From NCBI GenBank assembly GCA_028284865.1, contig JANQQV010000009.1, forward strand, positions 62,001 to 126,000: a stretch of DNA of 64,000 nt, in the 5' to 3' direction. This document shows, one piece after another, positions 1 to 64,000 of the stretch. The number at the start of each line of letters is the position of its first letter. Position 1 is the first letter of the stretch. The notes below the pieces were generated by a model. It worked only from the letters and a program-made list of their open reading frames with translations, made no database searches and had not been told where the DNA came from. Both the position numbers and the translations under genes were made by a program. This DNA comes from Rhodothermales bacterium (lineage in GTDB: Bacteria > Bacteroidota > Rhodothermia > Rhodothermales > UBA10348).

Positions 1-97
1 CAGCCGGGTGGATCACATTGACGATGCGCTGGGGATTCTGGAGGCGCCGGAATTCAGCGAATCCGAGCTCCAATCCATCGAGAGAATCCTGAATTGA
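1..97 (+). CDS. Aldo/keto reductase, C-terminal tail (partial)
   Basis: Only the last 31 codons are in the window, reading ...DDALGILEAPEFSESEL... and ending at TGA 95-97. The pattern of an 'ALG-L--PEFS--EL--I--IL' helix at the extreme C-terminus is what aldo/keto reductases of the glyceraldehyde-3-phosphate reductase/YghZ type show; that is family knowledge applied to a short piece. Substrate cannot be judged. The start lies upstream of the window. Confidence 0.55.
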   Translation, partial: SRVDHIDDALGILEAPEFSESELQSIERILN

Positions 98-180
98 GCC
101 TTTTTCCCCGTTCTTTTTCCGCAGAGGGCACGGCTCGCGATGAAAAAGTCGCGATCGGCAACAAAAAAATGATTTTGGGA

Positions 181-201
181 AGGGCAATGTGCCCTATTTT
201 G
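181..201 (+). terminator. Weak terminator-like hairpin after the reductase
   Basis: Arms AGGGCA (181-186) and TGCCCT (190-195) with a 3-base loop are followed by ATTTTG. The stem is only 6 bp and the T-tract short, so it is a weak candidate for ending the upstream transcript. The rest of 98-309 shows no gene. Confidence 0.3.
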
Positions 202-309
202 TTGGCCACGCTCTTGACACGCAAGGGCTAAAGCCACATTTTGTGGTTTAATCCAAAGTTGGATATCCAAAACTGACCATTCGATACCCGCAGGGGGAGC
301 TTGAACACC

Positions 310-1164
310 GTGATAAAGCGCAACTATTTCGCACTTTTCATCTTTCTTCTCGCAGCATCTGTCACGTTGACCGCTTGCGACTCTAATGACGCCGACGACA
401 CTGAAGTCGTGATTGAGGAAGAGGTCACCGAGACGGAAACGACGGTTACGACTTCTGACGCAACCGTCCAGCAGATTACCGCGGCGCTTGCTCAGCCGGG
501 GTCGCTCGGAGGTATCGTCGGTGACAACATCATCGTAGACAACTCTCCTGGAGCCATCATCCAGACAACGTCAACGACCAGCGGTGCTTCAGGTACCTCT
601 TCTGTCACGACAACGGTTGCACCGCTGGTGAACACCACCACCGGTCAGCCTACAGGTCAGGTAGCCGTTGCTGTTCAGAGTGGCGGTACGACGCAAACAG
701 CCATTGCTACGCCCAACGTGTCGAATACGGCAAGTGTCAGCGTCGCCACACGGACTAGCACCGGCTCCACGGCCAACGTGAATCTGAACCAGGCATTCAA
801 CCCGACGACAATCGCGTCATCGAATGCGAGCTTCCAGTCCAGCCGCCGCCAGGTTCGCCAGGATATCGTCGCTGGAGGTGGAACGTTTGCAGGTACTGTT
901 ACGGCAAACGGACAGACGTGGGCGCAGCGAATCCAGGCCGCTATTGCAGCGGGCAAGCGCCGGAATGTTCAGGTCGAACTGACTGCTTATAACACTGCGG
1001 TTCTTCAACGTCTGCTCGTCACGGGCCGAGCCGTAGCTGGTGCGTGTTCCCAGAACAACAGCGCGACCGAAACCGTGAGAATTACTAACGCTGGCACCAC
1101 CGTCGCATACGCTTGTGTCAACTACCAGAGCATCAGTCAATTCCAGAATGTTCTGCCTGACTGA
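310..1164 (+). CDS. Secreted lipoprotein of unknown function, Thr/Ser/Ala-rich
   Basis: I do not recognise the family. The protein (about 284 aa) starts with basic residues, a hydrophobic stretch and a lipobox ending LTAC, then an acidic segment (SNDADDTEVV), so it should be lipidated and exported. The middle (about residues 50-190) is low-complexity and rich in Thr, Ser, Val and Ala, as in surface-exposed linkers. The last about 100 residues are more ordered and contain two Cys (GACSQN, AYACVN). A TTG at 301 is possible, but the AGGGGGAG at 292-299 is properly spaced only for the GTG at 310. It stands alone and is followed by a strong terminator. Confidence 0.7.
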   Translation: MIKRNYFALFIFLLAASVTLTACDSNDADDTEVVIEEEVTETETTVTTSDATVQQITAALAQPGSLGGIVGDNIIVDNSPGAIIQTTSTTSGASGTSSVTTTVAPLVNTTTGQPTGQVAVAVQSGGTTQTAIATPNVSNTASVSVATRTSTGSTANVNLNQAFNPTTIASSNASFQSSRRQVRQDIVAGGGTFAGTVTANGQTWAQRIQAAIAAGKRRNVQVELTAYNTAVLQRLLVTGRAVAGACSQNNSATETVRITNAGTTVAYACVNYQSISQFQNVLPD

Positions 1165-1190
1165 TCCTTTCTATCCTATCAGGATTCAAG

Positions 1191-1222
1191 AGCGGCGCGC
1201 CGAATGGCGCGCCGCTTTTTTT
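1191..1222 (+). terminator. Rho-independent terminator
   Basis: A perfect 11-bp G+C-rich stem (AGCGGCGCGCC / GGCGCGCCGCT) with a GAAT loop runs straight into TTTTTTT, 27 bp after the stop of the lipoprotein gene. Confidence 0.9.
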
Positions 1223-1304
1223 ATGTCTCCGATTTGAATGGTAGCTTTTGCCAAGCGTCACTTTTTGAATGCAGGAGTCTTGATCGGTGCTTGACGACTA
1301 CAAG

Positions 1305-2015
1305 ATGCGTACGGGCCTATTGGTGGTCATCACGGCTTTGCTCTCAGCAGGGCCCTCAGCCGGGCAGAAATTGTCACCCGGCGAATCCCAGATCGTGATT
1401 CCCACAGCTGACGCACGTCAGGATGCCCGCCTCTCAATCGGCTATGGGCAATTGCCTGCTGACGTATCCAGTCCGCCCAGTGCCCGTGATCCGTTGAGCC
1501 GATCGGCCAGGGACGAACTCTACGTGATCACGATTCAGTTCATTCCGCGTCTTTCCCTTCATTATCGACAGTCGTTCAAGAGGGCAGACTTCATTCAAGC
1601 TACCGGTGACCGCGTACTTGGAGCTCAATTCAAGGTCATCAAGCAGGGGCGCATCCGACCAGGATTGGCCTTTGGCATAAGGGACACCGCAGGGACGCGG
1701 AAGCATCACGCAACGTATGCCGTCATGACCCGGACCTACGATTTCAAGAGTGCCCAGTTGGGGGCCACGGTTGGGGTTTCCAGAGCTTTTCTGGATGCTA
1801 CATTCCTCGAGATGAAAGATGGCCCATTCTGGGGCTTATCACTACGATTTCGGGATCGCATCGAGTTGCTGGCTGAACACGACACACGTTTTTTCTACGC
1901 AGGGTCCAGAATTTGGCCAATCAAGTGGCTTTGGTTGACGGGCTTTGCCGCGGAAGGGAAGCATCCAGGGTTCGCATTCGGAATATCACACTCGCTTCGT
2001 GGTGGCTCCAACTAG
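1305..2015 (+). CDS. YjbH-like outer-membrane protein, N-terminal-half type
   Basis: A protein of about 236 aa with a signal peptide (MRTGLLVVITALLSAG, cleavage near SAG-QK). After it come 'IVIPTADARQDARLSIGYG' and later 'FKVIKQGRIRPGLAFGIRD-AGT', 'YAVMTRTYDFKSAQLGATVG'. That succession (target-for-small-x-x-G-Y start, a lipid-facing strand, 'P-lAfGiRD--GT', 'Y-v--+-y-f---lGa-vG') is the signature of the N-terminal domain of YjbH/exopolysaccharide-associated outer-membrane proteins. A GTG at 1287 has a GGAG better placed for ribosome binding, but would put two Asp in the n-region, so the ATG at 1305 was preferred. It ends 38 bp from the convergent 2054-3265 gene, which resembles the other half of YjbH. 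Confidence 0.55.
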   Translation: MRTGLLVVITALLSAGPSAGQKLSPGESQIVIPTADARQDARLSIGYGQLPADVSSPPSARDPLSRSARDELYVITIQFIPRLSLHYRQSFKRADFIQATGDRVLGAQFKVIKQGRIRPGLAFGIRDTAGTRKHHATYAVMTRTYDFKSAQLGATVGVSRAFLDATFLEMKDGPFWGLSLRFRDRIELLAEHDTRFFYAGSRIWPIKWLWLTGFAAEGKHPGFAFGISHSLRGGSN

Positions 2016-2053
2016 CAAGACATAATCGGGGTTTTGGTTCAGGCGAAGGTCAT

Positions 2054-3265
2054 TCATTCCAATACGGGCAGCATGTGGGGTGCAAGCATCCTCAAATCAT
2101 TCCAGATGTCGACGCCGGTGTCATGAATCTCTCCCCGATTGGGTCGGATGAACCCTGTGATTTCACCACGGATGGCTCTCCCCAGATCGTACGGAACGTA
2201 GTGCTGTCGTGTTGGATACGCGGCGATACGACCTCGTTTGAGACCCTTTCGAGGAGACAATGGTGCCGCAAATCTGAACCCAGGAAAGACGTAGTGGCCG
2301 TCGTAGAAGAGATGCAGGCCAAATTCGATCTCACCGAATATACGGGTCAATTCTCCTGAGGTACCTGGATTGCGCTTCACGTCCTCTCCCGGACGCCGGA
2401 ATTGATTGATCTCCCGGATGAACTGTCCGGTACGACCGCGCAAACGCAGATTGTGCCACGGCAGGTATACGGTTCCGTCCAGGTAGCCATTGAAGAAGTT
2501 GACCGGTCCGGTGATCAATTCACCGTCATCGAATGCCCAGTATCCGCTCATACCGGCGCGACCGCCGATCACGACGGGCCATCGTTCGCTGATCCAGTAC
2601 AGTTGAAGGTCGCCGCCGTATCGATTTCGCTCAAAAAACCCTCCTGAGATGGCTCCTATCCAGTTGGGTGCAATCTGCCGTCGAAACCCCGCCATCAACA
2701 CGTTGGGGTACGGCTTTTCCCAATAGTCTGCATGTTGTTCGGGCAACTGATTCCGAATCGGAAACGCATATTGGGCGGCCAGAACCAGACCGCTCGGCCA
2801 CCAGACTCTGACCTTCGGACCAATCGCGATGCGGTCGCGAAACCAATCGACTGGATAGTCGATCGCGAAGTTGTAGAGCAACTCCACCTCCAAATCAATC
2901 TGAACCCCGCTAGCGGCTCGCCCAAACGAAGCTTGCTCGCGCATCGATAGCGGTTGACCATCTGCTCGAAGTGCAGGTGCCCGCAAACCGAATCGCTGAG
3001 GCGCGATTCCGGCCAGTCGACACTGAGACATCGCCGCACGATTTTCCTCGACCCATTCGAGGGCGCTTCGCAAAGGCTGACGAGATACGCGATCCTCGAA
3101 TACGACCCATGACTCCGGTCCTCGGCTTTGAATCGAAGTAGGTCCCAATCGCTCAACATCTGCAATCAAGTCAGCGCATACGGGATCCGTCCCAAGGGAG
3201 CTTTGAGCCTGAGAAACCGGCGCGACGAGAAGTCCGAGAAACAGAAGGGACAGGAACGGACGCAT
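2054..3265 (-). CDS. YjbH-like outer-membrane protein, C-terminal-half type
   Basis: 403 aa with a clear signal peptide (MRPFLSLLFLGLLVAPVSQA-QS). The mature part alternates aromatic and polar residues like a beta-barrel. From about residue 185 it shows 'MAGFRRQIAPNWIGAISGGFF--NRYGGDLQLYW', then strands ending in 'GHYVFPGFRFAAPLSPRKG'. This resembles the C-terminal domain of YjbH family proteins ('G-f-Rq---------g-f---rYG-g-el-w', terminal 'f-IPLSP--'), which in enterobacteria is joined to the N-terminal domain in one chain of about 700 aa. The call rests on remembered family patterns. A role in surface polysaccharide is inference; no polysaccharide genes are adjacent. Confidence 0.5.
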   Translation of the reverse strand: MRPFLSLLFLGLLVAPVSQAQSSLGTDPVCADLIADVERLGPTSIQSRGPESWVVFEDRVSRQPLRSALEWVEENRAAMSQCRLAGIAPQRFGLRAPALRADGQPLSMREQASFGRAASGVQIDLEVELLYNFAIDYPVDWFRDRIAIGPKVRVWWPSGLVLAAQYAFPIRNQLPEQHADYWEKPYPNVLMAGFRRQIAPNWIGAISGGFFERNRYGGDLQLYWISERWPVVIGGRAGMSGYWAFDDGELITGPVNFFNGYLDGTVYLPWHNLRLRGRTGQFIREINQFRRPGEDVKRNPGTSGELTRIFGEIEFGLHLFYDGHYVFPGFRFAAPLSPRKGLKRGRIAAYPTRQHYVPYDLGRAIRGEITGFIRPNRGEIHDTGVDIWNDLRMLAPHMLPVLE

Positions 3266-3404
3266 GCGGAATGAGATGATCGGACTGAAACGCTAATAAT
3301 GACGCCAGACGTGGGGTCAATATATCGTGTGTCCATGACATCACCTGTGACTCATTCAATCCGTGCGTGGGGAAAACGCTCACACCGGGTTGATCGAACA
3401 CCCT

Positions 3405-3433
3405 TTGACAGAGGCACGGTCGGCGACTATTGT
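3405..3433 (+). promoter_or_regulatory. Sigma70-like promoter of the AroM-family gene
   Basis: TTGACA (3405-3410), a 17-bp spacer and TATTGT (3428-3433), 51 bp before the ATG at 3484. The -35 is perfect and the -10 matches four of six. Bacteroidota primary sigma factors often use a different -10 (TAnnTTTG), so the match to the enterobacterial consensus may be partly fortuitous. Confidence 0.4.
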
Positions 3434-3483
3434 GATAGTGATCCGATGGGCAGGATCACCCGTCCCACTTGCCCCCCGAAGTC

Positions 3484-4215
3484 ATGTCAGCCCCCGTCGC
3501 TATTTACACACTTGGCCAGACGCCAAGACCCGACCTCGTCCCGCAAATGATCGCAACCTTGGGCGCATCCGACGTCAAGGTGATCGGTGTACTGGACGAC
3601 GTCCCCGAATCCGACATTCGCGAACCGCTAACGGGCAATTACCCGCTCAAGACGAGGCTATCCGATGGCCGAGAAATTCGGACTGACTGCAAGTTCCTTC
3701 AGCCGAAGTTGCAGGACTTGATCGAGGCACATGACGATGATGTGGTCATGCACATTGTGCTCAGCGTGGCTCCGTTCCGAAATCTGCACGCCGAAGGGAT
3801 TTTGATCAGGCCATTTGAGCATGGTTGTCGCACACTGGCGACCCGTCATATCCACGAGATATGCGTACTCGTGCCCTATACAGAGCAGGTATTCCACGCC
3901 CACCAGAAATGGGCGGCAGCTGGGTTTTCAGCCAACATCCTGTGTGTCGAGGAAAAGCCGAACGGTATTTCCGTTGAGGAGTGGGTTTCGCGCTGCGTTA
4001 CTGCCCACAATGCCGATGGCGTCGTTGTTGATTTCGTAGGATACTCGCGACTGTTGACCACCAGACTCGAGTTCGCCCTTGGAATACCGGTCCTGGACCT
4101 TGGGTTTGAGGCGATGGAATTCGGCCGTGGTTGTCTTGAGGAGTTTGACTCAATCGAACGTAGCCTCTTTGCAGACACAGGGGTCCAGCCACGATTGACG
4201 ACTTCGACAGTCTGA
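3484..4215 (+). CDS. AroM family protein
   Basis: About 243 aa starting MSAPVAIYTLGQTPRPD. The N-terminal 'T-GQ-PR-D' followed by 'GVLDD', 'YPLKTRLSDGREI' and 'LIRPFEHG' are the conserved blocks of the AroM family (E. coli AroM, next to aroL, unknown function, Asp/Glu-racemase-like fold). The C-terminal half has 'VVVDFVGYS' and 'GIPVLDLG', where the fold usually carries its second catalytic-type segment. A TTG 15 bp upstream is in frame, but ATG 3484 gives the family's usual start. No shikimate genes are nearby, so the family name is no guide to role. It is transcribed alone. Confidence 0.75.
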   Translation: MSAPVAIYTLGQTPRPDLVPQMIATLGASDVKVIGVLDDVPESDIREPLTGNYPLKTRLSDGREIRTDCKFLQPKLQDLIEAHDDDVVMHIVLSVAPFRNLHAEGILIRPFEHGCRTLATRHIHEICVLVPYTEQVFHAHQKWAAAGFSANILCVEEKPNGISVEEWVSRCVTAHNADGVVVDFVGYSRLLTTRLEFALGIPVLDLGFEAMEFGRGCLEEFDSIERSLFADTGVQPRLTTSTV

Positions 4216-4240
4216 TTCGAAGAGTCCTTCTCGGGTGGTC

Positions 4241-4828
4241 TTATTGGTCGATCAGTTGCCGTACTCTTCTCTGTAGAACTGGAATAATGTCGCGTTCAAA
4301 CCACGCGTGTTGTTTGAACCATCTGATATTGCGTGGTGAGGGGTGAGGAAGAGGCAATTGCGAAGGCCAGAATGATTCCCAATCCGCGACCACATCAGAC
4401 AGACGTTTGTGGTCGGAGTCCAGGTGCCAACGCCGAGCATACATCCCGAGGACAATCGTCAATTCAATGTTTGGAAGGGCCGCGAGGACGGGCTTCCTCC
4501 AGGTGTCAGCGCATTCCGGCCGAGGTGGAAGATCACCAGACTTTCCCGTTCCCGGGTAGCAGAAGCCCATGGGGACGATGGCAAATAGCGAGGGATCGTA
4601 GAATTCCTCAGGCGTAACGCCGAGCCATTGGCGCAAGCGAACTCCGCTGGGATCGTCGAAGGGTGTTCCGCTCTCGTGTACGCGCGTCCCGGGAGCTTGA
4701 CCGACAATCAGCACTCGTGCATTTTCGTGGACTTGCAACACAGGCCGGGGTCCCAAGGGAAGGTGCTTCTTACAGATCTTGCAAGAGAGGATCTCGGGCA
4801 GAAGTGCATCCAGAGCGGCCGCGCTCAT
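4241..4828 (-). CDS. Uracil-DNA glycosylase superfamily protein
   Basis: 195 aa. Near the N-terminus are Cys pairs (CKIC) and then the glycosylase motif A 'IVGQAPGTRVHESGTPFDD', followed by 'DPSGVRLRQWLGV', 'PMGFCYPG' and 'DLPPRPEC'. Near the C-terminus is 'PHPSPRN', the motif-B loop that inserts into DNA. This combination is typical of the small family-4/5-related UDG_like clade. By family, it would remove uracil or another damaged base from DNA in the cytoplasm, but this clade's substrate is not well established. Its start overlaps the stop of the DUF2164 gene by 4 bp (ATGA), so the two are translationally coupled. Confidence 0.85.
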   Translation of the reverse strand: MSAAALDALLPEILSCKICKKHLPLGPRPVLQVHENARVLIVGQAPGTRVHESGTPFDDPSGVRLRQWLGVTPEEFYDPSLFAIVPMGFCYPGTGKSGDLPPRPECADTWRKPVLAALPNIELTIVLGMYARRWHLDSDHKRLSDVVADWESFWPSQLPLPHPSPRNIRWFKQHAWFERDIIPVLQRRVRQLIDQ

Positions 4829-5070
4829 CGATCCAGCGGTGACGACTTTTCCAGCAAGGAGAGCTCGTCTTGAATCCCTTCCAGCATGCCGCTCAATTTA
4901 GCGCGCGTGTCCAGCACACCCTGATTGTAGATCCAGGGACCAATCTTGTCCACCACAAAGTCGGCCAGGTCGGCTGACTCAAACGTGCCGACATGGACAT
5001 CCAACTCGTCCTCAAGAAATTGTCTGAGTTCGGTAGCGATGAGCGTGCGTTGCTCTTGGGTAAGATTCAC
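4825..5070 (-). CDS. DUF2164 family protein
   Basis: About 81 aa. The block 'LRQFLEDELDVHVGTFESADLADF', then 'IGPWIYNQGV-D', is diagnostic of DUF2164, a small cytoplasmic family of about 80 aa and unknown function. I placed the start at GTG 5070 because that yields 'xNLTQEQR', where the family normally begins; longer versions reach back into the kinase gene and add nothing recognisable. No clear ribosome-binding site precedes it, which may mean read-through from the kinase transcript. Coupled by ATGA to the glycosylase gene. Confidence 0.75.
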   Translation of the reverse strand: MNLTQEQRTLIATELRQFLEDELDVHVGTFESADLADFVVDKIGPWIYNQGVLDTRAKLSGMLEGIQDELSLLEKSSPLDR

Positions 5071-5153
5071 GGCAATATGGTCGGAATAAGTAAATCGGGC
5101 AAGTGCGCTATGCAGCAAGACGATCGCTGAGGATTCGACGGAACCCCGTTGGC

Positions 5154-7811
5154 TCAATCGACCGGTGCAAGCTGCTTCAATCGCTCTCCCCACGACAGTA
5201 CGACATCCACTGACTGGACCGGGCGACTCGAGCTGATTTTGCTATCCAGCAACAAGAGAACCTCGTGCTCTTTGCGTTTGCTGTAGAAACCGTCGCCATC
5301 GAAAGAGAATACACTCTCGAATTCTCCTTCTGCGCGTATGCCACGGCTCGACGAAATAGCCGTCCAGACAAGATTCTGGCCTTGCCGCAAGTAGAGGCCT
5401 GACCCATCACTTGACCAGAAGGGTAATCCGAATCCTTCAGCAATCAGCCATGACGCGTCGCCTTGGATGTCGGAAACGAACACGCGCGTGGATGTGGGGT
5501 CGCCTGCGGCCCACGCAATCCACCGGCCATTGGGTGAGATCGAAGCGAAGTAGAGTCCAGGATCCGAGGTGATATCGAATTGCTCCCCTGATTCCGTATT
5601 GACGTAGGTCAACGTGGCTGTGGCTCCGATGTCATCAAAGTGCGAAACCAGGAACTCATTCTCGCTGCGAACATCAGTCAACCATTGGTGGCGTCCCAGG
5701 TCAAAGTTGAGGGGCTCCGGTGGAGAGCTGCCATCAATCGGTTGGCGGGAAATGGCTATTTGTCGTCCCATCTGTCCATGCGTATAGAACACGAACTGAT
5801 CGTCTGGCGAAAGAAACGCATTGATGATCGGGGAGGCGGTGTTCGGTATGGGAGCAAACCGACTCCCTTCGATAGGACCGAACATGATGGTTTCGTTGTC
5901 CTGGTCAACGAAAAGCATCCACTCTCGGTCAATGGTCAATTGCATGAACTCTGCAGCCGGCGGCAATTCGACTTCTTTGGCGTCGATGGCATTGTCATCC
6001 CGCCGGTAAATGAACATGCTTCGATCGGATTCCTCTCCGCCTGCGTCGAGTCCGGAGGATGTGACCAGGTCGCCCGCGCGATTCACGCCGTACTCCCAGA
6101 ATCCTCGGAAGTCGAGTACGCGGATGGGTTGGCCGAGTAATTGGCTCTTTCCAAGGTCGAATGGCTGCGCATAAACATCACCCTCGAATCCCGTGTCTCC
6201 CTGACTGCCTCGAGAAAACAGGATATGCCCGGAATCGATGAAGGATGCGGCAAAGCCGTCTTCAATCAGTGGCGTCAGATCACCCGAATCCAGATTGAGC
6301 AGTCCTACTTGTCTTTCCGTTCCCGATGAGATGGTGACGAGCGCACGATTCCCTCCGGGAAGCGGGTGCGGATGAGTCAACTGCGCTCCTTCCGCCATAC
6401 CGCTGAACGTGATTGGCTCTCTGTTGGAGGTCACTCGGCTGATGCGGTCAAGTCCCGTCTCCGAGCCGTCGCTGATCAACAGCCACTCATTGTCGATCCA
6501 GGAGGGCAAGACGGCATCCTGAGTGAGCAAAGCTGGGGTTCCATCTGGAACCTGGACAATGGAAATCGCGCGACCAATGGTCTCGTATGCCAGCCACCGA
6601 CCGTCAGGCGAAAACGCGCTGAGACGTATACCACCAGATTCGTCAAGGACACGGCGTGTGCCCGTTGAGAAATCGTACAGCCACAGCCGGTTTTCCCGTG
6701 TAGTAAACGCCATGTAACGACCATCGGGAGACACATTCGGATGACTGATTCCCTCCAGATCCGGTAGAATCACCGATGTATAACGCGTTGAATCAGAATT
6801 CAACGCACCGGTCGAGGTACTGGTGCGTCCGATCCACCAGCCCACTGCAAGCATCGCAACCAGCGCCAATGCGATAACCAGGTAGCGACCTTGCTGACTT
6901 TTGTGAGGGGTTGGAGGGGCGGAAGGCGGGTACGGAGTCGTCCCGCCTGCTGCCGAAAGCTGGGTCGTCGACTGCTTGACGCCGAGCGCATCCAGATCGG
7001 CAATCAATCCTGCGGCCGTTTGGTATCGATGCTTGGCATCCTTGGCCAGGGCTTTCAGTACGATGCGCTCCAGTTCCATCGGGACGCCCGTGCGCAGTCC
7101 GGTCAAGGGGGCTGGATCCTCATTGAGGATGCTGTACACTGCTGCTTGTTCGTAGTCGGTCGAAAACGGGACGCGACCACTCACCATTTCGTAGAGGACC
7201 ACACCCAGCGACCACAGGTCGGATCGGCCGTCGACTTCCTCACCGCGGGCTTGCTCCGGACTCATGTAAGCGACCGTTCCCAGCGTGCTGCCCATGCGCG
7301 TGAGCATCGTCGAATGCGCGGTTTTTGCCAGGCCGAAGTCCAGCACCTTGGGTTCACCCTTGCCCGTCATCATGACGTTGGCAGACTTGATGTCGCGGTG
7401 GACGATGTCCTTCTCGTGAGCCAGTTGGAGGGCCGAAGCAATTGCTTTCCCGATCCGGACGACATCACTGATCGGCATCGGCTTGTCGCGGATCCGGTCA
7501 GCTAGCGAGTCACCATCGATAAATTCCATGGCGATGAACGGGCTGGGAGCCGTTCCGGGCGGACTACCTTCGGGGATGGCCTCGTCGATCTGGTGAATCG
7601 CTGCGATGTTCGGATGATTGAGCTGCGCTGCAGCCTTGGCTTCCCGATAGAAACGAGTCCGATCATCCTCGTTGGTCAGCGCACCGGGTGGCAACACCTT
7701 GATGGCCACCGTGCGCTCGAGCTTCGCGTCTTCTGCCTGGTACACGATTCCCATGCCACCGCGTCCGAGCTCGCCGGTGATCCGATAATGTCCGAGGGTT
7801 GTACCTACCAT
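5154..7811 (-). CDS. Membrane-anchored Ser/Thr protein kinase with TolB-like propeller
   Basis: 885 aa. Residues about 1-275 form a Hanks-type kinase with every key motif: P-loop GRGGMG (16-21), AIKVLP with Lys38, catalytic HRDIKSANVM, DFGLA, and MSPEQARG. A Pro-rich linker leads to one transmembrane helix (about 312-331, VIALALVAMLAVGWWIG). The outer part (about 345-860) has repeated 'SPDGRWLAYE/SPNGRWIAWA'-type blades of a TolB/WD40-like (PD40) beta-propeller, presumably a periplasmic sensor. This PknB-like layout is common in Bacteroidota and Acidobacteria. It is the first gene of a run continuing into DUF2164 and the uracil-DNA glycosylase. Confidence 0.93.
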   Translation of the reverse strand: MVGTTLGHYRITGELGRGGMGIVYQAEDAKLERTVAIKVLPPGALTNEDDRTRFYREAKAAAQLNHPNIAAIHQIDEAIPEGSPPGTAPSPFIAMEFIDGDSLADRIRDKPMPISDVVRIGKAIASALQLAHEKDIVHRDIKSANVMMTGKGEPKVLDFGLAKTAHSTMLTRMGSTLGTVAYMSPEQARGEEVDGRSDLWSLGVVLYEMVSGRVPFSTDYEQAAVYSILNEDPAPLTGLRTGVPMELERIVLKALAKDAKHRYQTAAGLIADLDALGVKQSTTQLSAAGGTTPYPPSAPPTPHKSQQGRYLVIALALVAMLAVGWWIGRTSTSTGALNSDSTRYTSVILPDLEGISHPNVSPDGRYMAFTTRENRLWLYDFSTGTRRVLDESGGIRLSAFSPDGRWLAYETIGRAISIVQVPDGTPALLTQDAVLPSWIDNEWLLISDGSETGLDRISRVTSNREPITFSGMAEGAQLTHPHPLPGGNRALVTISSGTERQVGLLNLDSGDLTPLIEDGFAASFIDSGHILFSRGSQGDTGFEGDVYAQPFDLGKSQLLGQPIRVLDFRGFWEYGVNRAGDLVTSSGLDAGGEESDRSMFIYRRDDNAIDAKEVELPPAAEFMQLTIDREWMLFVDQDNETIMFGPIEGSRFAPIPNTASPIINAFLSPDDQFVFYTHGQMGRQIAISRQPIDGSSPPEPLNFDLGRHQWLTDVRSENEFLVSHFDDIGATATLTYVNTESGEQFDITSDPGLYFASISPNGRWIAWAAGDPTSTRVFVSDIQGDASWLIAEGFGLPFWSSDGSGLYLRQGQNLVWTAISSSRGIRAEGEFESVFSFDGDGFYSKRKEHEVLLLLDSKISSSRPVQSVDVVLSWGERLKQLAPVD

Positions 7812-7875
7812 GATTCGGGGTGCGAAGTGAGTCCCGAAGATAGGCGATCACGACCAGAGGTCCATTCGATCAACC

Positions 7876-9528
7876 CTATCGGGATCGTGCGGATACGCTG
7901 GTCAGGACGGTCCCGGATTGGTCGGCCATCTCGGAGTAGTACCGATCAAATCGCTTGGCTTCGAAATGCTCGTACTCACCCAGGTTTTGCGCCCAACGGA
8001 ACCCAATCGGCTGGTACCATAGCTCGACATCGACCGCAAATGGTCCGCCGTGTCCCGTTGTCGGGATCCGATAGCGTATCTGATCCGAACCGCCACGGAA
8101 ATCGGCGTCGGCCAAAGCATCTCCGTGGACAGCGACTCGCTCTTCCACCGTGGAAACCTCAAATCCCAAGGGAGGAATCCGATTGTCCTTCACATAATTC
8201 AGCGCAGTGAGCAGCCCCGTGGTGACGTTTCTATCAACATCCACCAAAATGGGCTCATAGATCTGGACCTGATCGGAAGACGTGATTTCAGCGTAATGCG
8301 GTTCGAAACCGCCATTCTCAAGATCGTTGTCATTGCCTTCAATGGATCCGTCGGGATTCAGTCGGCCCGATTCGAATACCACCTCACCCCGGCTGTCTCT
8401 CACCGTCACGTGCAGCCAGACTCGACGCGAAGGGTAAGCGGTGGGGAGTTTATGGCCAGTCTTGTTGGTCACAGAGACGTCAAAGGTGAGCGTCCCTTCA
8501 TCGAGCACGGGTTGGCTCAGCGCGAGCGCGGCCGAGTTCTCCTGCAGGTTTTCGATGGTCCGCATTGCTCCCAGGTTCATGGCCTGAGTGGTTGCTGGCA
8601 CGCCGAGTTCATCGCGGTATTTGCCAAGGATCTTCTGCATGAAGAAGTTGCCGCCCTTGAAGACATGCCGGGATATGTTTTCGCGTGGCGAACCCATCAC
8701 AGAGGAGACGGCCGCTTCGCCTTTAACCTCTGGCATATGGCAATCCTGACAGCTGGTGTTGTCTGCGTAGTCGCTGTAGAGCCACTCCAGATACGGTACC
8801 TGTTCGGGGAGTTCACCCAGCACTTCCCCTTCATCACCCAGGGTGTGGGTGATGAGCGTGTGACAGGATGCACAGAACGCTGATTCCTGGATGTGGGAGG
8901 ATTGTTCGGGGACGAAGCCTGATGCCGAGTGCATGATGCGCGTTTGGCCGGCGTCGACGTCGAAAGGACCATAAATCGGCCGCTCTCCCATCGGAGATGA
9001 TTCATCCACTTTGAAGTGCCCGACGAAGCTGTCTTCCAAGCCTTGACCTTCAGCGGTGATGGAATGGCAGGTGGTGCAGGAGACACCGTCAGCAGCCAGC
9101 TGATCAAGATGGGACTCAGCGTCCATTACAGGGATGTGGGCCAGGAATTGATCAGGCTGACCAGCCAAACGCTCCTGATAGGACGACATGGGCATGTGAC
9201 AGCGGGAGCACTCATTCTGAATGGTTTCGCTGGCCCAGGGGTGGTCCGTAATCTCGCGAATCACGGCTGCTTGCCAGTATGGGTCGCGAGCCGAGTTGGC
9301 CATCATCGAAGTTTGCCAGTCGAGTCCGATGGAGATGTCGTTTCCATCACTGTCCTGGAGTTGATTGTGGCAGCTCATGCAGGCATCCGATGTTTCGAAC
9401 AACGCATGGAGCTCAGCAATTTCACCTTCGAGCGGGCCGAGGGCGACCAGGGGCCTGGCCGGAGGCATGAGGATGGCAAAAGCGAACAACGTAATGGCAC
9501 TGACAATTGCAGGAATCCAGGTTTTCAT
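7876..9528 (-). CDS. Pentaheme c-type cytochrome, periplasmic
   Basis: About 550 aa from the ATG at 9528 (MKTWIPAIVSAITLFAF signal anchor); an upstream in-frame extension overlaps the neighbouring gene and looks spurious. Five heme-binding CxxCH motifs are visible in the N-terminal half: CMSCH, CSRCH, CTTCH, CASCH and CQDCH. The C-terminal half (from about residue 320) has no heme motif and looks like a beta-sandwich ('LTFDVSVTNKTGHKLPTAYPSRRVWLHVTV'). This arrangement occurs in cytochrome c554-like and other periplasmic electron carriers of Bacteroidota. The partner is unknown. Just 1 bp separates it from the broken cytochrome-barrel gene upstream, so they were one operon. Confidence 0.85.
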   Translation of the reverse strand: MKTWIPAIVSAITLFAFAILMPPARPLVALGPLEGEIAELHALFETSDACMSCHNQLQDSDGNDISIGLDWQTSMMANSARDPYWQAAVIREITDHPWASETIQNECSRCHMPMSSYQERLAGQPDQFLAHIPVMDAESHLDQLAADGVSCTTCHSITAEGQGLEDSFVGHFKVDESSPMGERPIYGPFDVDAGQTRIMHSASGFVPEQSSHIQESAFCASCHTLITHTLGDEGEVLGELPEQVPYLEWLYSDYADNTSCQDCHMPEVKGEAAVSSVMGSPRENISRHVFKGGNFFMQKILGKYRDELGVPATTQAMNLGAMRTIENLQENSAALALSQPVLDEGTLTFDVSVTNKTGHKLPTAYPSRRVWLHVTVRDSRGEVVFESGRLNPDGSIEGNDNDLENGGFEPHYAEITSSDQVQIYEPILVDVDRNVTTGLLTALNYVKDNRIPPLGFEVSTVEERVAVHGDALADADFRGGSDQIRYRIPTTGHGGPFAVDVELWYQPIGFRWAQNLGEYEHFEAKRFDRYYSEMADQSGTVLTSVSARSR

Positions 9529-9529
9529 A

Positions 9530-10697
9530 CTACCAGCCCTCCGCGAATCCGCCATCAAACCAGTCCCAAAGGAGATAGACCGCCCAGCGCTGGTTGCGGT
9601 CATCCTCTCCTAGAGGAAATGCATAGCCAACGTTCAACATGATGTGCTGCCTCGTATTCAGCGTGATCTGGACCTGGGGGACAAGATCCCAGTGAATATC
9701 CACGCCGGTTTCCATTTCGCGCTTGGCCAGGACTTCCATCATGGGCGAGAAGGTGCGACCCCAATTCGGGCGCGCAATGCTCTTTCCAATCACGCCTCTC
9801 CAGAATGCTTCGTTTTCAGCCTTGTCCTGAATGACGGGGAATTCCAAACCGGCCTGCGCCTGAATGAACGCGTCGGCAGGAAGGAGCTGGCCATAGGAGA
9901 CAAAAGGCTCAAGAATGGCCGTGCCTTTGCCAAATCCGAGTTCCTCATCGCCCGTAGGAAGCTTCACTTCGGCTACGGCGCTGAAAATGGTACCTCTGCG
10001 TAGATCGTGATAGAGTGCGCGCTTGAGACCGATGGCGATATCACCCATCGCCATTCCCCGCCACGAGTCCCCGACTTGCTAATGCCCGAAAGGGACAACG
10101 AATTCGATCTGGTTGCGTGGTCCGAATCGGGTCTCGTAGACGAATTTGGTCATGATGGCATCGTCTTCACCCGTTGTCGTCAGGACCGCTTCGTCTTCCG
10201 GGTAGGCTTTCTCCGTGAACAGGGCGCGAGGCAGATTGAGCTCTCCTCGAGGCCATCGGTCATCCGTACAGAATGTCCGGATGTGATCCATGATCAGTTG
10301 CAGCTGAGCCTCTGTCAGTGCATCTCCAAAGGCCGGCATACGTTCGGAAAACCCTCGTACCGGACCTCCCTCGTGAGCCACACCGATCCAGTCGCCGTCC
10401 GGTTCGCGGGAAGCAAACGCGCACTCAGAAAAATCTGGTATCGGTACGTCGAAGCCCAGCAAGGACGCATCGGTGCCCGTTCCGTCCGCCCCGTGGCACG
10501 TGGCACGTGGCGCAAGCCTGTCGATAGAGTTCGGCGCCGTCTTCGGCCCCGGCGCTGTGGGCCGACTGGACTTCCGAAGAATGTGAGGCAACGGTGATAT
10601 GAGCCGGAATGGGCTCCAGGGCATCGGACTGGGCTGCTGCGGATTGAGTGCCGGCTAAACACAAGCCGAGCAAAAGGAGGATGGTTGGTGTACGCAT
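9530..10697 (-). pseudogene. Cytochrome c / outer-membrane barrel fusion, broken by a frameshift and an amber stop
   Basis: Three open segments belong to one gene. Segment one (from ATG 10697) has a signal peptide (MRTPTILLLLGLCLAG) and reaches 'ELYRQACATCH', a cytochrome c heme motif, where a 7-bp tandem duplication (10493-10513) shifts the frame. The next segment continues as 'GADGTGTD...' to 'IEFVVPFGH', with cytochrome-like 'ERMPAFGDALTEAQL' and then 'FTEKAYPEDEAV'. A TAG at 10079-10081 follows. The same frame then runs on through 'QVGDSWRGMAMGDIAIGLK', 'AVAEVKLPTGDE' and 'WAVYLLWDWFDGGFAEGW' to TGA at 9530; this part resembles the MetA-pathway/phenol-degradation porin-like barrel. Removing 7 bp and reading through TAG would give about 386 residues. 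Sequencing error is possible, but two lesions favour a real pseudogene. Confidence 0.75.
10493..10513. repeat. 7-bp tandem repeat causing a frameshift
   Basis: GTGGCAC GTGGCAC GTGGCGC lie head to tail. With one copy of the 7-mer removed, the minus strand reads A-C-A-T-C-H-G-A-D-G-T-G, a normal cytochrome c heme site; with it present, the frame is lost right after CATCH. Confidence 0.9.
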
Positions 10698-10711
10698 GAG
10701 GTATTCCGTTC

Positions 10712-10727
10712 ACTTGTAATTACAAGT
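10712..10727. promoter_or_regulatory. Perfect 16-bp palindrome (probable operator) before the cytochrome genes
   Basis: ACTTGTAATTACAAGT is its own reverse complement. It sits 15 bp upstream of the ATG of the broken cytochrome gene, in the intergenic region shared with the divergent cupredoxin gene. The TTGTAATTACAA core is the kind of site bound by MarR/OhrR- or TetR-type dimers; which protein binds is unknown. Confidence 0.6.
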
Positions 10728-10976
10728 TCAATCGTATGCCTGAGAATGCCAAGCCGTGCCGGGTTCATTTCTGTGGGGGAATTCCTGAAATGCAGAAACG
10801 AAGACCACGATCTGTCAGAAAAATGGTGTTGGAATATCCAATGAACATTGTTCAGCGGTGGATCAGCCGTGTTGGGCCCCGGTTCCACGGCCTGTAGTTC
10901 GACCCCGGAACTCCGGTACTGCTCCGATAGGCGGAGCCATCTAAGCGTCGAGTTCCAACACATTCAGATTGCACCC

Positions 10977-11480
10977 ATGCGTACACTCTCCAACTCTTTC
11001 TTCGCGCTGCTTTTCGCCAGCCTTCTCATGGTCGGTTGTGGCGGCGAGTCCGCAGACACTGCTGATGCGGCTGCTGATGTCACCGAAGAAGCGGCTACCG
11101 ATGCCATCGTCATCGAAGCCAACGACATGCTTCAGTTCTCCGTTACGGAATTCTCCGTCACGGAAGGCGAAGAAGTCACCATCGTTCTCCAGAATGTCGG
11201 CCAGATGGCCAAGGAAATGGGCGGCCACAACCTGGTCATCCTGACCGAAGGTTCTGACCTCCAGGCATTCGGTATCGCTGCAGCAGGCGCTGCTGACACC
11301 GAGTACATTCCTGCAGACCTGGCTGACCAGGTATTCGCTGCAACGGCTCTTCTCGGCCCAGGCGAAGAATACACGCTGACGTTCACGGCTCCTGCAGCTG
11401 GCACCTACGAGTTCGTATGCTCGTTCCCGGGCCACTTCGGCACGATGCGCGGTGTCATGACGGTTGAAGCCGCCATGTAA
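10977..11480 (+). CDS. Cupredoxin (azurin-like) lipoprotein
   Basis: 167 aa. A lipoprotein signal peptide ends LLMVGC, then an acidic Ala/Asp/Thr linker, then a single type-1 copper domain. Copper ligands are visible: His in 'GGHNLVIL', and Cys, His and Met in 'CSFPGHFGTMRG'. The overall block layout (N-terminal 'QFSVTEFSVTEGEEVTIVLQNVG', C-terminal C-x4-H-x3-M) is that of azurin. It should carry electrons in the periplasm, membrane-tethered. It is divergent from the cytochrome genes and shares their upstream region, which fits a respiratory or redox role. A strong terminator follows. Confidence 0.9.
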   Translation: MRTLSNSFFALLFASLLMVGCGGESADTADAAADVTEEAATDAIVIEANDMLQFSVTEFSVTEGEEVTIVLQNVGQMAKEMGGHNLVILTEGSDLQAFGIAAAGAADTEYIPADLADQVFAATALLGPGEEYTLTFTAPAAGTYEFVCSFPGHFGTMRGVMTVEAAM

Positions 11481-11547
11481 TCAGCGGCTGCGATGCGGCA
11501 AAAGCTGCAAAGCGGCAAGGTTTCGCATTGACCTCGGTTGATGCGCA

Positions 11548-11580
11548 CGGGGCGGCGCCGACAGGCGCCGCCCCGTTTCT
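11548..11580 (+). terminator. Rho-independent terminator after the cupredoxin gene
   Basis: A 12-bp perfect stem CGGGGCGGCGCC / GGCGCCGCCCCG with a GACA loop, followed by TTTCT. It lies about 67 bp after the cupredoxin stop and before the next lipoprotein gene. Nothing else is seen in 11481-11712. Confidence 0.85.
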
Positions 11581-11712
11581 GTTTGGAGTCGTTTCTCCCA
11601 TCAGGATGGCTGGATTGTTCGCCTTCTCATCTTTCGCTTTTTCTGCGTAACGCGCGATCGTTCCGTTCGACCTATCTTTCGAACGGTTCGATTCACCACC
11701 CCACTTCTCGTC

Positions 11713-12192
11713 ATGTCCCGACTTTTTCTGCTCCTCGCTCTGATTCTGTTCACAAGTGCCTGTGCAACCGAGGGCACAGCCGAAACCGCTTCAGCCGAAT
11801 CCGAAGCAGCTGAAACACAAGGCATGGCGGACCTTCGTTCTGCTTCACCTGAAGGTGCGAGCATTTTCTTCGTCAATCTGGAAGACGGACAGACGGTGGA
11901 GAGCCCGTTCACGGTTGAATTCGGTCTGGAAGGAATGTCCGTCGTACCCGCAGGTACCGATGAGGAGTACTCGGGCCACCACCATCTCCTGATCAACGAG
12001 GACATGCTGCCGCCGATGAACATGCCTATTCCGGCAGACAGCACACACATCCACTACGGCCTGGGTCAGACCAGTACCGAATTGGACCTGCCAGCCGGTG
12101 AGCACACGCTCCAGATTATTCTCGGCAATCACCTGCACATCCCGCACGATCCTCCGGTCGTGAGCGAGAAGATCACCATCACGGTGCAGTAG
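11713..12192 (+). CDS. DUF4399 family lipoprotein
   Basis: 159 aa. The signal peptide ends with lipobox LFTSAC, followed by an Ala/Glu/Thr-rich spacer. The conserved block is 'FVNLEDGQTVESPFTVEFGLEGM', then 'GHHHLLIN' and 'LPAGEHTLQIILGNHLHIPHDPPV', the hallmarks of DUF4399 (a small periplasmic beta-sandwich of unknown function). The many His (GHHHL, HIHYG, NHLHIPH) would suit metal binding, though that is inference. It has its own spacing from the preceding terminator and runs convergent to hypE. Confidence 0.85.
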   Translation: MSRLFLLLALILFTSACATEGTAETASAESEAAETQGMADLRSASPEGASIFFVNLEDGQTVESPFTVEFGLEGMSVVPAGTDEEYSGHHHLLINEDMLPPMNMPIPADSTHIHYGLGQTSTELDLPAGEHTLQIILGNHLHIPHDPPVVSEKITITVQ

Positions 12193-12222
12193 GGAACCTC
12201 CGGCAGACGGCCTGGCAGCTGC

Positions 12223-13317
12223 TCAGCAGATGCGAGGGAGTTGTTCGCCGACCAGCATGTCGACGATACGCTGACCTCCAATGCCCGTGCGCATGGTCAC
12301 CATGCCCGCGGTCTGGCTTGTCACTGTTCCGATACGGACGGCGTGAGCGCCCAGCGTATCGGATTTCATGGCAGAAAGGACGGCCTCGCTCACTTCAGGA
12401 GCCACCACGGCAATGAGCTTGCCCTCGTTGGCTACGTGCAGAGGGTCGATGCCCAGGAATTCGCATGCACCCCGGACCGCTGGCAGGATGGGAATCGATC
12501 CTTCTTCCAGTTCGATGCCGACGCCTGCCGTTTCCGCGAACTCGTTCAGCGCCGCTGCCACGCCGCCGCGCGTTGGGTCTCGTAATGCGCGGACGCCCTC
12601 TCCGCCAACATCAAGCATGCGAGCAATCAGATGATTGAGCGCGGCTGAATCGGATGCGATGGGCATTTCGAATTGAAGGCCTTCGCGTTTGGAGAGGATC
12701 GTCATCCCGTGATCGGCTAACGTCCCACTGATCAGGACGTGATCGCCGACTCGTATCCGATCCGGACGCGGGCGAACAGGCTGTTCAAACACTCCAATGC
12801 CTGTGGTGTTGATAAACACCTTGTCGCCTTTGCCTTTGTCGACCACTTTGGTGTCTCCGGTGACAATCTGAACGCTTGCAATGGCTGCAGCATCGCGAAT
12901 CGATTCGACGATGCGCTTGAGGTCGACAAGTGAGAATCCCTCTTCCAGAATCATCCCGATGCTGAGGTAGCGGGGCGTCGCGCCACTCATGGCCACATCG
13001 TTGACGGTGCCATTCACGGCCAGATTTCCAATGTTGCCTCCTGGAAAAAAGATGGGATCGACTACGAATGAGTCCGTCGAGAAGGCCAGGTCCGAGGCAA
13101 CAGCGGGAAGAACAACGCTGTCTTGCAGGTCGTCCAAAAGCGGATTGCCAAAGGCCCAAACAAACAGATCTTGGATGAGCTCGCGAGACATCTGACCACC
13201 GCTGCCGTGCCCAAGCTGCACCGTATCGTGGTCCGAGATGGGCAGGGGGCAGGTACCAAACCCGGACGTGTTGATTTCGGTGTTTACATCCATTCCGTCT
13301 GATGGGAAGTTGGCCAT
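12223..13317 (-). CDS. hypE: Hydrogenase maturation protein HypE
   Basis: 364 aa from ATG 13317; the open frame extends further upstream only as an overlap with hypD. HypE dehydrates a carbamoylated C-terminal Cys to thiocyanate and passes cyanide to the iron of the [NiFe] cofactor. The C-terminus reads LPRIC with the essential terminal Cys. Other family blocks are 'LGHGSGGQMSRELI', 'FSTDSFVVDPIFFPGGNIG', 'VAMSGATPRYLS' and 'DPTRGGVAAALNE'. It is the last gene of the hydrogenase operon, 4 bp after hypD. Confidence 0.97.
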   Translation of the reverse strand: MANFPSDGMDVNTEINTSGFGTCPLPISDHDTVQLGHGSGGQMSRELIQDLFVWAFGNPLLDDLQDSVVLPAVASDLAFSTDSFVVDPIFFPGGNIGNLAVNGTVNDVAMSGATPRYLSIGMILEEGFSLVDLKRIVESIRDAAAIASVQIVTGDTKVVDKGKGDKVFINTTGIGVFEQPVRPRPDRIRVGDHVLISGTLADHGMTILSKREGLQFEMPIASDSAALNHLIARMLDVGGEGVRALRDPTRGGVAAALNEFAETAGVGIELEEGSIPILPAVRGACEFLGIDPLHVANEGKLIAVVAPEVSEAVLSAMKSDTLGAHAVRIGTVTSQTAGMVTMRTGIGGQRIVDMLVGEQLPRIC

Positions 13318-13321
13318 AGTG

Positions 13322-14440
13322 TTATTCGGACGGGCTTGGTGTTGCGGATTCTGGATGATGACGGTGATAGGCGTAGTAGGCGGCACATGCACCCTCCGAA
13401 GAGACCATCGTTGCCCCCAGCGGCGTTCTGGGCGTGCACTCCTTGCCAAAGGCGGGGCACTCGTAGGGCTTCTTGAGGCCCTGCAGGATGATGCCACTGA
13501 TGCACGCTTCCGGCTCATCCACGTCGATTTCCCCGATCGCGAAGCGCTTCTCAGCGTCAAATGCGGAAAAGGTATCCGAGAGGCGGAAGCCGGACAAGGG
13601 AATCTCGCCGATACCGCGCCACTTGCGATCCGATACCGTGAATACCTGGGCGATCAGGTCTCGTGCGGCGCGGTTGCCCTCGCGGGCAACCGCGCGGGCA
13701 TACTGGTTCTCGACTTCGTTGCGACCTTCTTCCAATTGCCGCACCGTCATCAGGACGCCTTCAAGGATGTCGACTGGCTCGAAGCCGGTTACGACGATAG
13801 GGACATCAAATTCGCGGCAGATCGGCTCGTATTCTTCCCAGCCCATGATTGTGCAGACATGTCCGGCTGCCAGGTATCCTTGAACCCGGTTCTGTTCGGA
13901 AGAAAGGAGCGCCTTCATCGCAGGGGGGACCAGGACGTGCGAAACGAGCATTGAGAAGTTTGAAAGCCCCAGTTGCCGAGCCTGCCAGGCTGCCATGGCG
14001 TTATTGGGTGCCGTGGTTTCGAATCCGACAGCGAAGAAAACAACTTCCTTTTCGGGGTTCTCTCGCGCCAGCCTCACCGCGTCGAGCGGGGAGTAGACGA
14101 CACGCACGTCGCCGCCTTCCGATTTGACCATGAAGAGGTCTTTTTCCGAGCCCGGGACGCGAAGCATATCGCCGAAGGAAGTGAATATCACCTCCGGGCG
14201 GGACGCGATGGCGATGGCACGGTCGATCAACTCCAGCGGTGTGACGCAGACCGGACACCCTGGACCATGCACCAGCTCGATATGGCTAGGCAGCAGTTGA
14301 TTGATGCCATTGCGGATGATGCTGTGGGTCTGACCGCCACAGATCTCCATGAGCGTCCATTCGCGCGTAGTGATCGCGTGGATTTCGTCCAGGATGGCTT
14401 TCGCAATGACCGGGTCGCGGAATTCGTCGAGGTACTTCAT
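13322..14440 (-). CDS. hypD: Hydrogenase maturation protein HypD
   Basis: 372 aa, normal length. HypD carries a [4Fe-4S] cluster and, with HypC, is the scaffold on which Fe(CN)2CO is built. Visible signatures are '[11 protein letters not shown]', '[13 protein letters not shown]' (redox Cys pair) and the C-terminal Cys set in '[20 protein letters not shown]' and '[22 protein letters not shown]'. Its ATG overlaps the hypC stop by 4 bp, consistent with coupled synthesis of two proteins that form a complex. Confidence 0.97.
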
Positions 14441-14763
14441 GACAAGCCCTCCCCGGTGCCTTGGTCCTTGGCCTTGGCATCGGCATCGGAATCAGCCTTC
14501 AAGGGCATGCCGAAGATGTCCTCGCCGTCTTCGGCCGCTCGCGCCACGATCTCGTCCCAGTGTTCAAGCGTTTTCCGCGCTTCCTCTTCGTTCACGCGAT
14601 TGATGGCGAAGCCGGCATGTACCAGGACGAATTCACCAATCTGGGGCTCTTCGATATAGGCCAGACAGGCCGTATTGGTCGTGCCTGCATAGTTGATCCG
14701 TCCCATGGACAGTCCGTTTTCCTCGTACAGCTCAACAACTTTGCCGGGAATGGCTAGACACAT
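14437..14763 (-). CDS. hypC: Hydrogenase maturation chaperone HypC
   Basis: 108 aa starting [14 protein letters not shown], the strict HypC/HybG start whose Cys2 binds the iron being assembled and the precursor large subunit. A middle '[25 protein letters not shown]' is also typical. A charged tail of about 20 residues beyond the usual end ('[17 protein letters not shown]') is not conserved. It overlaps hypF by 10 bp and hypD by 4 bp. Confidence 0.97.
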
Positions 14764-17198
14764 GGTATATCCTGTCTGGATTGATTCAAGGTCCTATTCG
14801 ATTCGTGCAGGCGCGCTGCTGCCGCGGCAACCTGGCCAAACGCAAGGCCGCCATCGTTGGCTGGAAGACGAGTGGGAAGGAGCACGTCCAACCCAGCCGC
14901 CTCCAGATTACGGACGACTTGTGTGAGCAGCGTCATGTTCTGGAAAACACCTCCGGACAGAACACACGTATCGATGTCTGATTCGGCAGCGCCGTGAACC
15001 ACTATTGCGGACAGTCGATGAGCCAATGATGCATGGAAACGCGCGGCGATGTCCTTAGCCGGGACTGAACGCTCCAAGTCCTTTAGCACCGCCTTGACCA
15101 GTTCATCAGTCTGTATCGCGGATTCGAACATGGACGCATTCGAGCGAACGTTTTCCCAGACTTCTGGCGATCCGCACCGTGCGAGGCTCTCTAACTCGAT
15201 AGCCGCCTGTCCCTCGTACGAGATGGCGTTTCGAACGCCAAGCAGCACAGAGACGCCGTCGAAAAGGCGACCTGCACTCGATGTCAGCGGCGCATTGACT
15301 CCTCGTGACATGACTCGGTCCAGCAGTCTCAGCTCTTCTGCGCTTCTATCCAGCACTTTGGTCGCCGGATGTTGAATCCAATCCTCACCCAGTAGCCTGA
15401 AGAGGAGGGCGGCACCAAGGCGCCAAGGTTCTTGAATGGCACGTTCGCCACCGGGGATTTGCATGTGCTGCAGGTGTCCAAGGCGCTCGCTCTCGCCAGC
15501 CGTGCCGACCAGTAGTTCACCACCCCAGATGGTGCCATCACTGCCGAATCCGGTCCCATCAAGGATTAACCCAATGGCAGGATCGCGATGGTCATGTTCA
15601 GCCAGAACGCCAGCAAAGTGTGCGTGATGGTGCTGAACTTGCTCAACAGGTAGTCCCGAGGACTTGGCCCATTTGGTAGACAGATAGTCTGGATGCCTGT
15701 CGCACACGACCAGTTCAGGCTCTACCTGCAGGATGGCACACAAATGCGCGACGGTATCTTCAAAGAACCCCAGCGCCAGCGGGTTGTCCAGATCGCCGAT
15801 GTGCTGACTCATCACGACCTCGCGACCACGCGCGACAGCTATCGTGTTCTTGAGCTGACCGCCCACCGCCAGAATGGGGACGGGTACCGGTTCCGCCAGT
15901 CGAATCGGTGTTGGAACGTATCCTCGCGAGCGGCGAATGGGGAAGGGGCCCTTCGGCCCCACACGAGTCACGGAATCGTCGCAGCGTTGAACAATATCCC
16001 GATTGTGGGTCAGTACTACATCCGCCAGCCTGATCGCGGACTCAGGATCGAAGCCATCAGCTTCCGTGATGATGGGTTCCTCCGCCAGATTCGCACTGGT
16101 CATGACGAGGGTCGCCCGAGGGCCACGCAGCAGCAGGTGATGAAGTGGCGCATACGGCAGCATCACGCCGAGCGTGCTTTGCCCCGGGGCGATTCCCGAA
16201 GCAAATGGACCGGCCTGTGACAGCGGTTCCAGTAGCACGATGGGGCGAGCAGGCTCCGTGAGCAGCTTGGCTTCAGCGGCAGAGACGTGGGCAAATTGCT
16301 TCACTTCCTCCAAATCGCGGGCCATTAGAGCGAATGGCTTGTCTGTACGGCGTTTTCGTCGACGCAATTCCGCTACAGCCTCCGTGTTGGTTGGGTCGAC
16401 GGCCAAGTGGAAGCCCCCAATGCCGCGAATGGCTACGATGCGGCCCGCGGCAAGTGCAGCCTGAGCGTGGGCCACGGGATCCACCACGTCTACCTCACGA
16501 CGATCCTCGATGATCGCAAGCCGCGGGCCGCACACCGGACATGCATTTGGCTGTGCGTGGAATCGGCGATCCAGCGGGTCATCGTATTCGTTCTGGCATT
16601 TCGGGCATTGCTCGAATTCGGACATGGAAGTGGATGGCCGATCGTATGGGAGGTGGCGAACGATCGTATAGCGCGGACCACAATTGGTGCAATTCAGGAA
16701 GGCATATCCGTTCCGCCGGTCACCAGAATCCATCAATTCAGCCAGACAGTCCGGGCACGTAGCGATATCGGGCGCAATCATCGTGTCTGCGGGCAAGTCC
16801 GAATCGCTGAGATCAATCGAGAACCCTTCGTCCGTATCGACCTGCGGTTCTCGAGAGCCGAGATGGTGACGGACCTCGGGGTCAAGAGCAACCCTCACGG
16901 GAGTACCAATCACAGGAGCACCAACCTCAAGAACGTCAATCTCACGAACCTCGATATCATGGATCGAAGACGGGCCCGGTGCGCCTGCTCTAAGACGGTC
17001 GGGAAACGCATCGACAGCAGATTCAGGACCCTGGATCTCGACCGTCACGCCGTGTCCATCGTTGCGCACCCATCCAGTCAGATCCAACGACCGCGCGATC
17101 CGGTAGACCGTCGGTCGGAAACCGACGCCCTGCACGATGCCCGTAACGACAATGCGTCGGCGGACGATCGGGTCTGATATGGTGGAAACGCGAGGCAT
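14754..17198 (-). CDS. hypF: Carbamoyltransferase HypF
   Basis: 814 aa, the usual length. Domains in order: an acylphosphatase-like domain ('GIVQGVGFRPTVYRIA', residues about 18-33), Zn-finger motifs ('CPDCLAEL', 'CTNCGPRYT', 'CPKCQNEY', 'CPVCGPRL', about 145-220), a YrdC-like nucleotide-binding domain ('AIRGIGGFHLA', about 260-430) and a Kae1-like C-terminal domain ('HHHAHFAGVLAEHD', 'GLILDGTGFGSDGTIWGGE', 'LSGGVFQN'). HypF makes carbamoyl-AMP from carbamoyl phosphate and transfers it to HypE, feeding the cyanide ligands. It lies between hypB and hypC in the operon. Confidence 0.97.
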   Translation of the reverse strand: MPRVSTISDPIVRRRIVVTGIVQGVGFRPTVYRIARSLDLTGWVRNDGHGVTVEIQGPESAVDAFPDRLRAGAPGPSSIHDIEVREIDVLEVGAPVIGTPVRVALDPEVRHHLGSREPQVDTDEGFSIDLSDSDLPADTMIAPDIATCPDCLAELMDSGDRRNGYAFLNCTNCGPRYTIVRHLPYDRPSTSMSEFEQCPKCQNEYDDPLDRRFHAQPNACPVCGPRLAIIEDRREVDVVDPVAHAQAALAAGRIVAIRGIGGFHLAVDPTNTEAVAELRRRKRRTDKPFALMARDLEEVKQFAHVSAAEAKLLTEPARPIVLLEPLSQAGPFASGIAPGQSTLGVMLPYAPLHHLLLRGPRATLVMTSANLAEEPIITEADGFDPESAIRLADVVLTHNRDIVQRCDDSVTRVGPKGPFPIRRSRGYVPTPIRLAEPVPVPILAVGGQLKNTIAVARGREVVMSQHIGDLDNPLALGFFEDTVAHLCAILQVEPELVVCDRHPDYLSTKWAKSSGLPVEQVQHHHAHFAGVLAEHDHRDPAIGLILDGTGFGSDGTIWGGELLVGTAGESERLGHLQHMQIPGGERAIQEPWRLGAALLFRLLGEDWIQHPATKVLDRSAEELRLLDRVMSRGVNAPLTSSAGRLFDGVSVLLGVRNAISYEGQAAIELESLARCGSPEVWENVRSNASMFESAIQTDELVKAVLKDLERSVPAKDIAARFHASLAHRLSAIVVHGAAESDIDTCVLSGGVFQNMTLLTQVVRNLEAAGLDVLLPTRLPANDGGLAFGQVAAAAARLHESNRTLNQSRQDIPCV

Positions 17199-17223
17199 CG
17201 AAACGTCTGAAGCTCACATCGAG

Positions 17224-17931
17224 TCAGCGTGCTTCCTCGACCGCCATGGACGCAAGCGACTCGCTGCCAGCAACGACTCCGCGCAGCCAATCATACCACG
17301 CATCGAGCCCTTCACCGGTCTGGCACGAGACCTCAAATATGCGGAGCCCGGGATTGATCGAAAGCGCGTTTTCGCGAACCCGTTCGATCGAGAAGTTTGA
17401 GTACTGGGCGAGGTCAGTCTTGTTGATGACCATGACGGAGGATCGCCGGAAGATTCCGGGATACTTCAAGGGCTTGTCATCACCCTCCGTGGTCGAGATC
17501 AACGCAATTTTCAGGTGTTCGCCCAGGTCGTAGGAGGAGGGACAAACCAGGTTGCCGACGTTTTCGATGAACATGATGTCGACCCCATCCAGATCGATCT
17601 CTTCCATGGCGGTACCCACCATGTGCGCCTCGAGGTGACATGCTCCGCCGGTCACGATGGGCCGCACGCGTTTGCCACCCGCAGCTATCAGTCGGTTCGC
17701 GTCGTTATCGGTCTGCACATCCCCGGCGACGAGGGCCATGTTGAGCTCATCGCCCAGCTCGCGAAGCGTGTGCTCCAGCAAACTGGTTTTTCCCGATCCT
17801 GGTGAGGACACGAGATTGAATGAGGCCACGCCTCTCTCCTCGAAGGTCTCGCGCAAGGCCGCAGCCACGCGGTCGTTCTCGGCCAGAACTTTCTGTCGGA
17901 ATTCGAACTTCTTCAGATTCAGGGTTGGCAT
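17224..17931 (-). CDS. hypB: Hydrogenase nickel-incorporation GTPase HypB
   Basis: 235 aa. SIMIBI GTPase motifs: P-loop 'SSPGSGKTSLLE', 'GDVQTDNDA', and 'NKTDLA' for guanine recognition. The metal site 'GGACHLEAHM' (Cys-His) and 'FIENVGNLVCPSSYDLGE' are typical of HypB. There is no His-rich N-terminal nickel-storage stretch, so it should act only in GTP-dependent nickel delivery with HypA, whose gene lies 74 bp upstream. Confidence 0.97.
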   Translation of the reverse strand: MPTLNLKKFEFRQKVLAENDRVAAALRETFEERGVASFNLVSSPGSGKTSLLEHTLRELGDELNMALVAGDVQTDNDANRLIAAGGKRVRPIVTGGACHLEAHMVGTAMEEIDLDGVDIMFIENVGNLVCPSSYDLGEHLKIALISTTEGDDKPLKYPGIFRRSSVMVINKTDLAQYSNFSIERVRENALSINPGLRIFEVSCQTGEGLDAWYDWLRGVVAGSESLASMAVEEAR

Positions 17932-18005
17932 GGTGTAGACCGGGTGTTGGGGTGTCTGGGACTCGGGGTGTCAGGTATTCAGATGCAGGGTATCCAGGGC
18001 GGGAA

Positions 18006-18365
18006 TCAGGATTGGACAGGCTGCTCGGCTACATCTACGGAAACGATATCGAGCTCGTAGCCGGATGTCACCGAAACATCGCTCGAGCCACATACAGAGC
18101 AAATGAATGCCAGCTCCTCGGTTGGGGCGGTGGTACCACACGTGGCGCAGGCCAGTGTGATCGGAAGTGATTCGATCTCAAGGGTACACGCATCCATACC
18201 AAACTCGCTCCGAAGGGCCTCAAACCCGAATACGAGTGAGTCATTATGGATTCCTGCGAGCGCACCGATCTGCAGGGAAATCGAGGAGATAGCTCCCCAT
18301 CCCTGCCGATCCTGCTCCCGCTGGACCGATTCGAGGATGCTTTGTGCAATGCTGAGTTCGTGCAT
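18006..18365 (-). CDS. hypA: Hydrogenase nickel metallochaperone HypA
   Basis: 119 aa starting MHELSIAQSILESV at ATG 18365; His2 of the invariant MHE start is the nickel ligand. Residues about 73-95 hold the structural zinc site, two CxxC pairs (CATC ... CSVC). The open frame continues upstream into the protease gene, but only this start gives the MHE terminus. It delivers nickel with HypB to the precursor large subunit. It lies 16 bp after the protease gene. Confidence 0.96.
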   Translation of the reverse strand: MHELSIAQSILESVQREQDRQGWGAISSISLQIGALAGIHNDSLVFGFEALRSEFGMDACTLEIESLPITLACATCGTTAPTEELAFICSVCGSSDVSVTSGYELDIVSVDVAEQPVQS

Positions 18366-18381
18366 GGTCAGTTCCCTCGGG

Positions 18382-18861
18382 TCAACTCGGTGTCGTTGGA
18401 GCATCGATGAGCGAGGCACAGGCATCCTCAACGGCTTCGACCAGCGCATCGAATTGGTCCTGAACCACGTCCGAAAGACCCTCTCCAGCCGAAAAATCAG
18501 CCCCTTCGACCCCAATCAGGATGACATGAGGGGGAAGCGAACCGAGGACGCGCATCATCTCAATGGCCTCAGCCACCGAGAACGCGTGAGTCGAGTAGTT
18601 GAAGAAATCAGACGGGATGGACTGATCGCTCGCGTCGAGTCTGTGGATCGTTCCCGCAGGCTGACCGGAATTGACGGCATCCACAACCACGGCAGCGAGG
18701 CGTCCTTCAAGTAATGACATCATGGCCGTCCCTTCGCCACTGCACTCAACGACGTGCATTTCGTCGGTGGTTCGACGAGACATCTCTCGCGCAGCCAGCA
18801 AGCCTACGGCGTCATCCCGTCGATATGGGTTGCCTACACCGATGAGCAGGATGTCAGCCAA
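18382..18861 (-). CDS. [NiFe]-hydrogenase large-subunit maturation protease (M52)
   Basis: 159 aa. Starts 'MADILLIGVGNPYRRDDAVGL', the M52 (HyaD/HycI) motif whose Asp/Glu-type residues contact nickel. It continues with 'VVVDAVNSGQPAGT' (second metal Asp) and 'FNYSTHAFSVAEAIEMM' (His ligand). It should clip the short tail after the C-terminal CxxH of the HyhL precursor once nickel is in place. It overlaps the nickel-permease gene by 8 bp. Confidence 0.95.
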   Translation of the reverse strand: MADILLIGVGNPYRRDDAVGLLAAREMSRRTTDEMHVVECSGEGTAMMSLLEGRLAAVVVDAVNSGQPAGTIHRLDASDQSIPSDFFNYSTHAFSVAEAIEMMRVLGSLPPHVILIGVEGADFSAGEGLSDVVQDQFDALVEAVEDACASLIDAPTTPS

Positions 18862-19459
18862 GGATCACCTCCGACATCTCGATCAGCAGCAATACGCCCA
18901 GGAGGATGGAGAGCCACCCAGCTAGCCGCTGGATGAGGCGTATCCAGCGTTCGCCAGAAAACTGGAAGGGCAGGCTCAATACCAGGGTAAACAGCCACAT
19001 GCCAAAGACATTGCCGATGGAAAAGGCTCCGATGTAGATCAAGGCACCGGCTGAGGAGTCCACCGTGGCCAGAACGAGAAGAAGAAGCGCTGCGCTGCCT
19101 GCCAGGCCATGGATGGCGCCAACACCGACGCTTGCCATCGCCTGATGCTCGGTTTCGTCCTGGACCGGACTGCGAAGCGCTCGTACACCCAGCACGATCA
19201 GCAGTACACCGACAATTCCTTCGAAGCCCGCTTCCAGACCCGTGGAAATTGTCATGTTCAGGAGGAGCAGCCCCATTCCCACAATGAGTAGCGTGGCAGC
19301 ATGGCCAATGCCCCAATAGAGGCCTATTCCGGCCGTTTTCCACCAGGATTCCTTCCGGCGGACCATGGAGGAGACCGCAACGATGTGGTCGGCGTCCAGG
19401 GCGTGGCGAAGTCCGAGTACGAATCCGCTGCCGACGGCAACGGTCAGAATGGCAAGCAT
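18854..19459 (-). CDS. Nickel/cobalt permease, NicO/UreH-like
   Basis: 201 aa and almost entirely hydrophobic, with about six transmembrane helices. The first helix pair contains 'GLRHALDADHIVAVSSM', the H-x4-D-H signature of the NiCoT/NicO nickel transporters. A second His/Ala-rich helix ('YWGIGHAATLLIVGMG') also matches, and 'GAIHGLAGSAALLLL' is the third conserved block. It is shorter than the classic NiCoT (about 350 aa) and closer to the UreH/NicO group. Position inside the hydrogenase operon points to nickel uptake for the enzyme. Confidence 0.9.
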   Translation of the reverse strand: MLAILTVAVGSGFVLGLRHALDADHIVAVSSMVRRKESWWKTAGIGLYWGIGHAATLLIVGMGLLLLNMTISTGLEAGFEGIVGVLLIVLGVRALRSPVQDETEHQAMASVGVGAIHGLAGSAALLLLVLATVDSSAGALIYIGAFSIGNVFGMWLFTLVLSLPFQFSGERWIRLIQRLAGWLSILLGVLLLIEMSEVILG

Positions 19460-19513
19460 GGTCTCAATAAGTCAGTTCCGGGGTGAAAGAACGTACGTTT
19501 CAGGCTAGTGGTG

Positions 19514-20818
19514 TCAGGAGCGTTCGATATTCAGTTTCAGAAAATGGCAGGAGCACGAAATACACGGGTCGTAGTTGCGGATGCCCTGTTCGCACTGCCA
19601 CTGCAGCTCGTCGTCAGGCAGATGGAGATTCTCCTGGACGAAGTGGCGCATATCCAGCTCCATCGAAGGCTGGTTTTGCGAAGTTGGGGGAATGATGCGG
19701 GCTGATTTCACCAGGCCGTCTGAGCCGATGGCATAGTGATGCCAGCAGATTCCGCGTGGCGCCTCGGTACATCCAGCGCCTTCGCCATCAACCGGCTCAA
19801 CGTCGACATACGCGTTGCCTGGGCCCAGATAGCGGTCGCAGACGGCGATGGCTGTGTCACACGCATGGATCAGCTCCACGCTGCGGATGAGGATGCTCTT
19901 GAACGGGTTGAAGCAGGTTTCTTCGAGTCCGTTGGCCAGCGCCAGCTCCTGGATTTCGCCGGAAAGGCGATCGAAGTTCAAATTGTAGCGGGCCATGGGG
20001 CCGACCAGGTACGGTCCGCGCTCCTTCACGCCAGCGTGCAGCGAGGTCGACTGCGGTACGTGGAATTCCTCGAAGTGCTCAAGGAAGTCCTCGATCGCGA
20101 TATCAATGCCCTTGTTGGACACGATGCGACCACTGAGGATGGCATACTCCTCTGGATGCCGCATGGCGACTAGCTCGTAGTCCCGCTGGAAGTCAGGAAT
20201 ATCGAGACCGGCGCAGAACTGCAGCGTCTTGATGGATGCCTCTTTCGCCCACTCCAGCTCTGCTTTCAGCGCTTCCATTTCGCTGATCTCCGGTAGTCGA
20301 TAGAATCCTCCAACCTTGACGTTGATCGGGTGAATTTCCCGGCCGCCAAGCAGATTCATGATCTCATTGCCGGCTTTCTTCAGACGCAAGCCCATGTTGA
20401 CCACTTCGGGGTGGTCTTTAGCCATGGTAATGGCATCCTGATAGCCCATGAAGTCAGGCGCATGCAGCATGAACACATGAAGCGCATGGCTTTCGATCCA
20501 CTCACCGCAGTAAATCAGATGGCGGAGGTCTCGCAGCTGGCCATTGACCGCCACGCCACAAGCCGTCTCCATGGCCTGGGCGGATCCCATCTGGTACGCA
20601 ATCGGGCAGATACCGCAGATCCGGGCTGTGATATCGGGTACTTCCCGGAAGGAGCGACCTCGCAGGAAGGCTTCGAAGAATCGCGGAGGCTCAAAGATGT
20701 TGAGTTTGGCATCCTCGACCTGTCCGTCCTTGACCTTGATGTAGAGAGCGCCTTCGCCTTCGACTCGGGCAAGGTAATCGACCTGGATGGTGCGTGAGTC
20801 CTTAGCTTCCATTGGCAT
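19514..20818 (-). CDS. hyhL: Group 3b [NiFe]-hydrogenase large subunit HyhL
   Basis: 434 aa. This is the catalytic subunit holding the NiFe(CN)2CO site. The L1 motif RICGICP is at about residue 65, with Tyr where other groups usually have His (PIAYQ), as in group 3b. The L2 motif DPCISCSCH is at about 417-425. After that His come nine residues (FLKLNIERS), the peptide the M52 protease removes. Cytosolic: no signal or Tat motif. The start overlaps hyhS by up to 17 bp; an ATG at 20812 is also possible. With HyhBGS it should couple H2 and NAD(P)(H). Confidence 0.96.
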
Positions 20819-21608
20819 GCTTGCGGCTTTCGTCTCGGAAGGCTTCCGATTCGGTGGTGAAGAGGCGGAAGAGGCGGGTGATTTCGGCAGATGTCAGTCC
20901 CAGAATCGAGAATCGCTCTGCAATCGACGCAGTGTTGGGCGTTTCATTGGGCCCGTAGCAGCCGAAGCATCCCCGGTGATACGAAGGACACAGCGCGTTG
21001 CAGCCGGCGTGTGTTACCGGTCCCAGGCAGGCTTCGCCCTTCGAGACCATGACGCATGTCGTTCCCCGGCTCTTGCATTCAATGCAGACGGAGTGGGCCT
21101 TGATCAACGGGCGCCGATTGTTCAGCGTAGCGCTGATCAGTTCGATGAGCTGCGCCTTATTGATGGGGCACCCATTCAATTCAAAATCGACCTTGACGTG
21201 GTCAGAGATCGGTGTCGACGTCCGAAGCGTGCTGATGTACTCCGGATGCGCATAGACCACGTTCACGAATTCGTTGACGTTGCTGTAGTTGCGCAGCGCC
21301 TGGATCCCACCTGCTGTTGCGCATGCCCCGATCGTGATGAGCGTTTTGGTCTGCTTTCGGATCTCGTGGATTCGCTCTGCATCGTGCAGAGTAGTAATGG
21401 AACCCTCAATGAGCGAAATGTCATACGGGCCATCGATCACAGCTCGCGTCGCCTCTGGGAAGTAGGCAATCTGGATGGCTTCGGCCACGGCCAATAGTTC
21501 ATCTTCGCAATCGAGCAGGCTCAGTTGGCAGCCGTCACACGAGGCGAACTTGAAGACAGCCACTTTTGGCCGGGCGCGGACGGGCGCATTGTTCGTTCGA
21601 ACTTCCAT
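20802..21608 (-). CDS. hyhS: Group 3b [NiFe]-hydrogenase small subunit HyhS
   Basis: 268 aa from ATG 21608; the frame stays open upstream inside hyhG, but the sequence there is not hydrogenase-like. The iron-sulfur ligands are visible: '[16 protein letters not shown]' (proximal cluster), '[13 protein letters not shown]', '[15 protein letters not shown]', then a Cys-rich C-terminal part '[13 protein letters not shown]', '[28 protein letters not shown]' for the further [4Fe-4S] clusters. It has no Tat signal, so it is cytosolic and not of the uptake type. It wires the NiFe site to HyhG and HyhB. Confidence 0.96.
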
Positions 21609-21616
21609 GGTGCCCC

Positions 21617-22486
21617 TCACAGTTGTCGGATGTTGAAGAGGTGCTCGACCTTGTCGAACCGATAAACGGGCCCATCTTTGCAGACGAATTCCGTTCCCCA
21701 CTGACAGTGACCGCATCGGCCGATGGCACATTGCATGTTGCGCTCCATCGAGACGTAGATCTGATCGTTCGTGACGCCCAGGCGGTTCATATTCATGATC
21801 ACGAAGTGCATCATGATCTCCGGACCACAAACGAATGCGGCTACTTTTTCGGGCTCGAAACCAGCTCCGGTGATCATCGTGGTGATGACGCCAACATGAC
21901 CGCGCCAGGACCGGTCAGCCCGGTCAACCGTGACCCAGACTTCCACATCCAGATTGGACTTGTATTGGCCCAGTTCTTCGGGGTAGAGGATGTCTTCGGG
22001 GGTACGGGCGCCATAGAGGATGATGAACCGGCCATAGTCATCGCGATTCTCCATGACGTGGCGGATGACAGGACGAATCGGTGCCAGCCCGATTCCTCCA
22101 GCTGCGATGACGATATCCTTACCCTTGCAAGATTCGATCGGCCAGTACGTCCCGAACGGGCCGCGAAGTCCGACCTTGTCGCCAACGTTGAGACCGCTCA
22201 AGGCGGACGTAACGACACCGACATCCCGGATGGTATGAACGATGTTCTTGCTCGTGCCGGGCGTACCGCTGATGGAGATCGGGACTTCGCCCGTTCCGAA
22301 CGTGTACAGCATGTTGAATTGGCCCGGAGCGAAGGTGAATTCGGATCCGTTCTCGAATTCCAGTTCGATCGTGAACGTATCGGCTGTTTCCTGCTTGCGG
22401 TCCACGATGCGGGTTTTTACAGGCAACATGGGGTCGCCGGCGCCGTGGACAACGGGAGGGAGCGGAGATAGGGAGGTATCAAGCAT
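21617..22486 (-). CDS. hyhG: Hydrogenase FAD/NAD(P)-binding diaphorase subunit HyhG
   Basis: 289 aa. A ferredoxin-reductase fold: FAD-binding barrel ('[22 protein letters not shown]', about residues 51-75), then a NAD(P)-binding domain ('[17 protein letters not shown]', '[15 protein letters not shown]', '[11 protein letters not shown]'), and a C-terminal Cys cluster ('[27 protein letters not shown]') that binds [2Fe-2S] as in dihydroorotate dehydrogenase PyrK. It moves electrons between NAD(P)H and the HyhSL core. Overlaps the cyclic-nucleotide gene by 8 bp. Confidence 0.95.
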
Positions 22487-22934
22487 AGAGCTCGGCCAGT
22501 TGGAGACGGGTTGCCATGAGGCGCTCGACGACCAGTTTCATGAACCGGCGGGTGATGTTGAATCCGAAATCCGGATCCGCGTCACACTTATCTCGGACGC
22601 ATTGCGCATTGAAAGCAAATACTGAGACGTCATCCATTACCCGGACGTCGTAGCGGACGCTGAGTGGAGGATTGAGCCAGCTCCAGCCAATAATGCCTCC
22701 TTCGCCCACGGTTTGCACTACGTAGGTTCTGTTTCCGGCATCCATTTCGACGGCCACGCGGCCGGAGCGGATCAGGTAAAACTCATCGGCTTCCTTTCCC
22801 ATGAGCATCATGAATTCGCCAGCCTTGTATCGTTTGTTTTGCGCACAGCCAGCGATGAAGTCGACGTGATCGCGATCCATGCCCTCAAAGAAGGGATGAA
22901 CGACCATCAGATCGGATAAAGGTTTGTTTTTCAT
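22479..22934 (-). CDS. Stand-alone cyclic-nucleotide-binding domain protein of the hydrogenase operon
   Basis: 151 aa. The whole length is one Crp-type cNMP-binding beta-roll: 'FFEGMDRDHVDFIAGCAQNKRYKAGEFMMLMG', 'FYLIRSGRVAVEM', 'GEGGIIGWSWLNPP' (in place of the phosphate-binding GE-x2-Alal loop), then one long helix to the end. It has no DNA-binding helix-turn-helix, so it is not an ordinary transcription factor. It is locked into the operon by overlaps on both sides (ATGA with hyhB, 8 bp with hyhG), which suggests a regulatory or assembly partner of the hydrogenase itself. Confidence 0.9.
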   Translation of the reverse strand: MKNKPLSDLMVVHPFFEGMDRDHVDFIAGCAQNKRYKAGEFMMLMGKEADEFYLIRSGRVAVEMDAGNRTYVVQTVGEGGIIGWSWLNPPLSVRYDVRVMDDVSVFAFNAQCVRDKCDADPDFGFNITRRFMKLVVERLMATRLQLAELYA

Positions 22935-24082
22935 GCTGTTGCCTCTTCATTGGTAGTTGCTTCGAGGGCGTCCCCTGCAAAGCCACGCAATTCTTCCCGG
23001 ATGTCGATTCCGACGGGACACCAGGTGACACATCGTCCGCATCCCGTGCAACCGCTCATGCCAAACTGATCGACCCAGAACGACATCTTGTGAGTCAACC
23101 ACTGACGGTAGCGTGAGGCACCGATTCTTCGGATTGATCCTCCGTGGATGTAGGAGTGATCCATCGTGAAGCAGGAGGACCAGGTCTGCCACCGCTCGGC
23201 ATGAGTGCCGTCCAGATCAGTCACATCCTCAATACCCGAGCAGAAGCAGGTTGGGCAGGACAGTGTGCAATTGGCACAATTCAGGCAGCGCTCGGCGATC
23301 GATTCCCATCGCGGGCTTTCCGTCGCCGCCTTCAGCAGGGCCGGGATGTCGGTGTCTGGAAGAGCCGGCTGCATGGCTGCAACAGCGCGATCAATGATCT
23401 CTTGTCTGGCAGCGTCGTCGGCTTCGGTTGTGGCTTCGAGGTCAAGGTTATTGACCAGCGCGGTTCCTTTTTCGGATCCGGTCTCGACGAGGAAGCGGTG
23501 GTCGTCGTCGACCCCGACTTCAGTCAGTGCGACGTCGAATCCGCTACGGCACTCGGGACCCTTACCGGCATCGGTGCAGAAGCACGTGGATGATGGACGA
23601 TGGCAGTTCACCGCTATGATGATGCACTCGTTCCGGCGCTTTGCATAGAAAGGATCGACGAAATCACTTCCCATGAATACGCGGTCTTGAATGGCAATCG
23701 CGTCCAGATCGCACGCACGCGCGCCCAGGAAGGCGAGCGGTTTCTCTGTGTCCTCGACTTTCGTCATGGACATATCATGGCGATCGATGTCCAGCAGTTT
23801 TCGTCGAGACGGAAACAGGTATTGTTTGAATGATCCAGCGCCGACGGCAAATCCGAAATACTCGGTGTCGCCGCGATCGGTCAGTCGGAATGATCCGGGC
23901 TGCTGCTCGTCTCCCCATCCTTGTGGAAGTGATTCCGATGTCCGGATCTCGGCAAGGGTAATGGCTGCGTCGCGTTTGACTGGCGCAATGACACGGTATC
24001 CCTGATCCAGCAGGGCATCGATCAGTGAATTCAGTTGGTCAGCTTTCAGCTGGCCAGCGAATGAGCGAGGTCGTAATTCCAT
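22931..24082 (-). CDS. hyhB: Hydrogenase iron-sulfur subunit HyhB (4Fe-4S dicluster)
   Basis: 383 aa. The N-terminal 250 residues match the beta subunit of sulfhydrogenase-type enzymes ('YFGFAVGAGSFKQYLFPSR', 'FLGARACDLDAIAIQDRVF', a Cys-rich 'CIIIAVNCHRPSSTCFC'). The C-terminal part holds two ferredoxin-like clusters: 'CLNCANCTLSCPTCFC' (about residue 267) and 'CTGCGRCVTWCPVGID' (about 345). It relays electrons with HyhG. It is the first gene of the 12-kb hydrogenase operon. The 199 bp upstream hold no gene; two 11-bp direct copies of GTGTAGGGGAG (24156 and 24245) lie there. Confidence 0.94.
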   Translation of the reverse strand: MELRPRSFAGQLKADQLNSLIDALLDQGYRVIAPVKRDAAITLAEIRTSESLPQGWGDEQQPGSFRLTDRGDTEYFGFAVGAGSFKQYLFPSRRKLLDIDRHDMSMTKVEDTEKPLAFLGARACDLDAIAIQDRVFMGSDFVDPFYAKRRNECIIIAVNCHRPSSTCFCTDAGKGPECRSGFDVALTEVGVDDDHRFLVETGSEKGTALVNNLDLEATTEADDAARQEIIDRAVAAMQPALPDTDIPALLKAATESPRWESIAERCLNCANCTLSCPTCFCSGIEDVTDLDGTHAERWQTWSSCFTMDHSYIHGGSIRRIGASRYRQWLTHKMSFWVDQFGMSGCTGCGRCVTWCPVGIDIREELRGFAGDALEATTNEEATA

Positions 24083-24281
24083 GGCATCCGGGATTAACTC
24101 GAATGCAGGATAGATGGAGTCGGGCGATTAGGGTGTCGGTGGGTGACCGACCCGGGTGTAGGGGAGACTACCACATCGCTCGTGAGGCGGCAGCGTCTGG
24201 AATGCCTGAATGTGCGCGCCAACACCAGAAAAGCGCTACCAGCAGTGTAGGGGAGCTGCTGTGGGTGAATACCTGCGTGCA

Positions 24282-24320
24282 TAAAAAAGTGCGGCGCGGA
24301 CCCGAGGTCCGCGCCGCACT
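24282..24320 (-). terminator. Rho-independent terminator of the dienelactone hydrolase gene
   Basis: A perfect 15-bp stem, AGTGCGGCGCGGACC / GGTCCGCGCCGCACT, with a CGA loop. On the minus strand it is followed by a run of T (AAAAAA at 24283-24288 on the plus strand). It insulates the hydrogenase promoter region from the gene at 24342-25238. Confidence 0.9.
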
Positions 24321-24341
24321 CCAAATGTCACTCCAAGAAGG

Positions 24342-25238
24342 TCAGTCGGTGGTGGCTTCAGCCGAGGATTCCTCCGAATTGTTCTCTTCCGACCCAAGCG
24401 TCCTATCGAGGTAGGCTTTCAACCGATTCCATGCGTCCTGGCCGGGCTCTGCACGCGTTTCCATGTCCTGGTCGATGCGCAGCCAGAAGCCGTGCCCAAC
24501 CTCATCGTAGATGTGCAGGTCGTTCTCGATGCCGATTTCGTTGAGCGCGGCCTCGAAGGCTTCGACTTGCTCTGGCGCAGGACCCTGGTCCAGACGTGCG
24601 AACGTGCCATATACCTCGTGGTCGATGTGCTGCAGGCGCTCAGGGTCGTCGATCAGACGTCCGTAGAAAATGGCTGTGGCCTCGTGCTGGTCACCATCCA
24701 GGCCGAAAGAGAGCGCAATGCCTCCGCCGAAACACCAGCCCATCGCGCCTACGCGACCCGACACGTCATCTCGACCCTTCAGAAAGGCGACTGCAGCATT
24801 TAGGTTGGCCACGACCGTGTCCATATCTCCCGAAGCCGCAGACATCAGCTCGATATTCTCGTCCCGGTTGCTGCCGGTCTGCCCGGAGTACAAATCAGCC
24901 GCCAGCGTGACGTAGCCCTCCGCTGCAAAGTCATCCGCAACCTGGCGAACCCGATCCACCAGACCGTTCCATTCGTGAATGATGATCAGAGCCGGGAACG
25001 GACCATCTCCCTCTGGTACGGCCAGATAGCCCGTGGTCGCTGCGTCGGCATCATAGTAGTTGACGTCGACGCCTTCTAGCTCGCCTCCATTGCCGAGGAT
25101 GGCAGGGGGCATTTCAGAGTCAGATGTTGGTGCGAACGCAACGCGTGGATCCGATTCAACCAAAGGCTCGTCGGAGGCAGGGTTGCACGCAGAAAGGGAG
25201 ATGGCCAGCACGCAGGTCAGAACGGTAGGGAATCGCAT
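24342..25238 (-). CDS. Dienelactone hydrolase family lipoprotein
   Basis: 298 aa from ATG 25238. The signal peptide ends with lipobox SLSAC. The alpha/beta hydrolase domain begins near 'GYLAVPEGDGPFPALIIIHEWNGL' and has the DLH catalytic set: Cys in 'GAMGWCFGGG' (the nucleophile elbow), and His in 'DEVGHGFW', with an Asp expected between ('ARLDQGPAPEQ'). Such proteins hydrolyse lactones or esters; being lipidated, it acts outside the cytoplasm. Single-gene unit with its own terminator. Confidence 0.88.
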   Translation of the reverse strand: MRFPTVLTCVLAISLSACNPASDEPLVESDPRVAFAPTSDSEMPPAILGNGGELEGVDVNYYDADAATTGYLAVPEGDGPFPALIIIHEWNGLVDRVRQVADDFAAEGYVTLAADLYSGQTGSNRDENIELMSAASGDMDTVVANLNAAVAFLKGRDDVSGRVGAMGWCFGGGIALSFGLDGDQHEATAIFYGRLIDDPERLQHIDHEVYGTFARLDQGPAPEQVEAFEAALNEIGIENDLHIYDEVGHGFWLRIDQDMETRAEPGQDAWNRLKAYLDRTLGSEENNSEESSAEATTD

Positions 25239-25340
25239 GATGAGTAGGTTTGGGTGGGGTATTGAATGGGAAGAAGGAGCCAACGAGAGCACGGTCAGCG
25301 GGCCGAACGCATCAGTGTGACTGATATCAATGGAAAAAGG

Positions 25341-26177
25341 TCAATGAGAAACCACGTCATCCCGGTTCAGATCGGCGCCTAACGCACCGTTCAGGAAGGC
25401 GGCTCGTCGCCCAACCATGCCGCCCGATGAATCAGCCATCAGCACATTGAAGTGCAAATGGGGCACGGTCGTAAATCCGGTGATCCCGACCGTCCCGAGT
25501 GGTTGCCCCCTGGAAACCGAGTCACCAACGGCTACAGTACTACTGCCTGACTCCAGATGAACATACTGGGTTATCAGGCGGGAATGGGGATGATACACTG
25601 TGATGAAGTTGGCAAACGGGCGATACTTACGATCGCTACCTCCGATGTCATAGCCATCAATGACACCCACGACGAAACCGTTATCAGCTGCCGTTACCGT
25701 GTCGCCAACGGCCAGGTCGAAGTCGATGGCGTATCGACTGTAGGGTGAGTTGTGCGAAAACGATCCGTTGTATCCCTGAATGATGCGATACGTTCGGCCT
25801 TCCGGAAACGGCCACGCCAGGGGAACGTCGGTGATCGCGAGCGAGGGATCGCCCATCGTCATGGAGAATCGGACGTTCTCGATCACAGCAGTAGAATCCA
25901 CTCCATTCATGGCGATGGCAATGGATGAATCGGACTTTGGCTGCAGCACGAAGGCATTGGGTGAAAACGGCGGGACTGCAGGATCGGATGATGAAATCAC
26001 GATCCGCAACGGGATATCCGAAGGGTTGCCGAGGTCAACAATCATGGAATCATCCCTGAACGTGCGGTCGAATTCGACTTCCATCTGACGCAGGTTGGCC
26101 TCGGGAAGGGACTCGCACCCTAATCCGACGACGGCGAGGATCACCAAAACGGCGATATGTGGTCGACAGCAAAGCAT
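25341..26177 (-). CDS. M23 family metallopeptidase lipoprotein
   Basis: 278 aa. The N-terminal hydrophobic segment ends VVGLGC, a lipobox-like site. The first about 120 residues form a beta-rich domain of unknown type. The second half is an M23/LytM peptidase: His in 'GSFSHNSPYSRYAIDFDLAVGD' (H-x8-D zinc pair), 'VTAADNGFVVGV', 'FITVYHPHSRLITQYVHLESG' and 'VPHLHFNVL' (the HxH). All zinc ligands are therefore present. By family it cuts peptidoglycan cross-links or a related peptide. Its start is divergent from the propeller gene at 26240. Confidence 0.9.
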   Translation of the reverse strand: MLCCRPHIAVLVILAVVGLGCESLPEANLRQMEVEFDRTFRDDSMIVDLGNPSDIPLRIVISSSDPAVPPFSPNAFVLQPKSDSSIAIAMNGVDSTAVIENVRFSMTMGDPSLAITDVPLAWPFPEGRTYRIIQGYNGSFSHNSPYSRYAIDFDLAVGDTVTAADNGFVVGVIDGYDIGGSDRKYRPFANFITVYHPHSRLITQYVHLESGSSTVAVGDSVSRGQPLGTVGITGFTTVPHLHFNVLMADSSGGMVGRRAAFLNGALGADLNRDDVVSH

Positions 26178-26239
26178 GCGGGGATTATACTGAGGATTAC
26201 CCTATCGTCGAAGCACTTGCACCCACCAGCAATTCTCCC

Positions 26240-29200
26240 ATGAAAAAATTGCTCACCCTCCTCGTGGCCGTCCTCACGACGGTCAGCGTCCACGCACAGG
26301 ATCGCATGACCGCCGATACGTTTGAAGGCATGGCACTTCGTAGCATCGGCCCTGGATTCATGTCGGGCCGTATCGCAGACATTGCCATCCACCCGGACGA
26401 TGAATCGGTCTGGTACGTTGCCGTTGGCTCGGGCAACGTCTGGAAGACAGTGAACAACGGGACCACCTGGACGCCCATATTCGACGACCAAGGCTCCTAT
26501 TCCATTGGCAATATCGAAATCGATCCTTCCAACCCGAATGTGATCTGGGTTGGCACGGGTGAAGACGTTGGCGGTCGCCACGTCGGCTACGGCGATGGCA
26601 TCTACAAGTCGACCGACGGTGGCCAGACCTGGACAAACATGGGGCTGCATGACTCGCAGCATATTGCCACCATTCTCGTTCACCCAGAGGATTCGAACGT
26701 CGTCTGGGCAGCCGCGCAAGGACCGCTCTGGAATGCCGGCGGTGATCGTGGGCTCTACATGACGGAAGATGGCGGGATGACCTGGACCAAAACGCTGGGT
26801 GACGACGAGTGGGTCAGCGTGACGGACATCGAAATGGATCCCCGCGATCCCGATGTGATGTACGCCGCCACATGGCAGCGCCATCGCACCGTTGCCAAAT
26901 ACCTGGGTGGTGGCCCGGGCAGCGGTCTGCACAAAAGCACGGATGGCGGGCGTACGTGGACGGAGTTGACCAACGGTCTTCCAGAAGGCCACATGGGTAA
27001 GATCGGTCTGGCCGTGTCTCCTCAGAATCCGGATCGTGTGTACGCCGCCATCGAAATGGATCGCAAGACGGGCGGTGTGTTCATGTCAACGGACCGGGGC
27101 GCATCCTGGGTCAAACAATCAGACGCCGTTGCCGGCGCCACTGGGCCCCACTACTATCAGGAATTGTTCGCGTCGCCCCACCACGAGGGACGTCTCTACC
27201 TGATGGACGCCTCCATGCAGGTCTCCGAAGACCACGGAAAGACGTTTTACCGCATGAATGAGCGGTACAAGCACGGGGACAACCACGCCATCGCCTTCAA
27301 GCCCAGTGATCCCGATTACGTCCTGTTCGGGACGGATGGCGGATTGTACGAGAGCTTCGATCTGGAAAAGAGCTGGAAGTTTGTCGAGAATCTTCCCGTC
27401 ACACAGTACTACAAAGTCGCCGTGGACGATGCCGAACCGTTTTACAATATCTATGGCGGCACGCAGGACAACAGCACGCAGGGCGGTCCGTCACGCACGG
27501 ACAATGTGCACGGCATCCAGAACTCGGATTGGAAAATTGTGCTGAACTGGGACGGTCATCAGCCGGCGACGGAGCCGGGGAATCCCGATATCATGTACGC
27601 TGAGCGTCAGGAAGGGGCGATATCCCGCGTAGACCTGACGTCCGGTGAAGTGGTCGACATCCAGCCTCAGCCCGGCGAAGACGAAGGGTGGGAGCGCTAT
27701 AACTGGGACGCACCGATTCTGGTCAGCCAGCACCAACCTAGCCGGATTTACTTCGCTTCCCAGCGTGTCTGGCGTTCCGACAACCGGGGCGATGAGTGGA
27801 CGGCCATTTCAGGCGATCTGACCCGCAACCAGGACCGGTTTACACTGGACATCATGGGTGGCCCGCAGCGTTGGGACAATGCGTGGGATGTGGCGGCGAT
27901 GTCCAACTACAACACGATCACCTCGCTTGGTGAGAGCCCGCTGAACGAGAATATCCTCTATGCGGGCACAGACGACGGTCTGGTGCAGGTCACAGAAGAT
28001 GGCGGCGCGAATTGGCGTTCCATCGAAGTCGGAACCATGCGTGGTGTGCCGGCGACTGCATTTGTGAATGACATCAAGGCCGACCTGCACGATGCGAATA
28101 CGGTTTATGTCGCATTGGACAATCACAAATACGGCGACTTCAATCCGTATGTGATGAAGAGCACCGACCTGGGACAGACCTGGACTTCGATTACGGGCAA
28201 CCTTCCAGAACGGACCCTGGTTTGGCGCGTCGTTCAGGATCACGTCAATCCGATGCTCCTGTTCGCTGGAACGGAGTTCGGGATCTACTTCACGGTGGAT
28301 GGCGGCAATCACTGGACCGAGCTGAAAGGTGGCGTGCCCACGATATCATTCCGCGATCTGGCTATCCAGCGTCGGGAGAATGATCTGGTTGGCGCTTCAT
28401 TCGGCCGAGGATTCTACGTGCTCGACGACTATGCGCCGCTGCGCTCGGTTACCAACGACGTGCTCGAGCAAGACATGGCCCTTTTCGACGTGCGCGATGC
28501 CTGGTGGTACGTACCTCGCCCGCAGCTCTCGTTCGACGAACTCAAGGGATCACAAGGCGATGCGCATTACGTGGCGCCCAACCCGCCCTTCGGCGCCGTT
28601 TTCACCTACTACGTTAAAGCGGACCTGATGACGGCGGAAGAAGCTCGTCAAGCTGCTGAGAAGGCCGCTGCTGGGCGAGGCGAAGCGGTAGGATTCCCGG
28701 GGTGGGAGACGCTCGACGCCGAGTCGATCGACATCCCTTCAATGATTGCCCTTGCCGTCACGGACACGGACGGCAACATGATCCGACTCGTTGAAGGTTC
28801 GCACGAGGCTGGTTTCCATCGGGTTGCCTGGGATCTGCGCTACCCGTCGTCTAATGCGGTGAGTGCAGGCGAAGATGACTGGTCCGCATCGGGAATGATG
28901 GCTGCGCCGGGGACATACATGGTCATGCTCATGCAGCGCTCCGGCGGTGCATGGGTCCCTGCTAGTGAACCGAAGGCATTCACGGTCAAAGCTCTCCACG
29001 AAGGTGCTCTTGACGGTGCTCCGCACAGCCAGGTGGCCGCTTTCTGGCGTCGCTTTGAAAACGCGACGCGTGATGTGTCTGCGTTGAACATGGAGCTTGC
29101 AAACGCTATGCAGAAGGCGACTGCCCTCGAGACGGCCATGGCGCGCACCCCAGGTGCAACGCCGGAGATGGCTGGTATGCTGACACGCCTTGACCTGGCG

Positions 29201-29485
29201 CTGCAGCAGATGGAAATGGCCGTCAACGGCTCACCTGCCAAGCGGGAAGTCGGCGAAAAGACCGACCCAACGATCGGAAGTCGTCTCTTTGCGGTTCAAC
29301 GAGGCATCGAGCGCTCAACCTACGGCCCAACCACCACGCATCGCGAGCAACTGGAGTTGGTCGAATCGCAAACGGGTGCGTTGACTGATCGGTTGTCCGG
29401 TATTCGGGCACGACTTGATCGCCTGGCTCAGCAGATAGTTGGGATGGGTGGTCCCTGGGTGGAGGGCACGTCGCCTAGAAACTGA
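26240..29485 (+). CDS. Secreted VPS10/sortilin-like BNR-repeat propeller protein
   Basis: 1081 aa with signal peptide MKKLLTLLVAVLTTVSVHA-QD. Residues about 30-760 are built of BNR/Asp-box blades ('STDGGQTWTNM', 'TEDGGMTWTKT', 'STDGGRTWTEL', 'STDRGASWVK', 'TEDGGANWRS', 'TVDGGNHWTEL'), the ten-bladed VPS10/sortilin-type propeller often annotated as a glycosyl hydrolase. The part after about 860 has a beta domain and a C-terminal helical stretch (about 930-1080). These large proteins abound in Bacteroidota and Rhodothermota; no enzymatic function is established for most. Lacks a T9SS tail, so it is likely periplasmic or outer-membrane. Confidence 0.9.
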   Translation: MKKLLTLLVAVLTTVSVHAQDRMTADTFEGMALRSIGPGFMSGRIADIAIHPDDESVWYVAVGSGNVWKTVNNGTTWTPIFDDQGSYSIGNIEIDPSNPNVIWVGTGEDVGGRHVGYGDGIYKSTDGGQTWTNMGLHDSQHIATILVHPEDSNVVWAAAQGPLWNAGGDRGLYMTEDGGMTWTKTLGDDEWVSVTDIEMDPRDPDVMYAATWQRHRTVAKYLGGGPGSGLHKSTDGGRTWTELTNGLPEGHMGKIGLAVSPQNPDRVYAAIEMDRKTGGVFMSTDRGASWVKQSDAVAGATGPHYYQELFASPHHEGRLYLMDASMQVSEDHGKTFYRMNERYKHGDNHAIAFKPSDPDYVLFGTDGGLYESFDLEKSWKFVENLPVTQYYKVAVDDAEPFYNIYGGTQDNSTQGGPSRTDNVHGIQNSDWKIVLNWDGHQPATEPGNPDIMYAERQEGAISRVDLTSGEVVDIQPQPGEDEGWERYNWDAPILVSQHQPSRIYFASQRVWRSDNRGDEWTAISGDLTRNQDRFTLDIMGGPQRWDNAWDVAAMSNYNTITSLGESPLNENILYAGTDDGLVQVTEDGGANWRSIEVGTMRGVPATAFVNDIKADLHDANTVYVALDNHKYGDFNPYVMKSTDLGQTWTSITGNLPERTLVWRVVQDHVNPMLLFAGTEFGIYFTVDGGNHWTELKGGVPTISFRDLAIQRRENDLVGASFGRGFYVLDDYAPLRSVTNDVLEQDMALFDVRDAWWYVPRPQLSFDELKGSQGDAHYVAPNPPFGAVFTYYVKADLMTAEEARQAAEKAAAGRGEAVGFPGWETLDAESIDIPSMIALAVTDTDGNMIRLVEGSHEAGFHRVAWDLRYPSSNAVSAGEDDWSASGMMAAPGTYMVMLMQRSGGAWVPASEPKAFTVKALHEGALDGAPHSQVAAFWRRFENATRDVSALNMELANAMQKATALETAMARTPGATPEMAGMLTRLDLALQQMEMAVNGSPAKREVGEKTDPTIGSRLFAVQRGIERSTYGPTTTHREQLELVESQTGALTDRLSGIRARLDRLAQQIVGMGGPWVEGTSPRN

Positions 29486-29561
29486 TGCCTAGGAACTGAC
29501 GCCAAGGAATTGTCGCTTCAGGGATGCCCGGGTCTACGGGTCAAGGAAATCCCGAAACCAC

Positions 29562-29595
29562 ACGCGGCGGTTGCGCGAATGCGCGACCGCCGCGT
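29562..29595. terminator. Hairpin between convergent genes
   Basis: ACGCGGCGGT / ACCGCCGCGT arms continue inward through TGCGC/GCGCG, giving a stem of about 15 bp with a GAAT loop. There is no good T-tract on either side, so it is a structural terminator candidate only. Confidence 0.45.
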
Positions 29596-29620
29596 TGCGT
29601 ACAGGCCATCGATCGGACCC

Positions 29621-32482
29621 CTACTCGATGACCCACATCTTGGCGTTCATGGTGTGCCGGTGTCCTGGGAAGGTGCACAACACATCGTAAACGCCTAATT
29701 CCAGCGGTGCTGTAAACGTCATCACTTGCCATCCCTGGTGCTCAATCAGGTCTGAATAGGCCAGGATTTCGCCCGACTCAGGGATGAACTGCACCTCGAA
29801 CCCATCAGCGCCAAGGGCATCAGCAGCCGAACCGATCTCCTCGAACGATCCCGGTTCACCAATCACCAAGTTGTGCGGCATGTAGTCCGGGTTCTCGAAC
29901 CAGATGGTGACTTCCTGACCGGGCTTTACCTCGAAGGATGGCGTGTCATACCGCATCTCCTCGGTGACCGTACGGATGACAATGGCCCCTTCTGGCGGCG
30001 TCGGACCAGCTTCCTCTGCAGCGGTGGCCGATGAGGCATCGGCCGCAACGACCGTCTCCGGTGTGTAGAGATCCGCATCCCACATGATCTGGACATTGCG
30101 TCCGGCAATGCGGGCGTGTGGGTTGGGCGAGCTCATCACCAGCGCTAGCAGGTCGCGATTCTCGTCGTTGAATTGCTGATGGACCCAGAGAGCTTCGAGC
30201 AGGTGGTGGGCATCGGCTTCATCACTTGGATCCATCTTCAGAATCCAGTCATCCGCGGCTTCGATGACTTCAGCCGGATTCCGCTCGGACAGCTCGACAC
30301 GGGCGCGTCTTCGGATACCGTTGATCGGATGCTCAAGGGCTTCAAGCAGATCCTCCACGGGCAGCCCATCGATGGGGACATGCTGCGAAAGGGGTGCTCC
30401 GGATCGGGTGAGGCGATAGATGCGACCGTGTTCATGGTCGCGATTGGGATCCCGAATGTTGTGTTGCATGTGACCGATGATCGCATTCGCCCAATCGGCA
30501 ACGTAAAGGGCACCATCATCACCGATTTCGAAGTCGGAGGGCCGGAAGTTCAGGTCATCCGTCTGCAGCAGGTCGATTGTTTCCGTTCCGGTCACATTGC
30601 CCGTATCCGTGTCGTAATCGAGGGTGTACTGCTTGATACCCAGGAATGCGATCACGTTCATGATGATGAAATTGCCCTCGAAGGCCGGTCCGAGGTGCTC
30701 GCTGGAGATGATCCCGCTCGAAGGCACCGGTCGTACGGTGTGATCAAGCAGTTTCCGCATGTGAAAGGTCCCGTCCGGATCGGTCTTGACCTGGTAGGCC
30801 CGTCCACCGGTGGCATCCGTCGCGTAGTGATACCCCCAATAATCGAAGTCACTGCCGTGGGCGTTCGGTGGATTGGGAGCATGGAAGCTGAAAGCATGCG
30901 TTCGCGGATTCCACCGATACATGGCCGAAGCATCCGAATGCTGCGGAGGCCCCCAGGGCGTTTCGACATTTGACACATTGAACACGCCACGCTGGTAGTA
31001 CAGAAATCCGTCTGGACCGTACATGAAGTTGTTCGCCGAATGGTGGGTGTCCGCCGACCCGAGCGCCCCCATCACCGGAATCCGCACATCGGCCACATCG
31101 TCGCCATCGGTGTCCTTCAGGAAAAGGATCTCGGGAGCCGAGGCCACCAACACACCGCCATTCCAGAACTCGAACCCGGTGGGATTGTGCACTTTGGCAA
31201 ACGTGATAAGCGTGTCGGCCACACCGTCGCGGTCCTCATCAGGTAGAATGACCAGGCGATCGTCCATTTCTTTTGTGGGCTCCCACTTCGGATACGTCGC
31301 CCACGTCGCAGCCCACATGCGGCCCTTGGTGTCGACGCCCAGCTGCACGGGGTTCACCAACTCCGGAAACATCTCTTCCGAGGCAAAAAGATTGATCTCC
31401 AGGCCGTCCTGAAGATTCATCCGGTCCATCGCCTCTTCCGAGGTCAGGTATTCCGGTTGACCCACCTTGCTGACGCCATTCTGGAGCTGCTCTTCGTCCA
31501 GGTTGGTCTCCACCGGCACAGGCGGCGGCACATTGGAATCATCGGCAACCAGCATTTCACCCTGGACGGCGGCCCAAATGACCGGGTCCCGATTTGCCGT
31601 CATGATGTCTAGCTGCACCAGCTCGTGCTGGAGCACCTCGAAGTTTGTCTGATCGTTGAACGTGAGCAATGACCGGCTTCCCCAGACATCATTGCCGTCG
31701 GTGGCCCGGTAGCGGTTGAACCAGTGCCAATTCTTGTCCTGCACAGCCAGGCGCACGGCGCCAAGCGTTTCCTCTTCGACCGAAGGCACCCGCCCGTACA
31801 GCTCACGGACGATGACTTCCGCGATCTGCCTGTTGCCGTCGCTCGTCAAATGAATGCCGTTGATCGTCAGCGGCTCGTCGGCACGGGCATACAGGCGCTT
31901 GGACTCTGAAAAAAGGTCGACGAATGGGACCTGATTGGCTTCAGCCACGTCGCGAATGACATCCGAATAGGCAGCCAATCGTTCATTCTGGGATTCGCCC
32001 GATGGGAGATTGTCGATTCCGAGATCCTCATGCGCGATGGGCGTGAAGAGAACGACCTCCGGCGATCCCTTTTCGGAGTATTGCTTGACCAGCGTGCTGT
32101 CCAGCCAGGCAGTCAGGGAGACACGGAACGAGTCAGGTTCATTGTCCCAGGCCTCATTCATCCCGAACATGGCGAAAATCACATCCGCTTCAGAGTGCAG
32201 AAGGTAGTCGCCAGCCGTGGGGAAGCCATTGCTGCGCGGTCGGTCATCGATCCGATCCCCGGTGAAGCCCTGATTGCGAACCACCAGCTGATGATCCGGC
32301 CATGCCACCTGTAAATAGGATTCGAGCCATCCATCGTGTTGCATGCGATCGGCAAGCGAGTTGCCGATCAACACAATATGATCACCCGGCTCTGGAGTGA
32401 ATACGCCTGTTCGCGAACATCCGCTGAGTACCAACGGGAGGGCAATGAACAGGAAAGCGAGTCGTTGCAGTCGACGGTTCAT
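29621..32482 (-). CDS. SGNH hydrolase / sorbosone-dehydrogenase-like propeller / cupredoxin fusion lipoprotein
   Basis: 953 aa from ATG 32482; lipobox VLSGC. Domain 1 (about 38-250) is an SGNH/GDSL hydrolase: 'IVLIGNSLADRM', 'FAMFGMNEAWDNE' and 'DGIHLTSDGNRQI'. Domain 2 (about 375-740) is a membrane-bound-dehydrogenase-type (L-sorbosone/glucose) propeller: 'EEMFPELVNPVQLGVDTKGRMWAATW', 'DRDGVADTL', 'GFLYYQRGVF'. A short helical HEAT-like stretch follows. The C-terminal about 100 residues are a cupredoxin with Cu ligands in 'PHNLVIGE' and 'CTFPGHRHTMNAKM'. Planctomycete-type relatives usually end in a CxxCH cytochrome domain; here a copper domain takes that place. Last gene of an apparent operon with 32494-34182. 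Confidence 0.88.
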   Translation of the reverse strand: MNRRLQRLAFLFIALPLVLSGCSRTGVFTPEPGDHIVLIGNSLADRMQHDGWLESYLQVAWPDHQLVVRNQGFTGDRIDDRPRSNGFPTAGDYLLHSEADVIFAMFGMNEAWDNEPDSFRVSLTAWLDSTLVKQYSEKGSPEVVLFTPIAHEDLGIDNLPSGESQNERLAAYSDVIRDVAEANQVPFVDLFSESKRLYARADEPLTINGIHLTSDGNRQIAEVIVRELYGRVPSVEEETLGAVRLAVQDKNWHWFNRYRATDGNDVWGSRSLLTFNDQTNFEVLQHELVQLDIMTANRDPVIWAAVQGEMLVADDSNVPPPVPVETNLDEEQLQNGVSKVGQPEYLTSEEAMDRMNLQDGLEINLFASEEMFPELVNPVQLGVDTKGRMWAATWATYPKWEPTKEMDDRLVILPDEDRDGVADTLITFAKVHNPTGFEFWNGGVLVASAPEILFLKDTDGDDVADVRIPVMGALGSADTHHSANNFMYGPDGFLYYQRGVFNVSNVETPWGPPQHSDASAMYRWNPRTHAFSFHAPNPPNAHGSDFDYWGYHYATDATGGRAYQVKTDPDGTFHMRKLLDHTVRPVPSSGIISSEHLGPAFEGNFIIMNVIAFLGIKQYTLDYDTDTGNVTGTETIDLLQTDDLNFRPSDFEIGDDGALYVADWANAIIGHMQHNIRDPNRDHEHGRIYRLTRSGAPLSQHVPIDGLPVEDLLEALEHPINGIRRRARVELSERNPAEVIEAADDWILKMDPSDEADAHHLLEALWVHQQFNDENRDLLALVMSSPNPHARIAGRNVQIMWDADLYTPETVVAADASSATAAEEAGPTPPEGAIVIRTVTEEMRYDTPSFEVKPGQEVTIWFENPDYMPHNLVIGEPGSFEEIGSAADALGADGFEVQFIPESGEILAYSDLIEHQGWQVMTFTAPLELGVYDVLCTFPGHRHTMNAKMWVIE

Positions 32483-32493
32483 GGCAAGCAATA

Positions 32494-33045
32494 TCAGTTG
32501 GAGGCGGGTACGGCTTCGACGGCGTAATATCGAGGCCAAAACCGACGCAATACAGGACGTACACCGAGCTTGGAGATCGGGGCTGTCCATTGCTCGGAAC
32601 GAATGATGGACCAACCGGATTTTTCGAGAAGCCAGTCAAATTGCCAGTCCTCGAACTCGTGATAATGACGATCCCATTCGTCACTGGGATGACGGTACGC
32701 CGACGCAAACCACAATGCCAGCGGTACGGTACTGAACATGGGTACGCGTGGAAGCGCACGGAGAACACTGAATGGTGCCAGCAAGTGCTCGAAGATTTCG
32801 AAGGATGTGATGCAGTCGACATCGAAAGACGACACCATTTCTGGTTCAAGGTCGAGATCGACCATCCCTGTGTTCAGGACTTCATAACCCTCAAGCCTCA
32901 GAATCTCTGCAAACGTGTTGTCCGGACCCAAATCGAGGATTTTGGAGGGCGCCACATCGGACTGGCGCATGAACGCCAGTGTCCGGTCAAATCGCCGCTT
33001 CAGCTCGGGCGATAGCTGGTCAATTGGGACTGAGGCTGAGGACAT
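32494..33045 (-). CDS. SAM-dependent methyltransferase-like protein
   Basis: 183 aa. 'PSKILDLGPDNTFAEILR' is a Rossmann motif I variant (E/D-x-G-x), followed by 'DVDCITSFEIFEHLLAPFSVLRALPR', the motif-IV region of class I methyltransferases. The glycine-rich loop is unusual (LDLGPDN), and the first domain is short, so activity is uncertain. Sandwiched with 3-bp and 11-bp gaps between the ThuA and SGNH-fusion genes, so co-transcribed. Confidence 0.75.
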   Translation of the reverse strand: MSSASVPIDQLSPELKRRFDRTLAFMRQSDVAPSKILDLGPDNTFAEILRLEGYEVLNTGMVDLDLEPEMVSSFDVDCITSFEIFEHLLAPFSVLRALPRVPMFSTVPLALWFASAYRHPSDEWDRHYHEFEDWQFDWLLEKSGWSIIRSEQWTAPISKLGVRPVLRRFWPRYYAVEAVPASN

Positions 33046-33048
33046 GAT

Positions 33049-34182
33049 TCACTCCTCGGTTACGGGCTTGCTCGGGTCCATGATGGGCGTTTCCCAACCA
33101 GCCATGTCGGCTGGCTTGACGCCAATCCGGAAGCCGTCGAAGGCGTAGCGCGCTGGGTGGTAGGGCCCTACAAGGGAGATGTCGGAATCGGCCTGGATCG
33201 CCGCTTCCATTCCAGCGGTCCAGAAGGCCGCATTGATGAACATGCGACGGAAGCCGTCGTCCAGGAAATCTTCGGAAGCTCCGTGGGTCGAGGTGAACAC
33301 GCGCCCAACCGTGCCGTCCGCACCCGTGTAGGAACGTGTCCACACGACCGGGGCTCTTTCCTTTTCAGGGTCGGGCTCGGCATTCGGGTCCATGCCATTC
33401 AGGACCACGCCTCGCGCCAGGACGTCGTAGGGCGCCAATGGATCGGCCCAATAACCGCCGGACACGGCATGTGCAAAGGGCCGTTCACCCGGCAAGCCTG
33501 CAGCTTCGAATCCGCGGACACCGGCCATGATGGGGTGGGATTCCTGTCCTTCTTCCATGACCAGAACAGAGGACTGCTGGTGATTGGTGCCGTAGTGACC
33601 GGCCCACGTCTCTCCGAGTACCTGCCGACCGAAGCCAAGCATGTAGTCTTCGCCCTCGTAGTTCCAGTTGTAGCGTTCGAACTGCCCCTCAATGCCACGG
33701 AATGCGTGTGTCGATGTCCGGATGCCGAATACGGGTCCTCCGCGATCGATGTAGTCCACGAAATGCTGCATTTCTGCTTCCGGGAAGTCCTGGAATCGAA
33801 GTCCCACAACCAACAAGTCAGCATCCTGAAGGATCTCGAGACCTTGCATGTTGGAGCTGCCTGGCTCAATGAAGCCCTCGTCATTGAGGGTAAACAGGAC
33901 GGACGATGTGAATCCGTGATGCCAGGCCATCATCCGGGCCATGGCAGGAAGGATCTCTTCTGAGCGGTACTCGTGATCCCCGGCTAGAAAAACAATGTGC
34001 TTGCCAGATCCGGGGCCTTCAGCATTGGGCCCGTCTGAGCCGTCCCAGGTGACCCGGTGGGGTACATCCGGCAGATTCAGCGTCGCGGCATCATTCTCGG
34101 CTGCGTTCTCGGAATCCGTGCTGGTGACATAGAAGACCACGGCAAGTGCCAGGGCCACTATAACGTAGAGATATCGGATCAT
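33049..34182 (-). CDS. ThuA-domain protein, membrane-anchored
   Basis: 377 aa. The N-terminal hydrophobic segment MIRYLYVIVALALAVVFYV anchors or exports it. The rest is a ThuA (trehalose utilization-like) glutamine-amidotransferase fold: 'HIVFLAGDHEYRSEEILPAMARMMA', 'ADLLVVGLRFQDFPEAEMQHFVDYIDRGGPVFGIRTSTHAF', and C-terminal 'GRVFTSTHGASEDFLDDGFRRMFINAAFW'. Catalysis is not demonstrated for the family. Close spacing to the TonB receptor (27 bp upstream) and to the downstream genes suggests a four-gene carbohydrate-related operon, by inference. Confidence 0.88.
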   Translation of the reverse strand: MIRYLYVIVALALAVVFYVTSTDSENAAENDAATLNLPDVPHRVTWDGSDGPNAEGPGSGKHIVFLAGDHEYRSEEILPAMARMMAWHHGFTSSVLFTLNDEGFIEPGSSNMQGLEILQDADLLVVGLRFQDFPEAEMQHFVDYIDRGGPVFGIRTSTHAFRGIEGQFERYNWNYEGEDYMLGFGRQVLGETWAGHYGTNHQQSSVLVMEEGQESHPIMAGVRGFEAAGLPGERPFAHAVSGGYWADPLAPYDVLARGVVLNGMDPNAEPDPEKERAPVVWTRSYTGADGTVGRVFTSTHGASEDFLDDGFRRMFINAAFWTAGMEAAIQADSDISLVGPYHPARYAFDGFRIGVKPADMAGWETPIMDPSKPVTEE

Positions 34183-34209
34183 GGGAGGGTTCGATTCGGT
34201 GATCGGGAA

Positions 34210-36294
34210 TCAAAAACGATAACGGGCGCCCAGGGTCACGGTACGCATTGCTGAGGGAAACAGGAAAAGAACATCTGAGCCAGAGGGGTCCGGATAGGCT
34301 GTGGTGTCGTATTCCTCGTCGAGCGCATTGTGGATATCAACCGAGAGCCGCCAATCGGCCAGCTCCAGTGACAGTCGAACGTCCAACGTCGAGTAATCCG
34401 GAAGCGCAACGGTATTGGCATCGTCGATCCATATGTCGGACACGGACTTCATCACAATGGCCGCCCCAAACGGGCCTTGCTCGCTCGATACTCCTGCAGA
34501 GAGTGCCGTTTTCGGGATAGCCTTGACGGCCTTGCCAATATTGTCGCCACTCTGCTGCGTGACATCCTGGAGGGTGTAGTTGGCGAAGACGCCGAACCAC
34601 CCCGGGCGCTCAACAGACAGACCAGCTTCGACGCCACGGTGCTGGCTCTTGCCGATATTCACGTTGGAAAAGGTCTCGAAGGAGAAATCGATCTCGTTCT
34701 CCATGTCCATCGTGTAGACCGAGGTGCTGATGCGTCCCTGCCATCCTGAGTCGAGCATCATCATGTGGTAGAATCCGGCCTCAAATGCTGTTCCTTCTTG
34801 GGGCTCAAGCTCGGCGCTGGCGATGCGAACGGTAAAGGGTGGAAATGGCACCGGTAGCGCGCGCAGGTCATAGAGCTGGTCAAGCGTAGCTGCTTTGAAG
34901 GAGCGGGAAACGCTCGCGTACACGTTTCCCACCTGCGTGCTGCTCGACAGGTAGTTGACGTTGACCCCGGCTTTCGGGCTGAACGCAGTGTTGGTCGCGT
35001 CGTCAGCGTCTTCTGACAACCCTTCCACAGCGTCAAACGAATCAGAAATGCGATCGTAGCGCGCACCCACGGATAGCTTGACGCGGTCAACAGGGCGGAT
35101 GTCCCAATGAACGTATCCGGCCAACGCCGTTCGATTCACGCCCCCGTCCGCATTCAGTTGCTGGCGACCTCCATTCGATGCGGCATAGGCATCGTTCAGG
35201 CCTCCGGTTGCAATCTGGAAATAGCGGGAGTCGAGTGAGCCGCGGTACCCATCGACGCCAATGGTCAATGTGTTTGCGAGGCCCATCGGCAATGACCAGT
35301 CAGCCCACTGGAACATGGCGCGCCATCCAGAGGCGTCCACAAAGCGCTCTTGCGTGTCAGCAAATTCAGCCGCCAATGGGATCGTGCGTACCTGGTTCAG
35401 ATCCCGGGATTCGAACGCGAGCGATGACCGAAGCCTTGCCGGGCCGAGCGGACGCTCGGCCCGGATGGTGGCCCTTCGCGTCTGCTCTTCCAAATTGTCG
35501 AAGCGGAAGAATCCCAGGCTCTGTGTCCGTTCGCCTTCATCCGTGGAGCGGATGGGTCCGGGAAGGTCGGCTTTTCGTTCATTGATGATGCCCGAAAGGG
35601 TGATGTGGCCGTTCGAACCCCATTTCGCTTTGCGCTGACCGGATAGGGATGCACTGGAGCGTCGACTGTGGTCGCGATAGCCTTCACTGGTTCCAAAATC
35701 CGCCACCGCATGCCACGCATCGTCTTCAATGAATGCCTGGGTGCTTCTACGGCCGTGCGTTCCGCTTTCAAACAGGAGTCGACTGCGCGGTTCGCGATTG
35801 GCCGGTGTCCGAATGTTGATCACGGCACCGATGGCAGCATCGCCATACAGGGAGGATGCCCCGCCTCGAAGTACCTCGACCGTCGCACCCGGCTCGCGGA
35901 TCAGCTGCTCCCAGTTCACCAGTCCATTTTCGAGATTGTTGACCGGGATGCCATCGACCAGGACGACCGCGTATTCGGCTTCACCGCCACCATAAAAGCC
36001 CCGGGTGACCAGCTGCGGATTCCAGCCCATCCCGTCGTTGTCCAGAAACAGGATGCCGGGCACAACCGAAAGGGCTTCAACCATGCTTCGGGCGGGCAGT
36101 TGTTCGATCTGCCTGGCCTCCAGAACGCTGACACTACCCGTAGAGAGTCTGAGCGCCGATTCGGTGCGTTCGGCGGTCACCGTTATCGGATCGAGCGAGC
36201 GTGTAATCAGCGAATCAGCATCCTGCGCATGGGCGCTTGAAACGGACAACATTGCCAGCAGAATGACGCTGGCAATCAGGGGATGACGAATCAT
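34210..36294 (-). CDS. TonB-dependent outer-membrane receptor
   Basis: 694 aa from ATG 36294, signal peptide ending SSAHA-QD. The TonB-box-like 'LDPITVTAERTE' is followed by a plug domain (about 40-170; 'LEARQIEQLPARSMVEALSVVPGI', 'VLRGGASSLYGDAAIGAVINI') and a 22-strand-type barrel ending in the canonical terminal aromatic ('VTLGARYRF'). This resembles BtuB/FepA-like receptors. No substrate can be read from sequence, and I see no cobalamin riboswitch in the 119 bp upstream. It is the first gene of the minus-strand run down to 29621. Confidence 0.93.
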   Translation of the reverse strand: MIRHPLIASVILLAMLSVSSAHAQDADSLITRSLDPITVTAERTESALRLSTGSVSVLEARQIEQLPARSMVEALSVVPGILFLDNDGMGWNPQLVTRGFYGGGEAEYAVVLVDGIPVNNLENGLVNWEQLIREPGATVEVLRGGASSLYGDAAIGAVINIRTPANREPRSRLLFESGTHGRRSTQAFIEDDAWHAVADFGTSEGYRDHSRRSSASLSGQRKAKWGSNGHITLSGIINERKADLPGPIRSTDEGERTQSLGFFRFDNLEEQTRRATIRAERPLGPARLRSSLAFESRDLNQVRTIPLAAEFADTQERFVDASGWRAMFQWADWSLPMGLANTLTIGVDGYRGSLDSRYFQIATGGLNDAYAASNGGRQQLNADGGVNRTALAGYVHWDIRPVDRVKLSVGARYDRISDSFDAVEGLSEDADDATNTAFSPKAGVNVNYLSSSTQVGNVYASVSRSFKAATLDQLYDLRALPVPFPPFTVRIASAELEPQEGTAFEAGFYHMMMLDSGWQGRISTSVYTMDMENEIDFSFETFSNVNIGKSQHRGVEAGLSVERPGWFGVFANYTLQDVTQQSGDNIGKAVKAIPKTALSAGVSSEQGPFGAAIVMKSVSDIWIDDANTVALPDYSTLDVRLSLELADWRLSVDIHNALDEEYDTTAYPDPSGSDVLFLFPSAMRTVTLGARYRF

Positions 36295-36413
36295 CGAACG
36301 TGTGGGTGGGGTGGGGATAGGGCTGGGATGTCGGGCAAAGTATACGGAGCGGCACGCAATACCGGATCGGCTATATTCCCACTCTTCCTGCCTCTCATCC
36401 AACCCTGTCATCC

Positions 36414-37274
36414 GTGATTACAAAACGGCTTACAACCGAAGAGATTCTCGCCCGCCTGCAAGCCAAGGTCGAGCAGCGCGATCCAATCATGATTGCCTCT
36501 GCCGGAAGCGGACTTGTCGCCCAGCTGCTCGAAAAAGCTGGAGCCGATTGCGTCAATACGTTTTCCGGCGCTCGACTCCGGGCCAACGGGATGGGTACGA
36601 TGGCCATGATGTGGCCGATCCTGGATTCGAATCGCCAGACACTGGACTACACTCGAGAAGACATCATGCCGGCGATGAAGGGAGATGCATTCGTATGCGC
36701 GTGTCTCAACGCCAATGACCCGCTCAAGGACATGCGGATGGTGTTGCAGGAGTGTAAGGATATGGGGGTGATGTCCGTCTCCAATATCGGCCCCTCGATT
36801 TCCTACGTGGACCATGACTCGGAGATCTACAAAGTCATGACCTCGGCTGGTATCACCCTGCAAAACGAAATCGAGATGCTCCATCTGGCCCGTTTCGAAA
36901 TGGACATGGTGACCATCGGGCTGGCCTTCACGCTGGAAGACTCGATTGCCGTCTGCGAACAGGCGAAGCCGCACATCTTCTGCTACCACGCGGGTACAAC
37001 CAAAGGGGGACTGAAGGGCTACGACAGCGGGTTGACCATCGAGCAAACGGCGGAGCAGACGGAAGAAGCCTATGAAGCCGTCCGTCGCGTGCATTCTGAC
37101 GTCATTCTTGTCGCCCATGGGGCGGCGATGTCCAATCCCGATGATGCGCAGTACATGATCGACAACACGAGCGGCCACGGATTCTGGACGGGTTCGTCGA
37201 CAGAACGGATTCCGATCGAACGCGCTGTTTCGGCGGCAGCAGCCGAGTTCGCCGGACTTCGCTTTTCTGGATGA
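36414..37274 (+). CDS. Phosphoenolpyruvate hydrolase family (TIM-barrel) protein
   Basis: 286 aa starting at GTG 36414, no evident ribosome-binding site. It contains 'IMIASAGSGLVAQLLEKAGADCVNTFSGARLRANGMGTMA', 'VCACLNANDPLKDMRMVLQECKDMGVMSVSNIGPS', and 'HIFCYHAGTTKGGLKG', which fit the PEP_hydrolase (PF09370-type) TIM barrel. In some organisms this domain is fused to the Tm-1-like domain encoded by the next gene, supporting joint action. The reaction of this family in bacteria is not settled. Forms a two-gene unit with 37354-38571. Confidence 0.85.
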   Translation: MITKRLTTEEILARLQAKVEQRDPIMIASAGSGLVAQLLEKAGADCVNTFSGARLRANGMGTMAMMWPILDSNRQTLDYTREDIMPAMKGDAFVCACLNANDPLKDMRMVLQECKDMGVMSVSNIGPSISYVDHDSEIYKVMTSAGITLQNEIEMLHLARFEMDMVTIGLAFTLEDSIAVCEQAKPHIFCYHAGTTKGGLKGYDSGLTIEQTAEQTEEAYEAVRRVHSDVILVAHGAAMSNPDDAQYMIDNTSGHGFWTGSSTERIPIERAVSAAAAEFAGLRFSG

Positions 37275-37353
37275 TCGCCGTTGTCGATCACCGTAGTCTG
37301 GCACGTCAAACCGCCGCCACATGAACACCGCCTCCATTTGAGCGCCACAGCCC

Positions 37354-38571
37354 ATGAAAACGATCGCCATTCTGGCCACACTGGATACAAAAGCTGCTGA
37401 AGCCGACTTCATGCGTCAAGAAATTGAACGTCTGGGCGGGCAGGCCTTGTTGATCGACCTCGGGGTGGTAGGAAATCCAGGAGTCCCGGCAGATATCCCG
37501 CGCAACGAAGTGATCGAGGCAGGTGGAAGCACACTCGATGAGCAGCTGGACGAGCCGAGTCGCGCGAAATCCAATCCGGTCATCACGGCGGGTGCCACGA
37601 AGATCATGCTCGAACTACAGGAGTCCGGGCGAGTCGATGGCGTCGTGGCCTTGGGAGGCACGCAGGGGACGTCTACATGCGCGCCTATTCTTCAAGCGCT
37701 GCCGTACGGATTTCCGAAAGTCATGCTTTCCACCGCCGCATCGGGTAATACGGCTCCTTTTGTAGGCATCAAGGACGTGACCATGATGTTCGCCGTGTCA
37801 GATATCCTTGGTTTGAACGTGTTTTCACGGAAGATCCTGGCGAATGCCGCCGCCGCAGCATGGGGCATGGCCCAGGTGGAGCAGAGCATCACACGCTCCA
37901 CGGCTAAAGGCGTCATCGGCATGACCAATCTGGGCGTCCTGACCCAGGGTGCCATGCACGCGATCAAGCTGTTCGAGGCGCGCGGCTACGAGGTCATCAC
38001 GTTCCACGCCATCGGCGCGGGTGGCGAAGCCATGGAGCAGATGATGAAAGAAGGCATCATCACCGGCGTATTCGACTATGCGATGGGAGAGATCGCCGAC
38101 GGAGTCTTTGAAACGCTCCGAGCGTCCGGCCCTGAGCGACTGACGGTTGCCGGGAAGCTCGGCCTGCCACAGGTCATCTGCCCTGGCGGCAGCGAACACC
38201 TGGGCATTCTGGTGGAAGTCCCCAATCAGGTGCCGTCCGGATGGAAGGACCACCAGGTCACATGGCACTCACCGTATGTATTCGTGCCCCGACTGAACGC
38301 TGAGGAACAGGATCGCGTCGCTGCAGAGATCGGAAAGCGGCTCCAGTACACTGCCGGGGATTGCACCTTCCTCATGCCGCTCAAAGGCGTCAGCGCCTAC
38401 TCGGCGGAAGGTGGAGAGCTCTTCAACCCAGAGCTGGACGCCGCCTACTGGACATCGCTTCAGCAGCGTCTACCTGCGACTGTTGAGATCCAGTCTCTCA
38501 ATCTGACCGCTGAAGATCCTGCGTTTGTCGAGCACGCTGTGGAGACGCTTGTGGCCATGATGGAGGAGTGA
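37354..38571 (+). CDS. Tm-1-like ATP-binding domain protein (UPF0261)
   Basis: 405 aa. Starts 'MKTIAILATLDTKAAEADFMRQEIERLGG', with 'DLGVVGNPGVPADIPRNEV', then 'DGVVALGGTQGTSTCAPIL', 'KVMLSTAASGNTAPFVGIKDVTMMFAVSDI' and 'FDYAMGEIADG', all UPF0261/Tm-1 N- and C-domain signatures. Plant Tm-1 binds ATP and blocks tobamovirus replication; the bacterial proteins have no known function. Its tandem with the PEP-hydrolase gene (79 bp apart) is the conserved association. Confidence 0.9.
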   Translation: MKTIAILATLDTKAAEADFMRQEIERLGGQALLIDLGVVGNPGVPADIPRNEVIEAGGSTLDEQLDEPSRAKSNPVITAGATKIMLELQESGRVDGVVALGGTQGTSTCAPILQALPYGFPKVMLSTAASGNTAPFVGIKDVTMMFAVSDILGLNVFSRKILANAAAAAWGMAQVEQSITRSTAKGVIGMTNLGVLTQGAMHAIKLFEARGYEVITFHAIGAGGEAMEQMMKEGIITGVFDYAMGEIADGVFETLRASGPERLTVAGKLGLPQVICPGGSEHLGILVEVPNQVPSGWKDHQVTWHSPYVFVPRLNAEEQDRVAAEIGKRLQYTAGDCTFLMPLKGVSAYSAEGGELFNPELDAAYWTSLQQRLPATVEIQSLNLTAEDPAFVEHAVETLVAMMEE

Positions 38572-38677
38572 AACAGGCGACTGGGAGTCTCCTGCCTACG
38601 ATTGAGGCCGAATTCGGAATTGGAAGAATACCTCGGCAATACATTTGATCATGCTCTCCCTATAAGTCCCGCATACG

Positions 38678-40069
38678 ATGGCGCGCATTTCATCTCTGGC
38701 AACGCCCCTCAAGTCGCTGGTTCTGTTTCTGGTAATTCTGGCAGTGCCTTTCGACTCCAGTGCGCAAGATCGCATCGAATACGGTGAGAACTGGGATGAA
38801 GAAGGTCGATTCGTTGCGGCCTGGCGTGATTCGTTCTGGGTGAATGACAACGGGAATGATGTCGAAAAGCGTTCCGAATTCCAAGACGGATTGGGCCTTC
38901 CGTTCTGGCAAGGAAATCGGCTGGTGTGGGAATACGACGAAGACGGAAATCTTATCCGGACCGAGACTTACCGTTTGGACCGCGAGACCAAATCGATCTA
39001 CGAGCTGATTGAAGTTCAGACGACAACGTTCCTGGAAGAGGGGCGCATCAAGGATGTGATCGACATGAAACGGGATGAGAACGGGGAAATGCAGAATCAT
39101 ACCCGAACTCGCAGTGTCGAGGACGATCAAGGGCGATCTGTGTTTCGCATCATTGAATTCTGGCAAGATGGGAAGTGGACCGCAGGGTTTGAGATCGATC
39201 ACAATCGATTGTTGCTCAGCGAACTGACTGAATTGCAGTATTCCGCTGGGGCGACCACGTTGACGTTCAGCTTGTGGAGCATCAACGCGCAGGATTTTGA
39301 GCCCCAATACAGAAGAACGGACACGACCACGGAATCCAATGGATTGATCGAAACGCACGTATTCGAGAGGTGGAATGGATCTGGTTGGGAGATCTTCCAT
39401 CAGCTGAGATGGATTACCGTTGAATCAGAAGATGCCGGAAATTTTGTGGAGGAACGCACCAGACAGCAGCTGCTCAATAACGTGTGGCAGGATCTGTCCC
39501 GGGTGCGAACCGTGTCCAACAGCTCGCCAGGAAATGACATCTTTTTGACATGGTCATGGAATGATTCATTGTGGGTCCCGCAAACATGGACGACCAACCT
39601 GCTGTCCGGACCGGAACAGAAAACCAGCACCAGCTACAATTGGGACGGCATCACTCTTTCCCCCCGATCCCGATTTGAATCGTTCTTCGATGCGCAAGGG
39701 AGGGAGACATTCAGGGCGTCATCCCTTTTCCGGAACGACCGATGGAATACCATTTTCAGCCTGGAAACCACGTATCCACAAGGTGTCGACGTCGAAACCA
39801 CCCCCGTGGCCACGGACATTGATCTTCAGGTTTATCCCAATCCAACTGCTGATCGTGTCCGTATGGACTATGCATTCCCTGACAGACCGCCAGAGCGGGT
39901 CAGAATTGTGGATACCTCTGGAAGGATCGTGAGGGATGCCGGCGGACTAAGCGACGGATCTCCACGAGGCTCATTGGAAGTGGATTTTTCAGGCCTGGCT
40001 TCCGGCGTCTATTTCATTCTGATCGATGACGGTGAGCGCCTTGAAACCCGTGCCGTGACGAAGCTGTGA
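38678..40069 (+). CDS. T9SS-exported surface protein, Trp-rich repeats
   Basis: 463 aa, signal peptide near 'LVLFLVILAVPFDSSA-QD'. The body (about 30-370) has recurring 'W--g-W---' units ('WRDSFWVNDNG', 'WNDSLWVPQTW', 'RNDRWNTIF'), as in Bacteroidota surface proteins with YD-like repeats. The C-terminus is a type A T9SS sorting domain: 'VYPNPTADRVRMDY', then 'VRIVDTSGRIVRD' and 'LASGVYFILIDDG'. Function unknown; location on the cell surface or secreted. Stands alone. Confidence 0.82.
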   Translation: MARISSLATPLKSLVLFLVILAVPFDSSAQDRIEYGENWDEEGRFVAAWRDSFWVNDNGNDVEKRSEFQDGLGLPFWQGNRLVWEYDEDGNLIRTETYRLDRETKSIYELIEVQTTTFLEEGRIKDVIDMKRDENGEMQNHTRTRSVEDDQGRSVFRIIEFWQDGKWTAGFEIDHNRLLLSELTELQYSAGATTLTFSLWSINAQDFEPQYRRTDTTTESNGLIETHVFERWNGSGWEIFHQLRWITVESEDAGNFVEERTRQQLLNNVWQDLSRVRTVSNSSPGNDIFLTWSWNDSLWVPQTWTTNLLSGPEQKTSTSYNWDGITLSPRSRFESFFDAQGRETFRASSLFRNDRWNTIFSLETTYPQGVDVETTPVATDIDLQVYPNPTADRVRMDYAFPDRPPERVRIVDTSGRIVRDAGGLSDGSPRGSLEVDFSGLASGVYFILIDDGERLETRAVTKL

Positions 40070-40108
40070 TCCGGGCGCAATCGAGGCAATAGTCAGTGCG
40101 GCCAGCAA

Positions 40109-41083
40109 TCAGTGCCTGGTCCAAACGGAACCCCGCAGCGACCAGAGCTCATTTGACTTGATGCGGTCCTCCAGAGCCATTCCATCGCCCACGATACCGC
40201 CGAACATCAGGACGCCGAATTCCGGATGATACACGATGTCGTGCTCGGCGCGAATGTCGGGCAACACGCCACGAAGGTCCAGGGGCGACCAGGTCCCTGC
40301 GCGCGCCGTCCAGACCGAATTCTCCCGGCCCGACTCTCCAAAGCCACCAAACAAGACCGTTTCCTGGCGCTCGGTATCGTAGACCATGGAGCCGTGAAGG
40401 CGGGGTGGTGTCCCCGTGCTGTCGATCAGCGACCAGGTGTCGGCCTTCCAGAGCCACGTGTCTCGTGCGGAGGTGCCATCCCATCCACCCGTCATGAGGA
40501 CACCTTCAAGAACCGGGTCGTAGCTCATCTGGTGGGCGCCGCGCGGGGTGGGGGCTTCCAAGGTTTCGATTTCTGTCCAGCTGGATCCGTCCCAGGTCCA
40601 GGTGTCTCCAAGTCGCTCACGTCCTGGCCCGCTTCCGCCAAACAGTACAACCGATTGGGTCGCTGCATCGAATGCCATCATGCCAAGCTGCCTGGGAGAA
40701 GGCCCAAGTGTATCGGCGAGTCGCCAGCGATTCCCGTTCCATGTCCACGTATCCCCGCTGAGTCCATCGTCCGTCAGGCCGCCGAAAACGACCGTTTCCC
40801 CTCGTGCGGCATCATAAGCGACAAACGCATCGCTCCGAGCCGGAGGCCCTTCCGCAGCCTCGGTATTCCACGTCGTCCCGTCCCAGATCCACGTATCATT
40901 GAGGCGCACGTTGGACGAATCCGAGCCGCCGAACAAAACCAGTTCGGATCGGACCTGGTCGAAGGCGAGCGCAAAGCCGCTGCGTGGCGAAGGGACGGCA
41001 TCGTCAGAATCAACGGAGGCACAGCCTATCACGGCAGAGCCGGTCAGCAGGACAGCGAGTGCTGTCAGTCCTGTACGGGACAT
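40109..41083 (-). CDS. Kelch-repeat lipoprotein
   Basis: 324 aa, lipobox GSAVIGC. Six kelch-type blades are visible, each with an FGG or TGG followed by DTW-W: 'VLFGGSDSS--LNDTWIWDG', 'VVFGGLTDDGLSGDTWTWNG', 'VLFGGSGPGRERLGDTWTWDG', 'LMTGGWDGTSARDTWLW', 'VLFGGFGESGRENSVW' and 'LMFGGIVGDG'. This makes one closed six-bladed propeller on a lipid anchor at the membrane. Such domains bind proteins or sugars, but no ligand is suggested. It ends 39 bp from the convergent T9SS gene. Confidence 0.88.
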   Translation of the reverse strand: MSRTGLTALAVLLTGSAVIGCASVDSDDAVPSPRSGFALAFDQVRSELVLFGGSDSSNVRLNDTWIWDGTTWNTEAAEGPPARSDAFVAYDAARGETVVFGGLTDDGLSGDTWTWNGNRWRLADTLGPSPRQLGMMAFDAATQSVVLFGGSGPGRERLGDTWTWDGSSWTEIETLEAPTPRGAHQMSYDPVLEGVLMTGGWDGTSARDTWLWKADTWSLIDSTGTPPRLHGSMVYDTERQETVLFGGFGESGRENSVWTARAGTWSPLDLRGVLPDIRAEHDIVYHPEFGVLMFGGIVGDGMALEDRIKSNELWSLRGSVWTRH

Positions 41084-41218
41084 GTCAGATCCAGATAAGT
41101 GGCGGGAAGAATGAATCTACCTAGCTGGGACCCACAACGCAGGGCAATTCTGCAAGACGACTCTGCCAATCGGTGGAGGGGCAGGGAGACTGGCACCGGC
41201 GATGACTCCGACGTTCGT

Positions 41219-41860
41219 TCAGCTTCCCGGTCGGAATAATCGATCGCAGCAATTGAGCAGCGTGGAGGTTGCCTGACCCAGCGTCGGCCCATAGGCAAGG
41301 ATGCCATCCTGGTGGCCGCCCATGATGACCAACGGTTTGCCGGGTCGCGTCGAGCTCAAGGCCTCCCGAACCAGTCGAATCACCTCGTACGCCATTTCAG
41401 GCGTTCCATATGTCACATGGATGCTGGTCGTCGGCAGGCGGTCGATCCAGGTATTCCACAATCCGGCATGATGTACGTGGATGACCGCGCCGATCGAGCG
41501 GGACGCGGTGTAAAAGGCTGCATGGGTGAGGGATTCGGAAGAAGCCGTGATCGGTCCGCGACACTGAAGGGAGTTCGCATCGAAGTCATACCCGGTGACC
41601 GTCGTGAAATGCTCGGGACCCAGCTCTCGATGATTGCCTGTTGTTGACCCCGTTATCAGGAATCGGGACGTCGGCTCATCCCGCACACTGATATTTCCGA
41701 ATCCAATTCCGTCTGGGAGGGCTCCGATCAAGCCATGATCATACAGGACCTGCCTGTAGTCGTTCAGGGCCCGGATCTTGTGCCAACTGGGCGATGGTCC
41801 TTTCTCCCAGAGGGCATTGAACTTGATGTATCCTTCGTCGTGATACACTTGAGGAAGCAC
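41219..41860 (-). CDS. Class II aldolase/adducin family protein
   Basis: 213 aa. Family landmarks: 'GIGFGNISVRD', 'FLITGSTTGNHRELG', 'SSESLTHAAFYTASRSIGAVIHVHH' (the metal-binding His pair) and 'GGHQDGILAYGPTLGQATSTLL' (third His). Such enzymes cleave or epimerise sugar phosphates using zinc; substrate not predictable. The N-terminus carries about 30 residues before the fold. It stands alone in opposite orientation to the flavoenzyme gene. Confidence 0.85.
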   Translation of the reverse strand: MLPQVYHDEGYIKFNALWEKGPSPSWHKIRALNDYRQVLYDHGLIGALPDGIGFGNISVRDEPTSRFLITGSTTGNHRELGPEHFTTVTGYDFDANSLQCRGPITASSESLTHAAFYTASRSIGAVIHVHHAGLWNTWIDRLPTTSIHVTYGTPEMAYEVIRLVREALSSTRPGKPLVIMGGHQDGILAYGPTLGQATSTLLNCCDRLFRPGS

Positions 41861-42008
41861 GTCAAACAGCTGTGATGAACGGGGGCACGAAATCTAGTGA
41901 ATGGTTGATCCAGACGCTGGATCAAGATGGACGTCGCGTAACAATCCCCTCCCGATATCACAAAAGTTGACCAGTCAAATAACAGGTGCGAGCACCGAAG
42001 CAAAGACC

Positions 42009-43031
42009 ATGAAACTCGGAGTAGACAGTTTTGCCGCCGTCGAAGTGAAGGACGGTCACACGAGCACACCAGAAATGCGAGCGGATGCCATCGAGCAGCT
42101 CCTCGAACGGGTGGAGCTGGCCGATCAAGTCGGGCTGGACACGTTCGGTATCGGCGAACATCATCGTCCGGAGTATCTGGACTCGGCTTCTCACATGATT
42201 CTCGCTGCAGCCGCGGCCAGGACCAAGCAGATCGAATTGATGAGCGCGGTCACCGTGCTCAGTGCCGCTGATCCAGTCCGGGTATTCCAGCAGATCTCTA
42301 CGCTCGATCTGATTTCACGGGGTAGAGGGGGCGTTGTAGTCGGAAGAGGCTCGTTTTCGGAAGCCTTTCCGCTCTATGGACTGGACTTCAAGGACTACAA
42401 CGAGCTGTTCCAGGAGAAGCTGGAGCTGCTGCTCACGGTTCGCGAACACGAACACGTTCATTGGAACGGGAAATTCCGGCCCGCGCTCACGGGCCAGGGT
42501 GTATACCCCAGACCGTTCCAGGACAAACTGAATGTGTGGGTAGGCGTCGGCGGGACGCCTGAATCGTTCGCGCGGGCCGGTCTGCTCGGCCTGCCCCTCA
42601 TGATTGCCATCATCGGCGGGGAGACGCATCGCTTCCGTCCGCTGGTGGACCTCTACTGGCGCGCTGTCGAGGAAGGCGGTCACGACGCGTCCAAGCTCAA
42701 GGTGGGTGTCCACTTCATTGGATACGTAGCTGAGACCAATGAGAAAGCCCACCAGGAGTTTTTTCCGGGCTATCAGCGCACATTCTCCAAGATCGGGATG
42801 GAACGCGGATGGGGACCTACCACTCGGGCGCAGTACGATGCCGTCTCCGGTCCAACTGGTGCCCTCATGGTAGGTAGTCCGGACCATGTGGCCGAGAAGC
42901 TGCAACGTCATGCAGAATCGCTGGGTGGCCTGGACCGCGCGGCGCTGCACATGAACGTCGCGCATCTGAGTCACGACCAGCTTTCGGCGGCTGTCAGGTT
43001 GATGGGCGAAGGGGTGAAGCCGCAGCTCTGA
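42009..43031 (+). CDS. LLM-class flavin-dependent oxidoreductase
   Basis: 340 aa from ATG 42009; an upstream extension in frame is not conserved-looking. The luciferase-like TIM-barrel signatures are present: 'GLDTFGIGEHHRPEYLDSASHMILAAAAARTKQIELMSAVTVLSAADPVRVFQQISTL' and 'RGRGGVVVGRGSFSEAFPLYGLD', with 'VGGTPESFARAGLLGLPLMIAI'. These enzymes use FMN or F420. The His in GEHH is the usual flavin-site residue. Cytosolic, substrate unknown, likely monocistronic. Confidence 0.92.
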   Translation: MKLGVDSFAAVEVKDGHTSTPEMRADAIEQLLERVELADQVGLDTFGIGEHHRPEYLDSASHMILAAAAARTKQIELMSAVTVLSAADPVRVFQQISTLDLISRGRGGVVVGRGSFSEAFPLYGLDFKDYNELFQEKLELLLTVREHEHVHWNGKFRPALTGQGVYPRPFQDKLNVWVGVGGTPESFARAGLLGLPLMIAIIGGETHRFRPLVDLYWRAVEEGGHDASKLKVGVHFIGYVAETNEKAHQEFFPGYQRTFSKIGMERGWGPTTRAQYDAVSGPTGALMVGSPDHVAEKLQRHAESLGGLDRAALHMNVAHLSHDQLSAAVRLMGEGVKPQL

Positions 43032-43148
43032 TCAGCTGATGCACGAGACAATCGCCAACGCATCGTGTTCAGACCAATGCGTGAATGACGTTTGACTGTC
43101 AGGATGCGAAACGTAGATTGGCGCATCATTCATCAACGCCCAGTCTCC

Positions 43149-45014
43149 ATGCCTCGATTCGCTACTGCGCTCTTCTTGATTGCCTTCGTACTGCCTGAAA
43201 GCGTAGCCGGTCAGTCTCTATGGTCGACTTCGGACCCAAGCAAGGCTGAATGCGACTATGTGCCCTCACGAGGTGAAGAGGCGATTTCCTGCCTTCTCAT
43301 GAATCGGGAAGCTGTCGAATATCTGGCGAAAGGCGGGGACACCGTTTCCATTGACCTCGATGGTACTCCCGTGAATGTGGTTGATGCCGTGGCCAGTATC
43401 CGAGACGACGGTAATTCAACAGTGACGGGCCGACTGGAAGGAGAGCGGTTTGCAACGTTTTTGATTTCGATCGTCGATGGAGCTGCCGCGGGTTCGTTTA
43501 CCCAAGATGGCCAGCTTTTTGAAGTGCGACCGACCAAAGCGGGGCAGGCTGTCCTATTGCGTGTAGACAAGGCGGCACGCCGTGTTTCTGTACACGACGC
43601 CCTGATCCCAGAATTCATGCCTCGTCTGCCCGAACAGCGAGGAGCACGCAAAGGAGGCGTATCCGCACAGATCGACATGCTTTTGCTCTGGGACGACGGT
43701 GTTTTGGCGGCGAATGGGGCGGCAGGACTTGCCGCCCTAGAAGCCAGCTTTGTCGACTACCTGAATCAGGCTGTATCGAATGGAGGAAGCCAGGACGTCG
43801 TTTTCAATGTGATCCACAGTGAAGTCATTACCTACAACGAGTCGCAGTTTGCTGACATGGGCGATGATCTGACATCGATGGCGGATGGCAGTGACGGTGT
43901 TCTTGACGAAGCCCATACACTTCGAGAGCAGCATGGTGCTGATCTGGTACACCTGCTACTACCCAGTTTCAAAGGAGATACCTGCGGGATCGCCTACCAG
44001 TCGTTTACGGGGGCCAACCTCGGATTTGGAGTGACCGGAGTGGATGGGTGCGGCATGGAGACGTTTGCCCATGAGGTCGGTCACAACATGGGGATGGGAC
44101 ACGATGTATACGTCAGCCCTGAGCCACAAGACGCTTTTCAGTTGTGGAGCTACGGATACGTAGACCTGAACAACGCTGTGCACACAATCATGGCCTACGA
44201 CAACGAGTGTTTTGACAATGGCGTCAACTGCTCGGTACTCCCGTACTTTTCTGATCCGGATGCGAGTGCCAGTGGCGTTCCTTTGGGCGTTGCCGATGCT
44301 CCACCCAACAAGGCAGCAAACAACTTCCGCGTGTTGATGGAGACGGCCGAGAACAGGGCGTCTTTCTCGGATATCGTCGATTCGTGCGTCGCTGACGTGT
44401 ATTCCGGAGAAACAGGGCCTTCGTCCGCCGCGCAGGGTGAGGAGCTTCAATTTGCCGTCGCCATGGCCCAGAACTCGTTGGCTACCAATTGTTCTGGGGA
44501 TCCATCTTTTTCTATCTACATCACGGGATCGGGGCTTGATACCTATTTCGTGGGGCGTCGAACGGTAGCTCTGACGGAGTCGCCTCAGTACTATGACATC
44601 GTTGGAACACCCCTGAATCCTGCTCCACCTCCAGGAACGTACGGCGTGCTACTCTACGACGATGCAGCTGGTTGGTACTACAACCTCAGTCTCCAACTTG
44701 AGATTACACAGGGTACCGGAGTCAATACCGAGGAATCCGGGATTCCGGGGTCATACCAGCTCCTCTCTGCATATCCCAACCCATTCAACCCCCAAACAAG
44801 CATCACCTTTGAGACCGCAGGGGCGCATCCAGTTTCAATCCGAGTGTATGACACGTTGGGACGTGAACTCTCAGTACTGGTACGGTCAGAGCAATTGGCT
44901 GCTGGAGCGCATACGGTTCGTTTTGACGCCTCGGCATTGCCTTCGGGTACCTACATCGTGAGGCTGCAGGCTGGGGTCCACACAGACGTTTTGCCTGTGA
45001 CATTGCTCCGGTAA
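43149..45014 (+). CDS. Secreted reprolysin-like metalloprotease with T9SS sorting domain
   Basis: 621 aa from ATG 43149, signal peptide ending SVAG-QS. Residues about 190-400 form a metzincin: zinc site 'TFAHEVGHNMGMGHD' (HExxHNxGxxHD-type) and a Met-turn 'TIMAYDNE'. The N-terminal 170 residues resemble a propeptide-like domain. C-terminally, 'AYPNPFNPQTSITFE', 'IRVYDTLGRELS' and 'LPSGTYIVRLQAG' form a type A T9SS signal. It should be exported through the outer membrane and may be cell-attached. Substrate proteins are not predictable. Not in an operon. Confidence 0.93.
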   Translation: MPRFATALFLIAFVLPESVAGQSLWSTSDPSKAECDYVPSRGEEAISCLLMNREAVEYLAKGGDTVSIDLDGTPVNVVDAVASIRDDGNSTVTGRLEGERFATFLISIVDGAAAGSFTQDGQLFEVRPTKAGQAVLLRVDKAARRVSVHDALIPEFMPRLPEQRGARKGGVSAQIDMLLLWDDGVLAANGAAGLAALEASFVDYLNQAVSNGGSQDVVFNVIHSEVITYNESQFADMGDDLTSMADGSDGVLDEAHTLREQHGADLVHLLLPSFKGDTCGIAYQSFTGANLGFGVTGVDGCGMETFAHEVGHNMGMGHDVYVSPEPQDAFQLWSYGYVDLNNAVHTIMAYDNECFDNGVNCSVLPYFSDPDASASGVPLGVADAPPNKAANNFRVLMETAENRASFSDIVDSCVADVYSGETGPSSAAQGEELQFAVAMAQNSLATNCSGDPSFSIYITGSGLDTYFVGRRTVALTESPQYYDIVGTPLNPAPPPGTYGVLLYDDAAGWYYNLSLQLEITQGTGVNTEESGIPGSYQLLSAYPNPFNPQTSITFETAGAHPVSIRVYDTLGRELSVLVRSEQLAAGAHTVRFDASALPSGTYIVRLQAGVHTDVLPVTLLR

Positions 45015-45122
45015 TACACGCCCTGGCAACGGTGAGGCAAGTGTACCAAGATTGCGATCGCTTGCCATTGCAAACGGGTCAGGCTTTCTTGGTGCGCCGC
45101 ATTTCTACATCGGAGCACCATC

Positions 45123-46463
45123 ATGTCTGACCCTTCCCGCCCGTCTCGCCGCTCATTCGTAAAGAAAGCTGCACTTGGGGCGGCTGGTCTGGCGGTATCA
45201 CCTGCCATCTGGACACGGCCAGGATTCGCCCGGGTAAACACGCCTTCCAATGAGCTGCGATTCGGTGCCATCGGTGTCCGGGGCATGGGGTTCACCAACA
45301 TCAATTCCTTCCTGCAGCAGGACGATATCCGCTGCGTGGCGATATGTGATGTTGACGATGAGGTGCTGGCTCGGCGCTCGAATGACACGGCGGAGCGGCA
45401 AGGGGCCGCGCCCGAGACCTACAAGGATTACCGTCGGCTGCTGGAGCGCGACGATCTGGATTTCGTGATCATCGGGACACCCGACCACTGGCACTGTCTC
45501 CAGGCTGTTCACGCGATGGAAGCTGGACTGGATGTGTACCTGGAAAAGCCCCTGGCCAATTCGATCGGCGAATGCGATGTCATCATGGCTGCTGCGGCCG
45601 AGACGGGTCGCAAGGTGCAGATGGGACAGTGGCAGCGAAGCGGGCCGCATTGGCGTGATGCCGTGGACTTCGTGCACTCAGGCGCGCTCGGCAACATCCG
45701 GACGGTGAAAGCCTGGGCCTATCAGGGCTGGATGAAGCCGGTGCCGATCCTGGAAGATGAGGCCGTTCCTGCGGGGGTGGATTACGACATGTGGCTCGGC
45801 CCCATGACACGTCGCCCATTCAACCGAAACCGCTATCACTTCAACTTCCGATGGTTCTGGGACTACGCCGGCGGCCTGATGACCGACTGGGGCGTGCACA
45901 TCGTGGACTACGCGCTCTACGGAATGAACGCGCCCTATCCCAAATCCGTCATGGCCATCGGTGGGAAAATGGCCTACCCGGACGATGCCTCCGAGACGCC
46001 GGACACACTGCAGGCCGTCTTCGACTTCGGCGAGTTCACGATGCTCTGGGAGCATGCTACAGGCATCGATCTCGGACCCTATCAACGCACACATGGCGTT
46101 GCCTTCATCGGCAACAATGGGACGCTGGTTGTGAATCGCCAGGGATGGGAAGTCCTCCCTGAAGAAGAGGGCGGCGAAGCGCTCGTCCAGATTCCTGCCA
46201 TCGCTGAATACGAGGGCAGCGACGTCCACAGACACACGCAGAATTACTCGAATGCCTTGAGAAACGGCGAGGCATTGAATGCAGACGTGGGCGTTGGACA
46301 CAAAGCGGCCGTCGTCTGTCACATGGGGAATGTCGCCTTCAAAACCGGCCGGAAGGTGAACTGGGATCAGGAATCACGATCCTTCATCGACGACGACAAG
46401 GCCAATTCGCTGAAGTGGGCCCAATATGCAAATGGGTGGCAGATGCCGGGCTATCGGCTGTAG
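45123..46463 (+). CDS. Gfo/Idh/MocA family oxidoreductase, Tat-exported
   Basis: 446 aa. A twin-arginine signal 'SRRSFVKKAALGAAGLAVSP' is followed by an NAD(P)-binding Rossmann domain ('FGAIGVRGMGFTNINSF', 'VAICDVDDE') and the catalytic-region motif 'DVYLEKPLANSIGECDVIM' with Lys in EKP. The C-terminal half is the Gfo/Idh/MocA beta-sheet domain ('WFWDYAGGLMTDWGVHIVDYALYG'). Tat export of such enzymes implies a periplasmic dehydrogenase or epimerase with a tightly bound cofactor. It ends 94 bp before the CIA30 gene, so co-transcription is possible. Confidence 0.93.
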   Translation: MSDPSRPSRRSFVKKAALGAAGLAVSPAIWTRPGFARVNTPSNELRFGAIGVRGMGFTNINSFLQQDDIRCVAICDVDDEVLARRSNDTAERQGAAPETYKDYRRLLERDDLDFVIIGTPDHWHCLQAVHAMEAGLDVYLEKPLANSIGECDVIMAAAAETGRKVQMGQWQRSGPHWRDAVDFVHSGALGNIRTVKAWAYQGWMKPVPILEDEAVPAGVDYDMWLGPMTRRPFNRNRYHFNFRWFWDYAGGLMTDWGVHIVDYALYGMNAPYPKSVMAIGGKMAYPDDASETPDTLQAVFDFGEFTMLWEHATGIDLGPYQRTHGVAFIGNNGTLVVNRQGWEVLPEEEGGEALVQIPAIAEYEGSDVHRHTQNYSNALRNGEALNADVGVGHKAAVVCHMGNVAFKTGRKVNWDQESRSFIDDDKANSLKWAQYANGWQMPGYRL

Positions 46464-46557
46464 CAGGCGCGGAGCAGCTCCTGATTGCGTCAAGCGGCGA
46501 AACGCCGGGCCCGCATTCGGACACAGAAGGCACTGTTTCCCTTCTTCGACAGCCGCA

Positions 46558-47139
46558 ATGCGAATCTCCATCCTTATTCTCGCCTTGGCTGCTCTTGCCG
46601 TTCTACCGTCGGCAGCGCAGAGTTCCTTACCGTATCCAGACAACTACGTCCTGTATACGTTTGACACCACGGACGATGCTCGCTGGGGGATCGTCAATGA
46701 TGGTGTCATGGGCGGGAGATCACGTGGTTATGGCGAAATCGACGAAGGGAAAGTGCGGTTCTTCGGCGAATTGGTGACACGAGGTGGAGGATTCACTTCG
46801 ATGCGTACGCGTGCCTCTCTTAATCTCTCGGGCTACGACGGCGTAGAGCTTCGCGTTCGTGGGAATGGTCGAACGTTTGCCATTGAACTCAATGACGGCA
46901 CCCGATTCCGCGGGCGAAACGTGTCGCGCCGAGCATCTTTCGAGACCAACGACGAATGGACCACCGTCCGCGTGCCATTCACGGCATTTCGCTCGTCCAT
47001 TTTCGGTCAGCGCGTGAATGCCGGTCCACTCGAGCCCTCACGCATCCGCAGCGTTGGCCTCTACATCCTGGATGGGATCGATGGCCCGTTCGAATTGGAA
47101 GTGGATGAGATCCGGGCGTATCGGGAGATCAATATCTAG
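46558..47139 (+). CDS. CIA30-like secreted protein
   Basis: 193 aa from ATG 46558, signal peptide MRISILILALAALAVLPSAA-QS. Matches the CIA30 (complex I intermediate-associated protein 30) beta-sandwich: 'WGIVNDGVMGGRSRGYGEI', 'GFTSMRTRASLNLSGYDGVELRVRGNGRTFAIEL', 'WTTVRVPFTAFRSSIFG', 'IRSVGLYILDGIDGPFELEVDEI'. In bacteria this fold is a carbohydrate-binding-like module of unknown role; the mitochondrial function is not implied. It lies behind the Gfo/Idh gene. Confidence 0.85.
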   Translation: MRISILILALAALAVLPSAAQSSLPYPDNYVLYTFDTTDDARWGIVNDGVMGGRSRGYGEIDEGKVRFFGELVTRGGGFTSMRTRASLNLSGYDGVELRVRGNGRTFAIELNDGTRFRGRNVSRRASFETNDEWTTVRVPFTAFRSSIFGQRVNAGPLEPSRIRSVGLYILDGIDGPFELEVDEIRAYREINI

Positions 47140-47213
47140 GCGAAGACGGGTTGCGGCGAAGGGCCAGACGGGTCATTGCTCTGTGGCGTGGAACTAAGCA
47201 CGAAATAGGGCAT

Positions 47214-47249
47214 CATATGGTGACAAAACATATGCATAGGAGTGTCACC
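47214..47249. promoter_or_regulatory. Candidate VapBC autoregulatory operator
   Basis: Two CATATG copies (47214-47219 and 47229-47234), and an inverted repeat GGTGACA (47219-47225) / TGTCACC (47243-47249) with a 17-bp spacer. The right arm covers the AGGAG ribosome-binding site (47239-47243), directly before the vapB ATG. This position is what VapBC complexes repress in other bacteria. Confidence 0.55.
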
Positions 47250-47444
47250 ATGCGGACGACCATAAACCTGGACGACGCTTTGCTGGCTGAAGCCCAGCGT
47301 TTGACCGGAGAAGAAGAAAAGACTGCTCTCGTTCGAGAGGGGCTTCGAGCTTTGATTGAACGCGAAAGCGCTCGCCGACTGGCCACTTTGGGTGGTACAG
47401 CCCCGGAGCTGAAGGCTATTCCTCGTCGTCGAAGTCAGTCATGA
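47250..47444 (+). CDS. vapB: VapB-type antitoxin
   Basis: 64 aa. 'MRTTINLDDALLAEAQRLTGEEEKTALVREGLRALIERESARRLA' is the ribbon-helix-helix VapB (RHH, 'type II vapB' with KTALVREGLRALI). The C-terminal 'GGTAPELKAIPRRRS' is the toxin-neutralising tail, similar to GG--P---xxPRRR in relatives. It should bind its own operator and VapC. Its stop overlaps the vapC start by 4 bp (ATGA). Confidence 0.93.
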   Translation: MRTTINLDDALLAEAQRLTGEEEKTALVREGLRALIERESARRLATLGGTAPELKAIPRRRSQS

Positions 47445-47788
47445 TTCTAGCAGACACCAGTATTTGGATCGATCATTTTCGATTCGGCATTCCGGACCTG
47501 GTGGCAGCACTCGAGTCAAATCTGATCGTGGTGCACCCCAGCGTTGATGGCGAACTGGCATGTGGAAATCTGCCCGATCGTGTCGAAACGTTGAGGCTGT
47601 TGGATCAGCTACCGCGTAGTCCAGTGGCATCCGATTCCGAAGTTCGTCACCTGATTGAGGAACGCGGTCTTTTTGGCAGTGGACTCGGATGGGTTGACAT
47701 GCAGCTGATCGCTTCCGTCCAACTACTACCTGCGGGAGAATTGTGGACGCGAGACAGGAAGCTGAAGGAGGTTTGGCGAGCAATCTGA
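47441..47788 (+). CDS. vapC: VapC-type PIN-domain ribonuclease toxin
   Basis: 115 aa. PIN-domain acidic residues: Asp5 in 'MILADTSIWIDHF', Glu in 'VDGELACGNLPD', Asp in 'GWVDMQLIASV' and the last Asp in 'LWTRDRKL'. All four Mg2+-binding positions appear. VapC toxins cleave tRNA or rRNA, often initiator tRNA; the target here is unknown. Coupled to vapB by ATGA overlap. Confidence 0.93.
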   Translation: MILADTSIWIDHFRFGIPDLVAALESNLIVVHPSVDGELACGNLPDRVETLRLLDQLPRSPVASDSEVRHLIEERGLFGSGLGWVDMQLIASVQLLPAGELWTRDRKLKEVWRAI

Positions 47789-47885
47789 CTGCGTCCGAAG
47801 GATTAACCAGGCAGCACGGTTGCCCTCGGTAAGAGGAAAGACGTTATTGGGACCTCCGCAGGATCCAATCTTTCCCATCGAACGC

Positions 47886-48350
47886 ATGGCTACCTATTCC
47901 CTGACAGTTAACGGCATTCGACAAACTGTCGAGGCCGAACCGGACATGCCCCTCCTTTGGGTCCTGAGGGACGTTTTGGGATTGACCGGGACCAAGTATG
48001 CCTGTGGCGTGGGGACGTGTCGCGCCTGCGCGGTCTTGATTGACGGAGAAGCGATTGCTTCTTGCGTGCGCACGGTCGCGTCGATAGGGGAGAGTGCAGT
48101 TCTGACTATCGAAGGATTATCTGATTCGGGCGATCACCCGCTACAGGTCTTCTGGCAGGAACTGAACGTCCCGCAATGTGGATTTTGCCAGGCAGGTCAG
48201 ATCATGCATGCGGCCGGATGGCTGAAGTCGAATCCAAATCCAAGCGACGAGGACATCGAACGGATGCAGAGTCCGAATCTGTGTCGCTGCGGTACGTATC
48301 CACGCATCAAGGAGGCCATCCGCAAGGCGGCCCCTCACGTGGAGGGTTGA
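47886..48350 (+). CDS. (2Fe-2S)-binding subunit of a molybdenum hydroxylase
   Basis: 154 aa from ATG 47886. The first [2Fe-2S] site is 'CGVGTCRACAVLIDGEAIASC', the second is 'CGFCQAGQIMHAAGWLKSN' with 'LCRCGTYPRI'. This is the IorA/CoxS-type small subunit of xanthine-dehydrogenase/aldehyde-oxidase family enzymes. It forms the electron path from the Moco in the next gene, 3 bp downstream, to an outside acceptor. No FAD subunit is adjacent, as in isoquinoline 1-oxidoreductase-type enzymes, which use a cytochrome acceptor. Confidence 0.95.
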   Translation: MATYSLTVNGIRQTVEAEPDMPLLWVLRDVLGLTGTKYACGVGTCRACAVLIDGEAIASCVRTVASIGESAVLTIEGLSDSGDHPLQVFWQELNVPQCGFCQAGQIMHAAGWLKSNPNPSDEDIERMQSPNLCRCGTYPRIKEAIRKAAPHVEG

Positions 48351-48353
48351 GCC

Positions 48354-50681
48354 ATGAATCATGATCACTTCCTTCCTACGGTCCTTCGATCCGATGCGGC
48401 TACCCAGCGGGTTGGTCTTGAGCCCAAGACAAAAAGCGGCATTGCGAATCTGTCTCGTCGCGGATTTCTGAAGACAAGTGCTTTTGCGGGCACCGGAATT
48501 CTGGTGTTGGGTGTGTTTCCAGGGTGCTCATCTGAGGAGCTACCGGAAATCATGGCGCGAGCTGAAGCCAGCGGCACGTTCTCCAATGCCTCGTTTCAAC
48601 CCAGTGTATTCGTGGGGCTGAACGAAGAGGGCGATGTGTTCGTGGTCAACTCGCGTGCGGAAATGGGCCAGGGCATCCGCTCATCGGTCCATGTTGTGAT
48701 TGCCGACGAGTTGGGAGCCGACCTTGATCGGGTGTATCAGGAACAGGCGGATGGCGACGCCAAGTACGGCGACATGAATACGGATGGATCGACGTCCATC
48801 CGGAATCTCTTCGACCAGTGGCGAACAGCCGGGGCCACAGCCCGGGAGATGCTCATCGCAGCAGCGGCAGCGGAATGGGGAGTGCCCGCAGAAGAATGCA
48901 CGGCCCATGATCATGCAGTTCATCACGGTGACAAGTCCCTCTCGTTCGGCGAACTGGCAGCGGCAGCTGCGGCGCTCGACGTGCCGCAGTCTCCGGCGTT
49001 TCGTCCGCGATCGGAGTGGAAGTACATCGGGACAGAAATCTCGGGATACGACAATCATGACATCGTGACGGGGAAGGCCATCTTCGGGCTGGATGTGACA
49101 CTTCCCGACATGCTTCACGCATCCGTAGAGCGACCCCCAACCGTGCTGGGACAATTGATCTCATGCGATGCGAGCGCAGCGAAAGCGGTGCCCGGAGTCG
49201 TAGACGTCGTGGAGCTGCCCAATATCTCTGAGCCTGCCCATTTCAAAGCACTCGGCGGCGTAGCGGTTGTCGCGACAAATACCTGGGCGGCGTTCAAGGG
49301 TCGAGAAGCCTTGCAGTGCGAATGGGACCTGGGACCGAATGCCAGCTACACCACGGCCACCTATCGCGAGCAGCTTACGGCTAGTGCTTCGGCACCGGGT
49401 CAGGCGGCGCTAGATGAAGGTGACGCAGATGGTGTCATCGATGCCGCTGAAGACGTGTTTGAAGCTTCCTACTGGGTTCCAATGCAGGCTCATGCCTCGA
49501 TGGAGGTGCCGTGTGCAACGGCCTGGGCAAAAGGAGATGGAACCGTAGAGTGTTGGGCTCCGAGCCAGAATGCGCGGTCAGCACGCTCGGCCGTAGCTCA
49601 ATACACGGACTTTGACGAAGAGGATGTCACCGTTCACGTCACCCTGCTGGGTGGCGCGTTTGGCAGGAAGGGGAAGGCTGATTTCCTGGTTGAAGCGGTT
49701 CTGATTTCCCAGGCGGTTGGACGCCCGGTAAAGAATACCTGGAAGCGAGAAGATTGCATCCGGTACGACTACTTCCACGCTCCTTCCGCCCAGACCATCA
49801 CGGCTGCAGTGGGTGCGAACGGATTGCCCACGGCATGGCGTCATCGGTCGGCCTTTCCGTCCATTACCTCCACATTTGTACCTGGAGTGACGTTTGCCAA
49901 TGCTGGTGAACTCGGCCTGGGCGCGACCACCAACGCCTTCGAAATTCCAAATATCAAAGTCGAAGCGTGCGAGGCACCTGCCCATGTTCGTATCGGCTGG
50001 GTCCGTTCGGTGTCGAACATCCATCACTCGTTTGCCGTCAATGCCATGGCGGGCGAACTGGCACACCGTGCCGGGCGGGATCAGCTCGAGTACTTCATGG
50101 CGCTTCTAGGGTCCGACCGGGACATGAGCCCTCGATTCGGTGAACGGGGCCGCTATGGCGAGGACCTGGTGCGCGCGCCGTGGACGAGCCAACGCATGAA
50201 GCATGTCCTTCAAGTGGCCGCCGACTCGGCGGGCTATGGCCATTCACTTCCCGACAATGAGGCAATCGGACTCGCTGTCCAGTACTCGTTTGCCGCTTAC
50301 ATGGCCTGGGCCATTCGCGTGCGTGTCGAAGGGAATCAATGGTCCGTCGTCCGCGCCGACGGGGTGCTGGATGCCGGTACCATCGTGAATCGGGACCGGG
50401 TACTTTCGCAGATCGAAGGCAATCTGGTCTTCGGCGTGACCATGGCCCACTACGGTCAGTTGACCGCTACCAACGGCGTTGTGGACCAGTCGAACTTCAC
50501 GGATTACCCCCTGGCACGCATGAGCGATATCCCCGAGATCCACGCCCACATCGTGGATTCAGATCTGATTCCGGGAGGGGTGGGTGAGCCTGGGCTTCCA
50601 CCCGTCATGCCTGCCATCGCCAACGCGCTGATCCAGATCACCGGGACACCGGTCAGGGAAGTGCCGATTCGGGTGAGCTGA
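48354..50681 (+). CDS. Molybdopterin-binding subunit, IorB-like, Tat-exported
   Basis: 775 aa. A twin-arginine signal appears at about residues 34-50 ('NLSRRGFLKTSAFAGTG'), ending near a Cys, so the complex is carried out with its small subunit. The rest matches the IorB/aldehyde-dehydrogenase family: 'NSRAEMGQGIRSSVHVVIADE' (Moco loop), 'VPMQAHASMEVPCATAW', 'LLGGAFGRKGKADFL' and 'HVRIGWVRSVSNIHHSFAVNAM', with C-terminal 'GGVGEPGLPPVMPAIANAL' carrying the catalytic Glu. It oxidises aldehydes or N-heterocycles in the family; substrate unknown. XdhC and MocA are convergent 4 genes away. Confidence 0.93.
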   Translation: MNHDHFLPTVLRSDAATQRVGLEPKTKSGIANLSRRGFLKTSAFAGTGILVLGVFPGCSSEELPEIMARAEASGTFSNASFQPSVFVGLNEEGDVFVVNSRAEMGQGIRSSVHVVIADELGADLDRVYQEQADGDAKYGDMNTDGSTSIRNLFDQWRTAGATAREMLIAAAAAEWGVPAEECTAHDHAVHHGDKSLSFGELAAAAAALDVPQSPAFRPRSEWKYIGTEISGYDNHDIVTGKAIFGLDVTLPDMLHASVERPPTVLGQLISCDASAAKAVPGVVDVVELPNISEPAHFKALGGVAVVATNTWAAFKGREALQCEWDLGPNASYTTATYREQLTASASAPGQAALDEGDADGVIDAAEDVFEASYWVPMQAHASMEVPCATAWAKGDGTVECWAPSQNARSARSAVAQYTDFDEEDVTVHVTLLGGAFGRKGKADFLVEAVLISQAVGRPVKNTWKREDCIRYDYFHAPSAQTITAAVGANGLPTAWRHRSAFPSITSTFVPGVTFANAGELGLGATTNAFEIPNIKVEACEAPAHVRIGWVRSVSNIHHSFAVNAMAGELAHRAGRDQLEYFMALLGSDRDMSPRFGERGRYGEDLVRAPWTSQRMKHVLQVAADSAGYGHSLPDNEAIGLAVQYSFAAYMAWAIRVRVEGNQWSVVRADGVLDAGTIVNRDRVLSQIEGNLVFGVTMAHYGQLTATNGVVDQSNFTDYPLARMSDIPEIHAHIVDSDLIPGGVGEPGLPPVMPAIANALIQITGTPVREVPIRVS

Positions 50682-50686
50682 TCTCG

Positions 50687-51196
50687 TTGCCAAATTTGGG
50701 GTCCTTAATCGTGCACCGTGCTGCTACCATCGATCGCGTATCCGCGGCCGAGGCAACGAAGTTGTCTCGCGATGAGGCCATGGATATCCTCGAGGATCAC
50801 AGTAAGCGCGAGGATCATTTCGCCCGGAATCCCGAGGCCGACCTTCAAGCGCGAGGGTACAATCCTGTTTGCGGGGACCGCTACGACGTGTTTCTGGTGA
50901 TGGAAGGCGACCGGATCGAGGAAGTCCGGTTTCACGGGTTCGGATGCGTGATTTCCAGGGCCTCTGCCTCCATCATGGCGATGACGTTGGAAGGTCGCTC
51001 GCGATCTCACGCGTTCGAACGTATCGAATCGCTTCGCCGCGCCGTCCTGGAAGGCGAACCTCCGGATGGTCTGCCATTTGACGTCCAGGCATTGTTGGGA
51101 GTCCGGGAGCACCCATCGCGCATCAAGTGCGTGTTGCTTCCGTGGCAGGCAGCCGCCGCCGCGCTGAATGGGGAGACGGCCGCGACGACGGAGTAG
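50687..51196 (+). CDS. NifU/SufU-like iron-sulfur scaffold protein
   Basis: 169 aa. Cys ligands in family positions: 'NPVCGDRYDVFL', 'HGFGCVISRASASIMA' and 'RIKCVLLPWQ', the three Cys of SufU/IscU-type scaffolds. The start is uncertain: TTG 50687 (GGTGAG about 10 bp before it) or GTG 50711; no ATG fits before 50780. The first 25 residues are not family-like. It follows the Moco subunit by 5 bp and so is probably co-expressed, perhaps supplying clusters for the 2Fe-2S subunit (inference). Confidence 0.8.
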   Translation: MPNLGSLIVHRAATIDRVSAAEATKLSRDEAMDILEDHSKREDHFARNPEADLQARGYNPVCGDRYDVFLVMEGDRIEEVRFHGFGCVISRASASIMAMTLEGRSRSHAFERIESLRRAVLEGEPPDGLPFDVQALLGVREHPSRIKCVLLPWQAAAAALNGETAATTE

Positions 51197-51234
51197 AAGG
51201 TATTTTGGCGCCCAATTTAATCGGTTTTCGCGCC

Positions 51235-52173
51235 TCAACCGCGGCTGTTCTTGACCTCGATGATCTCCGCCAGAATGCTGATGGCGATTTCGGTAGGTGT
51301 CGCCGCGCCAATCTTCAGACCTACTGGTCCGTGGATCCGGGCGATGTCTGTTTCAGTGTGTCCCTGCGAGGCCAGCCGTTCGCGCCTCGCTTTCTGCGTC
51401 TTTCGACCGCCCAGCGCGCCGATGTAGCGGATGTCTGACTCGAAGAGCAACGCCAGTGCTGGATCGTCAATCTTCGGGTCATGGGTTAGCAAGACGGCAA
51501 AGCTGTTGTGATCCAGAGAAAGCTCAGGAAGTACTTCCTGGGGCCACTTGGTGTGCAGCCTGGTTGGCCGGATCGGAAAGCGATCGGGATCAGTGAACAC
51601 GGATCGGGGGTCGATCAGGACGGTTTCGAATCCCGCTTGATGCCCCAACTGGACCAGATGAACCGCGATGTCTGCTCCGCCGACGATGATGATCGTCGGA
51701 GGTCGAGGAATGCGTTGAATGATACGCGTATCCACCTGCTCCATGGCGGGAGCACCGGTATCCACCTCAAGCCCCAGTTCATTCTCACCCGAGGCCAGAT
51801 CGAAGATCCACGTCATTGGGGTACCCGATTCGAGTCCAGCCATCAATTCATTGCTGATCGAATCCGGAAAGCGTTGGATGACCACTTCCAACTTACCGCC
51901 GCAGCTGAGCCCGACTGTCCACGCGGCAGCATTGTCAATTCCGAATTCAACGATTCGGGCGCTGGCTCCGTCCAGGATTTCGAGGGCTGTTTCGCGCACG
52001 GCTCCCTCAACACATCCACCGCTCACGGATCCCACGATATCTCCGTGGTCGCTGATACCCATCCACGCCCCAGGCCTACGCGGTGCAGAACCCCAGGTCG
52101 ACAGTACGCGAGCCAATGCGACCTCGCGGCCGCTTGATTGCCAGCGCCGGATGGTAGGGACGAGGTCTTTCAC
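51235..52173 (-). CDS. xdhC: XdhC family Moco-sulfurylation/insertion factor
   Basis: 312 aa. Residues about 1-90: 'LARVLSTWGSAPRRPGAWMGI', 'GSVSGGCVEGAV' with the conserved Cys, and 'SCGGKLEVVIQR'. Residues about 165-290 are the Rossmann-like half ('TIIIVGGADIAVHLVQLG', 'ETVLIDPRSVF', 'FAVLLTHDPKIDDPALALL', 'YIGALGGRKT'). XdhC binds molybdenum cofactor and hands it, sulfurated, to xanthine-dehydrogenase-family enzymes. The target is presumably the convergent molybdenum hydroxylase. It overlaps mocA by 4 bp. Confidence 0.93.
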   Translation of the reverse strand: MKDLVPTIRRWQSSGREVALARVLSTWGSAPRRPGAWMGISDHGDIVGSVSGGCVEGAVRETALEILDGASARIVEFGIDNAAAWTVGLSCGGKLEVVIQRFPDSISNELMAGLESGTPMTWIFDLASGENELGLEVDTGAPAMEQVDTRIIQRIPRPPTIIIVGGADIAVHLVQLGHQAGFETVLIDPRSVFTDPDRFPIRPTRLHTKWPQEVLPELSLDHNSFAVLLTHDPKIDDPALALLFESDIRYIGALGGRKTQKARRERLASQGHTETDIARIHGPVGLKIGAATPTEIAISILAEIIEVKNSRG

Positions 52174-52775
52174 GGATCGGAGGGCGACGAAGGTGATGAG
52201 GCGCGTAAAAAGTCTTCCGGCGTATCAAAATCGCGCGTGACGCCCGGATCGGACACCGCAACGCGAACAACCTGGTCGTGATGCTCTTCGAGCACGGATT
52301 GCGCACCCGACGAGTCGTCAATCTCCAGAATCGCTCCGCGATGGAGCACACCGAAAACGACCGGATGGCCAGGGACTGCTCGATACGTAGGGCGCACGAT
52401 CACGGTCGGGGAAGCGTGCGACATCAGACTCGCAATCGTGTCCGACTGAATGGAAGGCATGTCAGCAGGCCAGATCATCATGGAGTGCCCGGGATGGGTG
52501 GTTTGCACGCCCGTTTTGATCGAGGATCCCATTCCGGAGGCGAAATTTCCGTTGTAAACGACCCGAACCGGGTAGCTGTCCACCAATGGCGCAATGATCT
52601 CATGATCGTGCCCCGTTACCATTACGACGTCGTCTGTGGCGACAGACAAGGCAGTGGTGAGGGTGGCTTCGAGAAGCGTTTCATGCCCCAGAAAAGGCTG
52701 TAGGAGCTTGTTCTCCGGTCCAAAACGGCGGGAAAGGCCAGCAGCAAGCAGAATGATGGACGTCGCAGGGGTCAT
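52170..52775 (-). CDS. mocA: MobA-like nucleotidyltransferase (MocA type)
   Basis: 201 aa from ATG 52775. N-terminal nucleotide-binding loop 'IILLAAGLSRRFGPENKLLQPF' and 'GMGSSIKTGVQ', with 'PADMPSI' as the metal-binding Asp motif, as in CTP:molybdopterin cytidylyltransferase. Such enzymes make MCD, the dinucleotide form of Moco used by xanthine-dehydrogenase-family proteins. Its position between the methyltransferase and xdhC gives a maturation operon. Overlaps xdhC by ATGA. Confidence 0.9.
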   Translation of the reverse strand: MTPATSIILLAAGLSRRFGPENKLLQPFLGHETLLEATLTTALSVATDDVVMVTGHDHEIIAPLVDSYPVRVVYNGNFASGMGSSIKTGVQTTHPGHSMMIWPADMPSIQSDTIASLMSHASPTVIVRPTYRAVPGHPVVFGVLHRGAILEIDDSSGAQSVLEEHHDQVVRVAVSDPGVTRDFDTPEDFLRASSPSSPSDP

Positions 52776-52855
52776 GGCACCGGCCAAGGTACAGAATGCT
52801 GAGGTACCTGCTTGTGAGTCGAGCGGTCCGTTGCGAGCCTCTTGGACTTTGTAGC

Positions 52856-53506
52856 CTACTTCGTAAACACGATCAGGCGCCCAGCAATCTCGAAATCCGA
52901 GAATTCGAATCGCTCGGCAATCCATTCGATTGTCTTGCGCTGATAGATGAACACATGGGTGTCATCGCGTCGGTAGTGCCAGTTCAGGAAGTCGATGCCT
53001 TCGTGATAAAGCATGGTCATGCAATACAGACGACCACCCGGGCGAAGCAATGATTTCATTCGCTCGAATTCTTCAGCGGGGCGATGGAAGTGTTCGATCA
53101 CCTCACAACAGGTGATGTAGGCGTACTCTTTCTCCAGTCGCTCCGGATAGGGAGCGAAGAACGGGTCGTAGGTCGAGATCGTGTATCCGGCTTCATTCAA
53201 GACATGCCAGACGATTGGTGCCACGCCCGAACCGAAATCCAGTCCAAGGTCTTCTGGCGAAAAGTCCGCAAGCACCCGATCGGCGATCGGAGCGACGAAG
53301 GCCTGAAAACGCGGGTCGTGCACGTCGTTCAAATGCTCTTCGTAGCGAAGTCGCTCCTCCTCTGGGGAAGGAAAGTACTCTCGCGGCCTGAAGAGGCCTC
53401 CGCATTCTGGACAGATCAACCAGATTGCCTCATAGAAGGGTTTGCCTTGGGCAGCGCAAAGCGGACACCTTGCGGGATTTGAGGCCGATGTGGATGATGA
53501 GATCAA
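52856..53506 (-). CDS. Class I SAM methyltransferase with N-terminal zinc ribbon
   Basis: 216 aa. A zinc-ribbon-like pair appears at 'CPLCAAQGK' and 'CPECGGLF' (about residues 14-38). The methyltransferase part has 'LGLDFGSGVAPIVW' (motif I, GSG), 'CCEVIEHFHRPAEEFERMKSLLRPGGRLYCMTMLYH' and a C-terminal 'FEIAGRLIVFTK'. The resemblance is to small Bacteroidota methyltransferases of unknown substrate. First gene of the apparent operon with mocA and xdhC, 80 bp before mocA; a link to Moco is not implied by its family. Confidence 0.88.
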   Translation of the reverse strand: MISSSTSASNPARCPLCAAQGKPFYEAIWLICPECGGLFRPREYFPSPEEERLRYEEHLNDVHDPRFQAFVAPIADRVLADFSPEDLGLDFGSGVAPIVWHVLNEAGYTISTYDPFFAPYPERLEKEYAYITCCEVIEHFHRPAEEFERMKSLLRPGGRLYCMTMLYHEGIDFLNWHYRRDDTHVFIYQRKTIEWIAERFEFSDFEIAGRLIVFTK

Positions 53507-53610
53507 GGTTGATTCCTGTCACTGACAAGTGTCCGCCTGTCGTCGGATTTGCCCTTCGTCAGGCGTATCATGAGGACATCAGATAGGCTACAAATCTACT
53601 GACTGCTGCC

Positions 53611-54273
53611 ATGTCCAACTTCTTGACCTCCAGATTCGCGTTGCTCATCGGCGTATTGCTGACGGCAACGTCCATTCCTGCCACTGCTCAGACAACTGTC
53701 TCGCTCGGGCCACAGCTTTCTACCATGGGATTCGGTCTGGGCCTTTCGGTCCGCCCAAGTGATCGTATCGGGGTTTCTGCTGAATACAACTTCTACCCGC
53801 TTGCGGACCTGGAAGAGTCCGATGATCTGGGAAGCACCATTACGTATGATCCCGATATCCAGGGCGGCTTGATCATGGTGACGCTCCACCCGTTCGGCGG
53901 CAAGTTCGCCCTTGGCGGTGGCATCCAGATCGGTGGCGCATCAGCAACAGGTGAACTGGAATTCGGTGCCGGGGATGTCATTGAACTGGACGGGGTGGAT
54001 TATCCGGTCGACCAGTTGGAGTCCTTCGTTGCTGAATTCGAGTACGGCAACATGAAACCGGCCGTCATGATGGGCTGGATGGGAAAAGGATTCAACTTCT
54101 CCTTCGGTGTTTCCATTGGCTCACCGGAAATAACCATTGATACCTCTGGCCCGATCGCCAACTTGCCCGAATTCCAGCGGGATCTCGAGATTGAGCTCGC
54201 CAGCATCAATGATGACCTCTCAGAGATTCCAGTTTACCCACAGATTCGACTGGGTTGGCAATTCGGGTTTTAG
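53611..54273 (+). CDS. Outer-membrane beta-barrel protein
   Basis: 220 aa. Signal peptide MSNFLTSRFALLIGVLLTATSIPATA-QT. The mature protein has alternating strands ('VSLGPQLSTMGFGLGLSVRPSDRIGVSAEYNFYPL', 'FALGGGIQIGG') and ends in the aromatic 'RLGWQFGF', the usual beta-barrel terminus recognised by BAM. Family uncertain (OmpA-like or outer-membrane-beta-brl). Probably monocistronic, with no clear neighbour role. Confidence 0.82.
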   Translation: MSNFLTSRFALLIGVLLTATSIPATAQTTVSLGPQLSTMGFGLGLSVRPSDRIGVSAEYNFYPLADLEESDDLGSTITYDPDIQGGLIMVTLHPFGGKFALGGGIQIGGASATGELEFGAGDVIELDGVDYPVDQLESFVAEFEYGNMKPAVMMGWMGKGFNFSFGVSIGSPEITIDTSGPIANLPEFQRDLEIELASINDDLSEIPVYPQIRLGWQFGF

Positions 54274-54346
54274 GGCATGAGTCGGGGCCCGGGTTGCGCG
54301 ATCGTCATGACATCGTCTCGGTTGTTTGAACTTCGATAGTCTGAGC

Positions 54347-55033
54347 ATGCGCCAAAAACTCGTAGTGTTTTCCGGGGCTGGAATCAGCGCCGAGAGCGGA
54401 CTGGCTACGTTCAGGGACAACGACGGCCTTTGGGAGAACCACGACGTCCATGAGGTTGCAACGATGGGGGCGTGGCGCGCCAACCCGGCCCTCGTACAGC
54501 GTTTCTACAACGAGCGAAGACGTCAAGTCAGGGATGCGAGTCCAAACGCTGCGCATGAGGCTATCGCGCGATTGGAAGATGTGTTTGACGTCGCCGTCGT
54601 CACCCAGAACATAGATGATCTGCATGAAAGGGCCGGGTCTTCAGATGTCCTGCACATCCATGGACAGATTGTTCGATCGCGGAGCAGTGTGGATTCTTCT
54701 CTGACCTATCCCATCGATGGGTGGGAGCTTTCCATGGGCGAGTTGTGCGAGAAGGGCTCTCAGCTTCGACCCGATGTCGTTTGGTTCGGAGAAAGCGTTC
54801 CTTTGATGTCAGAAGCGAGCCGAATTGTGGCGTCGGCCGATGTGTTTGTGGTCGTGGGCAGCTCGCTGCAAGTTTATCCAGCAGCTGATCTGATTTACCA
54901 CGTCCGCCCAGGTGTACTCAAGTACTTTGTCGACCCGGCGGGTCCCGGTACCATGGAGAGCCAGGGGTTCGAGCACATCAGGGAAAAAGCGGCAGTAGGG
55001 GTTCCGCTGCTTGTTGAACGGTTGCTTGGGTGA
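54347..55033 (+). CDS. NAD-dependent protein deacylase, Sir2 family
   Basis: 228 aa from ATG 54347. 'VVFSGAGISAESGLATFRDNDGLWENHDVHEVATMGAW' is the NAD-binding sirtuin signature, 'TQNIDDLHERAG' the catalytic-loop motif, and 'LHIHGQI' contains the catalytic His. The zinc-binding Cys pairs normal for class III (CobB/SIRT5) are absent: between residues about 110 and 150 only one Cys is present ('ELCEKG'), as in Bacteroidota relatives. 'LRPDVVWFGE' and 'VVVGSSLQVYPAADLIY' are conserved. Should remove acyl groups from lysines in the cytosol. Confidence 0.9.
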   Translation: MRQKLVVFSGAGISAESGLATFRDNDGLWENHDVHEVATMGAWRANPALVQRFYNERRRQVRDASPNAAHEAIARLEDVFDVAVVTQNIDDLHERAGSSDVLHIHGQIVRSRSSVDSSLTYPIDGWELSMGELCEKGSQLRPDVVWFGESVPLMSEASRIVASADVFVVVGSSLQVYPAADLIYHVRPGVLKYFVDPAGPGTMESQGFEHIREKAAVGVPLLVERLLG

Positions 55034-55081
55034 CGGAACCTAGCGTTTAAACGAGGCCTGGCTGCGCGACAAGTGGGGTGA

Positions 55082-55336
55082 GTACTACTGGAGCAGGACG
55101 GTGACAACCTTGGTCTGTACGCGAGCCTTCCCATAGTGGTCGTCGGACATACGGTTGTAGACGTGGCCGAAGGGACTGGTACCGTCCTAGCCTACGTAAC
55201 CCTGCAGTACGGGGAAGAGAGGGACAACCCCGTGGTCAAGGAGCAGTGGAAAGAAGCCTTGCTGCGCTACTGTCAGCTGGATACCGCCGCGATGGTGATG
55301 ATTTGGGAGTATTGGAGGCGGCGGGCCAATGCTTAG
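55082..55336 (+). pseudogene. C-terminal remnant of a DUF2779 nuclease-like protein
   Basis: An open stretch (with no convincing start) encodes 'DNPVVKEQWKEALLRYCQLDTAAMVMIWEYW', close to the end of DUF2779 proteins ('ALL-YCELDTLAMVMI-E-W'), which are otherwise 500-700 aa long. Upstream of 55082 the frame hits TGA, and the N-terminal part of the family is absent. An earlier piece 'LGLYASLPI' also fits. I read it as a leftover after deletion; an expressed 66-aa fragment (GTG 55136) cannot be excluded. Between the deacylase and the HNH-MazG gene. Confidence 0.55.
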
Positions 55337-55373
55337 CTTTCGAATCTGAAGTTGAATCTGCACCCCTGGATAG

Positions 55374-56282
55374 ATGACCCTTTCGGAACTGCGCGCCTTC
55401 CTGACCGACACCATGTCCATGTCGGAGGTGTATCAGCCGGTCATCATCAAGGAATTGCTGGAGAATGGTGGGACGTGCTCGAAGGAGCACCTGGCAGCGC
55501 GCTTGGCTGACCATGATGAGGCCGTTCAGGACTATTACCGGAAGGTCTTGATGCGATACCCGAAACAGACGCTGACAAGCCATGGAGTGGTCGAGTATGA
55601 TCGTCGATCAAGAACGTTCTCCCTGAATGTGGATGAGTCCGTTCGCAATGCCAGAGGGTTGATCCGGATCTGTGAGGACAAGATTGACGATTGGCTGGAA
55701 AGACGATCAAGCAGGTCGAATAACGTTTCGTCATCAAGGCGCTACCAGGTTCTGAAGGCGTCGGGTGGCAAATGCGAGTTGTGCGGTATTCCTTCGTCAC
55801 TTCGCCCGATCGACGTAGACCACATCGTGCCGCAATCGAAAGCCAACCGGTATGGCAAGGTCATCATTGGCGGCAGGCCGGTGGACGTCCACAGCATGGA
55901 GAATCTGCAGGCTTTGTGCATGACATGTAATCGCGGAAAGAGTGCAGGCGATAACACGGATTGGCGGGTGCGGCGTAAGCTGGTGCGTGATCGGATTCCA
56001 GCGCTGATGGTGGCAGAAGGGAAGTCGCCGTACGTCGTGCAACTCACAGGAAGGAAGCTGAGGAAAGCACTACGCGAGAAGCTCATCGAGGAGGTGGAAG
56101 AATACCTGGATTCGGGTGATGTGGAGGAGTTGGCGGATGTTGCCGAAGTGCTCATTGCACTGGCTGAATCACATGGATTGACCGCAGCGGAATTGGAAGC
56201 CTTGCGCACCAGGAAACGGAAAGAGCGGGGCGGGTTCGAGGACGGGCTGTATTATTCAGGAGACAAACCATCTGGGGCATGA
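55374..56282 (+). CDS. HNH endonuclease fused to a MazG-like pyrophosphohydrolase
   Basis: 302 aa. Residues about 1-120 contain a winged-helix-like stretch ('LSELRAFLTDTMSMSEVYQPVIIKELLENGGTCSKEHLAARLAD'). Residues about 130-195 are an HNH endonuclease: 'GGKCELCGIPSS-RPIDVDHIVPQS' and 'NLQALCMTCNRGKS', with the zinc Cys and the catalytic His. The C-terminal 100 residues begin 'RKLVRDRIPALM' and continue 'REKLIEEVEEYL' and 'EELADVAEVLIALAESHGL', matching the phosphoribosyl-ATP-pyrophosphatase/MazG-like fold with its acidic metal-binding EExxE. I do not know this exact fusion. Its ATGA overlap with the SNase gene makes a two-gene unit. Role in phage defence or nucleotide clean-up is inference. 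Confidence 0.8.
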   Translation: MTLSELRAFLTDTMSMSEVYQPVIIKELLENGGTCSKEHLAARLADHDEAVQDYYRKVLMRYPKQTLTSHGVVEYDRRSRTFSLNVDESVRNARGLIRICEDKIDDWLERRSSRSNNVSSSRRYQVLKASGGKCELCGIPSSLRPIDVDHIVPQSKANRYGKVIIGGRPVDVHSMENLQALCMTCNRGKSAGDNTDWRVRRKLVRDRIPALMVAEGKSPYVVQLTGRKLRKALREKLIEEVEEYLDSGDVEELADVAEVLIALAESHGLTAAELEALRTRKRKERGGFEDGLYYSGDKPSGA

Positions 56283-56962
56283 AGATCGCATTCCGCATAC
56301 TGGTTTTGCTTGTCATTGCAGGGTTTTATTTCTTGGAATACAGGCAGGATGAAACCATGACCTTCATCGAAGACGAGGTGCTTTCTCGGACTCGAGGTGC
56401 TCATGAGCAGGCTGAAGGTGAGATGGTGGAGCCGGGGTTTGTTGACTCGCCTGCCGATGAGGAAGAATCAACGACGGGATGGAATCCGCTTTCCTTAAGT
56501 CCGGGTGCCGCAAACAACAGTGGCCTTTCACCAAGCGGTCCGGTTGTTGAATGCGTAGTGGAGCGCATCATTGATGAGGATACGATTCACTGCGAGCCCG
56601 TCGGCAGGATCCGTCTGATCGGGATGGATACCCCAGAACGCGGTCAGAAGCCTTTCGGACCTGCGGCAACGGCTGCCTTGACGGAGATGACACCCGTCGG
56701 CGGTCTGATTGAAGTGGAATTCGATGTGGAACGAACGGATCGATACGATCGAATCCTCGGCTATTTGTGGGCCGACGGCGAATTGGTCAACTGGCGACTG
56801 GTTCGGAAAGGATGGGCGCTGATTGCCACGTATCCACCCAACGTGCGCTACACGGAGTATTTCCTTCAGGCGCAGCAGGATGCCCGGGCGGGAGGAGTCG
56901 GTCTATGGGCTGTGGACGGGTTTGACTGTGAGCCGAGCGCGTTCAGGAGGGGGGAGTGTTAG
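56279..56962 (+). CDS. Membrane-anchored thermonuclease (SNase-like)
   Basis: 227 aa. 'MKIAFRILVLLVIAGFYFLEY' is an uncleaved signal anchor, then a linker rich in acidic residues and Ser/Pro (to about 90). The SNase domain follows: 'ERIIDEDTIHCEPVGRIRLIGMDTPERGQKPFGPAATAAL', 'VERTDRYDRILGYLWADGELVNWRLVRKGWA' with catalytic Arg and Asp positions seen. It should act on DNA or RNA outside or at the membrane. Coupled with the HNH-MazG gene (4-bp overlap). Confidence 0.88.
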   Translation: MKIAFRILVLLVIAGFYFLEYRQDETMTFIEDEVLSRTRGAHEQAEGEMVEPGFVDSPADEEESTTGWNPLSLSPGAANNSGLSPSGPVVECVVERIIDEDTIHCEPVGRIRLIGMDTPERGQKPFGPAATAALTEMTPVGGLIEVEFDVERTDRYDRILGYLWADGELVNWRLVRKGWALIATYPPNVRYTEYFLQAQQDARAGGVGLWAVDGFDCEPSAFRRGEC

Positions 56963-57146
56963 GCCGCACATGAATCACATAGAGCCGATCCTCCCTCGGG
57001 GTGAATCGGCCTGTTGTGGTGTGCCCGGTCGATTTGCTCCGGCTGCTTCGCAGCCTCCGTTAGTTGGCGCCCAAAGGAGCGTTTCTCGCCGCTTCGATCG
57101 CCTCGTTTGAACTCCCTTCGCGAGTTCTCACATCTTGCCCGAAATG
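56963..57146. other. Gene-free left flank of the tRNA fragment
   Basis: I find no gene, RNA or repeat in this 184-bp stretch. It belongs to the 421-bp gap between the SNase gene and 57384 that contains the terminator, tRNA fragment and dyad listed below. Confidence 0.6.
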
Positions 57147-57185
57147 AAAAAGCCCTCTCCCGGCAGATACCGGAAGAGGGCTTTT
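57147..57185 (-). terminator. Terminator of the original tRNA-Arg gene
   Basis: AAAAGCCCTCT (57148-57158) pairs with AGAGGGCTTTT (57175-57185), then one mismatch and CCGG/CCGG around CAGATA. On the minus strand it comes 2 bp after the tRNA 3' end, with T-run GGGCTTTTTC. It works in principle in both directions because A- and T-runs flank it. Confidence 0.85.
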
Positions 57186-57235
<50 letters not shown>

Positions 57236-57327
57236 ATGAGTACTGGTAAAGCCAAGCACTGCAATGAGATAGAAAAGTAAAAAATGTTACGTGAGTATAT
57301 CGTGAGCAGTATGTGGTCCAATCGTTG

Positions 57328-57345
57328 TGTGACATTCGCGTCACA
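57328..57345. promoter_or_regulatory. Dyad TGTGAC-N6-GTCACA upstream of the island gene
   Basis: Perfect 6-bp arms TGTGAC (57328-57333) and GTCACA (57340-57345), 39 bp before the ATG at 57384. It resembles Crp-family sites but has a spacing of N8 between TGTGA and TCACA instead of N6, so another dimeric regulator is as likely. Confidence 0.35.
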
Positions 57346-57383
57346 ACTATTATCGTCTTGATTTCAGTAGATCGGAAACGCCA

Positions 57384-58511
57384 GTGGAACCACTAAGCTT
57401 TTATTCATTGTCTAAAGATGTTCTCAATCTCATATACAATGGCGGGGTTGCATTGGCCAAAAAGGTGCGCGAAAGGAAGACAGATGATTGGAGATCAGAT
57501 ATTGCGAATCCACGCAGATTGAAACTGCTTCGGAGCTACTACTCAGAGAATGATAGCTCATCGTGGTACCATTTCAAGATTGGTGCAGTGGAAGGGAAAG
57601 TGCCGTTTTTGTCTCGCCCAGAGTGGTTCGGAAAGGATAAGTACCTACTAAAGCACACCAAAAGCAGTGTAGCGCGGAGTCGCCACCATCAGTCTGTATT
57701 GGATATTAGAGAAAGGATGGGAGTTAGGTTGACCAATGACCCACTATTCACCTTCACGGCTTTGCAGGAGGAGACAGATTCCCTCACCATATTTTGCTCA
57801 GATTGCAACTACTTTGACTTCGTTTCGGAGTGTGGACTAATTGAGGACGAGCTGACAGCAAATGTTTCAGATCCTCACCATGGATATGCTATTCGAGACA
57901 ATCTTGCTAAGGACCTGGGTACTTTGCTAGAAAACCCAAGATCAACTGTTGGTATGGGGGTTCACACAGCAGTGTTCTTTAGAAGAAAAGGAGAATGGAG
58001 GATGTTGCGCCAAACACGGTCAGAAGAGACGATATCCTGGCCAAACGCTTTCAGCACCGTACCCAACTTTGCTTTCCAAGCAATGTTTGGTCGGGAGGAG
58101 GAATTCGATCTTCAACACAACTTTCTTAGGGAATACGGAGAGGAGTTATTCGATTTTGAGGAGCTTCGTGGAAGAGATACTAGGATTGAATACGATTGGT
58201 TTTACCACCAGCCAGAAATAAAGAACCTAGTTGAGACGTTAGAGAAAGGAGGAGCGTCGTTTTTTCAGACTGGTTTTGGGTTCGATGCACTCAATGGTGA
58301 GTTTAATATTACCAGCGCACTTGTTGTGTCAGATGAGGAAGCCTGGACTGAGACTATTGGCGATCAGCAATGGTCGTGGGAGTCCAATGATATAGATTCA
58401 CTTTCCATTGCCGAAGTTGTAGAGTGTATTGCCTCGAACTACAAGGAGATGCCATTCGCCAGTGTTGCGGCGATAGACCAAGGTCTTAAGAGTATTTCAC
58501 TCGACGTTTAG
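57384..58511 (+). CDS. Unknown protein with a Nudix-like C-terminal domain
   Basis: 375 aa from ATG 57384, low in G+C. An N-terminal amphipathic/hydrophobic helix ('DVLNLIYNGGVALAKKV', about 11-28) precedes a region that includes 'CNYFDFVSECGLIEDEL'. Residues about 195-255 contain 'MGVHTAVFFRRKGEWRMLRQ' and 'FDLQHNFLREYGEELFDFEEL'. The 'N--REYgEELf---E' helix preceded by 'VP--aFQ' recalls Nudix-like domains of actinobacterial regulators; this is a memory-based hint. No HTH is seen. It runs convergent with the SIR2-like gene, 26 bp apart. Confidence 0.45.
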   Translation: MEPLSFYSLSKDVLNLIYNGGVALAKKVRERKTDDWRSDIANPRRLKLLRSYYSENDSSSWYHFKIGAVEGKVPFLSRPEWFGKDKYLLKHTKSSVARSRHHQSVLDIRERMGVRLTNDPLFTFTALQEETDSLTIFCSDCNYFDFVSECGLIEDELTANVSDPHHGYAIRDNLAKDLGTLLENPRSTVGMGVHTAVFFRRKGEWRMLRQTRSEETISWPNAFSTVPNFAFQAMFGREEEFDLQHNFLREYGEELFDFEELRGRDTRIEYDWFYHQPEIKNLVETLEKGGASFFQTGFGFDALNGEFNITSALVVSDEEAWTETIGDQQWSWESNDIDSLSIAEVVECIASNYKEMPFASVAAIDQGLKSISLDV

Positions 58512-58537
58512 CTTCTGCATTTCATCGTTATCGGATA

Positions 58538-59746
58538 TCAGAGTAGTAAATCCTCGATAGGCCGATGTTCGTCACACATGAATCTTTCCAAGCAAAAGAC
58601 CTGTCCGTTATGGTCGAGATTCAAGAGGGCAAGCTGTGCGGAGGTACAGTCCTCGTCATATATGTATAGTTTTCGATCTGCATCTTCGTTTAGCCAGGTT
58701 TGAACTCTATTGACTACTCCACGATCGTTCCAGGAAAATCCCGTCACTATCAAGGCAATACTCATGTCGAGTCTAGCCAGAAAAGCCGACCAGTGGTCAG
58801 CGTAAACTCCCGATTGATATGCCGCCTCCTTTGTGCCACCGGTGAGGAAGGACGGCCCATGAGGAATCCCAATGGAGTTTCCTCTGCTGTCTACTAAGTG
58901 GTTTATGTCCTTTGAGAGTGGCCGGCAAAGGTCGTCGTAAAAATTGCCCCCTCTGGAGACCCGGGTTCTCCACCAATCAATCGACCCATGGAGCTTCAGA
59001 AGGACGATCTCCTCATTGTGATGGGGGTTTTCCTCCAGTCCTTTAACTAGCGCGATGCGATCATACCACAACACTTGTCCATCAGGAAGCCTGAAATTAA
59101 AGCCATCTGTGTAAGGCTTTCGGCTCCACTTTGGTATCCGTCTATTGTGATCTCTGAGTTTGCTGTCAAGTAGGTTTTCGAGGACCTGGTCGTGATTGAG
59201 AGTTGCGATCGTAAGTCGCTTGACCCGCTCTGAATCGATGGCAGATTCCAACAACTGAAATCCCCTTGGAGCAATCTCAATTCGTCCGAGGAAGTGATAG
59301 ACCGCGTCAGAAATCAACTTGCAGACCCGAGAATATGCCTGTTCTGGATTGAATCGTTCATTTTGGGCGCAAAGCCCTTCCACTACATCGTTCAGTTGAT
59401 TTAAATAAAGTCCGACCGGGGGACTGATAAAAGACCCTTTAACTCGAGTCGATAAGTGATGGGCGAAGACGTATACATCCTCGTAGTTCGCCTTTCTCGG
59501 AGCATCCTGCCCTCCCGTTGCCGCAACCGACTCTGTGTCACAGATCTTTAGGAGCTGGTCAAATAGCTGCTTGGTTAAAAAACCGATTCCCGGACCAAAT
59601 GGGCTGCATTCGTCGGATAGGCCGGGAGTAAACTGTTCTGAATCAAAGCAATAGTCCGCTTCCCGAATGGTATCAGTCAATTCAAGGGCGAGCGGAAAAC
59701 CTGATTCACGAGAAGCACCCGCTCCCAAGAGAAATGACACGTTCAT
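58538..59746 (-). CDS. SIR2-like domain protein (defence-type)
   Basis: 402 aa. 'MNVSFLLGAGASRESGFPLALELTD' is the N-terminal NAD-binding loop, then 'TIATLNHDQVLENLL' (Asn/Asp of the catalytic region, about residue 180), 'IVLLKLHGSIDWWR' with the catalytic His (about 250), and 'IALIVTGFSWND' (about 330). This is the stand-alone SIR2-like group found in bacterial defence loci, where such domains degrade NAD+; that function is not shown here. Low G+C. Convergent with the Nudix-like gene. Confidence 0.8.
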   Translation of the reverse strand: MNVSFLLGAGASRESGFPLALELTDTIREADYCFDSEQFTPGLSDECSPFGPGIGFLTKQLFDQLLKICDTESVAATGGQDAPRKANYEDVYVFAHHLSTRVKGSFISPPVGLYLNQLNDVVEGLCAQNERFNPEQAYSRVCKLISDAVYHFLGRIEIAPRGFQLLESAIDSERVKRLTIATLNHDQVLENLLDSKLRDHNRRIPKWSRKPYTDGFNFRLPDGQVLWYDRIALVKGLEENPHHNEEIVLLKLHGSIDWWRTRVSRGGNFYDDLCRPLSKDINHLVDSRGNSIGIPHGPSFLTGGTKEAAYQSGVYADHWSAFLARLDMSIALIVTGFSWNDRGVVNRVQTWLNEDADRKLYIYDEDCTSAQLALLNLDHNGQVFCLERFMCDEHRPIEDLLL

Positions 59747-59795
59747 GTAGTAGGTACAATGAGTATTTCCCGTAAGTGCCGCGTATCGAGAATTG

Positions 59796-62700
59796 TCAAC
59801 GCATGACCACGAAAGAGCCGGTCTTGGTCGATGACCCGGAAACTATCATCACCTTGTAAACACCCGGCGACAGGCGACTAACCGGAACCCGCTGTTCATA
59901 TAGCCCAGGTGCAATAGAATCGGCCTTGAACTCGGCAGTACGTCTACCCAGTACGTCGAGGATGATAATTTGCACGGCGCCCGTTCTTTCGACCGAAAAA
60001 GGAATCGTGATAGAATCGGATGAAGGATTTGGATAGGGTACAACCGCTTCAAGTTCGGCGACGGCGTGGCCATCTGGCACCTGCTCTACGAAAACGCCTG
60101 AAGCAACCCCGGAGACTTCAACTAATAGGTTGTCAATCCAAGCGGGTTCTGAGCCCGTAGTTTGATACGCTCTGAAGCCAACTTTCTGGACTAGATCCAG
60201 GCTAAATGTCGGGGGAACTGCAAAAGATTCTTCGACCAACAGCGTCGATCCACTCTCGTCAAAGACTCTTCCGGTCATCGCGCTTTCGTTTATTGTCCAG
60301 CTGAATTGAAATGTACCGGTAGTATTCGCCCAAGTTCGTGCATCTCTTTCATTGCCACCCCATGTAACGGCGATCACGTTACTATTTCCGAAGTTTGCGG
60401 TCGCCTTAATGTTATTCAGTTCGACACGAACACCGTCAGCCAATTCGAAAAAGGCCATGGCTTGCATTCCCCAGAAAGATGTGGAAAGTCCACCTTGATA
60501 CGAGAGAATTAGCTCTTGCACATTTGACCCAAACGAAACCTCTCTCCATAGATCTGCTCCCGAGTCGGTGGCTCTCCCTTCTAAGCGATCGTTCGCTAGT
60601 CCAGGTCCGTTCCGGATTATCTCGAGAATCCAGTGGTTTGGGATTGAGCCTCCGTCTAGGCTCAATGATTCGCTCGATAGAATTGCGCCAGACTCATTTT
60701 CGACGACACCGTCGGAATCAACTGCTGTCTCCGAAATGACCATGGACTCATCGGGGATACCGTCGCCATTAGTGTCGACCTCAACGACAGAAGGGCCCGT
60801 GGTTGCAGGGGTGAAAGTGACAATGGTGGAAGAGGTTAGAGAAATCTCTGGGGCGATCCCTAGCTCGAGGCCGCCATTCGCAGACGGGGTCATTTGCTCT
60901 AGGTTCATTGCACCGTCTGCGTAAGCAGCTGAATGCAATGTTAAGCTCTCTTGCACTGGAGCATAGAAGACCGTCAGGCTGTCACCCTCGAAGTCTCCAG
61001 TGGCTACTCTCTTGACTAGAACATCGGCAATTTCATTGACATAGCTACCATCGGCTAAGAATCCTGAACGATGTCCTTGTCCATTCTCCACATACGCGTT
61101 CACGGGGCAGGCTGCCCCGATAAGTTTTCTTCCCCATCCGCCCAAAACATCTGCAGCTGTGGCGAGAACATGCTTTTTGGGTTGTGAAGCACGCGACCCT
61201 TCTGGGACCGTGTCCACTCTGAACCCATCGTAGATGGAGCCGCCAGCTTGATAGCTGAACGAAGCACTACCATGCATGTACTTCGCGCGTTGATTCCTTC
61301 GGTAAGTCGACGCGTTACTGTCATAAATTCCCAGTAGTGTGACCCCGGAATCATGTAATACAGTGGCTTTCGTGGCCAACACGGCATGAACTTGTTTGTC
61401 CGATATGTACATGGCCACGATAGCAGGCTCGCCGTTGCGGAGCAGGCCGGTAAGTTCAGAATACTCGTCTGCATGAGCTGGCCGACTGGTTATCCCCAGG
61501 TTTTCTGTGAAACCTTCCCGGAATTGAATCACGTGGAAGTTCGTCACCGGTTCGGTTACATCAGCACTTGTGCTCGACCAAGAATTTGGTTCACCAGAAA
61601 GCGGCTTTAGTTCTGGACTAAGGAAATATCGCCCAACCGATCCCGACATTCCGTAGCACCGACCGTTTTGCGTCACGACCCAGTCCATGATCATCGAGAC
61701 AGGAACACCGCTTAGCGCACCTGACTTCCACTCAGCCAAGGATGGAGCGTCAAGATTCGAAAATTGATATTGATCCCTTCCGTAGGTGAATGAGCTACCA
61801 TCAGAACTTCGTCTCGCAAAAAAATGAGAAACCTTTTCTGACTGCGAATATGATGTACTTGTCCCATCTATTGCATCTACTGAAAAGACAAGGGGTTGAT
61901 TGCTGATACTCCCGGAGAGCCGGTCGGAGTAAACTGCAACCTCTACAGATCCTCCTGCGGGAATACTGTCTATTAGTCCATCTGAGTCTGAGTCAAGTTG
62001 ATCAAAGGTGTAGAGGTTGAGATCTGCTGTGATGGAGGAACCACTTAGTGTAGCCCCAACTTGGACATTTCTTATTGCTTCACTTCCGGTGTTGTTAACC
62101 CGGAATACGGCAACCACCCGATCCTGATCAAAATCCTTAGAGAAGTTGTCATCGATACTCCATGAATCAGAGGAGTCGATAGCAATGTCTACTGAGTATT
62201 GCGGGTTAGTGCCACCTCCGTCTCCCCCTTGATCAATTTGGATTGCGGTCGTTGCCCAAGGAGAGAAAATGACATTGTCCGAAACCACCGAACCCGAACC
62301 ACCAGGGTTTGAAGAATGCGTGGGTCCACTGGAGTCTCCCCAGAAGTTGTTTTGTGCCTGAAGCGATTTGGATGATGAGTTTGATATTCTAGATCCTGAA
62401 ATGATGTTGCTATTTGTAATGAAGCTATCCTGGGCGTCCTCCGTCATGTAGACGTAGACGTCTTCGAATGAGGAGTTGTCAATTTGGATTTGGCCTCTGC
62501 TGCGGTCATCGTTTGATGGGTCGTGGACCCTGATGGAGCTGTTAGAATACCGGTAGCCTTCAAAAGTGACTCCATTCGCAACGAGTTTGCTGGAATCCAG
62601 GATGTAGATCTCTTCATCTCGACCAATATCGACGACAACACCAGGCTCAATTGTCAAGGTCGAATTGTCTGAGAGGCGTAAATCAGAAGTCAATTGATAT

Positions 62701-62828
62701 GGGCTTCCTGAGAGGCTCCATGATGTGTTTGAATCTATTGTGCCGGAAACAGAAGTTTGCGCACGAGTGGAATGTCCGGTCAAGAGGAATACTAGTGCTA
62801 GGGCTATCGGGTACCTAAGGCCACTCAT
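59796..62828 (-). CDS. Large T9SS-exported protein with beta-helix and papain-like domain
   Basis: 1010 aa from ATG 62828 (GGAAG 5 bp upstream). Signal peptide 'YPIALALVFLLTGHSTRA-QT'. Residues about 30-200 look like a right-handed beta-helix ('LTIEPGVVVDIGRDEEIYILDSSKLVANGVTFEGY', 'NSNIISGSRISNSSSKSLQAQNNFWGDSSG'). Around 391 comes 'NGRCYGMSGSVGRYF', with 'VHAVLATK' (His481) and 'GIYDSNAS' (Asp503), a Cys-His-Asp arrangement typical of papain-like/C39-like proteases. The C-terminal 'PYPNPSSDSITIPF', 'IIILDVLGRRTAEF', 'SPGVYKVMIVSG' is the T9SS signal. Low G+C (one sampled line 37%). Probably a surface or secreted protein. Confidence 0.82.
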   Translation of the reverse strand: MSGLRYPIALALVFLLTGHSTRAQTSVSGTIDSNTSWSLSGSPYQLTSDLRLSDNSTLTIEPGVVVDIGRDEEIYILDSSKLVANGVTFEGYRYSNSSIRVHDPSNDDRSRGQIQIDNSSFEDVYVYMTEDAQDSFITNSNIISGSRISNSSSKSLQAQNNFWGDSSGPTHSSNPGGSGSVVSDNVIFSPWATTAIQIDQGGDGGGTNPQYSVDIAIDSSDSWSIDDNFSKDFDQDRVVAVFRVNNTGSEAIRNVQVGATLSGSSITADLNLYTFDQLDSDSDGLIDSIPAGGSVEVAVYSDRLSGSISNQPLVFSVDAIDGTSTSYSQSEKVSHFFARRSSDGSSFTYGRDQYQFSNLDAPSLAEWKSGALSGVPVSMIMDWVVTQNGRCYGMSGSVGRYFLSPELKPLSGEPNSWSSTSADVTEPVTNFHVIQFREGFTENLGITSRPAHADEYSELTGLLRNGEPAIVAMYISDKQVHAVLATKATVLHDSGVTLLGIYDSNASTYRRNQRAKYMHGSASFSYQAGGSIYDGFRVDTVPEGSRASQPKKHVLATAADVLGGWGRKLIGAACPVNAYVENGQGHRSGFLADGSYVNEIADVLVKRVATGDFEGDSLTVFYAPVQESLTLHSAAYADGAMNLEQMTPSANGGLELGIAPEISLTSSTIVTFTPATTGPSVVEVDTNGDGIPDESMVISETAVDSDGVVENESGAILSSESLSLDGGSIPNHWILEIIRNGPGLANDRLEGRATDSGADLWREVSFGSNVQELILSYQGGLSTSFWGMQAMAFFELADGVRVELNNIKATANFGNSNVIAVTWGGNERDARTWANTTGTFQFSWTINESAMTGRVFDESGSTLLVEESFAVPPTFSLDLVQKVGFRAYQTTGSEPAWIDNLLVEVSGVASGVFVEQVPDGHAVAELEAVVPYPNPSSDSITIPFSVERTGAVQIIILDVLGRRTAEFKADSIAPGLYEQRVPVSRLSPGVYKVMIVSGSSTKTGSFVVMR

Positions 62829-62984
62829 GCTACTTCCGTTTTTTTGATACCGAGGGAGACTCGAGACGAATGTGCTCATCGACCCCACAAATGTCAACAC
62901 GAGGTAGATTTTGACCAAGATGCTTACATCTCATACTAGTCACCGATAATTGCCTCTTATCGGAAACGCTCTGCTGCCAGGCTG

Positions 62985-64000
62985 TCAGGAGGGCCAGGCG
63001 CGGTAGGCCGAGGGCTCAAGGCTGAGCGCCTTGTACATGTCTCCACGCAACTCATACAGGGATCCTGATTCGCTCCTTGGTTCGAAATCGTAGACGCGCA
63101 CGAGCACAAACGTGCCTGTGTGCTCCCGTGAGTAGTCTAGCTCATTGGGGCTGATATAAAACTTGGTCGAGAGCCCGCCTTTGGTGGTTTTCACCTCGAT
63201 GTGTCGCTCATGGCCCTCTTCGTCAAAGGAGAGGATGTCGTAGCCGGCTCCGTCTCCGTCTTCAACGGAGACGTGCCGGACGCGCAGAGCGAGATCTTCC
63301 CGTCCGGCCTCTGTTAGTCGACTTTTCTCCAGTTCAAGCACCGCCTTCTCTCCCGCGAGGCCCAACTTCTTGTTAGATGCATCTTGAGCGGCCCGCCCAG
63401 CAGAAGATCGCGGCACGAATGAACGCTTCGAGGTGCCTGAACGGGCGGATGAGTCGGGGGGATCAGTCCTTTGCAAACCAGAACGGACCGTGACATTAGC
63501 TCTAGCCTCAGAGCTCGTGTCCTGATCGCTGTCCGCCTCGCGTTCTCCGCTTGGATCGTTAACAGTCAGGGGACGCATGCCGATGGCGTCAAAGATCTGG
63601 CTCTTGACATCAACCCAATCCAAGAGTCGCCATGTGAAATGAACGGGCTGCTCCTGGTCGCTTATGTGATCTTCGTATGCCAGCCGGCCACAATACGTGT
63701 AGTTGTCTTTGCCGCTAGCCCTCAAGAAGAGAAAAATGCTGTAGGCCTTCTCGTCGTGATCAATGAGTCGCCTGATGGCGGGATGAGCGAGCTTTTGATT
63801 GGGCTGCGACTGCCAGACGAGGATTCCCTCCTTCGAAATCCCTTCGACGAAGGTATGCTCTCCTTGGCTTTGGCCGAGAGTGACAAAGAAGACCGTATCG
63901 GCGCTTCCTTCAGGACTCACAATGCCCGATGGGCTCCATTTTCCGAAATTGGGATTGAACTTGTAGTCGGGATCGAAGACGCCCGCCACGTCTTTGCGGG
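62985..64000 (-). CDS. DUF3427-DUF3883 nuclease-like protein (5' end outside window)
   Basis: At least 338 codons; a GTG at 63989 exists, but the frame is open to the window edge ('RKDVAGVFD'), so the gene is probably cut. Residues about 30-150 match DUF3427: 'FFVTLGQSQGEHTFVEGISKEGILVWQSQPNQKLAHPAI' and 'YTYCGRLAYEDH-EQPVHFTWRLLDW'. The last 130 residues match DUF3883: 'LAGEKAVLELEKSRLT', 'GAGYDILSFDEEGHERHIEVKTT', with the D-x(n)-E-x-K of PD-(D/E)xK nucleases. Common in restriction-type and helicase-linked defence proteins. A Ser/Arg-rich linker separates the two. Confidence 0.83.
   Translation of the reverse strand, partial: RKDVAGVFDPDYKFNPNFGKWSPSGIVSPEGSADTVFFVTLGQSQGEHTFVEGISKEGILVWQSQPNQKLAHPAIRRLIDHDEKAYSIFLFLRASGKDNYTYCGRLAYEDHISDQEQPVHFTWRLLDWVDVKSQIFDAIGMRPLTVNDPSGEREADSDQDTSSEARANVTVRSGLQRTDPPDSSARSGTSKRSFVPRSSAGRAAQDASNKKLGLAGEKAVLELEKSRLTEAGREDLALRVRHVSVEDGDGAGYDILSFDEEGHERHIEVKTTKGGLSTKFYISPNELDYSREHTGTFVLVRVYDFEPRSESGSLYELRGDMYKALSLEPSAYRAWPS

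Follow-up and report, generated by a model that had tools for sequence, protein, structure and literature searches.

Cyc2 is a fused cytochrome-porin in which an N-terminal cytochrome domain with a single CXXCH motif is joined to an outer-membrane barrel, an arrangement shared by the intact relatives of the gene described here; its barrel has 16 strands and the motif AXPXFAR[Q/K][T/Y] lies upstream of CXXCH (PMC8406198). In Geobacter, the porin-like protein ExtI and the five-heme cytochrome ExtKL are encoded together, as are the two proteins considered below, and loss of ExtI reduces the reduction of selenite and tellurite (PMC5877670). Natural loss of a heme domain has been described for CcoP of Neisseria meningitidis, from which the third heme domain was removed by a CAG to TAG change (PMC2924362).

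The present analysis concerns a window of 64,000 nucleotides (the whole stretch of DNA that was analysed) from a Rhodothermales draft genome, where a gene for a cytochrome c-barrel protein (cytbar) lies upstream of a gene for a pentaheme cytochrome c and is interrupted by two lesions. Cytbar is most probably a recent pseudogene, whose function would have been lost. The features of the locus are the following.

9530-10697, minus strand: broken cytochrome c-barrel gene (cytbar), recognised by homology to 56 intact single-frame relatives; predicted ancestral architecture: signal peptide, then a monoheme cytochrome c domain, then an outer-membrane barrel of 12 strands, with the helical heme domain and the strands seen in the AlphaFold2 model of L033, an intact relative
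10425-10697, minus strand: first ORF piece, with the signal peptide and CATCH followed by 24 out-of-frame residues
10079-10624, minus strand: second ORF piece, which covers what remains of the heme domain, leads into the barrel and stops at TAG
9530-10054, minus strand: third ORF piece, with the bulk of the barrel and no signal peptide
10492-10511, minus strand: period-7 tract (GCCACGT)2GCCACG in the codons of the heme motif, where an extra 7-bp unit shifts the frame
10079-10081, minus strand: in-frame amber stop at a variable barrel position (a loop region after an early strand)
7876-9528, minus strand: intact downstream gene for a pentaheme cytochrome c (partner gene), 550 residues with five CXXCH
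10712-10727, no strand assigned: perfect, operator-like 16-bp palindrome ACTTGTAATTACAAGT, 14 bases upstream of the cytbar ATG

A preliminary description of this DNA had taken the three minus-strand ORFs for parts of one ancestral protein, which is borne out by homology to intact relatives: in genome searches cytbar shows 44-63% identity over at least 300 residues to more than 50 loci, a similarity that lies far beyond chance. Seven strong relatives were found among 148 genomes, with two further ones at 34-35% identity, and a species-level collection gave 49 loci; one locus, that of the cultured relative Rhodohalobacter sulfatireducens (L003 = L033; contig NZ_JAKLWS010000019.1), where cytbar and the pentaheme gene are both intact, is common to both sets. 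All 56 aligned homologues are single open frames with CXXCH and neither lesion occurs in any of them, so that, relative to intact orthologues, the duplication and the TAG are frame-disrupting lesions of the kind that defines a pseudogene. A two-reading-frame structure in relatives, which the same description had named as evidence against inactivation, is likewise absent from these 56 homologues. The G+C content by codon position in the cytbar pieces resembles that of adjacent genes. The gene is absent from all six same-genus genomes searched, and a search of the 3.48-Mb, 28-contig host genome with the joined protein matched only 10697-9530, the sole copy of the barrel gene found there.

The first lesion affects the heme motif itself. 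The 20-bp tract at 10511-10492 reads GCCACGT-GCCACGT-GCCACG, and the reported 7-bp duplication is present as two tandem copies of GTGCCAC (minus strand, 10506-10493) inside the heme-motif codons; skipping one copy restores CATCHGADGTG, after which the frame meets a single TAG at 10081-10079. This stop had been placed correctly, but the end of the frame had been given as TGA at 9530, where the terminal stop (9532-9530) is in fact TAG (last codon pair TGG TAG). No other tract in the window has at least 12 consecutive matches at a 7-base offset, and the 20-mer was found once across 245 genomes of the class, at the cytbar locus only. With one unit removed, cytbar would hold a 6-base period-7 match (GCCACG) in its CATCHG codons, whereas the match in the heme codons of homologues reaches 5 bases at most; a pre-existing repeat of this length favours slipped-strand duplication as the mechanism. 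Mispairing between the direct repeats GCCACG, spaced by 7 bp, would thus have added a 7-bp unit and shifted the frame, and a separate point change would have created the TAG in a variable barrel loop, where the alignment column of the 56 homologues is occupied by R, S, Q, N, K, E and other residues. After both lesions no single product would contain the signal peptide, the complete heme domain and the barrel.

The tract might instead work as a slippage-driven, reversible switch or be polymorphic in the population, with an in-frame number of units in some cells, since slippage could remove a unit from nearly three 7-bp copies just as it had added one. This is improbable: even with the frame regained the product would end at the TAG, and the homologues, with at most 5 bases of period-7 match, lack the tract and offer no hint that a contingency locus is conserved here. 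Still less probable, to the point of being very unlikely, is the production of full-length protein by programmed frameshifting combined with stop readthrough. Although the frames are otherwise intact and their residues conserved, such recoding needs two events, neither of which is used by any of the 56 homologues; by eye there is no recognisable slippery heptamer at the junction, and TAG serves as a normal stop in this genome. Reassignment of the amber codon was rejected because the partner gene and cytbar itself both terminate in TAG.

Read across its lesions, cytbar retains 79 of the 81 family positions with a conservation of 90% or more, as intact genes do, and its identity lies 0.042 above the family trend when set against that of the partner gene (+0.042, second highest of 51). 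Faster drift of the broken gene was looked for and not seen, its divergence being no quicker than that of the neighbouring partner gene. The retention of conserved residues and the above-trend identity indicate either selection until recently or a gene that is intact in the cell but misread in the assembly; for a true lesion, the conserved residues and the lack of divergence faster than the neighbour make the inactivation recent. An assembly or consensus error, by which one or both lesions would be false, is the one serious rival to a recent pseudogene, and has a low though real probability. It would account for the lack of decay beyond the two lesions, and the genome (3.48 Mb) is a draft of 28 contigs, in which consensus can fail at repeat tracts. 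On the other hand, the two lesions, some 410 bp from each other in the same gene, are of different types, an informal look at the surrounding ORF map revealed no further gene that is obviously split, and the assembly has a completeness of 97.7% and a contamination of 0.07%. To our knowledge a 7-bp non-homopolymer duplication is not a typical long-read indel, and this was also counted against an error.

Under the preferred reading of a recent pseudogene, the intact pentaheme gene has lost its upstream partner, as the preliminary description had stated. Synteny and the single barrel copy support this: a barrel gene followed by a pentaheme gene occurs in 53 of 55 distinct loci and, with no second barrel copy in the genome, the pentaheme gene is a newly orphaned partner. 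Its start codon lies one base past the cytbar stop and has a separate GGAGG nine bases before it; with this ribosome-binding site kept, the pentaheme cytochrome may continue to be produced in the absence of its partner. The two genes overlap in 35 of the 54 pairs measured (start codons chosen by rule), which suggests that their translation is coupled. No third gene is conserved beside the pair across phyla, where the flanks differ. Two gemmatimonadete loci (L038 and L063) have an intact cytochrome-barrel gene and no pentaheme gene in the downstream DNA present (2.5 and 1.1 kb), and at a further locus in Gemmatimonadota (L034:6956-10342) the pentaheme ORF has about 1,100 residues and is possibly fused with a further domain. 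In the partner-gene tree the window sequence is placed with an acidobacterial sequence; as both are long branches, this placement speaks neither for nor against an origin by transfer.

The nature of the lost protein can be approached through its relatives. The AlphaFold2 model of the intact R. sulfatireducens protein (pLDDT 79.5) combines a helical heme domain with 12 strands, and the family consensus ends in DWFDGGFFxGW; an aromatic terminal residue is usual in outer-membrane barrels. The reading of cytbar as a c-type heme domain followed by a MetA-type barrel holds up through the 12-strand fold and the Pfam profile Phenol_MetA_deg, matched by 28 of 39 family members, while the barrel piece in the window scores 17.1 bits, below the 22-bit cut-off. 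With both a profile match and a 12-strand fold, the barrel part of the family groups with the PF13557/COG4313 channels. A barrel of 12 strands is probably too narrow for a multiheme wire of the kind formed by MtrA in MtrB, and we infer that it would instead pass a small substrate or ion, while the tethered heme and the pentaheme protein would swap electrons in the periplasm. The intact gene would encode a 12-strand barrel of the outer membrane, joined to a monoheme cytochrome c domain in the periplasm, and this protein would work with the downstream pentaheme cytochrome.

A clue to function is provided by the palindrome upstream of cytbar. The form ACTTGTNATNACAAGT (ACTTGT-NATN-ACAAGT), whose NATN centre was picked after the first sites had been seen, occurs at 27 sites in 16 of 27 family genomes, with none in the reversed control. 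In the host genome itself, ACTTGTN4ACAAGT with one mismatch is not in excess (4 sites against 9 in the reversed control). The sites (10712-10727 in the window; L102, L103, L104 and L122-L145) include 24 in other genomes, which were judged by their nearest downstream ORFs, with types assigned on the copies of those genes in the present genome. About 11 of the 24 lie before YeeE/YedE-type genes for sulfur transport, after which comes a metallo-beta-lactamase-rhodanese (persulfide-dioxygenase-like) gene; three lie before a type III sulfide:quinone-reductase-like gene, about four before a GntR/UTRA regulator, which in two cases adjoins a FadL-type protein, and three before a dehydrogenase E1 gene. 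One such GntR/UTRA protein is encoded at L104:3416-4201. Another near-site in the host genome precedes a sulfide:quinone-reductase-like gene adjoining a PhsA-like molybdoenzyme. As far as sequence can tell, the family-wide palindrome probably marks a sulfur regulon, and the simplest reading is that a GntR-type regulator would bind the promoters of sulfur genes as well as its own. The cytbar operon, which shares the palindrome, would have answered to this regulator, and this suggests a sulfur-linked role for it. None of the homologous loci of other groups has ACTTGTN4ACAAGT at fewer than three mismatches, so the operator clue speaks for this lineage only.

Other genes surround the broken operon. 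Hydrogenase maturation and structural genes adjoin it on the minus strand (12223-22934); among them HypF (14754-17198) was confirmed by NCBIfam, and HypD/HypE-like and large-subunit-like ORFs were recognised by eye. A divergent cupredoxin gene and a DUF4399 gene (10989-12192, plus strand) point away from the operon. Farther along the window, two ORFs at 57384-59746 have a lower third-position G+C than the rest and were possibly acquired recently; one of them has, by eye, a SIR2-like start (LLGAGASRESG).

The intact two-gene module is of more interest than the pseudogene, which is ordinary. By sequence comparison the pair is kept together in Rhodothermota/Balneolota, Acidobacteriota, Gemmatimonadota, Latescibacterota, Planctomycetota and proteobacterial metagenome-assembled genomes. 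It seems little described, no description having been found in a search of the open-licence literature. We consider it possible, rather than likely, that in these phyla the module is an undescribed outer-membrane redox unit for sulfur or other chalcogens, which in the present lineage was recruited to a sulfur regulon of the GntR/HutC type before slippage in its heme codons turned it off. The close pairing of a cytochrome-barrel with a pentaheme cytochrome in many uncultured phyla gives the locus its wider value, and an operator common with sulfide and thiosulfate genes is a first clue to a testable function. The first lesion has a clear probable mechanism, as the codons of a heme c motif can themselves contain a short direct repeat at which 7 bp are easily duplicated, and the probable natural loss of one partner allows one to ask whether the pentaheme protein works alone.

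Among described systems, the closest folds were sought with comparisons that reach the listed families only. The barrel fold is like that of FapF (PDB 5o65_A; VIA-align Z 23.6, 2.5 A, 219 residues), with a cytochrome c domain standing in place of the FapF N-terminal region, and like that of the COG4313 channel (PDB 4rl8_C; VIA-align Z 21.3, 2.8 A, 214 residues). The predicted structure of the partner protein (pLDDT 88.9) resembles that of pentaheme cytochrome c552 from Thermochromatium tepidum (PDB 5ze8; Z 25.6, 2.8 A, 350 residues) at just 22% identity, and its five CXXCH together with this predicted fold place it among cytochromes of that type.

ExtI, unlike cytbar, is without a heme motif. 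The partner protein scores 58.1 bits against the ExtKL model (NCBIfam NF040886), far under the curated cut-off of 250, for which reason identity with ExtKL was rejected; it is weakly similar to MccSep (PDB 9wt8), and the selenocysteine position in the C-terminal domain of ExtKL and MccSep aligns with a Tyr in its GHKLPTAYP. Identity of the cytbar family with Cyc2 was rejected as well, since the L033 model has 12 strands instead of 16 and the family consensus before CXXCH is GxxLYxxA in place of the AXPXFAR motif. The family also differs from Cyc2 in its cbb3/c6-like class I domain and in its pairing with a pentaheme cytochrome.

The inactivation had been considered rare to see, a view that does not hold: recent loss of a heme domain by nonsense or frameshift mutation is ordinary, and CcoP of N. 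meningitidis provides the precedent (PMC2924362). In CcoP as in cytbar, a cytochrome c domain is lost through one premature TAG in one lineage while relatives are intact. The two cases differ in what is left, as the di-heme remainder of CcoP is still functional (PMC2924362), whereas in cytbar the frameshift falls within the sole heme motif and the barrel is lost as well, through the TAG.
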